From assembly GCA_001462345.1 (NCBI GenBank), contig LIUM01000046.1, positions 1-64,000 on the forward strand: 64,000 nucleotides of DNA, written 5' to 3'. This document shows, piece after piece, positions 1 through 64,000 of the stretch. The notes beneath the pieces are model-generated. The model was not told where the DNA came from and searched no databases. It saw only the letters and a list, made by a program, of their open reading frames with translations. The position numbers were made by a program, and so were the translations under genes. Source of the stretch: Fibrobacteria bacterium AD312 (GTDB lineage Bacteria; Fibrobacterota; Fibrobacteria; Fibrobacterales; Fibrobacteraceae). The first letter of the stretch is position 1. Every line of letters begins with the position of its first letter.

Positions 1-153
1 CCTTATGTAAAGATAGAAGAACTATCACTCAATCTTGTACACTTTTTGGGGAGCACCTCAGACTTATTTCCTCTTTTTTTTACAAAAAAGCTTTTTCGTT
101 TATTTAAGAAAATCAGGAGTAGCGATTTTCATTATTCATAAGACTGTTCATTG

Positions 154-187
154 AAAAAAAAGAGCCCGATAAAACATCAGGCTCTTT
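154..187 (-). terminator. Rho-independent terminator of the GH5 gene
   Basis: On the minus strand the arms AGAGCC and GGCTCT form a hairpin with a short loop, followed by a run of eight T. It sits about 20 nt past the stop of the cellulase gene and so most likely ends that transcript. Confidence 0.75.
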
Positions 188-208
188 CGTTCATTTATTT
201 AAGATTCA

Positions 209-2425
209 TTAGCGGTTGATAAATTTTTGATAATTTACCATTGAACCTTGCTTCATTCGAATCACGTAATGACCTGCTGGCATTGCAGAAGAATCCCAAC
301 TAAAGTTGAAATTGCCTGCATTTAAGTTTTCGTTCAACAAAGTCTTAATTTTATGACCCTGTATGTCAAATAGATCTACCGATACAATTCCTGACTGAGC
401 CACACTGAGATTGATTTCATTTTTATGAATCGTCAGATTAATATTTGATTTATTGTAAATATTTTTTGGCTTTTCCGTTATTTTTAATGGGACATAGCCT
501 GGAATAGTCGTTGGTGCAGCCACATTGACAGGAGAACCACTTCCAGTTAACGTAAACACGGCTGAACCAATTTTTGAATCAGTTTGATTATCTGTTAGCA
601 CACTTAAAATAGTGATTGTACCTGTATGCGCTCCATCAGGGGTATATATCAACGTATCTTTTGTCGCATTTAATGTAAGAGTTCCTGTATAATTAGGATC
701 TAAATAATATGCTCCAAATGTTACGGGGTCACCATCTGCATCTTTAGCACGCATGGTAACTAAAGTGATATAAATTGGTGCTGTGTTTGGTTTTGAACCC
801 ATATTAGCTTTTGCATAAATGGTTGGTGCTTGATTTTCACAAATTAAATTAATCGTTGCGCTTGCTGTTCCGTTTGCATTTTGAGCCGTATAGTTAAGTG
901 TAACGAGACCTGGTGTTCCTGGAGGTGTAAATGTCATTGAATCGCCACTGAAAACGATACTACCAGCACTAACACTAGCTGCAGTTACGGACATTGATGA
1001 AGCAACCTTTGAAATTGGATTTGAAGCCCCAATCGTGCTAAATTTTAATGTTTTTGGAGTTTTATAACTAACAGAAAGAGTTGTATCTACTAAAATAGGC
1101 TTGCGATTAGTTATTTTAATTACAATCCGTTCTTGAATAGTTACACTACCCTGCGTTACATTATAATTAAGAATAATTTGTTCTGGAGACCCGTATTCTG
1201 CACTATTGAATGTAATAGAATTATCGGTAAAAGTAACAGATCCAGATACAGGATTTGCTACGGCTGAAATCGCCCCTCGAATACCTAACTCTGAACTAAA
1301 AACTTTACTTGATCCTTCTGAAACAGACGCTACAAATGTATTTCCTAATGGGTGTGACGAAGGAACATAACTTTTCCATTTATTGGTGCTAATATAGGCA
1401 TTAAAAACGCCTGCGGATGTACTTGTTCCAGAAAAACGACTCTTTGCATTATCCAAATTTAGAGTAGTTGTGCCTTCAGGGAACATGGCTGATGATTGAG
1501 TACCTGTGCCAGCATACCACATACAGCCACTGACCTTGTTTTGATCCATCCAAGAACGCCAACTAGAGGCATCACTAATGTTTCCATCGCCACTTGCATC
1601 AGAAGCACCCCATTCTGTAATAAAAATTGGGGCTGAAGCCATAGCACTAGTACCATTACTTTTATAACCATCATGATTAGCTGCAGCATAAAAATGCAAG
1701 GTATAAGCAATATTGCTGTAAGTATTATGCAAACCCTGGCTAACCTGTTCATTTGGTTTAGATGAGTAGAATGGAGTACCTACAACGACTAAATTATTAC
1801 TACCAGCACCACGAATAGCAGCAACCACTGATTTAGCGTAATTATTGATAGTACCAGCACCATCACTAACTGGCTCATTATAAATTTCCCAAATTATATT
1901 TGGAACATCTTTATACTCTGTAGCCATTTCTGTAAAAAAAGTGACTGCTTGATTGGTTTCACTTGAAGCATTGTGAGAATGCCAATCGACAATAACATAA
2001 ATGTCATTTGCAATTGCCGCATCAACAATATCTTTAATTAACTTTTTTTGATTTACCTTTTCATTATAACCAGCAGGTGTTGATAGATACCCATAACTCG
2101 TTACACCAGTATTTCCATCTGAAGCAGAAATTGGCTCACTATTTTCTTTGTAGTATTTAATAGCCATTGGAGCTCGAATAACGCCTATTTCAAAGTTATT
2201 TACAAACCAATCTACTGTTGCAGAATGAAATAATACAGCAGGATCTCCCGTAGACCAATATAAACTTGGACCTTTTAATTGGATAGGAACACTCGTTCCT
2301 GTCTTTTCACCACATAGGTTTCCACCACAAGAGATGATTTTTCCAAAATGACTGACAGGGCCAGCAAACGAAACCATCGATGCTAATAAAACCGAAATGG
2401 GTATAAATTTTGATAAATTCATCAT
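209..2425 (-). CDS. Secreted GH5 endoglucanase with Ig-like repeats and C-terminal sorting domain
   Basis: Predicted exported cellulase (endo-beta-1,4-glucanase). A signal peptide covers about residues 1-21. The glycoside hydrolase family 5 domain spans about residues 25-350: DWHSHN at 147-152, the acid/base Glu184 in IYNEP, and the nucleophile Glu271 in ITEWGAS. After it come Ser/Thr-rich beta-sandwich modules (about 360-650) that look Ig- or cadherin-like. The last ~75 residues (VDLFDIQGHKI...GHYVIRMKQG) form a type 9 secretion/FlgD-like terminal domain, suggesting export across the outer membrane. Family and catalytic residues are seen directly. Cellulose as substrate is inferred from the family and from the other plant-wall enzymes in the window. 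The gene is monocistronic, with its own terminator and a tandem 20-bp repeat about 75-110 bp upstream. Confidence 0.9.
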   Translation of the reverse strand: MMNLSKFIPISVLLASMVSFAGPVSHFGKIISCGGNLCGEKTGTSVPIQLKGPSLYWSTGDPAVLFHSATVDWFVNNFEIGVIRAPMAIKYYKENSEPISASDGNTGVTSYGYLSTPAGYNEKVNQKKLIKDIVDAAIANDIYVIVDWHSHNASSETNQAVTFFTEMATEYKDVPNIIWEIYNEPVSDGAGTINNYAKSVVAAIRGAGSNNLVVVGTPFYSSKPNEQVSQGLHNTYSNIAYTLHFYAAANHDGYKSNGTSAMASAPIFITEWGASDASGDGNISDASSWRSWMDQNKVSGCMWYAGTGTQSSAMFPEGTTTLNLDNAKSRFSGTSTSAGVFNAYISTNKWKSYVPSSHPLGNTFVASVSEGSSKVFSSELGIRGAISAVANPVSGSVTFTDNSITFNSAEYGSPEQIILNYNVTQGSVTIQERIVIKITNRKPILVDTTLSVSYKTPKTLKFSTIGASNPISKVASSMSVTAASVSAGSIVFSGDSMTFTPPGTPGLVTLNYTAQNANGTASATINLICENQAPTIYAKANMGSKPNTAPIYITLVTMRAKDADGDPVTFGAYYLDPNYTGTLTLNATKDTLIYTPDGAHTGTITILSVLTDNQTDSKIGSAVFTLTGSGSPVNVAAPTTIPGYVPLKITEKPKNIYNKSNINLTIHKNEINLSVAQSGIVSVDLFDIQGHKIKTLLNENLNAGNFNFSWDSSAMPAGHYVIRMKQGSMVNYQKFINR

Positions 2426-2497
2426 ATCCTCTAAAAAAAGACTTTTTTCTAAAATAAGTTTATATTTCTTTATAGTTCATTAATATAAGTAAAATAA

Positions 2498-2537
2498 ACG
2501 TTTCTTTTTGAAAACAAATGTTTCTTTTTGTAAACAT
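2498..2537. repeat. Two tandem 20-bp units upstream of the GH5 gene
   Basis: Units 2498-2517 and 2518-2537 differ at three of 20 positions. Each has GTTT and AAAC arms around a T-rich spacer; the second is the cleaner dyad, ATGTTT(8)AAACAT. A 20-bp period places both on nearly the same face of the helix. The position, upstream of the divergent cellulase start at 2425, suits an operator or activator site. The function is inference. Confidence 0.5.
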
Positions 2538-2626
2538 AAAGCTTGTTTTTTGCCTGAATAAGGCATAGTAATCGAATCATTAAAATGAATCAATTAATAG
2601 CACAGTGATTCCAATCACAAAAAAAT

Positions 2627-3391
2627 CTACGGCCGTATAATTGATCCTCGCCAAGAATCATTAAAAAAAGTCTTGAACAAAGGTTCTTCACTTTTTTTTA
2701 GTTCTTCTATCGCCTCTTGCATAGGACGTGAAGAACGATATAATTCTCGGTAAGACTTTTCAATAAAACGGATTCGCTCTTCAGGGAAATCATCGGCATG
2801 ACGTTTTAGAGCATGTAAATTAATGGAAGCCCATTTTAGTGGGTTACCTAAAGCACGGCTAGCAGGAGGAACGTCTCGATCTACTTTTAAAGTGCCCCCA
2901 ACAAAAGAGTAATCTCCGACTCGACAAAATTGATGAACGCCAGTATTACCACCGATGGTGGCAAAAGAACCAACATAAACATGACCACCTAACTGGACTC
3001 CATTGGCAAGTACCGCCCCAGTGCCAAGAATACAATCATGCCCGACATGAGAATAAGCCATAATAAGAGAGTCATCGCCAATGACCGTTCGACCAGTTGC
3101 AACAGTCCCTCGATTTAAGGTGCAATATTCACGAATGGTGCAAGACGATCCTATTTCTAAAAAAGTACGTTCTCCGTGATATTTTAAATCTTGTGGTGGA
3201 GCTCCTAAAACAGCACCATCATAAACAATCGTATTCGAACCTATTCGAGTACCACTACAAACTCGAACTCGACATTCTAAAACAACATTTTCACCTATTT
3301 CTACATCTTCTTCAACGATGCACCAAGGGCCAATAGAAGCGGAAGGGTGTATTTTTGTACGGGCGTGAACTAACGAGGAGGGATGATTCAT
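2627..3391 (-). CDS. lpxA: Acyl-[ACP]--UDP-N-acetylglucosamine O-acyltransferase LpxA
   Basis: First step of lipid A synthesis: transfer of a 3-hydroxyacyl chain from ACP to UDP-GlcNAc in the cytoplasm. The 254 residues match the usual length. The N-terminal two thirds is a left-handed beta-helix of hexapeptide repeats (HPSASIGPWC, VEIGENVV, and so on). The catalytic-His region reads YSHVGHDC, followed by GNTGVHQFCRVGD and the helical C-terminal domain with ALGNPLKWASINLHALKR. It is a stand-alone copy, with no lpxD, fabZ or lpxB beside it. Its start overlaps head-to-head with the 5' end of the divergent glycosyltransferase gene. Confidence 0.95.
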   Translation of the reverse strand: MNHPSSLVHARTKIHPSASIGPWCIVEEDVEIGENVVLECRVRVCSGTRIGSNTIVYDGAVLGAPPQDLKYHGERTFLEIGSSCTIREYCTLNRGTVATGRTVIGDDSLIMAYSHVGHDCILGTGAVLANGVQLGGHVYVGSFATIGGNTGVHQFCRVGDYSFVGGTLKVDRDVPPASRALGNPLKWASINLHALKRHADDFPEERIRFIEKSYRELYRSSRPMQEAIEELKKSEEPLFKTFFNDSWRGSIIRP

Positions 3392-4525
3392 AATGCAGAA
3401 TATATATATTTGTTTTTTATGAGCGTATTTTTTCTAATTGGACTTACAGTTGTTTATGCTTTTTTGCTTTTGTTCTTTAGCTATGGTATTTTTAAAACCA
3501 AAAGAACAAAACGACATAGCCATAAACTCCCTAGCCTTTCTGTCGTTTTACCTATTCGAAACGAAGAAGTTTTTTTAGATCGTACTCTGAAATCATTAGA
3601 AGACCAAGATTTTGAAGGCACTTGGGAAGTCATCTGCGTGAATGATCGCTCCACAGATTCTACGCCCCAGATTTTAGAATCTTTTTGTAAAACGCACCCT
3701 TTATTTAGGTTCATTTCTCTTCCTTTAGATTTACCTCCAGTGGCAAGCCCTAAGAAACGAGCTTTAGAAGCAGGGTTTAAAGAAGCTCAATATGATGTCT
3801 TATTAATCATGGATGCCGACTGTGAACCACCTAAAACGCTTCTTTCTTCTATGGCAAGCTGTTTTAGAGATGGAGTTCAAATTGTACAAGGGCCCAAAAA
3901 GAATAATGGAACTTCTTCTATTATTCATACCGTTCAAAAAATGGAAACGCTTGGTTTTACAGCCATGGAAGCCGCTGGCTTTACTTTAGGTTCTCCAATG
4001 GTTGCAAGTGCCGCTTCTCTTGCCTATAAAAAAGATTTGTTTTTTAAGGTCGGTGGCTTTGGCGATTTAATGAATCTCTCTTCTGGCGATGACGATATGT
4101 TGATTCATAAAATGATTAAAGAAGAAGGTGTTCGTTTCTGCTATAATTTAGACCCTGATGCAATCATGGAAACGGCTCCTGTGGATACTTGGAAAGCTCT
4201 CTTTTTTCAAAGAGCGCGTTGGGCAAGTAATGGCACCCAGTATACCAATCCATTTTATGTTTTACTATTAACTCTAGTATATACTTTTTTTGTTTGGCTA
4301 TTCATCAGTCCATGGCTTGTCTTATGGATTAATATCCCTTTATCTTGGTTTATTATTCCCTTTTTAACAAAAATGGCTGTAGACTTTTTGTTTTTAAGTA
4401 TTGCCGCATTTAAGTTAAAGCAACTTAAACTTCTTTGGGCTTTTATTCACACTGAAATCATTCAAGTGCCTATGATTACTTTTGCAGTACCCTTTGGTCA
4501 ATTAGGCTTATTTAAATGGAAGTAG
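3383..4525 (+). CDS. Membrane glycosyltransferase, family 2
   Basis: A GT2 enzyme of 380 aa anchored by an N-terminal helix (about residues 10-32) and two or three C-terminal helices (about 290-370). The cytoplasmic catalytic domain shows LPIRNEE near the nucleotide-binding strand, VNDRSTDST, the metal-binding MDADCEPP, a GDDDM motif and QRARW (the QxxRW motif of processive-type GT2 enzymes). The donor and product cannot be read from sequence; envelope glycolipid or exopolysaccharide synthesis is plausible given lpxA next door. The start at 3383 lies one base after an AGGAGG-like stretch, which is too close for a good ribosome site, so ATG 3419 is an alternative. The 3' end overlaps the convergent cca gene by 14 bp. 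Confidence 0.85.
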   Translation: MIHNAEYIYLFFMSVFFLIGLTVVYAFLLLFFSYGIFKTKRTKRHSHKLPSLSVVLPIRNEEVFLDRTLKSLEDQDFEGTWEVICVNDRSTDSTPQILESFCKTHPLFRFISLPLDLPPVASPKKRALEAGFKEAQYDVLLIMDADCEPPKTLLSSMASCFRDGVQIVQGPKKNNGTSSIIHTVQKMETLGFTAMEAAGFTLGSPMVASAASLAYKKDLFFKVGGFGDLMNLSSGDDDMLIHKMIKEEGVRFCYNLDPDAIMETAPVDTWKALFFQRARWASNGTQYTNPFYVLLLTLVYTFFVWLFISPWLVLWINIPLSWFIIPFLTKMAVDFLFLSIAAFKLKQLKLLWAFIHTEIIQVPMITFAVPFGQLGLFKWK

Positions 4526-5798
4526 CTTTTTTCTCTTGAACCCAAGTTAAGACATCTGCTTCTGTTTTCAGAATCCCATCTAATTGCAATTCAAAGCTTT
4601 CCTGAATTAATTCACCAAAAAATTTTCCGGGTTTAAAACCCAAATCCATAAGCATTTTGCCTGTTAAAATGGGTTCTGGTGGATTAATGTAAACACCTAT
4701 TTCTTTTGCTTTCTCCATCAAAGGAATAACAATTAATTCTTTTTCTTCCTTTGTATTATAAGGAGCAGCAAGACTATAGCATTCCAGAAGTTCTAATCCA
4801 CCAAGACGAAGAGATAACCTTCTAATAGAAGACTCCGCAAGATTTTCTCGCTCTGGTTTCCATGTGGAAACTTCTTTCCATAGTAGTGGAACGCCTCGAA
4901 GAATTTTTATTTCATTAGTGATTCGTTCTAAAAAATGGTTAATCGCCTGCTCTTCTTTATTTTCAGAGAGTAAGGCTGTAAAAGCAAGAATCAACTGATT
5001 TGTGGCTGAGAAAGATACGGACGATTCGTGAATGGCATCTAAGAAAGAACCCAATAACTCCCAAGATCCATTCAAAGGTTGAATTTCAGGAAAAAATCGA
5101 TTTAGATCCATATCTAAAAATGCTTGCAGACCTAAAGAGGGCTTTCCTGGTTTCAATAACCACTTCTTAAATTCTTCGAAAATCCGTTCATAAGAGAGAT
5201 CTTCTATAGAAAGCGTTCGACAAAGAGAAGTGGTTTCAGGAGCAAGAGTTAAATGGAATCGAGAGGCGAATTGAACCCCTCGTAAAACACGAAGCGAGTC
5301 TTCTGCAAAAGCAGGGCTCACATGACGTAATATTCTTTTTTCTAAATCGTCTCGGCCACCATAGGGATCTTCAAGAACTAGATCTGGAAGTTTCATTCCC
5401 ATGGCGTTGATGGTGAAATCTCTTCGATAAGCGGCTTCTTGAAAACTCAAATGGGTATGCGTTTGAACTAAAAAGCCTCGATGCCCCTCTCCTACTTTAC
5501 TTTCTGTACGTGGGAAAGAAAAATCTAGAGAAAAACCTTTATGAGCCAAATGAATAACGCCAAAGGCTCGGCCCACTAAATTTGGCCGTCCATATTGAGA
5601 AAGTATTTTCAATAAAACATCTTGATCTAAGCCATAGACCTCTACATCAAAATCGCGACATTCTTCAGCAAGAAGAGCATCTCGCACCCAACCTCCCACT
5701 AAATAAGAGGCACCGTTCGCCTTATCTATTTCTTGTGCAATAGATAAAAGAGCCTTTGGTATAAATGGAGTGTATTCAAGGCCTTCAAGGGTTTGCAT
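4512..5798 (-). CDS. cca: CCA tRNA nucleotidyltransferase / poly(A) polymerase family
   Basis: A class II nucleotidyltransferase that adds or repairs the tRNA 3' CCA end. The catalytic palm has YLVGGWVRDALL and the metal-binding pair in CRDFDVEVYG. The template-like region shows RRDFTINAMG and DPYGGRDDLEKRILRHV, then FAEDSLRVLRGVQFASRF. The C-terminal GKMLMDLGFKPGKFFGELIQE helix is typical of CCA-adding enzymes, and no obvious HD phosphohydrolase motif is seen. Both tRNA genes in this window lack an encoded CCA, so such an enzyme is needed. It overlaps the upstream small lipoprotein gene by 14 bp (likely co-translated) and the convergent GT2 gene by 14 bp. Confidence 0.9.
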   Translation of the reverse strand: MQTLEGLEYTPFIPKALLSIAQEIDKANGASYLVGGWVRDALLAEECRDFDVEVYGLDQDVLLKILSQYGRPNLVGRAFGVIHLAHKGFSLDFSFPRTESKVGEGHRGFLVQTHTHLSFQEAAYRRDFTINAMGMKLPDLVLEDPYGGRDDLEKRILRHVSPAFAEDSLRVLRGVQFASRFHLTLAPETTSLCRTLSIEDLSYERIFEEFKKWLLKPGKPSLGLQAFLDMDLNRFFPEIQPLNGSWELLGSFLDAIHESSVSFSATNQLILAFTALLSENKEEQAINHFLERITNEIKILRGVPLLWKEVSTWKPERENLAESSIRRLSLRLGGLELLECYSLAAPYNTKEEKELIVIPLMEKAKEIGVYINPPEPILTGKMLMDLGFKPGKFFGELIQESFELQLDGILKTEADVLTWVQEKKATSI

Positions 5799-6054
5799 TT
5801 AAGGAATCCCCTTTAGATTCTTGATATAACTCGTAAATACTTTTTTTTGCTTTATTTGTTAAAACATCGGATTTTGCATATTCTTTTTGTTGAGCTTGAC
5901 ATTGCCGTAATTCTTCTTCTACAAATACCCGCTGATCAGGGGAATGCCCTAGGTTTTCTAAACGATATTCTATTTCAGAACATACCGCTTTTTGACGCTG
6001 TGAAGCGCATGAAATTAAAAATAAGCTTAATAAAAACCAAAAATATTTTTTCAT
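5785..6054 (-). CDS. Small putative lipoprotein
   Basis: An 89-aa protein with a short hydrophobic signal and lipobox LISC, giving lipidation at Cys16. The mature part is charged and Gln/Glu-rich (VEEELRQCQAQQKEY), probably helical. No family is recognised. It overlaps the start of cca by 14 bp, so the two are probably one transcript, although a functional link is not evident. Confidence 0.7.
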   Translation of the reverse strand: MKKYFWFLLSLFLISCASQRQKAVCSEIEYRLENLGHSPDQRVFVEEELRQCQAQQKEYAKSDVLTNKAKKSIYELYQESKGDSLNANP

Positions 6055-6128
6055 TCTTTAATTGGAAAATAACTTTTAAAAATTCTTTAATCTAGAGAAG
6101 AGACTAGATTCTCAAAAAAAGTAGTTTT

Positions 6129-6497
6129 TTATTTTTCGATTTGGCTCATTCTCTCTTCAATTCTTGATAAAACAAGTTCTCTATCTCGTTTTTTTGCTTT
6201 ATAATCATTCATAAGCTCCTTTGGTAAATCCATAAAAGAATCCCCAAAATAGGTTACTTGATAACCTCTTTTCTTACATTCCTCATAAAGCAACTCATAC
6301 CGTTTTCTGAGGAATTCAAGCTTATCATAAAAAAACTTAACATGCCCTTTTCCGAGAGTAAACAGCTGAGGCTGCCCTTGCATGGAGTATCTGCCTGATT
6401 TTATAATGTTTGGGATTCGTTTAATTTCGCGGTGCTCTGCAATAAGCATTTTCCCAATTAATTCGGAAGGCTTAATTCCAACATTGATTCTTGTCAT
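6129..6497 (-). CDS. denV: T4 endonuclease V-type pyrimidine dimer DNA glycosylase
   Basis: A base-excision enzyme expected to cut the glycosidic bond at UV-induced cyclobutane pyrimidine dimers and nick the abasic site. It clearly resembles phage T4 DenV: N-terminal MTRIN, whose Thr2 becomes the catalytic N-terminal nucleophile; AEHRE, carrying the catalytic Glu (Glu23 in T4); LGKGHVKFFYDKLEFLRKR; and a MDLPKELMNDY segment. I place the start at 6497 rather than at the longer open frame from 6635, because the family needs Met-Thr-Arg at the very N-terminus and the longer frame runs inside the upstream gene. At 122 aa it is shorter than T4 DenV (138 aa) and lacks the aromatic WYKYY tail. It begins 30 bp after the propeller gene and is probably cotranscribed. 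Confidence 0.88.
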   Translation of the reverse strand: MTRINVGIKPSELIGKMLIAEHREIKRIPNIIKSGRYSMQGQPQLFTLGKGHVKFFYDKLEFLRKRYELLYEECKKRGYQVTYFGDSFMDLPKELMNDYKAKKRDRELVLSRIEERMSQIEK

Positions 6498-6526
6498 AAA
6501 GCACCGTGTTCCAAAAAGAAGGAAAC

Positions 6527-8764
6527 TTAGTGGACAATCAAAAGTTTTCCCTTTTCCACTTTTGAACCTTTTTTTACCAAGTAATGATAAAGTCCAGGAG
6601 CCATTAATCGGCCTTTGAGATCCGTTCCATCCCACTCTAATCGACCACCTAACAAATCTTCATTTACAAAAGAACGAACTAATGCGCCTCCAGCATTGAA
6701 TATTTGAACACGAGCATCTTCTGCTATATAATCAATAATCATTTTGCCATGTACTTTAGGCCTAAATGGGTTAGGGTAAACAATTGTTTTTTTAGGCGAA
6801 TCATCTGTCATAAAAGCATCTGCTTTACGAAGATCATTTCTTGTGTAGCGAGTAACACCTTTATCATGTCCAAACCAAATCATACCATGAACAGAATCTA
6901 TGCCTATATCATAAATCACATCACTCACAAGCCCGTGTTTTGTTGCCCAGTGAAGAGTGGTCAAAGTATCAGGAGATCCTTTTTTTGGAGAAAAACGATA
7001 GGCTCCACGATTTGTTCCAAGCCATATATTACCTTGAACATCCACCTCTAAAGAAGAATTTGAAGCATTTGAAAAGCCAATGATTTTTTGAGGAAGTCTT
7101 ATTTCGTCATCCTCACGATCTAAATAACCAAGAGAAGTGTGTCCAGCCACCCAAAGGCGCCCAGAAGGATCAAAATCCATATCTACAATGTATTCTTTTT
7201 TTGGACCATCATAAGTTTTAAGTTCCACATCAACAAGACGTCCTCCCGCTTTTGATGGTTTTGTAAAAGAAAAAACATCTAAAAAGCCTTGCCCATTTAC
7301 ATCACCTACATTACCTGCACTTGAATATAGTAACCACTGATCAGGATTCTCTGCGGAAGTAATTACCTGAAGAGGTCCAGGATAAGAAGAACTCCCAACA
7401 CCATTAGCACAACTCACTTCTCCTTCTAAATCAATATATGCAAAGCCATAATTAGAAGAAGACCAATAAGAAACAAAAAAGCCCGATTGATCTGGAGCAG
7501 GAGTAGATCCGATAGTAACAATATAATCATCAAGAAATTCATCAATGCAAGTCGTACTAGGACTTATATATTTTTTGAATTCAAGACCTGTGTTCTTATA
7601 AAGTATAAAGCCCCCTCCCCACAATCCATACAGCAAATTTCCATCATTATCTATAGAAATAGATTTCATTTTATGAATGACTGATTCAAACTCAAACTTA
7701 TAGGGAGTAAAATTTATCTGCTGTTTTGGCGTCCATGTATACCCATCGCTTAATGAAAAATCTCCATAGGGGGAAGCTGCAAAAATACCTCCTGTATTCA
7801 AAGCGATTATTTGATGAGCAGGACCTAAAGTATAAAGATTCCATGCAGATACATCAGCCATTTTAGCCCCTTCCCTATAAATGACAGTAGAAGGACCAAT
7901 AAAATAAACGCCATTTTCTGTTTTAAGCACCCACTCTACTAAACTACTATCGTTTTTAAAAAGCAAAGAATCATTAAGTTCTTTATCTTCTATTGTTATA
8001 CTTGCTTGATTTAAGCTCGCTTCTGTTTTTTGGCCTTTTTCATTATAATACAACGTTCCTTTTTCTGATCCGACAACTAAGGAATCATTAAGCCATGCCA
8101 TTGCTCGTATTGTATCTGGAGGAAGAGTAATCGGATATTCATTCCATGTCGAAGGATCTGCTAAAAAAAGATCTTCTTCCATGTTAGACCACTTCATTTT
8201 TCTAACATATACTTTATTGTTTATTGCCACATAAAGAGAATCTTCTTTAACAGTCAAGGCGGTAATTATTTCTGTCTTTAAGCGATGTGATGCAATTGAG
8301 GTCAGAGAAATTAATGATCTTTCAGAAATCAAGTCAACAAAAGCCAATTTGTCGTTAAATGCTAGAACCAGAACTGAGTCTTCAAGATGAATCAATCCCT
8401 TTAGAACTTGAGCGTTTCCTGAGATAAAAGATCTATTAATGACCTTAAAAGGGCCTCCCAACGTCGATTGCTTGACAATTAAACCATTAGCAGAAACCGC
8501 ATAAAGTGCGTTTTCGTTACTTGCTATAGCATAAAACGTCGTTGCTTCCAGACCGTCATCGGCAGTATAAACGACAGATTGGTTATCCCCCAAATAGAAA
8601 CGAATGCCCCCATCAGAGGCTAACAATAAATGGTTATGATAGATGGTTGCCGAATGAATTTCTGAGGGAACAGAAAAACCTTCTATCGTTTTTGAACCAT
8701 ATGACAAGACACTCCCAAATATGAGAACGCATAAAATCTGATAATAAATCTTTTTTGTTTCCAC
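6527..8764 (-). CDS. Secreted beta-propeller protein with C-terminal sorting domain
   Basis: A 745-aa exported protein. A hydrophobic N-terminal signal lies at about residues 5-23. Repeated propeller blades follow (ASDGGIRFY, LWLGTNRGAYRF, MIWFGHDKGVTRY), of the type found in two-component-regulator propellers. The last ~85 residues start at YPNPFRPKVHGK and end in LEWDGTDLKGRLMAPGLYHY...KGKLLIVH, a FlgD/type 9 sorting-like beta-sandwich. Length and layout recall PorZ of the type 9 secretion system, but this is only architectural similarity. The ECF sigma gene lies 57 bp upstream and the dimer glycosylase 30 bp downstream. Confidence 0.8.
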   Translation of the reverse strand: METKKIYYQILCVLIFGSVLSYGSKTIEGFSVPSEIHSATIYHNHLLLASDGGIRFYLGDNQSVVYTADDGLEATTFYAIASNENALYAVSANGLIVKQSTLGGPFKVINRSFISGNAQVLKGLIHLEDSVLVLAFNDKLAFVDLISERSLISLTSIASHRLKTEIITALTVKEDSLYVAINNKVYVRKMKWSNMEEDLFLADPSTWNEYPITLPPDTIRAMAWLNDSLVVGSEKGTLYYNEKGQKTEASLNQASITIEDKELNDSLLFKNDSSLVEWVLKTENGVYFIGPSTVIYREGAKMADVSAWNLYTLGPAHQIIALNTGGIFAASPYGDFSLSDGYTWTPKQQINFTPYKFEFESVIHKMKSISIDNDGNLLYGLWGGGFILYKNTGLEFKKYISPSTTCIDEFLDDYIVTIGSTPAPDQSGFFVSYWSSSNYGFAYIDLEGEVSCANGVGSSSYPGPLQVITSAENPDQWLLYSSAGNVGDVNGQGFLDVFSFTKPSKAGGRLVDVELKTYDGPKKEYIVDMDFDPSGRLWVAGHTSLGYLDREDDEIRLPQKIIGFSNASNSSLEVDVQGNIWLGTNRGAYRFSPKKGSPDTLTTLHWATKHGLVSDVIYDIGIDSVHGMIWFGHDKGVTRYTRNDLRKADAFMTDDSPKKTIVYPNPFRPKVHGKMIIDYIAEDARVQIFNAGGALVRSFVNEDLLGGRLEWDGTDLKGRLMAPGLYHYLVKKGSKVEKGKLLIVH

Positions 8765-8820
8765 TGGATAAAGTTACCAAAAATATCAAATGAAAAACTC
8801 TTTTATTGAAAAAAAGCCTT

Positions 8821-9348
8821 CTACTCTGGCTCATTAAGGAATAAATTCACCTTTTTTAATGCCGTTTTCATTCTTGTGCTAATTGAAGGTTTAGATAATC
8901 CTAAAAGATTAGATATGTCTATTATACTTAAACCTCCAATAAAATACAGTTCTAGAATCATTCTGTCAACAAGATTAAGAATACTAAAAGCCTGTTCTAA
9001 CTTCAAATCAATGGCTCTTTCTTTTCTCAAATTGTCCCCCTCAATTAGATAGTCTTTAACCGCTTCCTTTAAGTGATGTTCAGGGCGATTTTTTTGTTTT
9101 CTAACATAATCCAAACAATGATTTCTACAGACATAAAAAATCCAAGATTCTTTGTTTTCAAAATCTTTAAAGATATGAACATGAGTAAATAACTTTATAA
9201 AGATATCTTGCTGCAAATCTTTTGCTAATTCTCGATCATGACAAATCTTTAAACACGTATGATATATCATGGCTGCATTTTTTTTCCAAATCGACATCAA
9301 AAAAGCTTCCTGCTTTTTCTTTGTAGAAAATTCTATATTTTTATACAT
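8821..9348 (-). CDS. ECF-type RNA polymerase sigma factor
   Basis: A small sigma-70 family protein with region 2 (ELAKDLQQDIFIKLFTHV, SWIFYVCRNHCLDYVRKQ) and region 4 (MILELYFIGGLSIIDISNLLGLSKPSIS, a helix-turn-helix for the -35 element). Regions 1 and 3 are absent, as expected for ECF factors. The frame is open to 9378, but only ATG 9348 has a GGAG upstream, at a slightly long 12-nt spacing, so the start is uncertain. No anti-sigma gene is adjacent. The next gene downstream is the secreted propeller protein, which may be its target or partner (inference). Confidence 0.85.
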   Translation of the reverse strand: MYKNIEFSTKKKQEAFLMSIWKKNAAMIYHTCLKICHDRELAKDLQQDIFIKLFTHVHIFKDFENKESWIFYVCRNHCLDYVRKQKNRPEHHLKEAVKDYLIEGDNLRKERAIDLKLEQAFSILNLVDRMILELYFIGGLSIIDISNLLGLSKPSISTRMKTALKKVNLFLNEPE

Positions 9349-9409
9349 TATGAAGACTTGCTCCATTAGCTCCATCATTTTTAATAAGAATCACAGCAGA
9401 AATAAAGTT

Positions 9410-11224
9410 ATGAAAAAAAACAACAAAACGAACAAATTAATTTCTTTTGACGTGTCGAGACGTCATTTTGTTTTCTTTTTGTTTACTTTGTATGTGTTTT
9501 CTGCTTTTTCTTTTGCTCAAGACGAGATGATGGAAATAGATACGAGCAACATGCCTCCTCCTGGTATTGAGCTTTTCTATCCTAATAAAAATCTAACTGT
9601 AGGTGACTGCGTTGTTGTAAAAATCGTAATTCCCGAAAAATGGCATGTGAATGCAAACGTAGTTAGCGATGAATTTCTTAAGCCTTCTCAAATAGAAATT
9701 GCCGCTAAAGGCATTTTATTTGATACGCCAATCTGGCCTTCTTACAAGAAACAATATAACGACGCCTTAGAAACCGAAATTTTTATTTTTAACGGCACTT
9801 TTCAAATCAACATTCCAATAAAAACAATAGAGCCTTCTTTTGACTCCACAACAACAAACGCTACTTTTCATTATCAAGCATGTAGTAATTTTATTTGTTT
9901 AGCCCCTAATCAAGTTCATTTTTCTTTAACGCCCTTGTCTGCAACGCCTATTCCCTTAAAAAAAAACGACTCTAGCATTTTAGTCCTTTTGTTTTTTGCT
10001 TTTATTGGCGGATTTATTTTAAATCTAATGCCTTGTGTTTTACCTGTTTTATCTCTAAAGCTTTTTAACCTTATAAAACAAGCTCGAGAATCAAGAAAAA
10101 GACTTTTTTATTTAGGGCTATCAACGACTAGTGGTATTTTAGTTTCTTTTTGGATTCTTGCCGCTATGATTATTTCTTTAAAAAGCGCTGGCAGCCTAGT
10201 CGGATGGGGAATGCAATTTCAAAGCATTGGCTTTATTGCATTTATGATTATTTTGCTAAGTGTTTTTGCGATGAATTTCTTTGGCTTTTTTGAAATCTGG
10301 TTACCAGGAAGTACTCTTACAAAAATGGATAGTGCCACGAAGAAAGAAGGTCTTCAAGGCGCTTTTTTTACAGGAGCTCTTCTTGTTCTCTTAAGCACTC
10401 CTTGTTCTGCCCCCTTCTTAGGTTCTGCCATGGGATTCGCTTTTAGCGCTTCTGCTCCTGTACTCGTTCTATTTTTTACAATAGCTGGTTTAGGCCTAAG
10501 TTTTCCTTATTTGATAATCACCTTATTTCCAAATCTTCTTTCTATTTTCCCAAAGCCAGGCGCTTGGATGTCAAAACTACAAAAATGGATGGGACTACTA
10601 TTAATTGGAACTGTAGTTTGGCTTCTATGGGTTGCTATCCAAACCATCGGCTTAAAAGGTGGTTTTCTTTTAGCCTTCTTAGCCTTAATAAGTATGTTTT
10701 TCGCCATTCTAATAGGAAAATTAGCGCCTCCCTATAAACCATTTTATCGAGAAATTATTTTACTCTTATCCTCTGCCCTCATTTTATTTTCTCTTTGGCA
10801 GTTTGGTTTTTCCTCGTCTATTCATAAAATGCAAATAGAGAATAAAACTAATGAGTTTTCACTTGATAAAGATAAAGACGGTTTTTACCCCTATACTAAA
10901 GAGCGCCTCGCTTCGGCATTACAAGCAGGGCACCCTGTTTTTCTTGATATTACAGCGGATTGGTGCTTAACTTGCAAGGCAAATGAAGCGGCCGTTCTTT
11001 CACAAGAATCCTTCAACGTAGCTCTTGATAAACATAATGTTGTAAAAATTAAAGCGGACTGGACATTACAAGACAAGGAAATCAGCGCCCTCTTAAAAAG
11101 TCTTGGGCGAAGCGGTGTCCCAGTTTATGCAATATATCTTCCAACAAAGCCAAACAGTCCTGTTTTACTACCTGAAATTCTGACGTCTAATTCCATATTA
11201 GATATCCTTAATTCAAATCAATAA
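9410..11224 (+). CDS. dsbD: Thiol:disulfide interchange protein DsbD
   Basis: Carries reducing power from cytoplasmic thioredoxin across the inner membrane to periplasmic proteins. The start at ATG 9410 gives a signal peptide (FFLFTLYVFSAFSFAQ); the open frame reaches back to 9269 but overlaps the divergent sigma gene. The periplasmic alpha domain has a Cys pair in QACSNFICLAP. The membrane domain shows NLMPCVLPVLSLK and STPCSAPFLG, the two Cys helices. The C-terminal thioredoxin-like domain has TADWCLTCKANE (CxxC). At 604 aa all three domains are present. The glycogen synthase follows after 14 bp. Confidence 0.93.
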   Translation: MKKNNKTNKLISFDVSRRHFVFFLFTLYVFSAFSFAQDEMMEIDTSNMPPPGIELFYPNKNLTVGDCVVVKIVIPEKWHVNANVVSDEFLKPSQIEIAAKGILFDTPIWPSYKKQYNDALETEIFIFNGTFQINIPIKTIEPSFDSTTTNATFHYQACSNFICLAPNQVHFSLTPLSATPIPLKKNDSSILVLLFFAFIGGFILNLMPCVLPVLSLKLFNLIKQARESRKRLFYLGLSTTSGILVSFWILAAMIISLKSAGSLVGWGMQFQSIGFIAFMIILLSVFAMNFFGFFEIWLPGSTLTKMDSATKKEGLQGAFFTGALLVLLSTPCSAPFLGSAMGFAFSASAPVLVLFFTIAGLGLSFPYLIITLFPNLLSIFPKPGAWMSKLQKWMGLLLIGTVVWLLWVAIQTIGLKGGFLLAFLALISMFFAILIGKLAPPYKPFYREIILLLSSALILFSLWQFGFSSSIHKMQIENKTNEFSLDKDKDGFYPYTKERLASALQAGHPVFLDITADWCLTCKANEAAVLSQESFNVALDKHNVVKIKADWTLQDKEISALLKSLGRSGVPVYAIYLPTKPNSPVLLPEILTSNSILDILNSNQ

Positions 11225-11238
11225 GTTATTTTTGACTT

Positions 11239-12474
11239 ATGAAAGCAGCTCTCTTAACTAACGAATTTCCACCAGAGATTTATGGTGGTGCAGGCATCCA
11301 CATTCAATACCTAAGCAAAGAACTTCGCGAACTATGCCAAATAGAAGCTCGTTGTTTTGGTCCACAAAACGATCAAGAAGAAAATCTTAACGCTATTGGT
11401 TTTTCAGAAAAACTTAAAGACACTCCTGTTTCTGATATTCGTTCAAAAAAAATATTAAAACCATTGGATATTAATTTGCAATGGGCGGCCTCGTTAAAAG
11501 ACGTGGATGTAATTCATTGCCATACTTGGTACAGTCATTTTGGTGGCGTTCTAGCTAGCCGATTATTAAAATGCCCTCTTATATTAACAACCCATTCTCT
11601 AGAACCCCACCGCCCTTGGAAGTCTGAAGCCCTTGGCGATGGTGGTTATGATATGAGCTGCTGGATTGAACGCTCTGCATACGAAACCGCTGATGGCGTC
11701 ATTGCCGTAAGTGAAGGCATGAAACGTGATGTTATAGAGTTATATGGAATTCCTGAAGACCGAGTTCAAGTGATTTATAATGGAATTGATCCTGATTTTT
11801 ATAAGCCCACTTTTGATACAGCTGTTTTAGAAAAATGGGGCATTAATCCTAGTCGTCCTTTTGTTCTATTTGTTGGTCGAATCACTCGACAAAAAGGAAT
11901 TTCTCAACTCATTCAAGCAATCCCTCAAATTGAAAAAGAGGCTCAGGTCGTCCTTTGCGCTGGTGCTCCTGACACACAAGAACTCGCTGATGAATGCAAA
12001 AATCTTATTCATGAAATTCAACAAACGAGAGATGGTGTCATTTGGATTCAAGAAATGATGCCGCACTCAGAACTTCGTATTTTATACAGCCACGCCACTG
12101 TTTTTGCCACTCCTTCTCTCTATGAACCTTTTGGTATTATTAATCTTGAAGCCATGAGTTGCGGTACCCCTGTTGTTGGTAGCGCTGTTGGAGGAATTCC
12201 AGAAATTATTATTGATGGAGAAACTGGTTTTCTGGTTCCCTTAAAAGCAAAATCATCGATCAATTTTGATCCTGTTAACCCAAAAGAGTTTCAAACACAA
12301 TTTGCAAATAAGCTAAATCTTATTCTTTCAAATCCTGCTCTTGCTCAAAAGATGGGCATCGTCAGCAGACAAAGAGCCATTGATGTTTTTAGTTGGAAAA
12401 GTATTGCAAAACAAACTTTTGATTTTTATAGCAAATGTATAGAACGCTATAAAAATGAAGGTAAACGAAAATAA
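11239..12474 (+). CDS. glgA: Glycogen synthase, GT4 (Corynebacterium type)
   Basis: An alpha-1,4-glucan synthase of the GT4 type that uses nucleotide-glucose donors. The 411-aa protein opens with [18 protein letters not shown], where the KxGG-like loop of GT5 enzymes is replaced by YGGAG as in the TIGR02149 group. Further motifs are [40 protein letters not shown] and the donor-binding E-x7-E region [22 protein letters not shown]. With malQ and the GH13 enzyme near 35-38.6 kb it points to glycogen storage. It sits 14 bp behind dsbD, so cotranscription is likely. It is convergent with folE with no room for a terminator. Confidence 0.9.
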
Positions 12475-12483
12475 AAAAGCTAA

Positions 12484-13050
12484 TTAACGAGACCCATGAA
12501 TGGTAGCCATAAATTCGGCTCTCGTTTTTTCATCTGATTTAAATCGACCTAAAAGTTGAGTCGTTACCATGAGTGATCCAGCTTTTTTAATTCCGCGTAT
12601 AGTCATACAAGTATGAGATGCTTCTATTAATACAGCAACACCTTTAGGATTTAATTCTCTTTGAATTAGTGTGGCTATTTGACAAGTCATTCGTTCTTGA
12701 ACCTGTGGAAATCGAGCATAATATTCAACGGCACGTGCAAGCTTCGAAAGCCCAACAATGCGATCGTTTGGAATATAGGCGATATGAGCTCGACCTGTAA
12801 ATGGTAGAAAATGATGCTCACACATACTTGCAAATTCAATGTCTTTTAGATACACCATTTCATCATATTTTTCATGAAATTGTGTTTTTAAAATATCTTC
12901 TTCTTTTAACTCACCAGAAAGCCCTGTCATTAACTCGGCATACATTTTAGCTACTCGTTTTGGGGTATCAATAAGACCTTCTCTTTGAATATTTTCTCCC
13001 ATACCTTCGAGTATAAGCCGAAAGCCTTCTTCCATCTTTTTTAAATCCAT
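12484..13050 (-). CDS. folE: GTP cyclohydrolase I
   Basis: Opens GTP to 7,8-dihydroneopterin triphosphate, the first step towards folate (and queuosine precursors). The 188 aa match the family. The zinc ligands are visible: Cys and His in SMCEHHFLPF, and the second Cys in SHTCMTIRG. GLSKLARAVEYYARFPQVQE and the C-terminal RAEFMATI are typical. It lies 2 bp after argA on the same strand, so the two form a transcription unit. Confidence 0.96.
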   Translation of the reverse strand: MDLKKMEEGFRLILEGMGENIQREGLIDTPKRVAKMYAELMTGLSGELKEEDILKTQFHEKYDEMVYLKDIEFASMCEHHFLPFTGRAHIAYIPNDRIVGLSKLARAVEYYARFPQVQERMTCQIATLIQRELNPKGVAVLIEASHTCMTIRGIKKAGSLMVTTQLLGRFKSDEKTRAEFMATIHGSR

Positions 13051-13052
13051 TA

Positions 13053-14408
13053 CTATTTCTCCAACGAGTATACTAAAACACGCGAATTCCGACGCGTATT
13101 ATAATGTTTTCGTTTTGATGGTGGCAAATCATCAATTGTTCCATCTTCAAAACCAAATTGATAGAACCAATCTAGAGCTTGAGTTGTTAACAAAAAGATT
13201 TTTTTATAACCACGAATTTGAGCAGCTGATATTATATGACGGACCACAGCATCGCCAACACCTGATTTACGATAGTTTGCCGCCACAGCAATCGCTGCAA
13301 TTTCAGCACAATCGTTTTCAAATGGGTGAAGAGCACCACATCCAAGAATAGCATTATCAATCACATAGACGACATAATCTTTTAGTTTTTCAAGAATATC
13401 TTCTTGCGTTCTAGGAATCAAAAAGCCCTTCTGAATATAATCTTGCATAATACGCAAGATATCAGCAATATCATCAATGACCGCTGGACGTATAGAAGAA
13501 TATTGACTCGAATAGACCATGGTGCCATCACCACGGCTAGAAAAAACTTCTTGAAGAACGCTTCCTTGAATTTCACCACTGATTAAATGCACACGATTTG
13601 CACCTACTTTACATGCTTGAATTGCATTCAGCAAATAATCTTTTTGGGCAAAATTTAAAGTTTGTGGATTCAGATCTAAAATTTCTTTTGCTTGATCTAT
13701 ATCTAATGCAGAGATAACTCCACTATCAGTCACTTCTAAATACTTGGTTAATGAACTTGTTTTAAGGCCTTCCATTGAAATGCCATTCTCATTTCCAATG
13801 AAAAACAATTTTGCAACCTGAAGATATTTACACAATTCTGTCGCTAATTCAGTACTTGAAATATTATAGGCATGGCCTAATTTATTCCAACCAATAGGAG
13901 GTATTATTGGAATAAAATTTTCCGCCAATAAACGTTCTATAATACTTCTTTGAATGCGTTCAATTTTTCCTGTCCGCATATAATCAACGCCATCAATAAT
14001 TCCTAGACTCCTTGCAGAGACCCAATTCCCTTGAATACCGTCACAGCCGCCAGCAGTCAAATGACTCATAATCCGTTGAGCAACCCCTAAAGACGCTTGT
14101 TCAATTAGTGGCAACGCTTCTTCACTTGTTAAGCGAATTCCATTATTAAAACTGTAGCTAATGTCCCATGCTTTTAACTGAGCATCAATACTATTTCGCG
14201 TTCCAGGTACAATCAAAACTTTGATTCCAGCCTTATGCAAAAAAGAGATATCTCTTATTAAAACAGGAAATAGCGGATGGTTCATCAAACCATCTTCTAT
14301 TTTTAAAACAAATAGTTGTCCCTTAAATCGAGTGATATAACTAAACACTTCTCGAATGAAACTGGCTATTTCAATTTTTTGTTCTTTAAAATCTGGAATG
14401 GCTGTCAT
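13053..14408 (-). CDS. argA: Amino-acid N-acetyltransferase (N-acetylglutamate synthase)
   Basis: First step of arginine synthesis, acetyl-CoA plus glutamate to N-acetylglutamate. The 451-aa protein has the bifunctional ArgA layout: an N-terminal amino-acid-kinase-like domain (KVLIVPGTRNSID, NFIPIIPPIGWNKLGHAYNIS), which binds arginine in relatives, and a C-terminal GNAT acetyltransferase domain (IAAIAVAANYRKSGVGDAVVRHII, LTTQALDWFYQFGFE). The kinase-like domain is the regulatory part in the family, so arginine feedback is likely. The upstream FKBP gene is separated from it by a terminator hairpin. Confidence 0.93.
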   Translation of the reverse strand: MTAIPDFKEQKIEIASFIREVFSYITRFKGQLFVLKIEDGLMNHPLFPVLIRDISFLHKAGIKVLIVPGTRNSIDAQLKAWDISYSFNNGIRLTSEEALPLIEQASLGVAQRIMSHLTAGGCDGIQGNWVSARSLGIIDGVDYMRTGKIERIQRSIIERLLAENFIPIIPPIGWNKLGHAYNISSTELATELCKYLQVAKLFFIGNENGISMEGLKTSSLTKYLEVTDSGVISALDIDQAKEILDLNPQTLNFAQKDYLLNAIQACKVGANRVHLISGEIQGSVLQEVFSSRGDGTMVYSSQYSSIRPAVIDDIADILRIMQDYIQKGFLIPRTQEDILEKLKDYVVYVIDNAILGCGALHPFENDCAEIAAIAVAANYRKSGVGDAVVRHIISAAQIRGYKKIFLLTTQALDWFYQFGFEDGTIDDLPPSKRKHYNTRRNSRVLVYSLEK

Positions 14409-14422
14409 ACTTTAAATATAAG

Positions 14423-14452
14423 AAAAGCGAAAGGATAATCTTTCGCTTTTTC
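14423..14452 (-). terminator. Terminator between the FKBP gene and argA
   Basis: A perfect 11-bp stem (14423-14433 with 14440-14450) and a 6-nt loop, flanked by T runs on either strand. It lies just downstream of the FKBP gene and upstream of argA, so it should end or attenuate the FKBP transcript. Confidence 0.7.
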
Positions 14453-14471
14453 CAAAAGATCTGTTTTCAGC

Positions 14472-15611
14472 TTATTTTTTTTCAGTTTTTACTTCTGGCT
14501 TAGCTTCGGTTTTTGCTGCTGGCTTAGCTTCAGCTTTTACTTCTGGCTTAGCTTCAGTTTTTGCTGCTGGCTTAGCTTCAGCTTTTACTTCTGGCTTAGC
14601 TTCAGTTTTTGCTGCTGGCTTAGCTTCAGTTTTTGCTGCTGGCTTAGCTTCAGTTTTTGCTGCTGGCTTAGCTTCGGTTTTTGCTGCTGGTTTCACTTCA
14701 GCTTTTACTTCTGGCTTAGCTTCAGTTTTTGCTGCTGGCTTAGCTTCGGTTTTTGCTGCTGGTTTCACTTCAGCTTTTACTTCTGGCTTAGCTTCAGTTT
14801 TAACTTCTGGCTTAACTTCGGTTTGTACTGCTGGCTTTGAGACTGAATCCACTGGAGCTGGTTCAGCAAAAACTTCTAATAGTTCAACGTCAAAAATTAA
14901 AAGAGCATTTCTTGGAATAATAGGTTCTGCACCTTCTTCTCCATAAGCAAGATTACTTGGGATCCAAGCTTTAACCTTCATCCCAGGTTTCATTAAAGTT
15001 AATAGTTCCTGCCAGCCCTCAATCACATTGGCAACATCAAAAGTTAATGGTTCGCCGCGTTTAATGGAATTATCAAACTCTTTTCCGTCTAATAAAGAAC
15101 CTACGTAATGAACCTTGACTTTTTCTGTGCGTTTTGGAGAAAGACCTTGACCCTCTTTAATGATTTTGTATTGAAGACCACTGGCTGTGACAATGACTGA
15201 ACTATCAAGTTTGTTTTTTGCTAAAAATTCTGCTTGACGAGTCTTTTCTTTTTCTGCGTCTTCTTTAGCTGTCTGTTCTCGTTTTTCTTGAACTTGAAGT
15301 AAAAGAGTTTCTAAAGCCGATTCAGCCTCTTCTTCTGTCATTAGAGAAGGTTTTCCTTCCATTTGATGAGCCATAGCCAAATTTAAGGCGTCCATATTGA
15401 TGTCAACAAGAATACTTTTTAGAGTTTTTCCAACATCCATACCCAAAGCATAGCTATAACGGTCCACTGGAGTTTTTAAAGAATCCTTAATAGATGCTGT
15501 CGCCGTAGAATCAGAAGCAGGAACATTATTTGTTGCTGGCTTTGGTGTACTACTACAAGCCGTTAAACCTGCTAGAACACAGGACATTATTAATAATCCA
15601 AATCGTTTCAT
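14472..15611 (-). CDS. FKBP-type peptidyl-prolyl isomerase lipoprotein with a long octapeptide-repeat tail
   Basis: Envelope prolyl isomerase/chaperone. The signal peptide has lipobox LTAC (Cys19). A Mip/FkpA-like dimerisation helix region (DRYSYALGMDVGKTL) covers about residues 50-125. The FKBP domain covers about 130-245 (KVKVHYVGSLLDGKEFDNS, GWQELLTLMKPGMKVKAWIP, LAYGEEG, LLIFDVELLEV). The last ~120 residues are fifteen octads of the form KPxxKxEx, very Lys/Ala/Glu-rich and presumably extended or helical. The catalytic part is ordinary; the tail is unusually long. A terminator follows. Confidence 0.9.
   Translation of the reverse strand: MKRFGLLIMSCVLAGLTACSSTPKPATNNVPASDSTATASIKDSLKTPVDRYSYALGMDVGKTLKSILVDINMDALNLAMAHQMEGKPSLMTEEEAESALETLLLQVQEKREQTAKEDAEKEKTRQAEFLAKNKLDSSVIVTASGLQYKIIKEGQGLSPKRTEKVKVHYVGSLLDGKEFDNSIKRGEPLTFDVANVIEGWQELLTLMKPGMKVKAWIPSNLAYGEEGAEPIIPRNALLIFDVELLEVFAEPAPVDSVSKPAVQTEVKPEVKTEAKPEVKAEVKPAAKTEAKPAAKTEAKPEVKAEVKPAAKTEAKPAAKTEAKPAAKTEAKPAAKTEAKPEVKAEAKPAAKTEAKPEVKAEAKPAAKTEAKPEVKTEKK
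14478..14837 (-). repeat. 24-bp coding tandem repeats (octapeptide KPxxKxEx, 15 copies)
   Basis: In-frame 24-bp units encode mainly KPAAKTEA and KPEVKAEA/V. The units are near-identical at DNA level (gctgctggcttagcttca and variants), so copy number should vary by slippage or recombination. The array forms the C-terminal tail of the FKBP lipoprotein. Confidence 0.9.
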
Positions 15612-15962
15612 TTTTTCCTCTTGATGAAATGCAGAAATAAAAGTTATTCCCTAACATAATAAAATATGATTAATCTGGTTTTGAAATATGACTAATCCAG
15701 CGTTTTTTTTGTAGAAAAAGAGGTAAGAAGAAGTTGTAATATTTTTTTTCTTAACAAGCAAGTTTTTTTTCATCTAACTGCCTGATTAGCAAGTGATTAG
15801 CATCAATATTGCAGAAAAATTGATTTTCAACAAGCAAAACTGAATTTACAATAATAATTATTACAAAAAACTTGCATTTATGTAAATTTTTTCTATCATT
15901 TTCAATGAGATGGGAGCCATTTTGATTTATGGGACTCATCTATTGAGTAATTGAGGTAGAGT
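15612..15962. other. Intergenic region with a direct repeat
   Basis: A 351-bp gap between the divergent FKBP gene and the small membrane protein. It holds two related 18-bp direct repeats, 15661-15678 and 15683-15700 (14/18 identical, 22-bp period), close to the FKBP promoter side. A weak hairpin (about 15907-15939) lies ahead of the plus-strand gene. A 62-codon minus-strand frame in it (15751-15939) has no recognisable features and is not called. Confidence 0.45.
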
Positions 15963-16226
15963 ATGAATCAAAGATTTAATCACATCTTGAATAATTTAGA
16001 GTCTAGGGTTGATTTATTTAACCTTAAAAAAGAATTATTATCAAAATCATTAAATCATGTTATCAAGCAAGAAGCAAAAAAAGAATCCGAAATCAAAAAA
16101 CAAAAAGCTACGCATGCTCCTCTTTCTCCTTCTTTTGAAAAAACAGGATGGATTCCAGGAGCCTTATCTTATCCTTGGATTATCTCATTTTTATTTATTC
16201 CCGAAATTATAAAAAATTTAATCTAA
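15963..16226 (+). CDS. Small hypothetical protein with a C-terminal hydrophobic segment
   Basis: An 87-aa protein. The first ~50 residues are charged and helical (Lys/Glu-rich, predicted coiled coil). The end, GALSYPWIISFLFIPEIIKNLI, is hydrophobic and could insert in a membrane. A plausible ribosome site (GAGGTAGAGT) precedes the ATG, which supports real expression. No family is recognised. The folD hairpin follows 17 bp after its stop. Confidence 0.55.
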   Translation: MNQRFNHILNNLESRVDLFNLKKELLSKSLNHVIKQEAKKESEIKKQKATHAPLSPSFEKTGWIPGALSYPWIISFLFIPEIIKNLI

Positions 16227-16242
16227 ATCTTTTTTTATCTTT

Positions 16243-16267
16243 ACTCCATTCATAATGGAGTTTTTTT
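16243..16267 (+). promoter_or_regulatory. Terminator-like hairpin containing the folD Shine-Dalgarno
   Basis: A perfect 8-bp stem, ACTCCATT (16243-16250) with AATGGAGT (16254-16261), has a 3-nt loop and is followed directly by six T and then the folD ATG at 16268. The GGAG in the 3' arm (16257-16260) is the only Shine-Dalgarno at proper spacing. One structure therefore looks like both an intrinsic terminator and a block on ribosome binding. Confidence 0.7.
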
Positions 16268-17107
16268 ATGCCCGCATTAATCCTTGACGGAAAATCTCTT
16301 GCAAAACAAACAGAGAATCAGCTTAAACAAAGAGTAGAACGTCTCCGAGAATCTACAGGCAAAACGCCAGTGTTAGCTACTATTCTCGTTGGGAATGACC
16401 CAGCAAGTGAAACTTATGTAAAAATGAAGGGAAACGCTTGTCAAAGAGTGGGTATGGAAAGTCTACGAATCGTTTTACCCAAAAATATCAACACAGAAGA
16501 ACTACTTGATAAAATTAGAGAATTAAATGATAATCCTAATGTTCATGGAATTCTTCTTCAGCACCCTGTTCCAAGACATATTGACGAACGAAAGGCGTTT
16601 GAAGCTATTGACCTAAGAAAAGATGTAGACGGCGTAACCTGCCTTGGTTTTGGAAGGATGAGCATGGGTCAAGAAGCTTATGGTTCTGCCACTCCTGCAG
16701 GGATTATTTCTTTATTAAAACATTATGAAATTCCTTTGGCAGGGAAACATGCTGTCGTTGTTGGCAGAAGTGCCATTCTTGGAAAACCAATGGCAATGAT
16801 GCTTCTTGCCGAAGACTGTACTGTCACTATTTGTCATAGCAAAACAAATAACTTACCAGATTTAATCAGGCAAGCAGATATTCTGATTGGTGCTGTAGGT
16901 AAACCAGAATTCATCAAAACCTCTTGGATAAAAAAAGGTGCTGTTGTCGTTGACGCGGGTTACCATCCAGGCGGCGTTGGAGATATTGAAAAAGAAGGGC
17001 TTGATTCAATTGCATCTGCGTTTACACCTGTTCCAGGTGGCGTTGGACCTATGACGATAAACACACTTATTCGACAAACTGTTGAAAGTGGAGAAAAAGT
17101 ACTTTAA
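16268..17107 (+). CDS. folD: Bifunctional methylenetetrahydrofolate dehydrogenase/cyclohydrolase
   Basis: Interconverts 5,10-methylene-, methenyl- and 10-formyl-THF in one-carbon metabolism. The 279 aa match the family. Signatures are [14 protein letters not shown] (catalytic Lys and Tyr region), [26 protein letters not shown], the Rossmann motif [17 protein letters not shown] and the C-terminal [19 protein letters not shown]. It belongs to the same cofactor pathway as folE in this window. Expression may be controlled by the hairpin that covers its ribosome site. Confidence 0.96.
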
Positions 17108-17329
17108 ACTGTTTTTTTTCTGTTTTTTTTATAAAAGTCTTTAATCCTGCTCTAAATCCCCGTTTTATGTTTTTTGAATTCTTTTTTTATTCAAAATAGA
17201 ATCATTTTTGAGAACATATTTAGAACACTAATAAACGTATCTCCTTTTTTTACATTCCTTTACAAGAATCATAATTTATTTTTGGACTGGTTATATTAGG
17301 ATTTCTCGTTATGCGAGTATGAGGTATAT

Positions 17330-18712
17330 ATGAAACAAAATATTCTAGCTTTTTTTATAAGCATTCTTTTGGTTTTTGTCGCTTGGAACTGTTCTGAGAC
17401 ACCAAGTGAACCAAAGCCATTGCCAAATAATGCGGCAGGTACTTTTTATCCACTTTTATCTCCTGAAAATGATTTTTTTATTTTTCCAGATAATTCTGTA
17501 ACAGATCTTGCTGGAAATCCTATTGGAGTCTTTTCAAACGATGGAAGCATTGTATCAAGCCAAGGTGTCGTTTTGGTTAGTGGAATAGACAAAAGCACTC
17601 TGAACGCTTTTGCTCCTGCAGGTTTTTTAATTCTCCCTGATTGTTCTGTCACAGACCTTAATGGTAATTACATTGGAGCTATGGATGTTTCCACTGGTTA
17701 CATTGTTCTTCCAAATGGTGCTGTTTACAGTGGTTCTGGCGATTTACTTATCCCTCCAACAATCCTTTCAAGTGCCGAGATTCCTTTGTCCAGCACTACA
17801 GATCCTTTGTCCAGCGGCGTTGTGATACCAACTTCAAGCGCTTCACTCCCAAACTCAAGTGCAGTAGTTCCATTTTCATCTAGCTGGACTCAGCCCACAT
17901 CTAGCTGGACTCAACCCACATCTAGCTGGACTCAACCTACCTCCAGCTACACACCTCCAAGTAGTAGCTCTGCTCCAAAAAGTAGCTCTTCTGTAGCAAA
18001 AAGTAGCAGTTCACAAACTGGTCAAAATCCTAATATTAAAGTAATTCAAGGTGGTAAATCGGGTTCTGGATACGCCACTCGTTACTGGGATAGCTGTAAG
18101 CCTCACTGTGCCTGGGAAGGCAAAGGCGGCCCCGTAGCAAGAACCTGCCAAAGAGATGGAACAACTCGCGCTGGCTCTGGAGAATCCTCTGTTTGTGACA
18201 ATGGCAGCGCAGGGACTTGTTTTGATCAAATCCCAATTGTTGTAAATACTGATTACGCTTATGCTTTTGCTGCTACCCCAGGTGGTGGAAATGACTGTGG
18301 CAAATGCTACATGCTTACATTCAAGGGTACAGGAGCAGCTGCAACGAATACTCCAACCGATAACGCTCACAGATCAATTAAAGACAAAAAACTCATTGTT
18401 ATGTCCACCAACATCGGCTATGACGTTTCTCACAACCAGTTTGACCTTATGATTCCTGGTGGCGGTCCTGGAGCATTCAACGGTTGTGGCCAAATGGGCA
18501 TTTCTTGTGCTGGAGCTCAATATGGCGGATTCTTAACGACATGCAATTACAAGAAGGATTGCTTGATTAATATGTGTAATCAAGAATACGCCAGCAAACC
18601 TAGCTTAAAAGAAGGCTGTTTATTCCTTGCCAACTGGATGAATGCAGCTAACAATCCTGAAGTAGACTATGTAGAAGTAGAATGTCCTTCGGAACTTACA
18701 GCTAAATACTAA
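17330..18712 (+). CDS. GH45 endoglucanase with N-terminal module and Ser/Pro linker
   Basis: Exported cellulase, 460 aa. A signal segment covers residues 1-20; Cys21 could be lipidated, although WNC is a poor lipobox. Residues 35-145 carry two related stretches (F-I-x-PDxSVTDLxGNxIG), an N-terminal module of unknown role. A Ser/Thr/Pro linker (about 145-235) contains SSWTQPT repeats and poly-Ser. The catalytic domain is GH45: ATRYWDSCKPHCAW with the base Asp254, and FDLMIPGGGPGAFNGC with the acid Asp372, plus many Cys for disulfides. GH45 enzymes in the family cut cellulose with inversion. It is monocistronic, with a GAGG ribosome site and a strong terminator. Confidence 0.9.
   Translation: MKQNILAFFISILLVFVAWNCSETPSEPKPLPNNAAGTFYPLLSPENDFFIFPDNSVTDLAGNPIGVFSNDGSIVSSQGVVLVSGIDKSTLNAFAPAGFLILPDCSVTDLNGNYIGAMDVSTGYIVLPNGAVYSGSGDLLIPPTILSSAEIPLSSTTDPLSSGVVIPTSSASLPNSSAVVPFSSSWTQPTSSWTQPTSSWTQPTSSYTPPSSSSAPKSSSSVAKSSSSQTGQNPNIKVIQGGKSGSGYATRYWDSCKPHCAWEGKGGPVARTCQRDGTTRAGSGESSVCDNGSAGTCFDQIPIVVNTDYAYAFAATPGGGNDCGKCYMLTFKGTGAAATNTPTDNAHRSIKDKKLIVMSTNIGYDVSHNQFDLMIPGGGPGAFNGCGQMGISCAGAQYGGFLTTCNYKKDCLINMCNQEYASKPSLKEGCLFLANWMNAANNPEVDYVEVECPSELTAKY
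17881..17946 (+). repeat. In-frame 21-bp repeats in the cellulase linker
   Basis: Three copies of a 21-bp unit (tctagctggactcagcccac with variants) encode SSWTQPT, followed by a diverged SSYTPPS unit. It is a typical flexible linker between binding and catalytic modules. Confidence 0.8.
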
Positions 18713-18728
18713 TATCTCTTTTATTATT

Positions 18729-18762
18729 AAAAAAAACCTCGGATAAACCGAGGTTTTTTTAT
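18729..18762. terminator. Bidirectional terminator between GH45 and the phosphatase gene
   Basis: AACCTCGG and CCGAGGTT arms around a short ATAAA loop, with A-run and T-run on the two sides. It lies between convergent genes, so it can serve both. Confidence 0.85.
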
Positions 18763-18771
18763 TGTATTAAC

Positions 18772-19575
18772 TCAGTTATTTTTAGTTATATCTAACCATT
18801 TTTGATGCAAAAGACGATTAGAAAAAATGGCCTGCTCCCCATCAATAAAGGCTAATGGGGCTCCATCAATACGAGTTGCCTCACCACCTGCCTCTTTAAT
18901 AATAAGAGCTATTGCCGCTATATCCCAAGGATAACTCATGGTCATGACAAAAAGATCAAGCCGCCCTGAAGCCACAAAACAACCTTCTACCACTGCTGAA
19001 CCGAGGCATTTCACTCTCTGGAAATGATTTGCTTGAATTTCAAAATTTTGCAAATTGTGTTTGTTTATTTTATCGATATGGCCTACATTAAAATCTCCAT
19101 TAGAAACAATAGCCTGAGATGCGTTTGTAACATCACTAACTTGAATAGGGTTTCCATTTAAAAAAGCGCCGCCATCTAAAATAGCGGTGTACATTTCTTC
19201 TAATCGGGGTAGGTATACCACAGACAAAAGAGGCTTTTTATTAAAATGAAGAGCAATTGAAATTCCCCAAAATGGAATTCCACGACTGTAATTTATAGTT
19301 CCGTCAATAGGATCTATTATCCAGAGATAATTTGGATCTTCACCCTGAATTATTCCGGCTTCTTCAGTACGTATACAATGAGTTGGAAATGCTTTTTTTA
19401 AGCCTTCTACGATTATCTTTTCTGATAAATAATCCGCTTTAGTCACTACATCTTTAGGTGTTTTATAATCTACCTCTCCTAAATGATTCTGTAATTCAAG
19501 AGCAGAATTCCCAGCCGTTCTAGCAAGCGTTTCTGCAATAGATAAAGCATGATCTAAAAATTCTTTTTGATTCAT
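18772..19575 (-). CDS. suhB: Inositol monophosphatase family protein
   Basis: A Mg2+-dependent phosphatase of the IMPase/SuhB/HisN/CysQ superfamily, 267 aa. Metal-site motifs: TEEAG (first Glu), WIIDPIDGTINYSRGIPFWG (the DPIDGT core) and YPWDIAAIALIIKEAGG (WDIAA plus the lithium-type C-terminal motif). The family acts on inositol phosphates, histidinol phosphate or PAP, and the substrate cannot be chosen from sequence alone. It is monocistronic on the minus strand; a terminator lies just upstream of its start, ending the preceding gene. Confidence 0.85.
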   Translation of the reverse strand: MNQKEFLDHALSIAETLARTAGNSALELQNHLGEVDYKTPKDVVTKADYLSEKIIVEGLKKAFPTHCIRTEEAGIIQGEDPNYLWIIDPIDGTINYSRGIPFWGISIALHFNKKPLLSVVYLPRLEEMYTAILDGGAFLNGNPIQVSDVTNASQAIVSNGDFNVGHIDKINKHNLQNFEIQANHFQRVKCLGSAVVEGCFVASGRLDLFVMTMSYPWDIAAIALIIKEAGGEATRIDGAPLAFIDGEQAIFSNRLLHQKWLDITKNN

Positions 19576-19611
19576 AAAATAGTCCTAATTGAACAGGACA
19601 AAGATAACATT

Positions 19612-19637
19612 AAAAACCCCCAACCGCAGTTGGGGTT
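19612..19637 (-). terminator. Terminator of the transglutaminase-like lipoprotein gene
   Basis: On the minus strand CCCCAAC and GTTGGGG form a 7-bp GC-rich stem followed by a T-rich stretch, 30 nt after the stop at 19667. Confidence 0.75.
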
Positions 19638-19666
19638 AAAATGCTTTTCTAATTCAATGCAAATAA

Positions 19667-21016
19667 TTATGGTATGTCATTAGGATTAACACCATAATCA
19701 CGAGCCTCTGTTACAGAAATAATTCTTGATTCACCCGATTCAAAATTACCATTAGTGACTTCTTCATTATATGACTCAATAGCTTTGTTCACTGCTGTTG
19801 AGAAAGAAACAGGCGTTTCATTCCATGCGAGCGTTGTTTCAAGGAAATTATAAGTATCCCCTTCTTCTTCTGTTTTCCAACCTACAAAAGCATGGCCAGG
19901 AATTTCAACAACTACTACATCTATTCCAATGGACTCAAGAATGGAGGCAAACAAAAAAGCTCCTTCTATACAATTCGCTTGTTTTGTTCTAAGAACTTGT
20001 ATGGGGTATTTTATTTTTTGACCCACGGCACCTGCTTCTGTATTGCTGACATAAGTAATCCCTTTTTTTTGTAAAACCTCATACACTTTCTGCACTTGAT
20101 TATTCACACTTTCTTCCATTGTATTAAAGTCATAGAGCTGATATCCGCCATAACCTGATGGCATTAAAGAGGCTAGTTCCGAATGTATTGACGTGATGGA
20201 ATCCATATTAGGAGTCACCCAAACATTCCACCAAGGAGAAATATCTATTCCTACATATTCTGGTCCACGAAGATCTACTGGATATATTTCCGCATTATAC
20301 GATTCTGAAAAAACAAGAATTTCTCGATTGTTTTCTAAAGCAAAGGCTCTTACTTGGACAAGTACTGGAGCCGCAGCCTTTAAATGGAGATATTTTTCTG
20401 GTATTAATTTAATCTCAGGAGCAAAAACGTTTGACTTACTTGGATTTACAATGCCAGAGACTATTCCTGTATCACTATAATCAGGAATCCAAGCTTTGAC
20501 AATAACGGAATGCCATAGATTCCCTCTATTTTCAATCTTAACTCCTAATGGAACAGGATATTCAAAATCTTTATACATTAAAGGATATTGATTTGCAAAT
20601 GCCGTATTAAAACTTTCTTTTTTAAAGTGGATATAGGAAAATAAATCTTTTGCAACACTTTTTTCATAAATATCATTATAAACTGAATCATAAAGATCAT
20701 TGTAAACAGAGTCATAAAGGACATAATACAGCGAATCATAAGAGGCTTCTAAAAGGCTATCTAATAAAGCATTTCTTGCCGAATCTAGCCAAACATCAGT
20801 AAAAGCATCATTAAATAGCGTGTCATAGACTGAATCTAAAACCGTTTCTGAATGCATAGAATCCCATAAATCTTGGGAAAGCTCTCCTCTCAAAACAGTG
20901 GCTAAACTATCCACATTGACGCTTTCTCCATCTTGGCCATCCACCCCATTTTCACCAGAACAAGCAGCAAGAAAAAAAACGCCTAAAAGAACAAGCCCTA
21001 TTTTTTTAAAACTCAT
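19667..21016 (-). CDS. Lipoprotein with YDSVYND repeats and a transglutaminase-like domain
   Basis: A 449-aa surface or periplasmic lipoprotein. Lipobox LAAC (Cys19) is followed by a short collagen-like GENGVDGQDGE. Residues about 54-125 are a Tyr/Asp/Ser/Leu-rich repetitive helix (YDSLYYVLYDSVYND...). A beta-rich middle follows. The C-terminal part has Cys in QANCIEGAFLFASIL (about residue 348) and His in IPGHAFVGW (about 375), with a following YNFLETTLA, consistent with a transglutaminase/papain-like Cys-His fold. The substrate is unknown; peptidase, amidase or cross-linking are all possible. It has its own terminator. Confidence 0.75.
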   Translation of the reverse strand: MSFKKIGLVLLGVFFLAACSGENGVDGQDGESVNVDSLATVLRGELSQDLWDSMHSETVLDSVYDTLFNDAFTDVWLDSARNALLDSLLEASYDSLYYVLYDSVYNDLYDSVYNDIYEKSVAKDLFSYIHFKKESFNTAFANQYPLMYKDFEYPVPLGVKIENRGNLWHSVIVKAWIPDYSDTGIVSGIVNPSKSNVFAPEIKLIPEKYLHLKAAAPVLVQVRAFALENNREILVFSESYNAEIYPVDLRGPEYVGIDISPWWNVWVTPNMDSITSIHSELASLMPSGYGGYQLYDFNTMEESVNNQVQKVYEVLQKKGITYVSNTEAGAVGQKIKYPIQVLRTKQANCIEGAFLFASILESIGIDVVVVEIPGHAFVGWKTEEEGDTYNFLETTLAWNETPVSFSTAVNKAIESYNEEVTNGNFESGESRIISVTEARDYGVNPNDIP

Positions 21017-21352
21017 TGATATCTCCAGTAATTGAAATATTCTCCCCTCTTGAATCTGAATGTTATTAGAAAAACATGGATCAAATTAAGTGTTAGGATA
21101 TTTCTTTTTGATAGGTTTAGTTATACATTAATTTTTTTAGTAGAGTTATAAAAAAACTAATCAAAGTCCGTATCCATTTTTAAAAATCATCTTTTATTAA
21201 TAAAAATCTCCTATTTTATGGTCAATAAAAAAAGTGCCATTGGATTCTATATGCAAGTTTTTATATTTATGCATATTACAATCTCCTCGTTAGATATCTA
21301 GACTATGTAACTGTCTAAGAAAGTCTTTTGAGGTCTTTTTATAGAAGGTTAT
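21017..21352. other. Divergent intergenic region upstream of ahcY
   Basis: 336 bp. The ahcY-proximal 110 bp hold a 7-bp hairpin (ATATGCA at 21249-21255 with TGCATAT at 21270-21276), a perfect 10-bp palindrome TAGATATCTA (21291-21300) and a small TAGAC/GTCTA hairpin (21299-21317). No match to a known SAM or SAH riboswitch core was seen. Nothing else is recognisable. Confidence 0.4.
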
Positions 21353-22813
21353 ATGGATTACAAAGTTAAAGATATTAATCTCGCCTCTTGGGGCCGAAAA
21401 GAAATTGAACTAGCCGAAACAGAAATGCCAGGCTTAATGGCTCTTCGTCGTGAATATGGGGCTCAAAAACCTTTAACTGGCGCGAGAATTATGGGATCTC
21501 TCCATATGACTATTCAAACGGCTGTTTTGATTGAAACTCTAACAGAACTTGGTGCTGATGTTCGCTGGGTTTCCTGCAATATCTTTAGTACACAAGACCA
21601 TGCGGCCGCTGCTGTCGTTGTTGGTAAAAATGGTTCTGTAGATGCCCCTAAAGGGACACCTGTTTTTGCTTGGAAAGGCGAATCACTAGAAGAATATTGG
21701 GATAACACTGCTATTGCTCTTGCTTGGCCAGATGGTGGCACCGCGAATCTTATTTTAGACGATGGCGGTGACGCGACAATGCTTGTCGTCCGTGGTGCTG
21801 AATTTGAAAAAGCAAAGGAAGTTCCTGCTTTTAATCCTGAAACCGATTCCGAAGAATGGGGCGTGTTTCTTGAATTATGTCGTAAAATTTATGCTCAAGA
21901 GCCATCTCGTTGGACTCGTACTTCTAAAGCGATTTGCGGCGTCTCTGAAGAAACAACTACAGGTGTTCACCGCCTTTATGATCTTGCAAAACAAGGGCGT
22001 TTACCTTTTGCTGCCATCAATGTGAACGACTCCGTCACTAAATCAAAATTTGACAACTTATATGGTTGCCGCCACTCTTTGATTGATGGAATTAACCGTG
22101 CTAGTGACGTGATGATTGCGGGTAAAGTAGCTGTTGTCTGTGGCTATGGCGATGTGGGTAAAGGTTGTGCCCAATCTTTACGTGGACAAGGCGCTCGAGT
22201 GATAATCACTGAAATCGATCCTATTTGCGCGTTACAAGCCGCCATGGAAGGCTATGAAGTAAAGACTTTAGATGAAGTGGTTTCTTATGCTGATATTTTT
22301 GTCACCACGACTGGTAACTTAAAGATTATCTCTGCAAAACAAATGAGCATGATGAAGCATAGAGCTATTGTTGGAAATATTGGTCATTTTGATAACGAAA
22401 TCGACATGGCTGGCTTAAAGAAAATACCTGGTATTGTACGTACAGAAATCAAGCCCCAATATGATGAATGGACTTTTGCTGATGGCCATAGCATTTTGAT
22501 TCTTGCTGAAGGCCGTTTGCTAAATTTAGGTTGTGCCACTGGACACCCCAGCTTTGTGATGAGTGCTAGTTTTACAAACCAAACTATTGCACAAATTGAT
22601 CTTTGGTTGAATAATCAAGGGAAAGAAACTGTAGCTGGTGTTAAATATGAAAAAGGTAAAGTGTATACTTTACCTAAGATTCTTGATGAAAAAGTGGCCC
22701 GTTTACACCTTGATAAACTCGGTGTTCATTTAACTACTTTAACACAAGAACAAGCTGATTATTTAGGCGTTGCCGTTGAAGGCCCTTATAAAGTGGACTT
22801 CTATCGCTATTAG
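21353..22813 (+). CDS. ahcY: Adenosylhomocysteinase
   Basis: NAD-dependent hydrolysis of S-adenosylhomocysteine to homocysteine and adenosine, closing the methyl cycle. The 486-aa protein shows [49 protein letters not shown], the NAD loop [18 protein letters not shown] and the C-terminal YKVDFYRY. It is the long form, with an insertion after DDGGDAT as in many bacteria. A GAAGG ribosome site precedes the ATG. It is monocistronic, with a strong terminator. Confidence 0.97.
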
Positions 22814-22833
22814 TCTTCAAATATTTTTTATTT

Positions 22834-22873
22834 AGCTCCGAAAAAGAAAACCTCTTTCGGAGCTTTTTATTTT
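22834..22873. terminator. Terminator after ahcY
   Basis: AGCTCCGAAA and TTTCGGAGCT arms, a ~12-nt loop and a trailing T stretch. It lies between ahcY and the convergent B12-operon lipoprotein gene, so it can act in both directions. Confidence 0.8.
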
Positions 22874-22887
22874 AAATAAATTGATGC

Positions 22888-24015
22888 TTATTCTTCATAT
22901 GAAATTACAGCCATGTTATAAGGGGGAAGCACATCCTTTCCTTTTATTTCAAAGAAACTGGATCCATCATAACCCCATAATTTTGCATTTTCAAAGCTTC
23001 GGTCTCCTACAAAAAGTAAGTCCGAATTTGCATCCCAATACAAAGAGCCACTGGTGTCCTCTATTTCATCTAATAGGCTGATTTTATTTTTTTCTATATC
23101 GACTTTTGCTAAAGAATAGCCTCCATCGACCCCTAATACTGAAGCATATATTTTTTTATTTTTTTGATCAACTGTAAAAGAAGAAACTCCTCCACCTAAA
23201 TTTTTTCCAAAGAACTTTACTGTAGATTTCTTTTTTTCAAAATCAATCGATTCTATTCCTCTTAAGCTATCGCTATTACAGCCGTAGACATCGTTATAAA
23301 CGCCTTGTGTGGAAACCCATAAAACATTTTCAATCCAAGCAAATGAGGTGGGGTTATTCGTTTTTAATGGAATGGTGTCTAAAATAGTTCCCTCATTTGC
23401 ATCTAATAATACGATTAAACCAGGTAATTTGGCTTGATACATGTCTAGTCGTTGTAAAAGGGCAAGTAATGTATCTCCTTTTAAGCTTAATTTGATGAGA
23501 TTTGGAGAAATATTACCAGAGACTGTATATTTGGATAGATCCACCGTTTTAAGCGTTTTTCCCTTAGCAGAAACAGCTGTATTTATTTTTAAGAGATGAG
23601 CACTCCCTTCTAAGCCGAGCCAAGCCGTTTGAGAATCTAATGCGATAAGATCACTTGGATTAGAGCCGTCTTCTAACGAAGTTTGGTAAAGAACAGAAGC
23701 GTCTTCTTGATCTAATTTAGATGGAGCTAAGCGTACTAAATTATCTGCCCCGAAACGTTCTAAAACAAAAACTTGTGAGCCTTGTACAATGACTCTAGAG
23801 TCTTGAGCAAGAGTTATTTTATTTGGTGATAAAGAGTCTGCCTCAATATCAAACCATCTTAATTCCCCATTCACGTAATCACTTGTAAAAACGAGCCCTA
23901 GAGTTTTACTCTCTATTTCGTCTTTAGGCGTCGTAGGCGAATCTTCGCTACAAGCGACTATAAAGATGGAAATGATTATTCCTAAAAAAATAGTAGTATT
24001 ATTGATTGTTTTCAT
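22888..24015 (-). CDS. Surface lipoprotein, beta-propeller, BtuG-like
   Basis: A 375-aa lipoprotein with lipobox IVAC (Cys22) and a Ser/Thr/Pro/Asp spacer. The rest is a repetitive all-beta protein with blade-like units (GLVFTSDYVNGELRWFD, NPTSFAWIENVLWVSTQG, GSLYWDANSDLLFVGDR), matching a YncE/DUF5074-type propeller of about seven blades. Its gene overlaps the TonB receptor gene by 17 bp and shares its cobalamin riboswitch. In Bacteroides the same arrangement, BtuB plus the propeller lipoprotein BtuG, captures vitamin B12 at the surface. I infer the same role here; residue-level homology to BtuG could not be tested. Confidence 0.75.
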   Translation of the reverse strand: MKTINNTTIFLGIIISIFIVACSEDSPTTPKDEIESKTLGLVFTSDYVNGELRWFDIEADSLSPNKITLAQDSRVIVQGSQVFVLERFGADNLVRLAPSKLDQEDASVLYQTSLEDGSNPSDLIALDSQTAWLGLEGSAHLLKINTAVSAKGKTLKTVDLSKYTVSGNISPNLIKLSLKGDTLLALLQRLDMYQAKLPGLIVLLDANEGTILDTIPLKTNNPTSFAWIENVLWVSTQGVYNDVYGCNSDSLRGIESIDFEKKKSTVKFFGKNLGGGVSSFTVDQKNKKIYASVLGVDGGYSLAKVDIEKNKISLLDEIEDTSGSLYWDANSDLLFVGDRSFENAKLWGYDGSSFFEIKGKDVLPPYNMAVISYEE

Positions 24016-26044
24016 CTTTGTTGATTCCTATTTGTTGAATGAATGTGAATGAATATGTTCTTCCTGGGAGCGGGTAGGAAGAGTAAATACTTTGATACTC
24101 TGTGTTGGTGATATTTTGAACTGATAAAACGAATTTGGTTCTTTTTAAAGGATTCCAAGTTAAATAACTGTGATAAAGAGATTGTGCTGGGATTTTTTGT
24201 CGATTAGCTCGATCTTTATAAAGGGTGCTACGGTATCCTGCTTGCACAGACCACTCCAAATGATATGGTAATAGCCATGCAGCTTCAGCATGATATGTTG
24301 TGGTGGGTTCTTCTGGAAGTTTTTTCCCTTGATATAAAGGGTCACTAGAATCATCAAGAGCTTTTTGAATAGTGGCATCTAATCTTGTTTTGAAAAAAGA
24401 AGTGGGTTTGCTTTCTAAAGAAAGTTCAACGCCTCTTGTAATCGCTTTCGATATATTGAATGGCTTACTAAATGAATTATTGGTAACCCAAATGATTCCA
24501 TTTTTTTGATGCGTTTCAAAATAAGTACTCAGTATTTTTGTTTTCTCAGAGGCGCTTTTCCATGATAAACTGATTTCTCCCATCCATCCTGTTTCTTCTT
24601 TTAAATCTGGATTCGGAAGAACATTTCGATACACGCCATATTGCTCCATAAGCTCAGGCTCTCTGAAATAACGGCCTAATGATAACGAAGCCTTCCACGG
24701 TGACTTGAGATGCCCAAAATGCATTGCTAATCTTCCAGAGCCTAACAAATCTTGATTGGATCCACTGATAAGACTATCGTTTCGAACAGGCAAAGACCAT
24801 TCTCCGCCTGAATTTTCATTTTGATATGCTTTGATTGAATTTTCTAATTCTAAAGAAATAATACGAGTTAAAAACCATTGGATATTGGATGCTCCTTCTA
24901 CAACATATTGTTCTAAATGCCAAGGATAAGCGGATATCCATTCATTATTATCTCGATCTTCTAAACGTTCTGCTGAAGAGGCAAGATATAGAGAAGCTGC
25001 CCAAGAACGAGACGAATCCGTTGGTAATTCTACAATTATTTTTGGTTGAAGAAAATAACGTATAGCACCATATTCCATATAATATGTATTAGGAAAGCCG
25101 ATTTTATCTAGTGGGTAATAGGAGTGAGAAACAGACTTTTCTATTTGCCCTGAAAGAGACAGTGTGAACTGTAGATTTTTATAAGGGATAGGCTCATAAG
25201 AATAAAAAAGCTGGCCTAAATCTCGATTAAAGCCTGCTACTTCTGTTTGATTCGATTCTTTCCCTGGATTACCACCCTTTTCTTTTTCATGCCTAAAACT
25301 TAAAGTGGAAAAGCCCCCATTCTCGTGAGTATGATAAAAAGTATGATTCCCTGAAAACTGCAAATACCAAGCATTTTTTCTTTTCGCTAAAAAATCATCG
25401 TCTGTATCATATTCAGTCCCGTTTCTATTTAAAAATTCGTAATCATTATCTGAATATCGATATGCTAAACCAGAGGCAAAGCGTGTTTTAGAAATTAAAG
25501 GAATGGTTAGAGACACTGCCGCTTCTTGAAGTCCATGACTTCCATACGATAAAGAAAACTGGCCTCCAGTATTAACGCTCTTTTTGGTGATAAAATGAAT
25601 GGCTCCACCAATCCCATTTCCGCCTAAAAACGCAGGTACATAGCCCTTATAGACATCTATTCGTTCCACTAAATTCAGATCTATGGAACCAAGATTCACA
25701 GCACCGCCACCAGCATCTTCTAAAGCCACGCCATCAATAAATATTTTTACCCCTCTGGAAGAAGCTCCTCGAATAGAAATGCTCTGAAAACTACCTATTC
25801 CCCCTTGTTTATGGCCCTGAATACCACCATAAGAAGAAAGGATATCAATCGCTGTAAAGTTTTTTCCAACCCATGCTTCTTCACTAATAGATACGACTTG
25901 ATTTGAAAGGTTTTCTGTTATAGAAGCACCGATATGTACTTCTGTTTCCCCAAGATTTTGTACGGTTAAAGAATCGGTCACCGAAGCCGAAACAGAGTAA
26001 AACAACCCCATAAAAAGGGCTACTAGGGGTGATGTCTTTCGCAT
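23999..26044 (-). CDS. btuB: TonB-dependent outer membrane receptor, BtuB-like (cobalamin)
   Basis: A 681-aa outer-membrane active transporter. A signal peptide covers about residues 1-20. The plug domain (about 35-165) has ILSSYGGIQ, SISIRGASSRGVKIFIDGV and VERIDVYKGYVPAFLGGNGIGGAIHFIT. The rest is a 22-strand-type barrel of alternating residues ending in GRTYSFTFIQQIG. Sequence alone gives only the receptor class; cobalamin as ligand follows from the riboswitch 17 nt upstream of the start. A GAGAGG ribosome site lies between the riboswitch and the ATG. It is followed by, and overlaps, the propeller lipoprotein gene. Confidence 0.88.
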   Translation of the reverse strand: MRKTSPLVALFMGLFYSVSASVTDSLTVQNLGETEVHIGASITENLSNQVVSISEEAWVGKNFTAIDILSSYGGIQGHKQGGIGSFQSISIRGASSRGVKIFIDGVALEDAGGGAVNLGSIDLNLVERIDVYKGYVPAFLGGNGIGGAIHFITKKSVNTGGQFSLSYGSHGLQEAAVSLTIPLISKTRFASGLAYRYSDNDYEFLNRNGTEYDTDDDFLAKRKNAWYLQFSGNHTFYHTHENGGFSTLSFRHEKEKGGNPGKESNQTEVAGFNRDLGQLFYSYEPIPYKNLQFTLSLSGQIEKSVSHSYYPLDKIGFPNTYYMEYGAIRYFLQPKIIVELPTDSSRSWAASLYLASSAERLEDRDNNEWISAYPWHLEQYVVEGASNIQWFLTRIISLELENSIKAYQNENSGGEWSLPVRNDSLISGSNQDLLGSGRLAMHFGHLKSPWKASLSLGRYFREPELMEQYGVYRNVLPNPDLKEETGWMGEISLSWKSASEKTKILSTYFETHQKNGIIWVTNNSFSKPFNISKAITRGVELSLESKPTSFFKTRLDATIQKALDDSSDPLYQGKKLPEEPTTTYHAEAAWLLPYHLEWSVQAGYRSTLYKDRANRQKIPAQSLYHSYLTWNPLKRTKFVLSVQNITNTEYQSIYSSYPLPGRTYSFTFIQQIGINKDENNQ

Positions 26045-26060
26045 CGTGCCTCTCGCTATT

Positions 26061-26253
26061 ATTCTACAGTTCTTCTGACTCGGGGATCACTCTACTCCTA
26101 GTTCCTTCACACCTTTACGGCATTGGTTTTCCGGACAAAAGTCCTCTTACTAGTTTCGTTCTCCCTTACAGCGGCGGGACCGTTCCCGATTTTCACGGGA
26201 TTTTCTCAATCATTTTACATTCATAAAACAATTGGCTTTTCAAGGCATAGAAT
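26061..26253 (-). ncRNA. Cobalamin riboswitch
   Basis: Read on the minus strand, P1 pairs ATTCTAT (26253-26247) with GTAGAAT (26067-26061). The conserved core reads AATCCCGTGAAAATCGGGA, then ACGGTCCCGCCGCTGTAA (26202-26161). The 3' conserved part is CCCGAGTCAGAAGAACTG (26083-26066). These match the AdoCbl-riboswitch consensus (GGTGAAAATCC, CCCGC-CTGTAA, GAGTCAGRAGACCTG). It ends 17 nt before the receptor ATG, with the ribosome site immediately after P1, so control of translation is likely. Confidence 0.88.
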
Positions 26254-26283
26254 ATGATTTAACGCAAATATAACAAAAAAAGT

Positions 26284-27630
26284 TTATTGTTCAACTTGAG
26301 CAGCACGGAAACGCTTTCTCGCTCTGCTACCTGGACGATTTTTGCCCTTCGTTTTTACAGCATTACTTTTTTGAACGGGCTCAGAAGAAGAAACGTGGGT
26401 TTCCTTCTTTTTAAAAGAATCTCTTGGAGGTCTTCTTCTGTTAGCAACAGGTGCTTGATGACCAGAAGATTCTTTTTGAACAGGAAGCTCTTTTACAATA
26501 GAAGAATCGCCTTCTTGAATTTTTTGACGAGTGAGCTTTTCAATGGCTCTTAATTCAGACTCTTCATCGGGAGCACAAAACGCAATCGCAACGCCCCCTT
26601 TTCCTGCGCGAGCTGTTCGTCCAATACGATGGACATACGTTTCTGGCACTTCTGGTAAATCAAAATTAAAAACATGGGTCACACCATCAACATCAATGCC
26701 GCGAGCCGCAATATCTGTAGCGACTAAAACACGTATCTGTTCACACTTAAAATTACCAAGAGCCTCTTGTCGACGCGTTTGGCTTTTATTGCCATGAATC
26801 GCAGCACTAGTAATCCCTGCTTTTTCTAAAGTCTCCGTAATGCGATTCGCCCCATGTTTTGTACGGCTAAAAATCAACACTTTTGACATTTCTGGGTGGG
26901 CTAAAAGTAATGCTTTTAATAGAGCGCCTTTTCTTTTTTTATCCACTTTATAAACAGATTGTTCGATTCGCTCAATGGGAGTACTTTCAGGAACAACTTC
27001 TATACGAATAGGATTCTTTCGTAAAATCGAAGAAGCCAATTTGGTGATATCAGAAGGCATCGTCGCAGAGAAAAATAAATTTTGACGAACAGCAGGAAGC
27101 ATCGTAATGATTTTTCGAATATCGTGAATAAATCCCATATCCAGCATACGATCGGCTTCATCAAGTACAAAAAACTCTAACGCTCTTAAAGAAATTACTT
27201 TTTGCCCGATTAAATCAAGTAATCTTCCAGGAGTTGCCACCAAAACATCTATGCCCCGAATTAAGGCTTTTTTTTGTGATACATCGCTCACGCCACCAAA
27301 AACACATGTGGTAGAAATAGACGTATATTGTGCATATTGTTCAAAGCACTCAGACACTTGAATTGCAAGTTCTCGAGTAGGCAATAAAACAAGCGCTCTA
27401 GCACATTTTGGTGCACGTATTTTCCCTGATTTTAAGAGAAGCTGAAGAATAGGCAAAGCAAAAGCCGCTGTTTTCCCTGTTCCTGTTTGGGCAATTCCTA
27501 AAAGATCGTTTCCTTCAAGAAGAGGCATAATGGCCTGAGATTGAATTGGAGTGGGGGTTTCATAGCCAACGGCACGGACTGCTCGCTGTAAAGACGGGTC
27601 AAGAGGAAAATCCTCAAAAGAATTAATCAT
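26284..27630 (-). CDS. rhlE: DEAD-box ATP-dependent RNA helicase (RhlE-like)
   Basis: RNA unwinding and remodelling, in ribosome assembly or RNA decay. The 448-aa protein carries the Q motif (FPLDPSLQRAVRAVGYETPTPIQ), Walker A AQTGTGKTAA, PTRELAIQ, TPGRLLD, DEAD as VLDEADRMLDMGF, SATMP, the C-terminal ATDIAARGIDVDGV and HRIGRTARAGKGG. The last ~70 residues are basic and low-complexity (RRRPPRDSFKKKE, PGSRARKRFR), an RNA-binding tail. It is monocistronic. The B12 riboswitch is transcribed from the same strand 30 bp downstream, with no clear terminator between. Confidence 0.93.
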   Translation of the reverse strand: MINSFEDFPLDPSLQRAVRAVGYETPTPIQSQAIMPLLEGNDLLGIAQTGTGKTAAFALPILQLLLKSGKIRAPKCARALVLLPTRELAIQVSECFEQYAQYTSISTTCVFGGVSDVSQKKALIRGIDVLVATPGRLLDLIGQKVISLRALEFFVLDEADRMLDMGFIHDIRKIITMLPAVRQNLFFSATMPSDITKLASSILRKNPIRIEVVPESTPIERIEQSVYKVDKKRKGALLKALLLAHPEMSKVLIFSRTKHGANRITETLEKAGITSAAIHGNKSQTRRQEALGNFKCEQIRVLVATDIAARGIDVDGVTHVFNFDLPEVPETYVHRIGRTARAGKGGVAIAFCAPDEESELRAIEKLTRQKIQEGDSSIVKELPVQKESSGHQAPVANRRRPPRDSFKKKETHVSSSEPVQKSNAVKTKGKNRPGSRARKRFRAAQVEQ

Positions 27631-27933
27631 ATGAACACAAATTAGAATTTAATAGGCTCTTTCCAAACCCTACGATGAGAAAAACAGCTTTTCGTATTCA
27701 TAACACCAAAAGTTCTTTTCGCTGGTTTTATGGCAATACTGTCGTTTTTGTGGCATTCTGCTAGTATATTCTCAATAATTATGAAATACACTATAGCTCT
27801 TTTTGATTAAACGGAACAAGCTCATTTGAATCAAACCCCACAAAACCACCATTTTTTTGATTATGAATATCAAGAAAAGAAACGAATGAATTTGTTGAAA
27901 AATGGAGGCTACCTAATAACAGGCTTTTTAAAA
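27631..27933. other. Intergenic stretch between helicase and tRNA-Ser
   Basis: About 300 bp, AT-rich. It holds the helicase promoter/leader and nothing else I can recognise: no supported small gene and no known RNA. Confidence 0.4.
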
Positions 27934-27967
27934 ACAAAAAAACTTCTATACTAACGTATAAAAGCTT
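27934..27967 (-). terminator. Terminator of tRNA-Ser
   Basis: On the minus strand AAGCTTTTATAC (27967-27956) pairs with GTATAGAAGTTT (27951-27940), with two G-U pairs and a 4-nt loop, then a T run. It begins 10 nt after the tRNA 3' end. Confidence 0.65.
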
Positions 27968-27976
27968 TTTTGAAGC

Positions 27977-28065
27977 GGGAAGAGCGAGATTCGAACTCGC
28001 GATAGGATTAAGTCCTATACGTCCTTAGCAGGGACGCGCCTTAGGCCAGCTCGGCCATCTTCCCG
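27977..28065 (-). tRNA. tRNA-Ser (anticodon GCU)
   Basis: An 89-nt class II tRNA. The acceptor stem is GGGAAGA with TCTTCCC, with discriminator G. The anticodon stem CGTCC/GGACG encloses the loop CTGCTAA, giving GCU. A long variable arm (TATAGGACTTAATCCTAT region) is typical of tRNA-Ser. The T-arm is GCGAG-TTCGAAT-CTCGC. CCA is not encoded. Confidence 0.96.
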
Positions 28066-28227
28066 TTTATCTCGCACAATTCTAAATAAAAATGTTCTTT
28101 TTTTCAAGCGAACAATGCTAAAAAAATAGGAATACCTCAAAATAGCCCCCTAAAAGCACCCTTTTTCTAATAAATGAGAGGTTTTGTTTTTATTTTTTAC
28201 AAAGAATTTATTTGTTGAGACTCTGGC

Positions 28228-31200
28228 ATGAGAATTTTTAAGAAAATAGGGCTAATTGTCCTAGCCTTTTTTTTAGTAGGACTGATCTGTCTGATTCCCA
28301 CCTATATCGTAGTATTTAAAATTCTCCCGTTAAAAGACCCTGATTTTTTATTCAATCGTGAGTCTATTGTTCAAGCTCTTTCTGGAGAAACACGTGTTTT
28401 TTATAACGATGGAACGACTCATCTAGGTGCTTTTTTTGATGTCAACCATCGCATTTATGTTCCTTATGGTGAAATTCCAGAACATGTAATCAACGCACTT
28501 ATTGCTGCTGAAGATGCTCGTTATTGGGAACACAACGGATTTGATATTCGCGGCTTTTCAAGGGCCATGGCTAATAACATCCGTATGATGAAATTACGCC
28601 AAGGTGGATCAACACTCACCCAACAAACAGTTAAAAATATTTTCGGACGAGAAAAAACATCTGTTAAAGAAAAGTGGAAAGAGCTGATTAACGCCCTTCG
28701 AATGGAAAAGCATTTTTCAAAAGAAGATATTCTTGAATTTTATTTGAATCAATTTCATGTTTCAGGTACTGGAAAAGGGGTCGCGATTGCCGCCCAATAC
28801 TTTTTTAATAAAGATCTTCGTGAACTAACTCTTGCAGAGTGTGCTTTTATCGCTGGTTCAGTCAAAGGACCTTTTAATTATGACCCTTTTATTCAACGCA
28901 ATGAATCTCGTAAAGAGAAGGCATTAGAACGAGGTCGCCTAAGATTAAAATATGTCTTAGATCGAATGGTAGAAGAAAAATACATTTCAGAAGCGATGAG
29001 GAATTCTGCCCTCGCTACTCCCCTTCATTTTGAGCATGGTGATTTTCGATTTACCTTATCCACGACACTCACAAGACTTGAAGAAAAATTAGACTCTGAT
29101 TTTTATAGAGAGATTTTCGAAGAAAATGGAATTGACGATTGGAGAAAAGCACAACTTCAGGTCATTACTACGCTAGATGCTAAATACCAAGATGCCGCTA
29201 CGAGAGCCCTACAAAACAACATTTCGAACCTCCAACTTCAGTTAGGTGGCTTTACTTTACCTAAAGCAGAACTCCCCAATCGAGCCATCAAGGGCAGAAA
29301 AGGAGACTACCTATATGGAGCTATTGATTCTGTTGGGTATTCTCAAAAAGGAGAGCTTGATTTTATTCACTTAACTTTTGGACAATTAAAAGGAGTGGTT
29401 GATTCTAAAACTCTTAAAACTTTTGGAAAACAAGTCAAAGGCGATCCCTCCAAAATTCTCGCATCCCGTTTAGGAAAAAATTCAATCCTTTTGGTTAGTA
29501 TTTTAGACAGTAGTTTAGTGAATGGAAGAGTCCCTTGTAAAATTGAAACGGAACCTGTGCTCCAAGGAGCATTAATGGCGATTCAAAATGGAGCCGTTCT
29601 TGCTACTCAAGGAGGTTTCCATAATACAGGATATGATCGTTCTTTTAAGGCCCTTCGGCAACTTGGTTCTAGCTGGAAGCCCCTTCTTTTTGGCGCCGCT
29701 CTACATTATCACTGGCATTACTTAGATGAAATTGAAAATTCAATTAATTTATTTCAATATGTAGATCAATTTTATTTTCCTCGACCAGACCACAAAAACA
29801 AAGGCGAAACAGTTAGCATTTTATGGGCTGCTACACGTTCCGAAAACATTGCTAGCGTCTGGCTTTTAGAGCATCTTTTGGATAAACTCTCTATAGAAGA
29901 ATATGCTGAAGTAGCGGAAAAAAATGGTTATACCCCTCTTCCTGAAGAAGACGAAAAAAACTACTATGAACGTCTCCGGGATAAATTTGGTCTCACCTTA
30001 AACAATCAAGTCAAACAAGAAATCGAATTTACTAAAGCAAAACACCTTTTAATAGAAAAATTCCTTTATGAAAAACAACCTCGTAAAGCACGTGCTCTAA
30101 AGCATCTATTATATGGTCGTTTTGTGGAAAAAGGTTTAAAAGAACAACGCCGCTCTTCAGAAAACACGGCTTTATTAAAGCACAACTATTTAAGTTATTC
30201 TGAAATTTTAAGAAATCGTTTTGCACAAGAACTCGACCCTGATTTATCACTAACCTTACCTCCTCTTGATTCCGTTAAATTATTTGAAGATTTTTCTCTT
30301 GCTGACTTTAAGCGATTAACGGTAATGATGGAACCCGTTGATAATGAAGCCTCTTATTTTGAAATAGATCGATTAAAATACTGGCCTGATTTTAACCGTT
30401 CCCTATCAATGGCTGAGTTTGCTCGCTTTTCAAATGAAATAGGAATTCAACAAAAACTGCAAAAAGTGTTCAGCATGCCTCTCGGTGTAAATGATATCTC
30501 GCTTGCCGAAATGACGACAGCTTATCAGACTTTACTTTCAGGGAAAATTTTTAAGCCTCTAGATGGTTCTTGGCATGAGCCATGCTTAATCAAAGAAATT
30601 AAGGATCGCGATGGACGGACCATATTCACAAATAAAATTGAATCGAAAACGATATTAAGTGACACCACCACCTCTCAAATGGGGCTGATGCTTCGCTCTG
30701 TTTTTGAACATGGTACCGCAAGAAGTCAACTTTCACAATTAAATGTTTCTTCTGAAGATAAGCAAAATACTCTTCTTTATCCTGTACTCGGAAAGACTGG
30801 AACCACAAATGATTATAGAAACGTGGCCTTTATGGGAGGTATTCCTACTTTTGTAAATTCAAAAAACGGAATAGCTCTTGATTCTACAATTGCTGTAGGA
30901 AGTTACGTGGGTTTCGATGATAATCGTCCTTTAAAATCTGGAAGAACTCGTATTGCAGGCGCTTCTGGAGCTCTACCTCAGTGGGCTCAATTTACGAAAG
31001 AGGTTTTAGATATCCGAAAAGAAAGTAAAAAAATCGACTTTTTAGATATCACCTTGTTAGCCTCAAAAAGAGTACCTCTTCTCTTCATTAATGAAAGAGG
31101 CATGCTTCCTGTCAACTCAGAAACAGGCTTAGCAGATGGATCCCAAACAGCAAAGGTGGTAGAAGTACCATGGCTTGATGTTCCTGGCTATATTCCTCCT

Positions 31201-31419
31201 GTGGTTACGACGAAAGCAGCTGAAGAAGCCGCGGAACAAGGAATCGTTGTGTCTATTTCGATGCCCTTAGATTCATTAACAAATAAAGACTCTACTAAAA
31301 CGACAGATACAATAACCACAAGTCAACCAATAGTCTCTTCAGACGATTGGGAATTGCCTGCGGACTTTAGTGGAAAAGATGCTTTTGTTCCTATTGAGCC
31401 AGAAATAGATTCCCCATAA
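28228..31419 (+). CDS. Class A penicillin-binding protein (PBP1A type), enlarged
   Basis: Bifunctional peptidoglycan glycosyltransferase/transpeptidase, 1063 aa, anchored by an N-terminal helix (residues 8-30). The GT51 domain has the catalytic Glu95 in AAEDARYWEHNGFD and GGSTLTQQTVKNIFG (from residue 126). The transpeptidase has SxxK as SSWK (Ser481), SEN (538-540) and KTG (856-858). The 315-residue gap between SEN and KTG is much longer than in typical PBP1A and contains a charged helical insertion (about 555-720). The C-terminal ~60 residues are Ser/Thr/Asp-rich. A lipoprotein gene follows on the same strand after 113 bp. Confidence 0.93.
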   Translation: MRIFKKIGLIVLAFFLVGLICLIPTYIVVFKILPLKDPDFLFNRESIVQALSGETRVFYNDGTTHLGAFFDVNHRIYVPYGEIPEHVINALIAAEDARYWEHNGFDIRGFSRAMANNIRMMKLRQGGSTLTQQTVKNIFGREKTSVKEKWKELINALRMEKHFSKEDILEFYLNQFHVSGTGKGVAIAAQYFFNKDLRELTLAECAFIAGSVKGPFNYDPFIQRNESRKEKALERGRLRLKYVLDRMVEEKYISEAMRNSALATPLHFEHGDFRFTLSTTLTRLEEKLDSDFYREIFEENGIDDWRKAQLQVITTLDAKYQDAATRALQNNISNLQLQLGGFTLPKAELPNRAIKGRKGDYLYGAIDSVGYSQKGELDFIHLTFGQLKGVVDSKTLKTFGKQVKGDPSKILASRLGKNSILLVSILDSSLVNGRVPCKIETEPVLQGALMAIQNGAVLATQGGFHNTGYDRSFKALRQLGSSWKPLLFGAALHYHWHYLDEIENSINLFQYVDQFYFPRPDHKNKGETVSILWAATRSENIASVWLLEHLLDKLSIEEYAEVAEKNGYTPLPEEDEKNYYERLRDKFGLTLNNQVKQEIEFTKAKHLLIEKFLYEKQPRKARALKHLLYGRFVEKGLKEQRRSSENTALLKHNYLSYSEILRNRFAQELDPDLSLTLPPLDSVKLFEDFSLADFKRLTVMMEPVDNEASYFEIDRLKYWPDFNRSLSMAEFARFSNEIGIQQKLQKVFSMPLGVNDISLAEMTTAYQTLLSGKIFKPLDGSWHEPCLIKEIKDRDGRTIFTNKIESKTILSDTTTSQMGLMLRSVFEHGTARSQLSQLNVSSEDKQNTLLYPVLGKTGTTNDYRNVAFMGGIPTFVNSKNGIALDSTIAVGSYVGFDDNRPLKSGRTRIAGASGALPQWAQFTKEVLDIRKESKKIDFLDITLLASKRVPLLFINERGMLPVNSETGLADGSQTAKVVEVPWLDVPGYIPPVVTTKAAEEAAEQGIVVSISMPLDSLTNKDSTKTTDTITTSQPIVSSDDWELPADFSGKDAFVPIEPEIDSP

Positions 31420-31532
31420 AGAAATATATTTTTATGAAGAACAGCAGCTTAAACACTTTTATAAAACCAGCAACGCGTATTCCTATTGGTTATAAAAAAA
31501 TCATCCAAAAAGCTTTTATTTAGGATATTATC

Positions 31533-32687
31533 ATGTTTTACAAATTACTATTTCTTTCTTTTACAGTATCCTTTTTTATCGCCTGTGGATCAAGTGCACC
31601 TACTCCAAAAATCGATCCCTTAGCATTAAAAGAATCTGAAGGCCTTGTTATTAAAGTACCAACTATCGACACCACCTCTTCTACTCTTTCTTCTGAGAAG
31701 ACTATTTCTGATTCTATCGTTCCACCAGAAGAAACAACAACATCCACTACCGATTCTATTTTAGAAGAAAAACAACTTGTTGTTAATCCTTACCGAGATA
31801 TTCCAGCTCTTGTAGAATTCGTTTTAAAATACGCTGACACACTCCTTTCCAAAGGGAACTCCGATAGCGCTGCTGCTTATTTAGAACAGTTCATTGTTCT
31901 AAAACCACTCTGGGATGGATGGCAAGCGCAAGCACAGGACTTATACTCAAAGACAAAAAAAACACAAGCCTTACGTGCAGAAGAATTTAAATCTCTTACT
32001 CTTCAGATTTTGAATATGAATTCAGTGGGAGCTAGTTTTGATCTACTAAAAACATTCACAGATAGTTTAATATTAATGAACCCAGGAGACTCTTTAGTTT
32101 TTTGGGCTCAAAAGCAAAATCAAATCGCTTTACAAAAAAACTTAAAAAAAGCACGTCAAGAAAAAGAAAAAATTCTAGCCGAAGCAAATAAAAGCAACGA
32201 GTTTAAAACAGCTCAAGAACAAATTGTACAATTAAAAACCAGGTACCATTATTTTGAAGACTCTTTACAATTGCAGTCCACTCTCGTTCAATTAAAAGAA
32301 ATGGAAGCCTCTATTTCTGAGCAAGATAAACTTTTTTGGCAAACTAACGATCCTCAGAAATCTTTAGAACAAGCTGAAAAATGGATTGCAGAAAAAAATT
32401 ATTCCAAAGCAAGAACTATTTTAATAAAACTCAAATCCAGCGCTCTTCGTCAAAAGTCATTAGAACAAATGGAAGTTCTTGCAGAATCGTTCTGCAATGA
32501 AGAAAGAAAGAAAACATCTGTATTATTTCAAGCTTCACAAAAAACTTCTAATGAAATTCAAAAAAAGAAAAAACTTACAGAAGCCATTGACGGATTAAAT
32601 CGATGCTTAGAGCAATACCCTGAGTATAGTCAAAAAGAAAAAGTGATTAGCAATCGTCAATTCTTAGAAAAAGAATTGTCTAGATAA
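31533..32687 (+). CDS. Lipoprotein with helical repeats
   Basis: A 384-aa envelope lipoprotein. The signal peptide ends in lipobox FIAC (Cys18), followed by a long Ser/Thr/Glu-rich spacer (to about 85). The remainder is helical with TPR-like or coiled-coil features (KGNSDSAAAYLEQFIVLKP, SLEQAEKWIAEKNYSKARTIL, LNRCLEQYPEYSQKEK). No named family. It lies behind the PBP gene and 18 bp ahead of the permease gene, so an assembly role in the envelope is conceivable but not shown. Confidence 0.75.
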   Translation: MFYKLLFLSFTVSFFIACGSSAPTPKIDPLALKESEGLVIKVPTIDTTSSTLSSEKTISDSIVPPEETTTSTTDSILEEKQLVVNPYRDIPALVEFVLKYADTLLSKGNSDSAAAYLEQFIVLKPLWDGWQAQAQDLYSKTKKTQALRAEEFKSLTLQILNMNSVGASFDLLKTFTDSLILMNPGDSLVFWAQKQNQIALQKNLKKARQEKEKILAEANKSNEFKTAQEQIVQLKTRYHYFEDSLQLQSTLVQLKEMEASISEQDKLFWQTNDPQKSLEQAEKWIAEKNYSKARTILIKLKSSALRQKSLEQMEVLAESFCNEERKKTSVLFQASQKTSNEIQKKKKLTEAIDGLNRCLEQYPEYSQKEKVISNRQFLEKELSR

Positions 32688-32705
32688 AACATAGAGTTAT
32701 TCTAA

Positions 32706-33461
32706 ATGGATTACTTACAATACATTCTCTTTTTCTCTTTAGGTTTAGTGGTAAGCATCATCAACAGCCTCGCTGGAGGAGGCAGCACTTTAAGTTTGCC
32801 TATTTTGATTTTTTTAGGCTTATCGCCTACCATAGCCAATGGCACCAATCGAATAGGTCTTATCGTAGGAAACTTAAGTTCCATGCTCAACCTAAAAAAA
32901 CACGGCTATTTATATATGCCAATTTTTAAGCAACTTTTTTTGCCCACTTTAATAGGTTCTATTATAGGCGTTCTCGCTCTAGTTCAAATGAGCGATAAAT
33001 TATTTCAAGCAATTCTCGCTCTTGTGATTTTTTTCGTTGTCTTTATGACCCATCTAAAGAAAGACATTCTTGGTAAAGCTCCAGATTCGCCTCCAACGAA
33101 TAGATCATTCAAAGGGTTTTTAGGATTTATTGCTATTGGTATTTATGGTAGTATTGTACAAGTCGGTGTTGGTTTCTTACAAATCTTTGCCATATCCAAG
33201 TACTCTGGTTTAAGCTTAATCCAAGTCAACACATTAAAAAGCGCTCTAACATCCATCTTCTTAGTCGTTAGCACTATTGGACTAGCGCTCTCTGGTAAAA
33301 TTCTTTGGGATGTAGCTTTAATAATGGCACTAGGAGCTTGGGTTGGTGGCTATATTGGTAGCGCCCTTCAAAGAAAGCACGGCAATCAGTTTATTGAAAA
33401 AACAATTACAGTCATTAGCCTTTTAATGGCCTGTTATTTATTATACGACTTATTCAAATAA
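32706..33461 (+). CDS. TSUP (TauE/SafE) family membrane permease
   Basis: A 251-aa polytopic protein with about seven or eight hydrophobic helices. The family signature near the N-terminus reads INSLAGGGSTLSLPILIFLGLSPTIANGTN, and a second half-repeat around YGSIVQVGVGFLQIFAISKYSGLSLIQVNTLKS completes the duplicated fold. Members export or import sulfite, sulfoacetate or related organosulfur anions; the substrate here is unknown. It sits 18 bp after the lipoprotein gene, probably in the same transcript, which ends at the following hairpin. Confidence 0.88.
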   Translation: MDYLQYILFFSLGLVVSIINSLAGGGSTLSLPILIFLGLSPTIANGTNRIGLIVGNLSSMLNLKKHGYLYMPIFKQLFLPTLIGSIIGVLALVQMSDKLFQAILALVIFFVVFMTHLKKDILGKAPDSPPTNRSFKGFLGFIAIGIYGSIVQVGVGFLQIFAISKYSGLSLIQVNTLKSALTSIFLVVSTIGLALSGKILWDVALIMALGAWVGGYIGSALQRKHGNQFIEKTITVISLLMACYLLYDLFK

Positions 33462-33463
33462 AA

Positions 33464-33492
33464 AAACTCTCCAAAGAATGGAGAGTTCTTTA
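33464..33492. terminator. Bidirectional terminator
   Basis: AACTCTCC and GGAGAGTT arms with a 7-nt loop, flanked by A and T runs, between the convergent permease and AlkD-like genes. Confidence 0.75.
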
Positions 33493-33515
33493 ATCACCAA
33501 AACATTAAAATCATC

Positions 33516-34187
33516 TTAAATGTTTTTTAATATCTCTTGAGACGTCTGGAAAGGAAGCGTGTTACTTAAAACAAAACGTTTCACCTCAGAAGGGTTGATT
33601 CTAGCATATTCACTTAAAGCACGACCAATTCCATTTCGAACATAAAAATCATCGTCTTTTGCGCAAGAGGCACAAAAATCTCTAAGTAAAGGCCAATCCG
33701 TTTTTTCACGATATTGCAACTGGAAAATAATCGCACTACGACGAACCCAGATATTAGGATCGCGAATCCAAGCAGCTATTTTTGTTCTAACTGCAGGTAG
33801 ACGCCAAGCTAAATCACCTAAGACACTCGTAGCCAATGTATCTACAGTATCTCTCCAAGCACGAGTCTTTATTAGTTTTTTTAGAAAAACCAATTGAGGG
33901 CCGCCTAATAGTTCTTTATGCCGAAATAAATAATCACATGCAGCATATTGAATTTCTCGATATGGTTGTCCCCACATATCATCTACTCGAAGAACGAGTT
34001 CTTCACAATCTTTAGGCGGAAACTTATCAAATATTGGATAGGTAACTTCCCGTCTGGATACCACTTTTACACCCAGAAAATCAAATTGTTCTCTGACGTT
34101 TCTGGACATGCAACGAGCCTCTTCTTCATTTGAGATTGCTCTTAAAGCCAGTAATATTTCTTGAGTAAACCTAAGCATCTTAAACAA
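33516..34187 (-). CDS. AlkD-family DNA alkylation repair protein
   Basis: A HEAT-like helical-repeat protein of 223 aa. Family landmarks are DDMWGQPYREIQYAACDYL, the active-site motif region RAWRDTVDTLA, IRDPNIWVRRSAIIFQLQ and FYVRNGIGRALSEYARINP. In AlkD these regions normally read WWDTVD and IGWALREY; here the second Trp of the first motif and the Trp of the second are both Arg, while the Asp of VD is kept. Removal of alkylated purines is therefore not assured; it could be a diverged family member that binds a different lesion or structure. Confidence 0.82.
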   Translation of the reverse strand: MFKMLRFTQEILLALRAISNEEEARCMSRNVREQFDFLGVKVVSRREVTYPIFDKFPPKDCEELVLRVDDMWGQPYREIQYAACDYLFRHKELLGGPQLVFLKKLIKTRAWRDTVDTLATSVLGDLAWRLPAVRTKIAAWIRDPNIWVRRSAIIFQLQYREKTDWPLLRDFCASCAKDDDFYVRNGIGRALSEYARINPSEVKRFVLSNTLPFQTSQEILKNI

Positions 34188-34314
34188 AAATAACCCACAG
34201 ACTCATTATTTTCTAGGCCTTGACAGACAATATTTCAATTTTTTTTTAACTTTTAAGTGCATTTTAAAGCTTTTTCTTATAAAAAACACCTTTTTAGGTA
34301 AAAACTTCAATTTT

Positions 34315-34932
34315 ATGACAAAAGATGACTTAGGTATTATAGAGGTTCCTCCAGAATTAAGAGGCCTTTCTGACGAAGAAATTCTCAATTTAAACAGTAA
34401 TCGGGCAAAGGCAAATCGTTCTAGCAACCGTCCTTCTAAAAAAGAACGCTTAAAAAAGAAGCAAATCAAAGAGCGTGAACGAATCAAAAAAATTGCTGAA
34501 GAATACGAACGTAAAGATTTTAATCCTCGTCACAGCACTTTTATGGCATCAAAACCAATGCCTAAACTTAGTGAATTTGAAAATTCCACTGAAGAAAAGA
34601 AAACGCCCCTCCTCAAAAAAAAGGATGAGATTTTTAAAACGGATTTACCATCCTCTACCCCTAGTCTAGAGAAAAAGAACATTGAAGTAAAACCTCTTTT
34701 ATCCTCGATCCCTAGTCCAAGTTCAGGTCGGGTTCTAAAAGGGGTCTTTGGTTTTAAAGGGAAAGAGTCTGTTAAAGCCACTATTGTAAAGGCTGATGAT
34801 CTTTTAAAAACAAATGCTTTAGAGCGAGCCAAAAAGCTTAAAGTATCGCAAAAGACTATTCCTGCTGTTTCTGAAACAGGAGAAGAATCCCCTAAACGCC
34901 CAAGAGGACGTCCAAGGAAAAATCCTATTTAG
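34315..34932 (+). CDS. Lys-rich protein with C-terminal AT-hook
   Basis: A 205-aa, strongly basic, low-complexity protein. The N-terminal LGIIEVPPELRGLSDEEIL looks ordered, followed by a Lys/Arg/Glu-rich helix (SKKERLKKKQIKERERIKK). The C-terminal end, KRPRGRPRKNP, is a classical AT-hook that binds the minor groove of AT-rich DNA. No other domain is recognised. A nucleoid-associated or RNA-linked role is plausible given the basic composition. Its stop overlaps the convergent small gene by 8 bp. Confidence 0.7.
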   Translation: MTKDDLGIIEVPPELRGLSDEEILNLNSNRAKANRSSNRPSKKERLKKKQIKERERIKKIAEEYERKDFNPRHSTFMASKPMPKLSEFENSTEEKKTPLLKKKDEIFKTDLPSSTPSLEKKNIEVKPLLSSIPSPSSGRVLKGVFGFKGKESVKATIVKADDLLKTNALERAKKLKVSQKTIPAVSETGEESPKRPRGRPRKNPI

Positions 34933-35107
34933 TTTTCTTTTCTTTGTTTTCTTTTTTTGTAAACGACGTTTCTTTTTTTGAAGGTTGGTCTTCTTTTATC
35001 CCAAAAACAAAGCGTCCACGCAAAACACAACCTGGAGAGCCAGGATCGCATTCTTTTAGCCTTTTGTTGCAAAAGGTCTCATCTAAATATCGACACTCAT
35101 AACTCAT
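34925..35107 (-). CDS. Small four-Cys protein with Lys-rich tail
   Basis: 60 aa from ATG 35107, chosen because AGGTG lies about 6 nt upstream; the open frame extends to a GTG at 35140 without a ribosome site. The first half has four Cys spaced C-x7-C-x6-C-x5-C (ECRYLDETFC, KECDPGSPGC), which could bind a metal or form disulfides. The tail is very Lys-rich (KKETSFTKKENKEKKTK). There is no signal peptide, so a cytoplasmic metal-binding role is more likely than a secreted one. The family is unknown. Confidence 0.55.
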   Translation of the reverse strand: MSYECRYLDETFCNKRLKECDPGSPGCVLRGRFVFGIKEDQPSKKETSFTKKENKEKKTK

Positions 35108-35132
35108 GGCAACACCTATGGATAAAGATTTT

Positions 35133-35172
35133 TGAGACACGTCAATAATGGAACCTCTATTGACCTGTCTCA
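35133..35172. repeat. Long near-perfect inverted repeat
   Basis: TGAGACACGTCAATA (35133-35147) and TATTGACCTGTCTCA (35158-35172) are complementary at 14 of 15 positions, with a 10-nt loop. There is no T run on either side, so it is not a simple terminator. It lies between the small Cys protein (upstream region) and malQ. Confidence 0.7.
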
Positions 35173-35304
35173 GGTCTAAATATTGCTAAAAAGCAATTCA
35201 TCTTCTAAAATATTATAACATTTGTCTGTCGCTTCCTTAAAAAATGATTTTTTGGAAGCATTATATAGTTAAGGGTTCTAAAAAAAATAACTTATCTTTA
35301 AGTC

Positions 35305-37281
35305 ATGAGATACGGCGATCATTCTTTTTTTCAAACAGGCGTTGCAGTCCCTTTATTTAGCTTACGAAGCAAAAATAGTATAGGGATTGGCGAATTTCTG
35401 GATTTAATTCCTTTTGCTTCTTGGGCAAAATATTGTGACTTTAATGTGATTCAAATTCTACCTGTAAATGATACAGGGAATGAATCCAGCCCCTACAGTG
35501 CGAGAAGTGCATTTGCTCTTCATCCTGTATACCTTAATCTACAAGTAATAGATGGATCTTCCGATTTCGAAGACGAAATAAAAAAAGCAAAAGAAGATTT
35601 TAACAAAGAGCTTCGAATTGATTTTTATAAAATCGTAACTTGGAAGCGTGCTATTTTAAGAAAAATTTTTGATTTGCATTTTGAAAAAATTGCTGCTGAC
35701 AAGAAGCTCGAGCGCTGGATTGATAACAACGAATGGGTGAAACCATATTGTGTCTATGCCTTACTGAAAGCAAAGCACTCAGAAGCTAGTTGGAAAGATT
35801 GGAAAACTAATCAGCATCCTACACTTTCAAGTATTGAAAAACTGTGGACTAAAAATTATAAGGAAGCTCTATTTCAAGCTTGGATGCAATTTGAAGCGGA
35901 AGCACAATTCAAAGCAGCCGTCAAAGCCATCTCTGACTTAGGAGTCAAATTAAAAGGCGACATTCCAATATTAATCAATGAAGACAGTGCTGATGTTTGG
36001 TTCCATAGAGATTTCTTTTCTCTTGATGATCGTGCAGGCGCCCCTCCCGATATGTTCAGCTATAGCGGCCAGAACTGGGGCTTCCCTACTTACCGTTGGG
36101 ATACGATAGAAAAAGATAATTACTCCTGGTGGCGAAAACGTTTGTTTCAAGCAAGCAAATTTTATCATGCCTATCGCATTGATCACGTGTTAGGCTTTTT
36201 TAGAATCTGGACTATTCCTCAAACAGAAGTCACTGGTATTTTAGGGCGTTTTAATCCTTCTAAACCTTTGAAAAGAAGCGATCTTGAAAAGCATGGATTC
36301 AAAAAAGAATCCCTTGAATATTTAAGAAGGCCTAATTTTTCTGTAGAACAAATACAATCTTTTTTAAAAAATCATTTTTCACAAACTGTTTTGAATGATT
36401 TTTTTGAAAACCTACCTAATACCACTGATCGCTTTATTATTAAAGAGATGTTTTGCTCCGAAAAAGCCATCCTTAGTAGTTCCGCGAGTCAAGAGGTAAA
36501 AGACGCCTTACTCAAAATCTATTGGAATCGTGTTTTTGTGCCGTCTGGCTCAGAAGAAGATTATTACCCCTATTGGTATTGGTACGAGCAGCCAGTATTG
36601 TTTACGTTACCCGAAGCAGAGCAACGTTTACTTAAAGTTCTTATTAGTGAAAATGCGGCTTCTCAAGAATCTCTCTGGCAAGAAAACGCCTTGAAATTAT
36701 TAAACATTCTTGCCAATGAAACCGATATGTTGGTCTGTGCCGAAGACTTAGGCGCTATTCCTCATTGCGTTCCCTTTGTATTAAATAAACTCAATATTTT
36801 ATCTCTACGTGTAGAACGTTGGACTCGTCAATGGGATGTTCCTTATTCCCCTTATTATGAAATGGAAGACTACCCGAGACTCTCCGTTTCCACGACAAGT
36901 TGCCACGATACCTCTACCCTACGTGGTCTTTGGAATGAGCCTGATTTTGACAAAGAATTATTTTGGCAACATGCTCACCAACAAGGCATGCCTCCTAACA
37001 TACTTTATCCAAATCATGTAAAAGGTTTAATAGCAAATATTTTTTCTTCAAACAGTTTATTTACCATTCTTCCTATACAAGATTATTTTGGTTTGTCTTC
37101 TCAATTTTCATTGATTACTCCCGAGTTAGAGAGAATCAACATTCCAGGAACAGTAGGGCCGCATAATTGGTCTTATCGAATTCCATGTGCTGTTGAAGAG
37201 CTAATGAACTTTTCGGCTTTAAACGCTGATATTCGTTCTTTAGTAGATGCAAGAAAACGCCGCCCTATATGGAAAATATGA
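35305..37281 (+). CDS. malQ: 4-alpha-glucanotransferase (amylomaltase)
   Basis: GH77 enzyme that transfers maltooligosaccharide segments between alpha-1,4-glucans. The 658-aa protein shows PLFSLRSKNSIGIGEFLDL, LPVNDTGNESSPYSARSAFAL, KGDIPILINEDSADVW, APPDMFSYSGQNWGFPTYRWD, the nucleophile Asp in YRIDHVLGFFRIW, the acid Glu in VCAEDLGAIP, and TSCHDTSTLRGLW. It is somewhat longer than the basic enzyme, as in the large-insert MalQ forms. Its stop overlaps the start of the GH13 gene (ATGA), so both are translated together for alpha-glucan breakdown. Confidence 0.93.
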   Translation: MRYGDHSFFQTGVAVPLFSLRSKNSIGIGEFLDLIPFASWAKYCDFNVIQILPVNDTGNESSPYSARSAFALHPVYLNLQVIDGSSDFEDEIKKAKEDFNKELRIDFYKIVTWKRAILRKIFDLHFEKIAADKKLERWIDNNEWVKPYCVYALLKAKHSEASWKDWKTNQHPTLSSIEKLWTKNYKEALFQAWMQFEAEAQFKAAVKAISDLGVKLKGDIPILINEDSADVWFHRDFFSLDDRAGAPPDMFSYSGQNWGFPTYRWDTIEKDNYSWWRKRLFQASKFYHAYRIDHVLGFFRIWTIPQTEVTGILGRFNPSKPLKRSDLEKHGFKKESLEYLRRPNFSVEQIQSFLKNHFSQTVLNDFFENLPNTTDRFIIKEMFCSEKAILSSSASQEVKDALLKIYWNRVFVPSGSEEDYYPYWYWYEQPVLFTLPEAEQRLLKVLISENAASQESLWQENALKLLNILANETDMLVCAEDLGAIPHCVPFVLNKLNILSLRVERWTRQWDVPYSPYYEMEDYPRLSVSTTSCHDTSTLRGLWNEPDFDKELFWQHAHQQGMPPNILYPNHVKGLIANIFSSNSLFTILPIQDYFGLSSQFSLITPELERINIPGTVGPHNWSYRIPCAVEELMNFSALNADIRSLVDARKRRPIWKI

Positions 37282-38579
37282 GTTTAATAAAAAATGCCAC
37301 TGCCCCTTCTTGGGTTAAAGAAGCTGTTTTTTATCAAATCTTTCCAGATCGTTTTGCAAAATCAGATCACTATAAAGGGCCTGGAAAATATGAACCTTGG
37401 GGAACAACACCAACAACACATAATCTGTGTGGCGGTAATCTTTCTGGCATAGAAGAGCATCTGGACTATATTGAGAATCTTGGCTGTAATGCCATTTATT
37501 TTTGTCCTTTATTTAAAAGCAATTCCAATCATCGTTATCACACTTACGATTATTTTAAGATTGATCCCGTTCTTGGAACTGAAGAAGATTTCGATAAACT
37601 AATCAAAGCTTGTCACAAGAAAAAGATTCGCGTGATTCTCGATGGTGTATTTAACCACTGTTCCCGTGGTTTTTTTGAATTTAATAGTTTATTAGAACAA
37701 GGCCCCGAATCCCCTTATAAGGATTGGTTTATTGTAGATTCATTCCCTGTTTGTGCTTACGATAAAAAACCAAATTATCGTTGTTGGTGGAATTTACCCG
37801 CTCTTCCAAAATTCAACACCAATCACCCTGAAGTTCGAGAAATGCTTTTTTCTGTAGGAGAATACTGGACTAGAAAAGGGATTGATGGCTGGCGATTAGA
37901 TGTTCCAAACGAAATTGATGATGATTCTTTTTGGCAAGAATTCAGAACACGAGTCAAAAAAATAAATCCAGAGGCGTACATTGTTGGAGAAATTTGGGAT
38001 CCTCCAGCGAGATGGCTTCAAGGGGATCAATTTGATGGGGTGATGAATTATCCTTTAAGACGCCGATTAATTGATTTCATTTTGAGAGATGAGCCAAAAA
38101 ATAATGAAGCTTTTTGTGATTTTTTAAACGCCTATTATCCATCCGATTCGTTTGCTATTTCCATGAATTTAATTGGAAGTCATGATACTAGACGAATTGC
38201 ATCGCAAAATCACATCAATACAGACATTTTAAAATTAATTTGGACTATACTCTTCTTTTTACCTGGATGCACAAGCGTATACTATGGAGATGAGCTCGCT
38301 TTGGAAGGCGGGCAAGACCCTGATAATAGACGTTGCTTTCCATGGGATTCTCTAAAAGACCTTCAAAAAACGCCTTTTTCGCAATTTTTCAAACAATTGA
38401 TTAAAATGCGACGTTCTGAATCCACTCTACAAAAAGGCTCTTTTGAAGCCATTCCTTGTGAAAATGGTTTTATTTTAAAAAGACAAATAAAAAAAGAAAT
38501 CATGGAACTTCGAGTTTTTACCCCTAAAATTGGGGGTCCTGACTCTTTTACGCTTACCAAAAACGCTCATAATTATTAA
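37278..38579 (+). CDS. GH13 alpha-amylase family enzyme (neopullulanase/cyclomaltodextrinase-like)
   Basis: A 433-aa alpha-glucan hydrolase. The (beta/alpha)8 motifs are VFYQIFPDRF, GVFNHCSRGFF, GIDGWRLDVPNEID (nucleophile Asp), IVGEIWDPP (acid/base Glu) and LIGSHDTRR (transition-state Asp). There is no signal peptide, so it acts on intracellular oligosaccharides. I choose ATG 37278, which forms an ATGA overlap with the malQ stop and has GGA upstream; ATG 37269 is possible. With malQ it forms a two-gene maltodextrin module. Confidence 0.9.
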   Translation: MSLIKNATAPSWVKEAVFYQIFPDRFAKSDHYKGPGKYEPWGTTPTTHNLCGGNLSGIEEHLDYIENLGCNAIYFCPLFKSNSNHRYHTYDYFKIDPVLGTEEDFDKLIKACHKKKIRVILDGVFNHCSRGFFEFNSLLEQGPESPYKDWFIVDSFPVCAYDKKPNYRCWWNLPALPKFNTNHPEVREMLFSVGEYWTRKGIDGWRLDVPNEIDDDSFWQEFRTRVKKINPEAYIVGEIWDPPARWLQGDQFDGVMNYPLRRRLIDFILRDEPKNNEAFCDFLNAYYPSDSFAISMNLIGSHDTRRIASQNHINTDILKLIWTILFFLPGCTSVYYGDELALEGGQDPDNRRCFPWDSLKDLQKTPFSQFFKQLIKMRRSESTLQKGSFEAIPCENGFILKRQIKKEIMELRVFTPKIGGPDSFTLTKNAHNY

Positions 38580-38623
38580 ATTTGAGCCCGACTTCTAGCT
38601 TTTATGCCTTTAAGGGATTACTA

Positions 38624-41260
38624 ATGAATAAAAAAACATTCGGTTTGCGAGAAATGATTATTCTTGCTATTCTACTCCTCTCCTGTTACACACTCTGGCC
38701 CTCTATCCAGATCCACTCCAAATTTGGTGAAGAAAAGAAGACTTTTCTAAAAGAAAATCCAAAGCTTGCAGGAAAATCAATCAATTTCGGACTAGATCTT
38801 GCTGGTGGAACAAGTATCACTCTTGAAATTGATAAAACGGGTCTAAAAGACGAAGATATTACAGATATTCAAGAACAATCTCTTGAAATTGTTAGAAATC
38901 GTGTGGACCAATACGGTTTATCTGAACCACAAATTGCACCTAGCGGCAATAGTCGAATCATTGTCGAACTAGCAGGTGTCGATGACTCCACCGCTAAAGA
39001 ATTAGTCGGTAGCACAGCTAAACTTGAATTCAAAATTCTTGCCGAATCAGAAAAGTTCAGCCAAGTAGTCACACTCATCGACAACTACCTCTCTCGTCAA
39101 ACAACTGATGTTAAAGAAGAAAAAGTTCTTGCATCAACCGATTCTACAAAGGGTGCAGACTCCGCTGCACCAGCGGCACCAGTCGCCGTTTCTGACGAAG
39201 ACTTGTTAAAGGGAATTGCTCCAACCACCACTGCAACTACTGACACCAATAATAAGGCGACAGAGAAAGTGGCAACAACAGAAGCACCTAGTGCAATGCC
39301 TCTTTCAAGCTACTATTTATCCTTTGGTAATGGCGGATTTATTGGACAAGATAATATTGAAAAAGTCAAGAAACTTTTACAACTTGAAACCGTACAAAAG
39401 CTTATTCCTCGTGATTTAGTCTTTGCTTGGGGTAGCGGTTTTGAAAAAGTTTCCAAAGACTCCAACATTAAAGCAAAACGTTTTTATCTCTTAAAACGCC
39501 GTGCTGAAATGAATGGTGAAGATATTTCCGATGCTCGCCCTTACCGCGTAGGTGATGGAACAAACGCTGGTGAAGTCGCTGTTAGCTTAAAATTCAGTGG
39601 CATTGGTCCTAAAAAGTTCTCCGCTGTAACTGCTGCTAACGTTGGCAAACAAATGGCCATCGTTCTTGATGATCAAGTCATCAGCGCTCCAGTAATTCGC
39701 GATCGTATTCCAAATGGTGAAGCTCAAATTACTGGCTTAGATGATATGGCAGAAGCTAACCGTCTTGCGGTTGTCTTACGTGCTGGTGCTCTTAAAGCTC
39801 CTATGAATATTATTGAATCCAGAAACATTGGAGCTACTTTAGGTGTTGAAAACATTAAAGCAGGCTTTGGATCAGGCGTTATCGGCTTAATTCTTTGCCT
39901 TATCTTTATGATTTCTTATTATCGATTCGGCGGCTTCATTGCGTCATTAGCCGTGATCTGTAACTTAATCATTAGTGCTGCAGTTCTCTCTGTATTTAAC
40001 GCCACTTTAACTCTTCCAGGTATTGCTGGCTTTATTCTTGTGCTTGGTATGGCTCTGGATGCGAACGTGCTTATTTATGAACGTATTCGTGATGAAATGA
40101 AAAATGGTCTTATGGCTCGTGCTGCTGTTGCAAAAGGTTACGAAAAAGCTTTCAGTGCTATTTTTGACTCCAACTTAACCACATTTCTTACAGCGCTCAT
40201 TCTTTATAAAGTAGGGACAGGATCTGTTAAAGGTTTTGGTCTTACATTAATGATTGGTATAGCCACTTCCTTGTTCTGCTCTCTTACCATTACACGTGCT
40301 ATTTTAGATTTCAAACTTTCAAAACACGACGCCAATAAATTAAGTATTGGTACTGGTATACGTGCAATTAATGAAATTAATCTTTCGATTATTTCTAAGA
40401 GTAAGATTTTTATTGGTATTTCTCTTGTTTTCATTGCAATTAGCCTAGGTTCAGTTCTCGTTAAAGGGTTCGATTTTAGCATCGACTTTATGGGTGGTCA
40501 AGTTTATACTGTTCAATACGATGATAATCTTAGACATGAAGAGGACTTAACTCAAATACTAAAAACCGCAGGGCTAAGTAATGCAAAAGTGCGCCATTTG
40601 GGAGGCACATCAGCAAATTCTTACCAAATCAGCGTTAAAGATTTAAATGACCAATCATTTAAGGAACAGCTATCTTCATTATTCGAAAAGAACAACCAAA
40701 AAGCAGTTATTGTTGCAAGTGATACCGTTGGCCCTACCATTGGAAAGGAACTTCGTTTTAATGCAATTCTTTCTGTTTTATTATCTTGGATAGCCATCTG
40801 TCTTTATGTCTGGTTCCGTTTTGGAAAAATGGGTCTTGGCTTTGGTGTAGGTGCTCTTGTTGGTCTTATTCATGACACAGTCATTACTCTTGGTTTTATT
40901 TCTTTAGCAGGACTATCAGTAGACGGTGCTTTAATTGCGTCCCTTCTTACGATGATTGGTTACTCAGTAAACGATACGATCGTGGTATTTGACCGTGTTC
41001 GCGAAAATACGGGTATAAATGGACGAGCTCATTTTGCAAATACTGTAAATAAATCTATTAATGAGTGTTTTAGTCGTACAGTAATTACCTCTATAACAAC
41101 ACTTTTTGTTTGTGCTGTCATAGCCTTTATGGGTGGTTCTTCCATTCGTGACTTTGGTTTAGTGATGGTCTTCGGCATTATTGTAGGAACATACTCTTCT
41201 ATAGCAGTTTCATCACCATTCGTGGTATGGTGGTCGAAACGCTTCAAGGGTGGCCTATAA
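38624..41260 (+). CDS. secDF: SecD-SecF fusion, protein translocase accessory subunit
   Basis: Proton-driven partner of SecYEG, 878 aa as a single SecDF chain. The SecD half has GLDLAGGTSITLEID, the P1 periplasmic domain, LDDQVISAPVIRDRIPNGEAQITG and GFILVLGMALDANVLIYERIRDE. The SecF half starts near NLSIISKSKIFIGIS, with DFSIDFMGGQ, VLLSWIAICLYVWFRF and YSVNDTIVVFDRVREN. An Ala/Thr-rich insertion (nt 39130-39300) interrupts P1. The start at ATG 38624 is supported by AGGGA upstream; the frame also opens at a TTG at 38582. A strong terminator follows. Confidence 0.95.
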   Translation: MNKKTFGLREMIILAILLLSCYTLWPSIQIHSKFGEEKKTFLKENPKLAGKSINFGLDLAGGTSITLEIDKTGLKDEDITDIQEQSLEIVRNRVDQYGLSEPQIAPSGNSRIIVELAGVDDSTAKELVGSTAKLEFKILAESEKFSQVVTLIDNYLSRQTTDVKEEKVLASTDSTKGADSAAPAAPVAVSDEDLLKGIAPTTTATTDTNNKATEKVATTEAPSAMPLSSYYLSFGNGGFIGQDNIEKVKKLLQLETVQKLIPRDLVFAWGSGFEKVSKDSNIKAKRFYLLKRRAEMNGEDISDARPYRVGDGTNAGEVAVSLKFSGIGPKKFSAVTAANVGKQMAIVLDDQVISAPVIRDRIPNGEAQITGLDDMAEANRLAVVLRAGALKAPMNIIESRNIGATLGVENIKAGFGSGVIGLILCLIFMISYYRFGGFIASLAVICNLIISAAVLSVFNATLTLPGIAGFILVLGMALDANVLIYERIRDEMKNGLMARAAVAKGYEKAFSAIFDSNLTTFLTALILYKVGTGSVKGFGLTLMIGIATSLFCSLTITRAILDFKLSKHDANKLSIGTGIRAINEINLSIISKSKIFIGISLVFIAISLGSVLVKGFDFSIDFMGGQVYTVQYDDNLRHEEDLTQILKTAGLSNAKVRHLGGTSANSYQISVKDLNDQSFKEQLSSLFEKNNQKAVIVASDTVGPTIGKELRFNAILSVLLSWIAICLYVWFRFGKMGLGFGVGALVGLIHDTVITLGFISLAGLSVDGALIASLLTMIGYSVNDTIVVFDRVRENTGINGRAHFANTVNKSINECFSRTVITSITTLFVCAVIAFMGGSSIRDFGLVMVFGIIVGTYSSIAVSSPFVVWWSKRFKGGL

Positions 41261-41271
41261 AAATCAATCCT

Positions 41272-41303
41272 AAAAGCCTGGGGTTGCCCCAGGCTTTTTT
41301 TCT
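41272..41303 (+). terminator. Terminator of secDF
   Basis: AAGCCTGGGG and CCCCAGGCTT form a perfect 10-bp stem with a TTG loop, then seven T. Confidence 0.9.
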
Positions 41304-41330
41304 TTATTATATTCGTGCAAAGGTGGTTAT

Positions 41331-42251
41331 ATGCGCAAATACTACAGAATCGAATCCGGTCGTATAGTTCCCGCATCAGATGAAGAATCCGCCGATATAG
41401 TCATGATGAGTGCTCCAAGCCCTGAGCAGCGAGGAACTCTCATTAAAGAGTATGAACTCACTGAGCATACCATTGCTTCTGCTTTTGATAATGATGAACT
41501 TTCGCGTATAGAATATGATGATGATTTTACCACAATCGTCTTTAAGAAGCCAAAGAATTATGCTGCTTCCGATAATTTCCAATTTAGAGTAGAGTCTTTT
41601 GGGGTTTTTCTATTCAATGACTGGGTTCTCTTATTAACCGATTCAGAAATTCCTCTTCAAGATGAACGTCGCTTTTCTAGAATTGATAGCTTAAACACCG
41701 TCGTATTAAAATTATTGAACTACTCCATTTTCCACTTTAACGAACATTTGAAAATTATTAGTAGAATCAATGACGAGTTAGAACAAAAGCTTAGAACCGC
41801 CATGGAAAACAAATACTTGTTATCCATGTTTAGCTTAAACAAAGGTCTTATCTATTACGTTAGTGCATTAAATTCAAACGACACGTTACTTAAAAAACTT
41901 CAACTAGGCCGTAGCCTTAATTTTTCTGAATTAGAGCGAGAACTCTTAGATGATATCATCATCGAAAACAGGCAGAGTTTACAACAAGCTGAAATCTATG
42001 CAAATATTTTGACTAGTATGATGGACGCCAGAGCAAGTGTTATTAATAACAACGTGAACTCATTAATGAAGACATTGAACGCCATCACCATTGCTCTTAT
42101 GGTGCCTACGTTTGTAGCAAGTATTTTCGGTATGAACGTTGAATTCCCATTTTCCTTAGGCGTATCTAATCCTTATTCATTTTGGATTATTATGGGAATT
42201 GCCATTTTGTCTGTTATAATTTTTATGTTCTTCTGGCAATCAAAAAAATAG
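41331..42251 (+). CDS. corA: CorA-family divalent metal ion transporter
   Basis: Mg2+ (or Co2+/Ni2+/Zn2+) channel, 306 aa. A cytoplasmic alpha/beta domain is followed by a long stalk helix and two C-terminal membrane helices. The signature GMN lies in VASIFGMNVEFPF, and the last helix ends in WQSKK, a basic sphincter. AGGTGG gives a good ribosome site. Its 3' end is 13 bp from the convergent ispB gene. Confidence 0.9.
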   Translation: MRKYYRIESGRIVPASDEESADIVMMSAPSPEQRGTLIKEYELTEHTIASAFDNDELSRIEYDDDFTTIVFKKPKNYAASDNFQFRVESFGVFLFNDWVLLLTDSEIPLQDERRFSRIDSLNTVVLKLLNYSIFHFNEHLKIISRINDELEQKLRTAMENKYLLSMFSLNKGLIYYVSALNSNDTLLKKLQLGRSLNFSELERELLDDIIIENRQSLQQAEIYANILTSMMDARASVINNNVNSLMKTLNAITIALMVPTFVASIFGMNVEFPFSLGVSNPYSFWIIMGIAILSVIIFMFFWQSKK

Positions 42252-42264
42252 ATGGCGTCTGTTG

Positions 42265-43269
42265 TTAATTAGATCGATCACTCATTGCACTAAAAAATAA
42301 TCCCAAAGCTTCTGAAAACTTTGATTCAGGCAAGGATTTAGCAATATCTAGTGCAGAATCTAAATAGTCTAAGGCCACTTTTTTGGTCTTTTCAAAACAA
42401 CCTTGATTTGTTAACAACTTAATAATCTCTTCTGGAACTTTTGGTTCTGAAGCTCGACAAATAAGTGTTCTCATATATTCTTTTTCTGTTGGGGAACAAG
42501 CTTCGAAATAGAATATCACAGGAAGCGTAACTAAGCCATTTGCAATATCTGTGAATTTGGCCTTATCTAAATTTTCGGCACCAATACCATAATCGAGTAA
42601 GTCATCAATAATTTGGAAAGCTAAACCAAAATCAGCCCCGATTTTTGCACATGCTTCCACTCTTTCAGAGTCAAAACCAGCAAAAATAGCTCCCATTCTA
42701 GCTGCCGCATCTACAAGAGATGCTGTTTTTTTATGAATTATTTCAATATAACGATTATAGCTTAAATTCATATCGCCAGAATCGTCTAATTCCATAATTT
42801 CACCACCAATCAAATCATTTGCAGCATTAGATAGTATTTCTGGAATAGTACGATCTTTTTCATCAATCACACAGCGCATGGCTTGAGAAAGAATATAATC
42901 GCCAATCAGAACCGCAATCTTGTTACCCCACTCTTTATGAGCTGTACGAACACCACGCCTTAGTTCTGTATTGTCAATAATATCATCATGAACAAGACTC
43001 GCTAAATGAAGTAATTCGAGACCAGCACAAGCTCGTGACACTCTTTTTATATCAGGAGGATTCTCTCCAGAATGAGCTATCAAACAAAGAAGTGTCGAAC
43101 GAATTCGCTTCCCTTTTCGATGCACTAATTGCTCCATACGAGAGCTAATTCCCTGTGGAGCATTTGCTGCAATATTCAAAATCACTTGTTCTGTTTGAGA
43201 CAAGTCTTCTTGAACCAATTCGCGGGCAGACATTAATACTTGCTTAAAATCACTTGACGATGAATTCAT
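42265..43269 (-). CDS. ispB: Polyprenyl diphosphate synthase (trans, long chain)
   Basis: Condenses isopentenyl diphosphate into the side chain of quinones, 334 aa. Aspartate motifs are LASLVHDDIIDNTELRRG (first) and FQIIDDLLDYG (second), plus RKGKRIRSTLLCLIAHSGE and GGEIMELDDSG. Octaprenyl or heptaprenyl product length cannot be fixed by eye. It lies 3 bp after gyrB and appears to be the last gene of the ctpA-to-ispB operon. Confidence 0.9.
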   Translation of the reverse strand: MNSSSSDFKQVLMSARELVQEDLSQTEQVILNIAANAPQGISSRMEQLVHRKGKRIRSTLLCLIAHSGENPPDIKRVSRACAGLELLHLASLVHDDIIDNTELRRGVRTAHKEWGNKIAVLIGDYILSQAMRCVIDEKDRTIPEILSNAANDLIGGEIMELDDSGDMNLSYNRYIEIIHKKTASLVDAAARMGAIFAGFDSERVEACAKIGADFGLAFQIIDDLLDYGIGAENLDKAKFTDIANGLVTLPVIFYFEACSPTEKEYMRTLICRASEPKVPEEIIKLLTNQGCFEKTKKVALDYLDSALDIAKSLPESKFSEALGLFFSAMSDRSN

Positions 43270-43272
43270 AAA

Positions 43273-45198
<1,926 letters not shown>

Positions 45199-45214
45199 TC
45201 AAAAAAAACTACTA

Positions 45215-45529
45215 CTATGTAAAGCGAATTTCCTTTACAATAGCCGCATTCAAAACCTGATTACACTTTGCAATAATAGCTTTTTTTTGCAAAAATAGCT
45301 CTGATTTCCACACAGCATTGCTGACTTTTAGTATTAAAATAGAGTTCTCTAAATCCACTAAAGAAACATAGGGAATTAGCCGTTCTCCTATTATTTCTTC
45401 AAAGTGTTTTGATAAAGCAAAAGAACCCATTTTAGAGCCCAAAACAGGGCCTTGAAGGCAACGTTCCAATAAAATGGAGATCTCTGTAGGCTTAGAAGCA
45501 AAACACTTTACACGGCGCCTTTTCTTCAT
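45215..45529 (-). CDS. dciA: DciA-like (DUF721) protein
   Basis: A 104-aa protein with the DUF721/DciA domain: FEEIIGERLIPYVSLVDLENSILILKVSNAVWKSEL and an ending KEIRF. DciA proteins load the replicative helicase DnaB in bacteria without DnaC, and often lie beside gyrB, recF or dnaA. Its position immediately before gyrB fits. The gene is 2 bp from mlaE upstream. Confidence 0.75.
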   Translation of the reverse strand: MKKRRRVKCFASKPTEISILLERCLQGPVLGSKMGSFALSKHFEEIIGERLIPYVSLVDLENSILILKVSNAVWKSELFLQKKAIIAKCNQVLNAAIVKEIRFT

Positions 45530-45531
45530 TT

Positions 45532-46326
45532 CTAAACCAATAGAATTTTTGAAAGAACAAAGCTTCCAATCAAGATACTAGTCATTCCAGCAACCACTGT
45601 CGCTTTTGTACTTTTCCCGACCCCTTCAGCGCCACTATGAGTCGAATAACCAAAATAACAAGCATAACTTGCAATAAAATAGCCATACAAGACAGACTTA
45701 ATCAAACCAACGGCAAAATCCCAGTTTTCATAAAACATACGTACGCCGTAAAAAAACACATGCCAAGAGACTTCTTTTGAAAGATTAGCAACGACAAATC
45801 CGCCTAAAATTCCAACAAAAATACTAAAGATAGTGAGTACAGGAAGCATAATGACTGTCGCTACTAAACGAGGAGCAAGTAGAAACTTAAAAGGACTTAA
45901 CCCTAATACTTTGTATGCATCTAATTGTTCCGTCACAGCCATTGTCCCTAATTCAGAACACATGGCCGCCCCCACTCTACCAGCAAGAACCATCGCTGTT
46001 AAAATAGGACAAAGCTCAACCATCACTGATTTACCAACCGCCATACCTACAAACACCATTGGAATCATATCTGCAAATTGATACGCTAATTGCCAAGACA
46101 TGATTGCCCCTGTTGCGACAGAGGCAGCAAAAACAACGGGAATACTAGTCACTCCCGTCAAATACATTTGCTCTGCTGTTGTATGAAAATTACTTACAGC
46201 CCCAGGAATATTCTTAAATAACTCCCAAACAAAAAAAAGATAATTCCATACCGTTTTAATAAAACGCCGTATATGACGTCCCAAACTTTCTGCCGCAGCA
46301 TCTAATGCATGGAACAAAAGGCTCAT
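45532..46326 (-). CDS. mlaE: MlaE-family ABC transporter permease
   Basis: A 264-aa inner-membrane permease of the MlaE/YrbE (DUF140) family, which shuttles phospholipids between inner and outer membranes. About five hydrophobic helices are visible. Family motifs include FAASVATGAIMSWQLAYQF, VELCPILTAMVLAGRVGAAMCSELGTM and EQLDAYKVLGLSPFKFLLAPR. The ATPase (MlaF) and MCE protein (MlaD) genes are not adjacent here and must lie elsewhere. It overlaps no gene but is spaced 3 bp from ctpA and 2 bp from dciA. Confidence 0.9.
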   Translation of the reverse strand: MSLLFHALDAAAESLGRHIRRFIKTVWNYLFFVWELFKNIPGAVSNFHTTAEQMYLTGVTSIPVVFAASVATGAIMSWQLAYQFADMIPMVFVGMAVGKSVMVELCPILTAMVLAGRVGAAMCSELGTMAVTEQLDAYKVLGLSPFKFLLAPRLVATVIMLPVLTIFSIFVGILGGFVVANLSKEVSWHVFFYGVRMFYENWDFAVGLIKSVLYGYFIASYACYFGYSTHSGAEGVGKSTKATVVAGMTSILIGSFVLSKILLV

Positions 46327-46329
46327 AGT

Positions 46330-48114
46330 TTATTTTTTCTTAGAATTAGCCGCTTTATTTTTTGTCGATTTTGCTTTTACAGGCTTAATGGCTTTTTCAT
46401 AGAGCTTCATATTTGAAAGATACTTTATCGCTTCTTTCACTTGAACATCACTCTTAAGCATAAAAGCCGTACTTACAGAATCACCCGCAATAGCAGTTAA
46501 GAGTTCTCTTTTAATACCATCTTTAATGTACTGTTTATTTTGTTCAAACTGAAGAGAACGTTGTAATTCAAGGACTTTATTTAACTCCGAAAAGCGTTTT
46601 GCAAGCATAGTATCTGAAATTGTTTTTGAAGAATCGCCCATGTATTGTTGTTCTTTCAAAATGGTTTCTTTAAGAATATCTAACGTGACTAAAGCGTTAC
46701 TTTTTACTTTGGTATAATTGGTGTCTTGTTCACAATATTTTTTAAACTGTAAGAGCAGAGAATCAGGAACATTCCAATTTGCATCTATTTTTGTTCCAGA
46801 AGCCTCTAAAGCAGGTCTAATTTTTACTGCAAACTTAAAATACATCGCCATGCGTTCTTGTACTTGAACAACCCAAGGCATTGGAAGAAGCTCAATATCA
46901 ATATCTGGAGCAATGCCTCCAGCACCAAACATTTTGCGTCCATTATTTGTAGTAAAGGTATCTACTTTTACAGTATCCTTTGCTGCAAGTGAATCAGTTG
47001 ATGTTTCCATTTCTTGTTCTTCTAAAAGACTCTGCCCCTTAATTCCATTTTCTGGTTTATTGATGCAACGGCCAAAAGGCAAATAATAAAAAGCAGTCGT
47101 AAGTTTAAGAGCATTTCCATCACGATCTAAAGGGAAAATCGTCTGAACAGAACCTTTTCCAAAAGATGTTTTTCCAATGATAAGGCCGCGATCCCAGTCC
47201 TGAATAGCTCCCGCCACAATTTCAGAAGCACTTGCAGAACCCTGATTGACTAAAATCACCAAAGGCACTTCAGGACCAAGAATACCATCTCTTCGAGCAA
47301 AGCTCTCTGTCTTTTGAGTTCGGCCACGAGTACTTACAATGACATTCCCTTTTTTAAGGAATAATTCTCCAATTTCAATAGCTTGATTTAAGAGACCACC
47401 TGGATTATAACGAAGATCTAATACTAGCTTCTTCATGCCCTGTTTTTTTAAGCTTTCGATTGCACGTTCCACTTCATAAGTGGTTTTATCAGAAAAAGTA
47501 GCGAGTTTAATGTAACCAATCGATTTATCTAACATGCCACTATAAGGAACCGCATGAACGACAATCTTCGCACGCGTAATGGTAAAATCCATTAACTCAG
47601 GAACCCCTTCACGTTCAATAGCTATAGTTACATCCGTACCAACCTTGCCTCGTAGTTGACTCACCGCTTCATCTAAGGTCATTCCTTTGGAATCTTTTCC
47701 TTCGATTTTACGAATACGATCACCAGCACGAATACCGAGATTAAATGCAGGCGTACCAGCGAGCGGAGAAACAACCGTTAATATGTTATCTCTAAGACTA
47801 ATTGTAATACCTACACCACCAAATTCCCCTTCCATTGAAACCTTTAGATTTTCATAATCTTTAGGCCCAAAAACAACCGTATGAGGATCTAATATCGTTT
47901 TTATTCCCTGAAGAGCGGCTTCAGAAAGCTCCGCAGGATCAACCTCTTCTACATATTTTTTATTGACCTCTGAAAGAACTTTATTTAAGCGAGATAGTTC
48001 TTCGTAAAAATCACCTGGTTCTTTTTTTTCGTTAGCACCAAAAGAAAGTGTCGTTAAAAAAAACAACACTGTGATTATTGAAAAAACGCGTATTTGTAGA
48101 GTTAGAATTTTCAT
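46330..48114 (-). CDS. ctpA: Carboxy-terminal processing protease, S41 family
   Basis: Periplasmic or secreted Ser/Lys protease. From ATG 48114 a signal peptide is clear (IRVFSIITVLFFLTTLSFGA); the frame opens earlier at 48144 but that start places charged residues ahead of the signal. The PDZ domain (about residues 80-165) has GVGITISLRDNILTVVSPL and GIRAGDRIRKIEG. The protease core has LRYNPGGLLNQAIEIGELFL, the catalytic Ser in VNQGSASASEIVAGAIQDW and the Lys in GKTSFGKGSVQ. The C-terminal ~200 residues are helical and unusually Lys-rich at the end. First gene of the putative operon. Confidence 0.92.
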   Translation of the reverse strand: MKILTLQIRVFSIITVLFFLTTLSFGANEKKEPGDFYEELSRLNKVLSEVNKKYVEEVDPAELSEAALQGIKTILDPHTVVFGPKDYENLKVSMEGEFGGVGITISLRDNILTVVSPLAGTPAFNLGIRAGDRIRKIEGKDSKGMTLDEAVSQLRGKVGTDVTIAIEREGVPELMDFTITRAKIVVHAVPYSGMLDKSIGYIKLATFSDKTTYEVERAIESLKKQGMKKLVLDLRYNPGGLLNQAIEIGELFLKKGNVIVSTRGRTQKTESFARRDGILGPEVPLVILVNQGSASASEIVAGAIQDWDRGLIIGKTSFGKGSVQTIFPLDRDGNALKLTTAFYYLPFGRCINKPENGIKGQSLLEEQEMETSTDSLAAKDTVKVDTFTTNNGRKMFGAGGIAPDIDIELLPMPWVVQVQERMAMYFKFAVKIRPALEASGTKIDANWNVPDSLLLQFKKYCEQDTNYTKVKSNALVTLDILKETILKEQQYMGDSSKTISDTMLAKRFSELNKVLELQRSLQFEQNKQYIKDGIKRELLTAIAGDSVSTAFMLKSDVQVKEAIKYLSNMKLYEKAIKPVKAKSTKNKAANSKKK

Positions 48115-48158
48115 AATATAAAGATACAATTTGAACATTAACAAAAAGATTTAAAACG

Positions 48159-48186
48159 GAAAAAATCCGGCTAAATAGCCGGATTT
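48159..48186 (-). terminator. Terminator of the sigma factor gene
   Basis: AAATCCGGCT (48163-48172) pairs perfectly with AGCCGGATTT (48177-48186), with a 4-nt loop and six T at the 3' end on the minus strand. It lies between the sigma gene and ctpA. Confidence 0.88.
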
Positions 48187-48227
48187 AATAGATATTGAGA
48201 GAAAAAAGAGAAAAAATAAAACCGTTA

Positions 48228-49085
48228 TTATGCAGCTTCACCAAGAATCTGCTCCACGCGACTCGCCCTGAGTTTAGCTAAAGCACTTTCCTTGACTTGA
48301 CGAACGCGTTCTTTCGATAAACCCATCATCGAGCCAATTTCTTTTAGGTTTAAGTCTGCATCTACTTCAAGACCATAGTATAAACCAAGAATCTGATGTT
48401 CTTGTTCTGTTAAATGTTCTTGAAGAAGCTTTTTAAATACTTCTTGACGATTTTTCTTCATAGCAAGATCTTCTGTCACATCTGACTCCACAGCGATACA
48501 CTCTCCAAGAGTCATTTCACCGTCTTCACCAACAGGAGCATCTAAAGAAGATGTTCGATTACCCATCATTAAAATCTTTTCAATTTCTTCGGCTTTATAT
48601 CGGGTAGAACCTTCAAGACTTTCTGGATCAATGGTCACTTGGCCACCCAAAACTTGACGAGTCTTGACTCCAATACGATTAAAACGACGAAGCACTAATT
48701 CTTTTTCTGCACTGATACGAACCATTCTTGCTTTTTCAGAAATAGCTCGAGTAATATTCTGACGAATCCACCAAACAGCATAACTAATGAATTTAATCTT
48801 CTGATTAGGATCAAAACGACGGGCCGCTTCAATAAGCCCCATATTTCCTTCGTTAATTAATTCATTTACTTCAAGGCCTTGGCCTTTATATAGATTTGCA
48901 ATATTTACTACAAATTTCAAATTGGATTTAACCAATAAATCTAAAGCTAGTCGATCCCCTTCAGAAACACGCTTTAATAGTATCTTTTCTTGTTCACGAG
49001 TTAAAAGAGGATATTTTGAGATATCTTTTAAATATTGGAAATAGATGTCGCGATCATTCCATTCTTTTGTACTTTTAAGACTCAT
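48228..49085 (-). CDS. rpoD: Primary-type sigma-70 RNA polymerase sigma factor
   Basis: 285 aa with regions 1.2 to 4 and no region 1.1 or non-conserved insert: DIYFQYLKDISKYPLLTREQE (1.2, read in part), NLKFVVNIANLYKGQGLE and NELINEGNMGLIEAARRFD (2.1-2.2), FISYAVWWIRQNI (2.3-2.4), then region 3, and SSLDAPVGEDGE plus LKEIGSMMGLSKERVRQVKESAL (4.2). This compact form resembles the housekeeping sigma factors of Bacteroidota. A GAGGT ribosome site precedes the ATG, and the gene is monocistronic. Confidence 0.85.
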   Translation of the reverse strand: MSLKSTKEWNDRDIYFQYLKDISKYPLLTREQEKILLKRVSEGDRLALDLLVKSNLKFVVNIANLYKGQGLEVNELINEGNMGLIEAARRFDPNQKIKFISYAVWWIRQNITRAISEKARMVRISAEKELVLRRFNRIGVKTRQVLGGQVTIDPESLEGSTRYKAEEIEKILMMGNRTSSLDAPVGEDGEMTLGECIAVESDVTEDLAMKKNRQEVFKKLLQEHLTEQEHQILGLYYGLEVDADLNLKEIGSMMGLSKERVRQVKESALAKLRASRVEQILGEAA

Positions 49086-49286
49086 GTTAACCTCACAATT
49101 TTGTTGACCCTAATAAATTAACTCAAGTAAACCCTTCAAGTGTCAGAACTCATGAGACCTTTCGCAATACTTCAATCGTACTTTTGTCGTTTATTTACGT
49201 AGTTTCGTCAAAAAAATGTCACAAGCCCCCTTTTTTCGCCCCAATTGTTCTTAAATTACTGAAAAAGGCCTTAAAACGAGTCTATT

Positions 49287-50468
49287 ATGAACGAACCTGA
49301 TTTTCAAAATTTTTCTTTCTCTGAAAAAGATCGCAAAAAAGTTCTTCAATACAATGCAGATTTTGAGCATTTACTTACACACTTTAAGCTTTTTAAGCAA
49401 CCCATTCCTAACATTCTTCCTGTGGCCTTAGCATGGCTTTTTATTTTCACGTTTCCTCTTCTCTTAATGATTGATTATAGAAACAAACCACTCATTGAAA
49501 ATTTAACAAGCGTTGTTTCTATTTATATTCCTCTAATTTTTGCCGCCATTATCTTTGGACTTAATCAAATTCTCTTTATTCCTCGTTACTTTATACGAGG
49601 CCATTTTAGACGATATGTTTTCATTAACATCTTTCTAGTTTTAATAACCATTTCCTTTAGAGATTTATCAATCTTTTTATTAACAAATCCAGGGCCCCTA
49701 GATATTAAAACAATAATTGTTCATTTCTTTAACTTTAAGGACAGTATTGCTTATAGCCATACAGAACGCATTCAAGTTTTTATTCTATTTCTAGTTCTTG
49801 TTTTTATTAGTTGTGGCATTAACATTGTTTTTGGTGTTGGCATTCGACAAACTAAACACGCTCAATGGTTTAGATATCGAGAAAAGATGGCTTTACAAAC
49901 TGAGTTATCTTTTTTAAAAACACAACTAAGTCCTCATTTTTTATTTAATACTTTAAATAACATTACCGCTCTGGTAGATACTGATACCACTCTTGCTAAA
50001 AAAGCAATCCTTCAACTATCCAAATTGCTTAGAACCATTCTCTATGAAACAAAAACGGATTTTATCCTTTTAGAAAAAGAAATTGAAATTATTCAACGCT
50101 ATAGCGATTTAGAACGATTAAGACTACCTGAAGATATTGATTTTAAATTGACTACTTCCATTGAAAATAAAGAGGCAAAAATCACCCCACTTGTTTTAAT
50201 GCCTCTTGTAGAAAATGCGATTAAGCACAGCTTCAGTAACTCATCTAAACAATTCATTCACATTGATATTCAAGAAAAAGAAGGCTTAATCACCTTTATT
50301 TCTGAAAATTCCTGTTCTCCTTCTGCAATGCAAAAAAAAGGCCAAGGCGGAATTGGATTAAATACATTTATAAAACGAATGGATTCTTTTTATTTAAATG
50401 ACTATTCGTATAAAACAAACGAAGAAAATAATACATACAAAATATTCTTGAAATTTAAAAGCAAGTAA
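49287..50468 (+). CDS. Sensor histidine kinase, LytS/YehU type
   Basis: A 393-aa membrane kinase. Four hydrophobic helices lie in the first ~190 residues (LAWLFIFTFPLLLMI, YIPLIFAAIIFGLNQILF and others). The His_kinase (PF06580) domain follows: LKTQLSPHFLFNTLNNITALVD with the phospho-acceptor His, and a late HATPase part with VLMPLVENAIKHSF and GGIGLNTFIKRM. Such kinases normally pair with a LytTR regulator, but none is adjacent. A 42-bp triple repeat follows its stop. Confidence 0.85.
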   Translation: MNEPDFQNFSFSEKDRKKVLQYNADFEHLLTHFKLFKQPIPNILPVALAWLFIFTFPLLLMIDYRNKPLIENLTSVVSIYIPLIFAAIIFGLNQILFIPRYFIRGHFRRYVFINIFLVLITISFRDLSIFLLTNPGPLDIKTIIVHFFNFKDSIAYSHTERIQVFILFLVLVFISCGINIVFGVGIRQTKHAQWFRYREKMALQTELSFLKTQLSPHFLFNTLNNITALVDTDTTLAKKAILQLSKLLRTILYETKTDFILLEKEIEIIQRYSDLERLRLPEDIDFKLTTSIENKEAKITPLVLMPLVENAIKHSFSNSSKQFIHIDIQEKEGLITFISENSCSPSAMQKKGQGGIGLNTFIKRMDSFYLNDYSYKTNEENNTYKIFLKFKSK

Positions 50469-50490
50469 AACAATCTCCCGTGATATAGAG

Positions 50491-50624
50491 GTAAACAATC
50501 TTTTCTTTGAAACGTTTTCACAAAATGTAGAAGTAAACAATCTTTTCTTTGAAACGTTTTCACAAAATGTAGAAGTAAACAATCTTTTCTTTGAAACGTT
50601 TTCACAAAATGTAGAAGTAAACAA
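50491..50624. repeat. Three perfect 42-bp tandem repeats plus a partial fourth
   Basis: Unit starts at 50491, 50533 and 50575 are identical over 42 bp, and 8 bases of a fourth begin at 50617. Each unit contains an imperfect dyad centred on GAAAC|GTTTTC, reminiscent of LacI/PurR-type operators. The 42-bp period equals four turns of B-DNA, so the dyads face the same side. It lies about 225-360 bp before the ATG of the secreted pair. Confidence 0.85.
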
Positions 50625-50821
50625 AATTTTTCTTTTCTTTTTTTATTTTTTTTCTAGTTTATCTTTTCGTCCAGTCGGACGCTCTATTATACATCGGCTT
50701 TGGCCTCTTTAATATATTCACTACAGAGAACCTCTAATAATTCTTTACAATAAGAATTGTAGGCTATACATGACAATTTGTGGTGTTTAGCCAAGAAACT
50801 ATTCTAAATGAATTATCAAAG

Positions 50822-50846
50822 GTCTCCTAAATACACTTAAGGAGAC
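50822..50846 (+). promoter_or_regulatory. Hairpin hiding the Shine-Dalgarno of the secreted-protein pair
   Basis: GTCTCCT (50822-50828) pairs perfectly with AGGAGAC (50840-50846), with an 11-nt loop. The AAGGAG (50839-50844) ribosome site for ATG 50850 is inside the 3' arm, so the structure could shut off translation. Confidence 0.65.
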
Positions 50847-50849
50847 TCT

Positions 50850-52121
50850 ATGCTTAATAGAGTATTTATTCGTGTGTGGTTTACTTGTATAGCGTTAGTA
50901 GCAAGTATCCATGCGGCTGATTGTAAATCCATTTCCCTCTATTCTTCAGACAATCCCTCTCTAGGCTTTTTAAGGAGCTCTACATTTCCTGAAAATCCAG
51001 AATGGAAAGCCAACTGGGGAATCATGGGAGACATGAAACCACCTTATATTCGTTTTTCTGGTCAACAAAATCAAACAAAAAACTGGAAAGCCGTAGTTTC
51101 ATTTCCTCAAATGCCCCTTTATGCTTCAGATGGTTTTTTAGAACTTAAAATTAGAACCACTCAAAAAGCTCAAATTAAGATGGCGTTAGAGCAAGAAGAG
51201 TGGAATAGTTCTTCTTACTCTTTTTTTCTTGAAGCAAATCAAACACAGAATTTGAAAGTCCCTGTTTCTTCTGTCACCTCAAATACATCTTCGTTAATAG
51301 AAGGCATCTCTATAGAACTCATCCAAGTGCCCGCATACCAATACATCACACTATTTATAAATGATATTTCTTTTTCATGTACCTCTACTTCATCAAAAGT
51401 CAACACCTATTTAAAAGACGAAGATTCGCTATTTATTTTTAGTGAAACGGTTATAGAAAAAGCAGTTCGAATTCCTTTAGATACAGAAGCGGTAACAATA
51501 CCATATGCCTTAAAAAAGCATACTGACTCTGCTCAGATTGTTTTAAGAAGTAAATCAACAAGTCAAATTGTGCTTACCGAAATAGAACACCTTATTCTAC
51601 AAAACTTTATTTCACAAAAAGCAACTACTCCTAAACAATCATGGAATAACTGGAATGAATGCTTGTATTATATCAGCAAGAATCGTTTAAGCGATAGCTT
51701 ATTTGCTAACCCAAAAGCCATTTTTAGGCAAGCAAATGATTTTTCCGCTTCTTATAATTATCAAGCTATTCCCGTTTTGATAGGCTTTTTTAATTATGAA
51801 TTCATCCACTGTGAAGAGAAAAGAAGTGACTCTACTTGCATTAAAGATGAATTAAAACCCTCTAAAATAATGATCCCAGGATTCGGATCTTCCTTTATCT
51901 ATAGTTCTAAAGTCGACTTTATTTTAGACCCTTACTTTATTACAACAAATCAAAAATCAATTCCAGAAATAGAACTATTCCTTCAAAAGGAGTGGGTCCC
52001 ACTAAAGGTGCAATCAAAAATCACACATACTTTTGATGCTCTTGGTGTTCATTCTATTCCTGTGAGGCTTCGCTATGGTAGTGAAGTCATTGAAACCACC
52101 CTTCTCTTGGAGGTCCGCTAA
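50850..52121 (+). CDS. Secreted protein of unknown function, first of coupled pair
   Basis: 423 aa with a signal peptide (VWFTCIALVASIHAAD). The mature N-terminus carries YSSDN, a motif shared with the next protein (YSSQN). Residues about 30-190 look like a carbohydrate-binding or jelly-roll sandwich (WKAVVSFPQMPLYASDGFLELKI, ITLFINDISFSC). The later part has no recognised domain and has several Cys that could form disulfides. There is no lipobox and no sorting domain. The gene overlaps the hydrolase gene by TAATG and is preceded by a hairpin and the 42-bp repeats. Confidence 0.7.
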   Translation: MLNRVFIRVWFTCIALVASIHAADCKSISLYSSDNPSLGFLRSSTFPENPEWKANWGIMGDMKPPYIRFSGQQNQTKNWKAVVSFPQMPLYASDGFLELKIRTTQKAQIKMALEQEEWNSSSYSFFLEANQTQNLKVPVSSVTSNTSSLIEGISIELIQVPAYQYITLFINDISFSCTSTSSKVNTYLKDEDSLFIFSETVIEKAVRIPLDTEAVTIPYALKKHTDSAQIVLRSKSTSQIVLTEIEHLILQNFISQKATTPKQSWNNWNECLYYISKNRLSDSLFANPKAIFRQANDFSASYNYQAIPVLIGFFNYEFIHCEEKRSDSTCIKDELKPSKIMIPGFGSSFIYSSKVDFILDPYFITTNQKSIPEIELFLQKEWVPLKVQSKITHTFDALGVHSIPVRLRYGSEVIETTLLLEVR

Positions 52122-54661
52122 TGTTTTTACTTAGACTTTTACCTCTTTTTATCTTCGTTTTTTGTGTACATCCTGCATTTGCAAGCTCTCAGGATCTTTT
52201 TTTCTATTCTTCTCAAAATAACGAACTCTGCTCAAAACATAAATCTAAAGCTATTCCTTCTTTTTTTAATAAATGTTTTGATTCTAATGGAGATTATAAG
52301 GTAGTCTCTTTTCTAAATGCAGAGCAAGTTCGTGCCCGAGTGATTGATGCACCTGAAAATAATACATCCATTTCTGGATTTCATATAGAAAGACCGTTTT
52401 TAATCATTGACGGCATTCACTTAAGTACAGAAGAAAAACGTTCTCTAGAAGATTTTGAAAAAGAGGCGAATGCGTATGGTTTTCCTGAAGTATTAAAAGC
52501 CTTCGGCTATACACCTATACTTGTCCAGTTTCCAAGAACTGTTGAAAAATCACTTCAAGCGAATGCAATGGTTCTTCAAAAAATGCTCAACTACTTTGCA
52601 AATAATAAAGTATACCCATGGCCAAAAGCAATTGAAGAATCATTTATCATTTTAGGTATTAGCCAGGGAGGCGTTATTGGACGATACGCAGCTTATTTAT
52701 ATGACTCCAAGAAACCAGCTCATTATCCAAAAATAAAAATGTTTTCTTCTCTTGATTCGCCTCACCAAGGAGCAGTAATGCCTAGAGGTATTTTAGCAGC
52801 TATTGATTTTTGGGCGAGGGGAGCAAAACAAGGATCCGCTGAAGATTTTCTTGATTTAGTTTCAGGTCCAGGCGCTCGAGATCTATTAATCTATAATACA
52901 AAAAAAGATAATTCAGATGAAGCAAACTCTTTTGCTCCAAATTTAGATCAGAATCGTTTTCTTTTTAATGAGTACAGAAAGGCTGCTAACTATAAAGGAT
53001 TCCCTTCTATTTTAATAAGCCAAGGGCAACTCAAAGGTATCCCAAATAAACAGCCTGAAAAATCTTATTATCGCTTAAATCGATATGCAGAAAAAGGAAC
53101 AAAAGTTTGGGGTCGTGCAACTAGCCTTTCCAATTTTACATCTAGTGAAGATCAAGTTTTTGCAGAGAATAGAATTTATACCTTTTTAGAGATTGATAAG
53201 AAATGGTCTCTAAAGGGCGATGCTTCTTGGGATCTTGTTCAAGGAAGTACTTATCCATTTATTGAAACTCTATATAATGCTTTTGAAAAAGCCTACTTAC
53301 AAGCAATCCCTAATTACTTTGAGAAAACTGTCTTGGACTTGCAGTTTTATGGTAAGTGGGACGCACATGAATTAAATTCTAAAAGCACTAGTTTTATTCC
53401 AACCACAAGTTCTCTTGATTTACTGTGTGACGGTAAAATTTCTACTACCACAAAATGTGCACACACTCAAACAGAAAATGACATCTCATGGGAAGCTCCA
53501 GGAAATCGTTCTACTGCTAAAGCCATTTATGCCGTAGATAAAACACATCCTCGAAACAAAGAAAGCTATAGTGGCAGGCATATTGAACCTCCTTATAAAT
53601 CCGACGGAACTCCTAAAAAAAACGTAATTCAGGGAATACAAACGGATTTATGGCGTTTAATGTGTGAACTAGCGAAAATTGATTTCAATAAAGAAAAGCG
53701 CTCTTTTGATAACCCCTACTTTATTGGTCAATTTAATCCAGAAACAAGTTGTCTCAATCAAAGTCAAATTCCAGAAATTATATTGAATGCTGGCCGTGTT
53801 CAATATGAGCCTTTTCATCTTGCTCGTTATGATTATGCTTCTAATTCAAATGATCTTACCGAAGATGTTTCTTTTTCAGTTCCTGCAGGTTGGCAAAAAG
53901 TAGCTTCTTTTGATTACGGGAACAGCCTTCCTGCCAATGGTCTTTTTGAAGTAATTCTAAAAATGGACAATCCTAAATCCAATTGGTTAAAAGCAGATCT
54001 AATTTTAACTCAAGTCAAGAACGGATCGAATCAAATTCAATTAGAAGAAAAATCTATTTCTCCTGATGGCTTGTTTCAAACGATTCGATGGCAACTGCCC
54101 TCTTCATCTGATGCTCTACAAAAATTCAGGTGGATTCGGTTAATTTTAAATTCTTCTGGAGGAGACGTTACCATTTCTAAAGTTCGTTTTATTAATAACG
54201 CGTATTCTATTACATCTCCACCTCCTTCAATTCCTTTTTCCAAAATTTACCCTAGTGACCACGTTTTTTTCACGCCCTGGGATGCAAATGCAGCACATGA
54301 ATTAGACTATAAAGATAATCTTGGAAATGGAGCGCGATTCTTTTTTGAAAAAGCATATGATGGCGTTCAATGGTCATTTAAAAACGCCTATGATTTTAGT
54401 CCTTATAAGAAGCTAAGCGTTTCTTATTGGCCTAATACATGTTTACACTCTTTCCTATTCATTGACAATCCTAAAAAACAAAGAGCTCTATTAACAAATG
54501 GAACTTCTGATGGCTCCTTTGTAAAAAAGACTTTTTCTTTAGAAGAATTAATCAATACTAATTTAAATTCTTCTAACTATCTTAGCGGTAATAAGCTTGT
54601 TTTACAAACAACAACAAGTAATGAAGAATGTATTATTCAAAATATTAAATTGGAGCCTTAG
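52121..54661 (+). CDS. Large secreted alpha/beta-hydrolase (lipase-like)
   Basis: 846 aa. A signal peptide (FIFVFCVHPAFAS) is followed by YSSQN, resembling the partner protein. The hydrolase fold spans about residues 80-400: strand LIIDGIHLS, nucleophile elbow GISQGG in ILGISQGGVIGRYAAYLYD, and FSSLDSPHQGAVMP, as in PGAP1/DUF676-like lipases. The acid and His are not assigned with confidence. Two further beta-sandwich modules (about 575-710 and 725-846, each ending like TISKVRF or CIIQNIKLEP) look like carbohydrate-binding domains. Its start shares an A with the upstream stop (TAATG), so the two are co-translated. An ester-cutting role on cell-wall material is inference. Confidence 0.78.
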   Translation: MFLLRLLPLFIFVFCVHPAFASSQDLFFYSSQNNELCSKHKSKAIPSFFNKCFDSNGDYKVVSFLNAEQVRARVIDAPENNTSISGFHIERPFLIIDGIHLSTEEKRSLEDFEKEANAYGFPEVLKAFGYTPILVQFPRTVEKSLQANAMVLQKMLNYFANNKVYPWPKAIEESFIILGISQGGVIGRYAAYLYDSKKPAHYPKIKMFSSLDSPHQGAVMPRGILAAIDFWARGAKQGSAEDFLDLVSGPGARDLLIYNTKKDNSDEANSFAPNLDQNRFLFNEYRKAANYKGFPSILISQGQLKGIPNKQPEKSYYRLNRYAEKGTKVWGRATSLSNFTSSEDQVFAENRIYTFLEIDKKWSLKGDASWDLVQGSTYPFIETLYNAFEKAYLQAIPNYFEKTVLDLQFYGKWDAHELNSKSTSFIPTTSSLDLLCDGKISTTTKCAHTQTENDISWEAPGNRSTAKAIYAVDKTHPRNKESYSGRHIEPPYKSDGTPKKNVIQGIQTDLWRLMCELAKIDFNKEKRSFDNPYFIGQFNPETSCLNQSQIPEIILNAGRVQYEPFHLARYDYASNSNDLTEDVSFSVPAGWQKVASFDYGNSLPANGLFEVILKMDNPKSNWLKADLILTQVKNGSNQIQLEEKSISPDGLFQTIRWQLPSSSDALQKFRWIRLILNSSGGDVTISKVRFINNAYSITSPPPSIPFSKIYPSDHVFFTPWDANAAHELDYKDNLGNGARFFFEKAYDGVQWSFKNAYDFSPYKKLSVSYWPNTCLHSFLFIDNPKKQRALLTNGTSDGSFVKKTFSLEELINTNLNSSNYLSGNKLVLQTTTSNEECIIQNIKLEP

Positions 54662-54850
54662 TTTTCATGAAAAAATACTGACAACGATTTCATCATTGAT
54701 TTCGTTGTTAGTTCTCTTTGAATTTGTTATATAACATTTTTTTTGATAAAAAAAACAAGTATTAAAAACTTTACTTTATTCAAAAAAAAATTACTTTTTT
54801 ATATAAATTATAATATATTATTCGCATCACAATATTTATTATGGAGAGTA

Positions 54851-55624
54851 ATGATGAAGTCATTTAGATTTTATTTTCCTTGTTTCTTTTTACTGGTATC
54901 ATCCTTTTTTTTAAGCGGATGCGATACAGTGACATTGCATGCTTTAGGAAGCAACCCTATTCCTGTATTGCACGAACCTAGAACTGAAAAAACGAATTCC
55001 AGTGAGATAGCTCTTAGTGCTAACTTAAACGGTTCTGTTTCTACTACTGGAATAAACATCAAAGAATATTCTTCTATCGGAGGTCATCTTGATGTCACTT
55101 ATCGTTTAGGAAATCTTTTTTCTCCACTATTCTTTAATGGAACAATATTTGGTTCGTATGGAAAATTAAAACTCACTTGTGATGAGTCTGATTGTAATGA
55201 AGATTTTCGTTCTCTTACAGAAGAAGAAAAATTCTATTCAAATGCCTCCATTCAAGAACGCATTAGAGTTGGCGTTGAATTAATGCCATTTTTCCTCACC
55301 ATTGGCGCGAGCGCTGGCCTTCATTTTTATCAAGATTTTTTACAATATGAAGATATAAGAAAAGAACTTAAAAGGACTGACTATGTTAGTGGCAACTATT
55401 CTTACGATGTATATCCTGAACTCCGTGTATGGGTTGGTTCAAGACTTGGGCCAAGAGGTAAATATGGCACAATCAATCTTGAAGGTTCATACCAATTAGA
55501 TGCTGATTACTATGATAATATTATTTCTCTCAGCTTAGGTTACTTTCATCCAAGTGGCTGGCACGGAGGCGTAATAATACATAACTCCATGATTCTTACT
55601 GCAGGAAAAAGCTTTAAGTTTTAA
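54851..55624 (+). CDS. Outer-membrane lipoprotein, beta-barrel-like
   Basis: The frame opens at 54743, but the first 36 residues precede any ribosome site. ATG 54851, after GGAGAG, gives the signal FFLLVSSFFLSGC, a good lipobox. The mature ~235 residues are rich in alternating strands (SIGGHLDVTYRLGNLF, RIRVGVELMPFFLTIGASAGLHFY, SLSLGYFHPSGWHGGVII), ending in an aromatic-terminal KSFKF that suits a barrel. The CDESDCNED segment has a Cys pair. No family is recognised. Confidence 0.65.
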   Translation: MMKSFRFYFPCFFLLVSSFFLSGCDTVTLHALGSNPIPVLHEPRTEKTNSSEIALSANLNGSVSTTGINIKEYSSIGGHLDVTYRLGNLFSPLFFNGTIFGSYGKLKLTCDESDCNEDFRSLTEEEKFYSNASIQERIRVGVELMPFFLTIGASAGLHFYQDFLQYEDIRKELKRTDYVSGNYSYDVYPELRVWVGSRLGPRGKYGTINLEGSYQLDADYYDNIISLSLGYFHPSGWHGGVIIHNSMILTAGKSFKF

Positions 55625-55630
55625 TAAAAC

Positions 55631-55664
55631 CTTTAATTAATTACAATTAAAGACTCTTTTTTTT
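55631..55664 (+). terminator. Terminator of the beta-barrel lipoprotein gene
   Basis: CTTTAATT and AATTAAAG form an 8-bp stem with a 6-nt loop, followed after four bases by eight T. Confidence 0.65.
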
Positions 55665-55759
55665 GATGTTACTAAGTCCAAAATATTTTAGTCAATGATT
55701 GCCTTAAATATTTTGAAAAATAATAGATGTCATAAATAAGTTTCCCCCATTTACTCAAT

Positions 55760-55795
55760 AAAAAAAGGCTCTTCGTTAGAAGAGCCTTTTTTTAA
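55760..55795. terminator. Terminator after rplT
   Basis: A perfect stem, AAAAAGGCTCTT with AAGAGCCTTTTT, flanked by A and T runs, 10 bp from the rplT stop. It is symmetrical and may stop both strands. Confidence 0.85.
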
Positions 55796-55805
55796 TCTAA
55801 AAAGA

Positions 55806-56159
55806 TTAAGCCGCAGACTTCACTAACTTAACCACCTCAGCAAAAGCTGCTGGATCAGCAACAGCCATGTCAGCTAAAACCTTTCGGTTCATTTTGACAT
55901 TAGCCTTACCTAGTAAGTAAATGAATTGGCTATAACTAACGCCATGTTCACGAACAGCAGCATTCAAGCGAGTAATCCACAATGTGCGGAAATCGCCTTT
56001 CTTGTCACGACGGTGAGCATAGGCATATTGGCCAGCATGAGCTACAGCATCAATCGCAATACGAATATTGGACTTACGACGACCATAGAACCCTTTTGCG
56101 GCCTTAAGTATTTTTTTACGACGTTCACGGGAAGGAACTCTGGACTTTGAGCGTGGCAT
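55806..56159 (-). CDS. rplT: 50S ribosomal protein L20
   Basis: Binds 23S rRNA early in large-subunit assembly, and in many bacteria represses its own operon. The 117 aa match the family: [53 protein letters not shown] and the C-terminal [17 protein letters not shown] (read in part). AAGGAG precedes the ATG. Third gene of infC-rpmI-rplT. Confidence 0.97.
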
Positions 56160-56176
56160 ATTTTAACTCTCCTTGA

Positions 56177-56374
56177 TTAAGCCAAAACAAGCATACGCTT
56201 GATATGGTAGGTATCACATTTTTTGATTACACCAGGTTGACGTAAGTTACGTTTACGCTTAGTGCTCTTCTTAGTTAAAATATGGCGCATTCCAGCATGC
56301 TTAAACTTGACATGGCCTGAGCCAGTCACGCGAAAGCGTTTCTTTGCACCGCTGTGTGTTTTCATTTTAGGCAT
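56177..56374 (-). CDS. rpmI: 50S ribosomal protein L35
   Basis: 65-aa basic protein of the large subunit: [35 protein letters not shown]. It lies between infC and rplT with a GAGG ribosome site, the usual operon order. Confidence 0.97.
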
Positions 56375-56395
56375 TTGTACCTCGTAGGTTGTATG

Positions 56396-56992
56396 TTAAG
56401 CCTCACCTGCTGCCATGGGCTCGGTTACGGGCTTTGCGGTTGTTACACCGCGTTTTGGAGTATAGATAGAAGCCATTGTATTGCCTTCTACCCGTGCATC
56501 CATTTCCAAGTCGCCGCTTTCTGCCAAGTCTATTCTGGCTTGGTCCATGAGTCTGCGGCCATAATCCATGTGCGCCATTTCACGCCCACGGAATTGCATC
56601 ACTAAACGAACTTTCATTCCGCTTTTTAGGAAGTCTTTTGCTTGTTCCATGCGATACTGATAATCATTGAGAGCTGTTTTAGGATGGAGTTTAATTTCTT
56701 TCACTTTTACAATATGTTGCTTGGCCTTTGCAGCCTTGGCTCTTTTCATTTGTTCAAAACGAAATTTACCATAGTTCATAATGCGACAAACAGGCGGTTT
56801 TGCATTCGGAGACACTTCCACCAGGTCTAGTTCGGCTTCTTTAGCCATCTGAAGAGCCTTGTGTGTTTCTATCACAAGCTGTTCTCCATCATCTTTAACG
56901 AGACGAATTGGGGAAATGCGGATATCTTCATTTATCCTTGTCCCATCGCTTGGGCGATTAGGCATCTGACGACTGCGAGCGTTCTGTAACAA
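56396..56992 (-). CDS. infC: Translation initiation factor IF-3
   Basis: Keeps ribosomal subunits apart and proofreads the start codon. Motifs: RINEDIRISPIRLVKDDGEQ, VEVSPNAKPPVCRIMNYGKFRFE (read in part), VKEIKLHPKTALNDYQYRMEQAKDFL (read in part), and QFRGREMAHMDYGRRLMD. No ATG is well placed. A good AAGAGG (57002-57007) lies 9 nt before TTG 56992 in frame, which I take as the start; the first ATG at 56965 has no ribosome site. An unusual infC start is common in other bacteria (AUU in E. coli), where IF-3 uses it to control itself. Confidence 0.93.
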   Translation of the reverse strand: MLQNARSRQMPNRPSDGTRINEDIRISPIRLVKDDGEQLVIETHKALQMAKEAELDLVEVSPNAKPPVCRIMNYGKFRFEQMKRAKAAKAKQHIVKVKEIKLHPKTALNDYQYRMEQAKDFLKSGMKVRLVMQFRGREMAHMDYGRRLMDQARIDLAESGDLEMDARVEGNTMASIYTPKRGVTTAKPVTEPMAAGEA

Positions 56993-57077
56993 GTTATGCA
57001 ACCTCTTGATTTGTTTGTAAAAGGATAGAAAATTTAATAAAATTCAAAAAAAATCACAATATGATTTGAAAATACCT

Positions 57078-57104
57078 TTGTAAATAATCGTTTTTTTGTA
57101 TATT
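57078..57104 (+). promoter_or_regulatory. Candidate promoter of tRNA-Gly
   Basis: TTGTAA (57078-57083) and TATATT (57099-57104), 15 bp apart, place a start about 7-10 nt before the tRNA. The spacing is short for a sigma-70 promoter, so this is tentative. Confidence 0.35.
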
Positions 57105-57118
57105 TGCTTGCAAAGATT

Positions 57119-57190
57119 GCGGCGGTAGCTCAATGGTAGAGCTTTAGCCTTCCAAGCTAATGGTTGCCGGTTCGATCCCGGTCTGCCGCT
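57119..57190 (+). tRNA. tRNA-Gly (anticodon UCC)
   Basis: 72 nt without CCA. Acceptor GCGGCGG with CTGCCGC, discriminator U. D-arm GCTC-AATGGTA-GAGC. Anticodon stem TTAGC/GCTAA with loop CTTCCAA, giving UCC. T-arm GCCGG-TTCGATC-CCGGT. Confidence 0.97.
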
Positions 57191-57193
57191 CTT

Positions 57194-57233
57194 AACAGAA
57201 AAGCTTCCTTTATTTAGGAAGCTTTTCTGTTTT
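57194..57233 (+). terminator. Strong terminator after tRNA-Gly
   Basis: A 16-bp perfect stem (57194-57209 with 57216-57231) and a 6-nt loop, with T-rich sequence after. It starts four bases past the tRNA. Confidence 0.85.
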
Positions 57234-57385
57234 AAACACCTTTTTTTTATGATTTTGAAGAGAAAAAGCCAAAAATCATAACAATAAAGCCGATCCTTAT
57301 TAAGCGTTGTCTATAAACAATGCTTTCTTCTGTTTTTCTCTCTATTTCGATAGCATTATCCTATTTTAACAAAATGGAACCTCTA

Positions 57386-57516
57386 AAAATTGGTTTGCTT
57401 CCACAAAATTGAGCGAGGCCGTGCCACAGCCAATTTTGAAGAAAATGCTTTTTTGAGGAGCTCAAAAGGCACTCATGTCTTTTGAGTGGTGGGTCTCCAT
57501 TTGTAAAGGAGTTTTT
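57386..57516 (+). promoter_or_regulatory. Structured leader of the pectate lyase gene
   Basis: AAAATTGG (57386-57393) pairs with CCAATTTT (57430-57437), and AAAATTG at 57405-57411 can compete for the same arm. Further on TTTTGAG (57451-57457) pairs with CTCAAAA (57461-57467), while CTCAAAAG (57461-57468) can pair instead with CTTTTGAG (57479-57486). These exclusive choices look like an attenuator or riboswitch, but no known class was recognised. Confidence 0.5.
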
Positions 57517-59820
57517 ATGGGAATGGGTTTCTTAAAAAACAAAACATCAATCGGTATTCTTTGTTTATTATGTTCAATGCCTCTACAAGCTGCTGATTTG
57601 CTCGCTTTTCCTGGTGCAGAAGGCTTTGGACGTTTCACACTTGGAGCAAGAGCCGTCTCTTCTCCCGAAATTTATCATGTAACTAATTTAAATGATTCTG
57701 GAGTGGGATCTTTTCGCGATGCCGTTAGTAAAGCAGGACGAATTGTTGTTTTTGACGTTTCTGGTGTTATCAATTTAAAATCCACTCTAATATTTAGCGG
57801 AAACTCTATTATTGCAGGACAAACCGCTCCTGGTGATGGCATTATGCTTTATGGAGATAGGGTTTCTTTTTCTGGTGCTAATAACTTGATCATTCGATAC
57901 CTTCGAATTCGCATGGGAATCAACGGAACCTCTGGTAAAGATGCTGCAGGTGTAGCCAATGGAAAAGATATGATTTTTGATCACGTCTCAGTCACTTGGG
58001 GAAGAGATGAAACTTTTTCGATTAGCTGGGATAGTAAGGGAACGGAACCATCTAATATCACCATCCAAAATTCCATTATTGGACAAGGACTTCAAACACA
58101 TTCCTGTGGTGGTTTAATGCAAACCGATGGCGGTGTTACATTATTCAGAAACTTATATATTGATAATAAAACAAGAAATCCTAAAGTCAAAGGTCTAAAT
58201 CAATTTGTAAACAATGTCATATATAACTGGGGCGGCGGCGGCGGTTATATTATGGGTGGATCAGCAGGCGATTCTTGGGCAAGTATTGAAGACAACTACT
58301 TTATTAAAGGCCCTTCCACAGGTGGTACGGAAGCCTTTGTTAGACCAACGGAAACATTCCAAGTATTTCCAAAAAACAATTATTTAGACTATAGTTTAGA
58401 TGGTGTTTTGAATGGTTCTATCGCAGATGAATCCGTCTATAGCGGAGCTACCATTGTTTCTTCTTATAGTGGATTTTCTAATTCTCCTCAATTACACCCA
58501 ACAATCAAAGCTCAAACTTCCGCCGCTGAAGCATACAAGATCATAGTAGAAGACGTTGGTGCATCTTATCCAGCTAGAGATGAAGTAGATACTTACCTCA
58601 TTAACGAATTAAAGTCTCTTGGGTCTAAAGGAGCTTTGATTTCGAATGAATCTGCACTTGGCCTTTCAGGAGGTGTTGGAACTCTTGCTTCTGGAACGGC
58701 ACCCACTGATACCGATAAAGATGGTATACCCGATTCTTGGGAAGACCAAATGGGATTAAATAAAAATAATGCCTCCGATGCAATTACAAAGGACGCTTCT
58801 GGATATCTTTATATTGAAAAATATATCAACGGTCTAGTGGAAAAAACAACTAACCCCAGTTTATCAGCCAAAGGATCTTCATCTCAAACCATTGTTCTTG
58901 GCGACACGATTAGCACCATAACTTATACTTTTGCAAATTGTACTGGTGCTCAAGTTACAGGCCTTCCTAAAGGAGTTGTTAGTAACTTAAATGCAGCTCA
59001 AAAAACATTATCCATAAGTGGAACTCCAACTGAAACAGGCACATTCCAATTCACCGTAACCACAAGTGGAGGCGAAGGGAATGCGGCAAGTCTTTCTGGG
59101 AGTATCACTGTAGGAAAAGCAGCACCCGTTGTTGCTCCAGTAGCGATTCTTTCAAATCTTAATGCAGCAAATCCAGTAGAAGGAGATGGTGTCTATGAAG
59201 AAAAAAATACTGGGTATATAGATAATGGGTATTATAATTTTTCTAATCTCATGGGAAGCTACGGTTTATGGGAAATCTCTTCAAAATCAAGTGGGGAAGC
59301 TATTTTATCACTTCGTTTTGCAAATGCTGGTACTACTTCAAGAGGAATGACTTTATCAATTAATGATTCTCTCATTGGAATTATTTCTTTCCCATCAACT
59401 GCTTCTTGGACTTCTTGGGATTCCATTTCTGTTAAAATTCCTCTAAAAAGTGGCGTAAATACCATTTCCTTAGAATCCATCACTAGTGATGGAGGCCCTA
59501 ATTTAGACCAATTTGGATTTAATATAGATGACGTTTTTTTATGGGATGGAATAACACGTATTTCAAACATAAAGAAATCCAATAAAACATTCACTTATAA
59601 TATCCACTCAGGAGTAATTCAATCCGCTCAAGATGGAATTATGGAAGTCAATGTCTTTGACTTGCAAGGGAAACGTGTTTTATCCAAAAAGCTCTCTATT
59701 ATGCAGGGAAAAACATTGTTCTCAATTGAAAATGAGAATTTGTCATTAGGATCTTATTTGGTTCAAATTAGGTTGAATCATAAGAATGTTTCTATTTTCA
59801 AATGGACCCAAATGAAATAG
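57517..59820 (+). CDS. Secreted pectate lyase (PL1-like) with C-terminal modules and sorting domain
   Basis: 767 aa, predicted to cut pectate by beta-elimination. ATG 57517 follows AAGGAG; the frame opens earlier at 57475 without one. The signal peptide ends near LQAADL. The parallel beta-helix domain (to about residue 330) shows FPGAEGFGRFTLGARA, NDSGVGSFRDAV, IAGQTAPGDGIMLYG, IRYLRIRMG and DHVSVTWGRDE. Next is TDTDKDGIPDSWED, a calcium-binding thrombospondin-3-like loop. Then come an Ig-like module and a CBM35-like sandwich (about 540-665). The last ~75 residues form a sorting-like domain (VFDLQGKRVLSKKL). Pectate as substrate follows from the family. A structured leader precedes it and a terminator follows. 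Confidence 0.88.
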   Translation: MGMGFLKNKTSIGILCLLCSMPLQAADLLAFPGAEGFGRFTLGARAVSSPEIYHVTNLNDSGVGSFRDAVSKAGRIVVFDVSGVINLKSTLIFSGNSIIAGQTAPGDGIMLYGDRVSFSGANNLIIRYLRIRMGINGTSGKDAAGVANGKDMIFDHVSVTWGRDETFSISWDSKGTEPSNITIQNSIIGQGLQTHSCGGLMQTDGGVTLFRNLYIDNKTRNPKVKGLNQFVNNVIYNWGGGGGYIMGGSAGDSWASIEDNYFIKGPSTGGTEAFVRPTETFQVFPKNNYLDYSLDGVLNGSIADESVYSGATIVSSYSGFSNSPQLHPTIKAQTSAAEAYKIIVEDVGASYPARDEVDTYLINELKSLGSKGALISNESALGLSGGVGTLASGTAPTDTDKDGIPDSWEDQMGLNKNNASDAITKDASGYLYIEKYINGLVEKTTNPSLSAKGSSSQTIVLGDTISTITYTFANCTGAQVTGLPKGVVSNLNAAQKTLSISGTPTETGTFQFTVTTSGGEGNAASLSGSITVGKAAPVVAPVAILSNLNAANPVEGDGVYEEKNTGYIDNGYYNFSNLMGSYGLWEISSKSSGEAILSLRFANAGTTSRGMTLSINDSLIGIISFPSTASWTSWDSISVKIPLKSGVNTISLESITSDGGPNLDQFGFNIDDVFLWDGITRISNIKKSNKTFTYNIHSGVIQSAQDGIMEVNVFDLQGKRVLSKKLSIMQGKTLFSIENENLSLGSYLVQIRLNHKNVSIFKWTQMK

Positions 59821-59843
59821 CCTCAAATTTATTCATTTCTCTC

Positions 59844-59877
59844 AAAGGTCAATCTTTCTATAGGTTGGCCTTTTTTT
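59844..59877 (+). terminator. Terminator of the pectate lyase gene
   Basis: AAAGGTCAA (59844-59852) pairs with TTGGCCTTT (59865-59873), with one G-U pair, followed by a T run. Confidence 0.75.
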
Positions 59878-59963
59878 ATTTAATTATAGCGCACAACGAC
59901 GTTTTTTCATAGTTTATAAGTATCTAGCAATTCAGCTATTTTTTATGATTTAAGAGGAGCTAT

Positions 59964-60722
59964 ATGTTTAATCTCAAAGGAAGAAATGTGGTCGTTTCTG
60001 GAGCATCATCTGGATTAGGGGCTCAAATGGCTAAAGGCTTTGCGAAGCAGGGGGCCGACGTTGTAATTCTAGCAAGACGACTTGAAAAACTAGAGGCGCT
60101 CGCCAAAGAAATTAAGAGTATGAATGTGGAGTGCATTGCCCTAAAATGCGATGTAACCGATTCCGCTCAAGTGACTCAAGCGGCTCTTGAAATCGAAAAA
60201 AAATGTGGAAAAGTCGACATTCTAGTCAATTGCGCTGGCTCTGCTGAAAATGCTGGCGTTATAGACATGACTGATGAACAATGGGACTTTACCATTAAAA
60301 CCGATTTAACAAGCGTTTTCTTTGTAACACGAGCCTTTGCAAATATCATGAAAAAGAATAATTATGGCCGAATAATCAATATTGCTTCTATGTATGGTTT
60401 AGTCGGTAATACTGCTATTGATACTGTAGCTTACCACTCTTCCAAAGGGGGCGTTGTTAATTTTACTCGAGCCGTAGCTGCAGAACTTGCGAAATATAAA
60501 ATCACCTGTAATGCTATTTGCCCAGGCTATTTTGAAACCGAATTGACTCGTGATGTTTTAAGAACAGAATCTTTCAAAAAATATATTGAACAAACTGTTC
60601 CCTTAAAACGACACGGAAATGAAGGTGAACTCAATGCGGCAGCGATCTTTTTAGCTAGTGATGAAGCCTCTTATGTCACAGGCGCCATTTTGCCTGTGGA
60701 CGGCGGCTATACCGCAGTTTAA
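59964..60722 (+). CDS. Short-chain dehydrogenase/reductase
   Basis: 252 aa, NAD(P)-dependent. Cofactor motif SGASSGLGAQMAKGFA, LVNCAGS, NIASMYGLVG with the catalytic Ser, and YHSSKGG (YxxxK). The ending ASYVTGAILPVDGGY is classical. Best general match is the FabG/gluconate 5-dehydrogenase-like group; its proximity to pectate lyase makes a uronate- or keto-deoxy-sugar reductase attractive, but the substrate is not readable. AGGAG ribosome site, own terminator. Confidence 0.9.
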   Translation: MFNLKGRNVVVSGASSGLGAQMAKGFAKQGADVVILARRLEKLEALAKEIKSMNVECIALKCDVTDSAQVTQAALEIEKKCGKVDILVNCAGSAENAGVIDMTDEQWDFTIKTDLTSVFFVTRAFANIMKKNNYGRIINIASMYGLVGNTAIDTVAYHSSKGGVVNFTRAVAAELAKYKITCNAICPGYFETELTRDVLRTESFKKYIEQTVPLKRHGNEGELNAAAIFLASDEASYVTGAILPVDGGYTAV

Positions 60723-60734
60723 TATTCATATTCA

Positions 60735-60776
60735 AAAAAAAGGCCTCTTGTTTTTATAACAAGAGGCCTTTTTTTA
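60735..60776. terminator. Bidirectional terminator
   Basis: AAAAGGCCTCTTGTT and AACAAGAGGCCTTTT form a perfect 15-bp stem with a short T-rich loop and T runs on both strands, between convergent genes. Confidence 0.9.
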
Positions 60777-60804
60777 ATGCCTACTTTTATACATGGCCAG
60801 TAAT

Positions 60805-62463
60805 CTATTGCTTTTTGTTCTTTAAACGTGGCCAATAATCTGTGGGACGTTGATTCCAATAGGATGCTTTAATCCAATCGGGTTTACGAGAAACAAAACT
60901 AACATGCAGTTCATCGATAGCTCCATAGAAATATTGCCCAGAGCTATTTGAACTTAAAGGAAAAACTTGACGCCCTATCTCAAATAGATTTTCTGTATAT
61001 CGTTCTGATTCATATCCACCAATTTTAGGCTCGTTTGTAATTAAAGAATCATTGATATACAAATTGGTTTCTTGGCCTCTCATTGTGATTGTAATATAAG
61101 TCCAATCTTTTGAAGTTTCCATTGTTGTATCTGGAAGATACCAATAACGAGTAGTTCCCGTTTCTGCTTCTTCGTATTCCTCAAACAACCATCCTGTAGG
61201 ATATAAGTATTTTAGATGGTATTGGGTCGCCCCTTTACCATATACAAAACGACTTGTATTTAAAGTGTCTAAACGAACCCAGACAGAAATACTCATCGTA
61301 TCGTCTATTGCAAAATTTAAGTCGCCTGAAGCCGAATTTGGAATACTGACATAACTACTTTTTCCATTATAAAAAAACGATTTTCCAACAGAACCTGGTT
61401 CTTCACGAACATCATTGGAAACCCCTGGGAATTGTTTTAATTCAGTAGCATCTTCAACTAAAGAATCCCCTTCATCAAAATGCCATACGGCTATATAGCC
61501 AGCAGATTCAGGGAAAACATCTTTTGCATAAATAGTGGATAGACCTTCATTAAAATGAAGAGAAAGAGTATCCTCTACAAGTAAAGAATCCACTCGAATC
61601 CAAAAAACAATTTCTTTAGAAATCACGTCATATCGAGCTAAAGAAATGGGTAAGTCAAAATCCCCACGCATTGCAGTCCAACGGCCACTCAAGCGACTGA
61701 GTACATCAAAATCAATTAAAGTGGAATCTATTCGAAATGCAAGTGGGATATCTCTTATAATAGAACTTAACGTATCCCCATCAGGATATTTAAGAGGAGC
61801 AATTAAACTTAAAGAAAGTAAAGATGCATTGATTTTTAAAGTATCATCTGATGCAATAGTTACATTTCGAGCAAGAGTATACCCATTTTCTACAGACTCT
61901 CCAAAGGGGATAAATACCAAGGAATCATAATCAGCAACAGGTAACGAATCCACAAATATAGTCCCGTATTTTACGGTCACAGGCCTATATAATGTAGTCC
62001 CTTGTAAAATAACGAAACCGCTATCATTTTCATCTAAATCTTCTACACCTATACGAAGAACGCCTGTTGGCAAAAGATTTTCTTCAATGACTGAATCCTC
62101 GTCTATCTCTAAATTTTGGATCAATAAACGCTCGCCCGAAGCCTGATCGTATGCTTCAAGAGAAAACTCTCCTTTAGGTAAAGAATCGAAAGAAAAATGG
62201 CCCAAAGAATCTGTAGTTGTCTTAAAAAACAATGGTAAAGTGTCGTGCATAACGTTAAAATCAGAAGGGACACATTGTACACGAGCTAAGACAGCAGGTT
62301 CTTTTCCTTTTAGCATTAAAATACCAGCCAATTCAGGATTACCTGATTCGGCACTGTTTCCACCTGCTTGTTGATCAAAACAACCTAGGCAAGTAAAAAA
62401 AATAAGTAGTATATAAACCCAAGCCCGATTAATAAGACAACTCCTTTGAGTTTTATAAGCCAA
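60805..62463 (-). CDS. Lipoprotein with LamG-like domain
   Basis: 552 aa. The N-terminal signal ends in lipobox CLGC (Cys28), followed by QQAGGNSAESGNPELAG. Residues about 45-135 resemble a carboxypeptidase-regulatory/prealbumin-like sandwich (SLGHFSFDSLPKGEFSLEAYD). Residues about 325-545 are a LamG/concanavalin A-like domain (YIAVWHFDEGDSLVED, FFYNGKSSYVSIPNS, MSISVWVRLDT, LYINDSLI). This is a typical surface-lipoprotein layout; a glycan- or cellulose-binding role is inference. It is divergent from the TIGR02147 gene. Confidence 0.78.
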   Translation of the reverse strand: MAYKTQRSCLINRAWVYILLIFFTCLGCFDQQAGGNSAESGNPELAGILMLKGKEPAVLARVQCVPSDFNVMHDTLPLFFKTTTDSLGHFSFDSLPKGEFSLEAYDQASGERLLIQNLEIDEDSVIEENLLPTGVLRIGVEDLDENDSGFVILQGTTLYRPVTVKYGTIFVDSLPVADYDSLVFIPFGESVENGYTLARNVTIASDDTLKINASLLSLSLIAPLKYPDGDTLSSIIRDIPLAFRIDSTLIDFDVLSRLSGRWTAMRGDFDLPISLARYDVISKEIVFWIRVDSLLVEDTLSLHFNEGLSTIYAKDVFPESAGYIAVWHFDEGDSLVEDATELKQFPGVSNDVREEPGSVGKSFFYNGKSSYVSIPNSASGDLNFAIDDTMSISVWVRLDTLNTSRFVYGKGATQYHLKYLYPTGWLFEEYEEAETGTTRYWYLPDTTMETSKDWTYITITMRGQETNLYINDSLITNEPKIGGYESERYTENLFEIGRQVFPLSSNSSGQYFYGAIDELHVSFVSRKPDWIKASYWNQRPTDYWPRLKNKKQ

Positions 62464-62549
62464 AAGATTTTAAGGACTAACTAAACATATATTTACACTG
62501 ATTAAATATATATTTATATATACCTTTTTTGCAATACGTTCTATTTCCT

Positions 62550-62592
62550 GTTGTCTATGGGCAACACAAAAAGAGTTGTTTTTAGACAACAC
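62550..62592. promoter_or_regulatory. Two 18-nt operator-like dyads
   Basis: 62550-62567 and 62575-62592 match at 14 of 18 positions and both have GTTGT and CAAC arms. The outer arms TGTTGTCTA (62549-62557) and TAGACAACA (62583-62591) are also perfectly complementary. They lie between the divergent LamG lipoprotein gene and the TIGR02147 gene, so both promoters could be controlled. Confidence 0.6.
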
Positions 62593-62642
62593 TAAATAAG
62601 CATAGTATTCCTTCAAAGGGTTAGAATAATTAAATTATTAGT

Positions 62643-63497
62643 ATGAACGAGCAAAAGAAAAATTTTAAAATCTATGAATACCTGGACTACAGGGAATTCT
62701 TGCAAGATTATTATAATTTTAAGAAAGCCTCTTCAAATTCGTTCTCACTAAGGGTTTTTTCTGATAAAATCGGCTTTAAGGCTAAAGATTTTATTTCGCG
62801 CGTCATGAATGGCGAAAAAAACTTATCGCCATCTAGTGCTTCTAAAATTGCTTCAGGATTGAATTTATCAATTAGAGAACGTTCTTTTTTTGAAGCTCTG
62901 GTTTTATTCAATCAAGCAGATTCTACTAAAGAACGAGACAACGCCTTTGCCCATATTCAAAAAATACTTAAAATAGTCCGTTTTAAAGAAAAACAACATT
63001 TGATGGCTTTTTATCAATACGAAGTTTTTTCTCATTGGCGTCATTTGGTCATTCGATCATTAATCGGCATGTTTGGATTTTCTGGAGATTACGAATTTCT
63101 TGCAAAACAAGTGCAGCCAAAAGTGACTCCTGATGAGGCTAAAAAATCGGTGGAACTTTTAGAAAAGTGTAACCTGATTCAAAAGAAATCGAACGGAGAA
63201 TACGTTTTAACTGAAAACGCCATTACCACAGGGAATAAAACATCAAAACTCGCTTTACGTGGTTTTCACCAGCATTGTTTAAGATTGGCGATAGATTCAA
63301 TTGATCGCGAAGAACCTTCTAAGAGAAATATCTCTGCATTGACTCTAGGAATTTCAAAAAATTCTTACGATCAAATTGTGGAAAAGATTAATGAGTTTCG
63401 CAAAGAAATCGCTTTACTTGCTGAAGAAGACGAAAACGCAGACTCTGTCTATCAAATGAATTTCCAACTTTTCCCTGTTGGCGGGAAAAATAATTGA
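62643..63497 (+). CDS. TIGR02147 family protein
   Basis: 284 aa. The N-terminal half reads YEYLDYREFLQDYYNFKK, FSLRVFSDKIGFKAKDFISRVMNGEKNLSPSSASKIA (read in part) and looks like a Cro/XRE-like helix-turn-helix. The C-terminal half is helical (DEAKKSVELLEKCNLIQKKSNGEYVLTE, a winged-helix-like segment). The family is abundant in Fibrobacter and in Bdellovibrio-like bacteria, and its molecular role is not established. It is flanked by two lipoprotein genes. A regulatory role is inferred from the helix-turn-helix look and the dyads upstream. Confidence 0.88.
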   Translation: MNEQKKNFKIYEYLDYREFLQDYYNFKKASSNSFSLRVFSDKIGFKAKDFISRVMNGEKNLSPSSASKIASGLNLSIRERSFFEALVLFNQADSTKERDNAFAHIQKILKIVRFKEKQHLMAFYQYEVFSHWRHLVIRSLIGMFGFSGDYEFLAKQVQPKVTPDEAKKSVELLEKCNLIQKKSNGEYVLTENAITTGNKTSKLALRGFHQHCLRLAIDSIDREEPSKRNISALTLGISKNSYDQIVEKINEFRKEIALLAEEDENADSVYQMNFQLFPVGGKNN

Positions 63498-63543
63498 TTC
63501 ATCATTTTATTGTCCCTAATCATCTTAAAAGGCCTATTTTGCG

Positions 63544-63574
63544 AGGGAATAAGAGCATTCTATTCCTTTTTTTT
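63544..63574 (+). terminator. Terminator of the TIGR02147 gene
   Basis: AGGGAATA (63544-63551) pairs with TATTCCTT (63561-63568), one G-U pair, then eight T. Confidence 0.7.
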
Positions 63575-63647
63575 ACACATAATATATTTTGTATATTTGA
63601 ATCACTATTAGTGAAAGAGAAGAACCCCTAGTTACAAAGTATTTTGA

Positions 63648-64000
63648 ATGAAGATAAATCAAGCCATCTCCCTTTTTGTTCTTATTTTGAGTCTAGTTTA
63701 CGTAGGCTGTGATTCTTCTAATACCACAACGCCAATTGAAGATTCTCCATTAGATGTAATTTCTAGTGTCGACAACCTTCCTAAATGCGATAATAAAAAT
63801 CAAGGTGAAACCCATATTGTAGGGCACGAAGAAACTCTTTATTTTTGTTTTAATGAAACTTGGCAACAACTAGAAGACACAACTCATTATAGCGTCTCCT
63901 GTAAAGATGGCTATTTAGAAGTCATTTCAAAAGTAACCGATTCTAATAACAATTCAAATCCTGATTTTAATTTCACAGGCCCTACTTTTTCATTAGATTT
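63648..64000 (+). CDS. Lipoprotein, partial at window end
   Basis: ATG 63648 starts MKINQAISLFVLILSLVYVGC, a clean signal with lipobox YVGC. The following ~95 residues are cut by the window edge. DNLPKCDNKNQGETHIVGHE and LYFCFNETWQQLE form a Cys-flanked unit of the type often repeated in Fibrobacter surface lipoproteins. Two further Cys follow. Nothing more can be said without the rest. Confidence 0.75.
   Translation, partial: MKINQAISLFVLILSLVYVGCDSSNTTTPIEDSPLDVISSVDNLPKCDNKNQGETHIVGHEETLYFCFNETWQQLEDTTHYSVSCKDGYLEVISKVTDSNNNSNPDFNFTGPTFSLD

Follow-up and report, generated by a model that had tools for sequence, protein, structure and literature searches.

The window, a stretch of 64,000 nucleotides, harbors two overlapping genes on its forward strand, each of which is present once in the genome. 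Gene 1 (50850..52121) is an open reading frame for a partner protein of 423 amino acids, P0001, and gene 2 (52121..54661) encodes P0002, a predicted secreted alpha/beta hydrolase of 846 amino acids. Both proteins have a signal-peptide-like N-terminus, which covers residues 1-22 in the gene 1 product. The genes are joined by a TAATG stop/start overlap (52119..52123), in which the last A of the TAA is also the first A of the ATG. An earlier note on this DNA had described this overlap, and both reading frames as well as their junction proved to be real. It had also claimed that the two mature proteins start with a related YSS(D/Q)N stretch, but this resemblance is due to chance. The stretch was found in 2 of 43 gene-1 homologues and in 1 of 40 gene-2 homologues, the latter being P0002 itself, and AD312 is the only genome among them in which both proteins carry it. 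Matches at four or more of the five positions occurred in 68 of 1564 gene-1 by gene-2 cross pairs, and the N-terminal profiles of the two proteins did not match each other (hhalign 0.3%). The stretch was rejected as a common signal because it is rare in homologues and equally good matches are found among mismatched pairs.

Directly downstream of the pair lies a third gene on the same strand (54851..55624), which was overlooked in the first, sequence-only reading. It encodes a predicted outer-membrane lipoprotein of 257 amino acids with the lipobox LSGC and a C-terminal GKSFKF beta-barrel signature. Members of the gene 3 family follow the pair in 55 of 58 loci, usually at a distance of no more than 100 bases, and share the lipobox, an SMG..MP..H.PR-like motif and the C-terminal sequence GK[TS]F.F. 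With a lipobox and a C-terminal aromatic residue throughout these 55 loci, the product looks like an outer-membrane barrel lipoprotein, and it had no match in Pfam. The gene was detected in 84 of the 168 genomes of the phylum, in four genera in which the pair also occurs; it is probably the third member of the cassette. Upstream of the pair, a gene for a LytS-type histidine kinase (49287-50468) is syntenic in 44 loci, and no response-regulator gene is evident beside it within the window. Between the kinase gene and gene 1 lies a 42-bp tandem repeat (50486-50624; 3.3 copies, 98% identity), whose core was found nowhere else in the genome. Farther downstream, the window encodes a pectate-lyase-like protein (57475-59820), in which a CBM6 is combined with an Ig domain and a weak sorting tail of type IX, and a protein resembling a lipoprotein (60805-62463) that contains a concanavalin-like domain, Laminin_G_3.

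The proposed pairing was to stand or fall with the adjacency of the two genes in relatives. Gene 1 is located directly 5' of gene 2 in all 58 Fibrobacteraceae loci fetched from GTDB, of which the named ones carry, with few exceptions, the label Fibrobacter or Fibrobacteraceae. When the ATG nearest to the expected place was taken as the start codon, the spacing corresponded to the TAATG overlap (-1) in 46 loci, to a 4-base overlap in five, to +1 in six and to +2 in one. A Fibrobacter-type pair also occurs in L109, a record titled Clostridiales bacterium Firm_16, which is probably a contig of Fibrobacter that was binned in error. Of 201 genomes searched, 85 contain gene 2 and 83 contain gene 1, and the two sets are nearly identical. 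The profile search across the phylum, which the earlier note had suggested, likewise revealed co-distribution of the pair: the gene 1 profile matched 83 of 168 genomes, which represent five genera within a single family, strong matches to gene 2 followed the same genome set, and the other genera of that family showed neither gene 1 nor strong gene 2 matches. For genome G012, in which both genes are located at contig ends, no adjacency was called. No paper on the pair was found in a literature search.

An AlphaFold2 model of P0001 (mean pLDDT 90.6) comprises two domains, whose relative placement is uncertain because of a pTM of 0.58. Residues 25-180 (50922..51389) form a beta-sandwich, as the earlier note had claimed, with conserved Cys25 and Cys177 and the invariant residues W52, W56, Y66, W79, Y165, E48, E51, N55, R68 and Q164. 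Its top PDB matches in Foldseek include carbohydrate-binding modules of families CBM8, 11, 29, 30 and 4 at 9-14% identity, with a probability of 1.00 and a target TM of up to 0.64, which places it among CBM-like folds. A variable linker of low confidence follows (residues 181-225, 51390..51524), with pLDDT below 50 at positions 183-191 and a mean identity of 25%. The C-terminal part (residues 226-423, 51525..52118) consists of helices and Ig-like strands. Gene 1 had no match in Pfam, and none of the Pfam CBM families was matched by the gene 1 family. A hit to NCBIfam TruD, whose 23.5 bits fell far short of the cut-off (583), was attributed to chance. Sequence searches of the PDB with the gene 1 or gene 2 profile returned nothing convincing. 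Thus the statement that gene 1 has no known enzyme fold was correct as worded, but its C-terminal half does have a recognisable relative, which is described below.

Fold prediction, which had been proposed for each protein, resolved P0002 (mean pLDDT 87.5, pTM 0.82) into an alpha/beta core followed by two C-terminal beta-sandwiches. The core covers residues 85-480 (52373..53560) according to the secondary structure of the model, weak Pfam matches and a profile match to fused hydrolases; it has the beta/alpha arrangement of the alpha/beta-hydrolase fold with a GxSxG elbow after strand 5, and was classed by motif and profile, as the Foldseek results for P0002 were dominated by the sandwiches. 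All scores remained below the Pfam gathering thresholds: 19.9 bits for Palm_thioest (PF02089; 26.8 needed), 13.9 bits for DUF676 (PF05057; 20.3 needed) and 11.5 bits for PGAP1 (PF07819; 24.3 needed). These weak matches centre on the nucleophile elbow, where gene 2 resembles the three families, and judged from its sequence the protein is a PGAP1/Palm_thioest-like alpha/beta hydrolase, at sub-threshold scores. The GISQGG elbow recognised in the earlier note corresponds to residues 179-184 (52655..52672), and its Ser181 (52661-52663) is invariant in 48 of 48 relatives. Asp212 (52754..52756), part of an SLDSPHQGA motif after strand 6, is likewise invariant, as are Gly184, Arg188, Pro214, Gly217, Phe425, Pro427 and Ser430 across these 48 diverse members. 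Either Asp212 or Asp371 (53231..53233; Asp in 45 of 48) may act as the catalytic acid. Asp212 appears to be the better candidate because it follows strand 6, as does the catalytic Asp of pancreatic lipase. His476 (53546..53548) is the probable catalytic histidine; it is probably the counterpart of a His in an N-x-x-H motif that is invariant in the fused hydrolase group, although the alignment is uncertain at this point. Judged by conservation, Ser181, Asp212 or Asp371, and His476 would probably form the triad.

The two tail domains of gene 2, C1 (residues 566-700, 53816..54220) and C2 (residues 701-846, 54221..54658, with invariant Cys774 and Cys837), were assigned from the model and the fold search. 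Their Foldseek matches include a tandem CBM22, in agreement with the carbohydrate-binding-like tails described earlier. The sandwiches of both proteins resemble CBM4, 8, 11, 22, 29 and 30 in fold, but share only about 7-14% identity with these modules and match none of their sequence families. Profile homology between the gene 1 sandwich and the gene 2 tails was absent (0.2-1.8%), and the three sandwiches did not match one another. Six cysteines are invariant and several others nearly so, which fits export.

The relative of the gene 1 C-terminal domain was found in hydrolases of other phyla. Distant Bacteroidota hydrolases detected by profile begin with an additional N-terminal domain, and a search with one of them matched 36 of 80 genomes of another phylum, with many matches spanning both this domain and the hydrolase. 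When a profile was built from 24 such N-domains, it aligned with the C-terminal domain of gene 1 over 158 columns (residues ~257-417) with an hhalign probability of 94.4% and an E-value of 9.4e-8. Eight column shuffles and a reversed profile gave at most 0.4%, and the other domains of the pair at most 1.5%. The deeper profile was essential, since three Bacteroidota sequences alone yielded a weak match of 1.7%. The hydrolase profiles of gene 2 and the fused proteins matched as well (98.2%, E 3e-14). In both forms the partner domain precedes the hydrolase, and the break between gene 1 and gene 2 coincides with the domain boundary of the fused proteins. Single-chain PGAP1-like hydrolases with a type IX tail occur, for example, in Hymenobacter elongatus (L125:4777-7983) and Bacteroidetes CTSoil_022 (L121:5146-9999). 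They share the motifs GxSxxG, LDSPHQGA and FIPTxSAL with the Fibrobacter pair, and their N-terminus corresponds to the C-terminal half of gene 1. However, no CBM-like domain precedes their partner domain, and they are made as one chain with a T9SS sorting tail, whereas in Fibrobacter the partner domain is supplied in trans, from two open reading frames in all 58 loci, and neither chain has such a tail. At the C-terminus, the fused forms have either a type IX sorting tail or a FlgD-like one. The sorting domain (PF18962/TIGR04183) is absent from P0001 and P0002, and only one of the 45 A3 members, which is from Bacteroidota, carries it. The A5 search of the phylum mostly returned matches to sorting tails and was little informative. 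Three hydrolases of the other phylum (L177, L178 and L180) have no N-domain, and no partner was found upstream of them; the domain is therefore common but not universally required.

Separate genes for partner and hydrolase were also found outside this arrangement. Genome G120, which belongs to the same class but to a different family, has its own split pair with an upstream gene overlapping the hydrolase gene. Both the fused N-domain profile (E 2.0e-4) and the profile of the gene 1 C-terminal domain (E 2.3e-4) detect the product of this upstream gene, which outscores all of 300 unrelated open reading frames. G012 contains a second hydrolase system (L143:2258-5941), in which an upstream gene for 441 amino acids overlaps the hydrolase gene and a lipoprotein gene overlaps the end of the latter; this second partner was matched weakly, and by the fused profile only (E 1.2e-3). 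At another locus of G012 (L142:323-1006 and 1995-3026), the C-terminal sandwiches of gene 2 are followed by a second, partial copy, and lipoprotein genes follow each copy; this is a tandem duplication near the contig end.

Taken together, it is fairly probable that the products of the two genes are the chains of a single extracytoplasmic serine hydrolase, with gene 1 docking on gene 2. This is supported by the adjacency in 58 of 58 loci, the same distribution among genera and the fusion of the partner domain to the hydrolase elsewhere, the last of which argues most strongly for a physical complex. Gene 2 would be the catalytic chain, related to the PGAP1 and palmitoyl-thioesterase families, and would cleave an acyl ester or thioester by means of a Ser181-Asp-His triad. 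Gene 1 would contribute, in a chain of its own, the domain built into the hydrolase N-terminus in other phyla; it would be made by coupled translation, exported alongside the enzyme and dock non-covalently. In Fibrobacteraceae the partner may have gained one CBM-like sandwich and the enzyme two, replacing the type IX sorting tail. These sandwiches would tether the enzyme to an insoluble polymer or to the surface, probably aided by the gene 3 lipoprotein. The substrate can be guessed to be acyl esters of the plant cell wall or of membranes. The argument is strongest for binding of the two proteins, less so for hydrolysis of esters and weakest for a target in the plant wall. The "candidate cell-wall esterase/lipase complex" of the earlier note is thus plausible from the sequences: the complex is backed by the 58 conserved neighbourhoods and the fused domain, the assignment to esterases or lipases comes from catalytic motifs only, at scores below the Pfam cut-offs, and the cell wall is suggested solely by the CBM-like folds.

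A variant of this explanation holds that the hydrolase targets lipids or lipoproteins of the cell's own envelope, in maturation or surface anchoring, and not plant material. Relatives of the PGAP1 and thioesterase type process lipids, and the adjoining gene for an outer-membrane lipoprotein has a matching distribution, but the three CBM-like sandwiches speak against this variant, which seems somewhat unlikely. Gene 1 could also be a dedicated chaperone, similar to lipase-specific foldases, that assists folding or export of the hydrolase and is no subunit of the active enzyme. The obligate coupling and the order of partner before enzyme would suit such a role, and in cis the domain could serve as an intramolecular chaperone. 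However, the fused relatives keep it in the chain with no sign of cleavage, no known foldase was matched in Pfam, and the conserved CBM-like sandwich of gene 1 is unexpected in a mere foldase, making this role unlikely. That both proteins carry CBM-like sandwiches would be consistent with two independent secreted polymer-binding proteins that are only co-expressed, with gene 1 as an adhesin or scaffold and gene 2 as an esterase; this is quite unlikely, because neither the fusion of the gene 1 C-terminal domain to the hydrolase nor the strict coupling in 58 of 58 loci would be expected. PGAP1/DUF676-like lipases also occur as antibacterial effectors beside immunity genes, but an effector with its immunity protein is highly improbable here, given single-copy genes conserved across genera instead of variable ones, signal peptides on both proteins and a partner domain that is fused in cis elsewhere.

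A broader and more tentative reading can also be considered. Residues 226-423 of gene 1 might found an undescribed domain family whose members play, as subunit or domain, a non-catalytic part in a surface hydrolase widespread in the FCB group. In Fibrobacteraceae, fission of the chain, acquisition of polymer-binding modules and recruitment of the barrel lipoprotein might then have replaced type IX anchoring and given rise to a three-protein surface machine. Type IX export has been proposed for lignocellulolytic enzymes of Fibrobacter succinogenes (PMC6851124). The carbohydrate esterases reported in the genome paper of this species belong to CE1, 2, 6, 8, 12 and 15, the only families covered by the S85 list (PMC3079729). 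Like gene 2 they are secreted and often carry CBMs, but gene 2 matches a different hydrolase group.

The analysis turns two proteins that had no family assignment into a testable enzyme complex. It also defines a partner domain with no match in Pfam or NCBIfam that recurs with the same hydrolase in cis and in trans, and the fused and split forms offer a clean comparison for the role of this domain. Fibrobacter live in guts and digesters and are major fibre degraders of herbivore guts, and the pair is conserved across the genus. Should plant acyl esters be its substrate, the complex would add an activity beyond the listed carbohydrate-esterase families of Fibrobacter.
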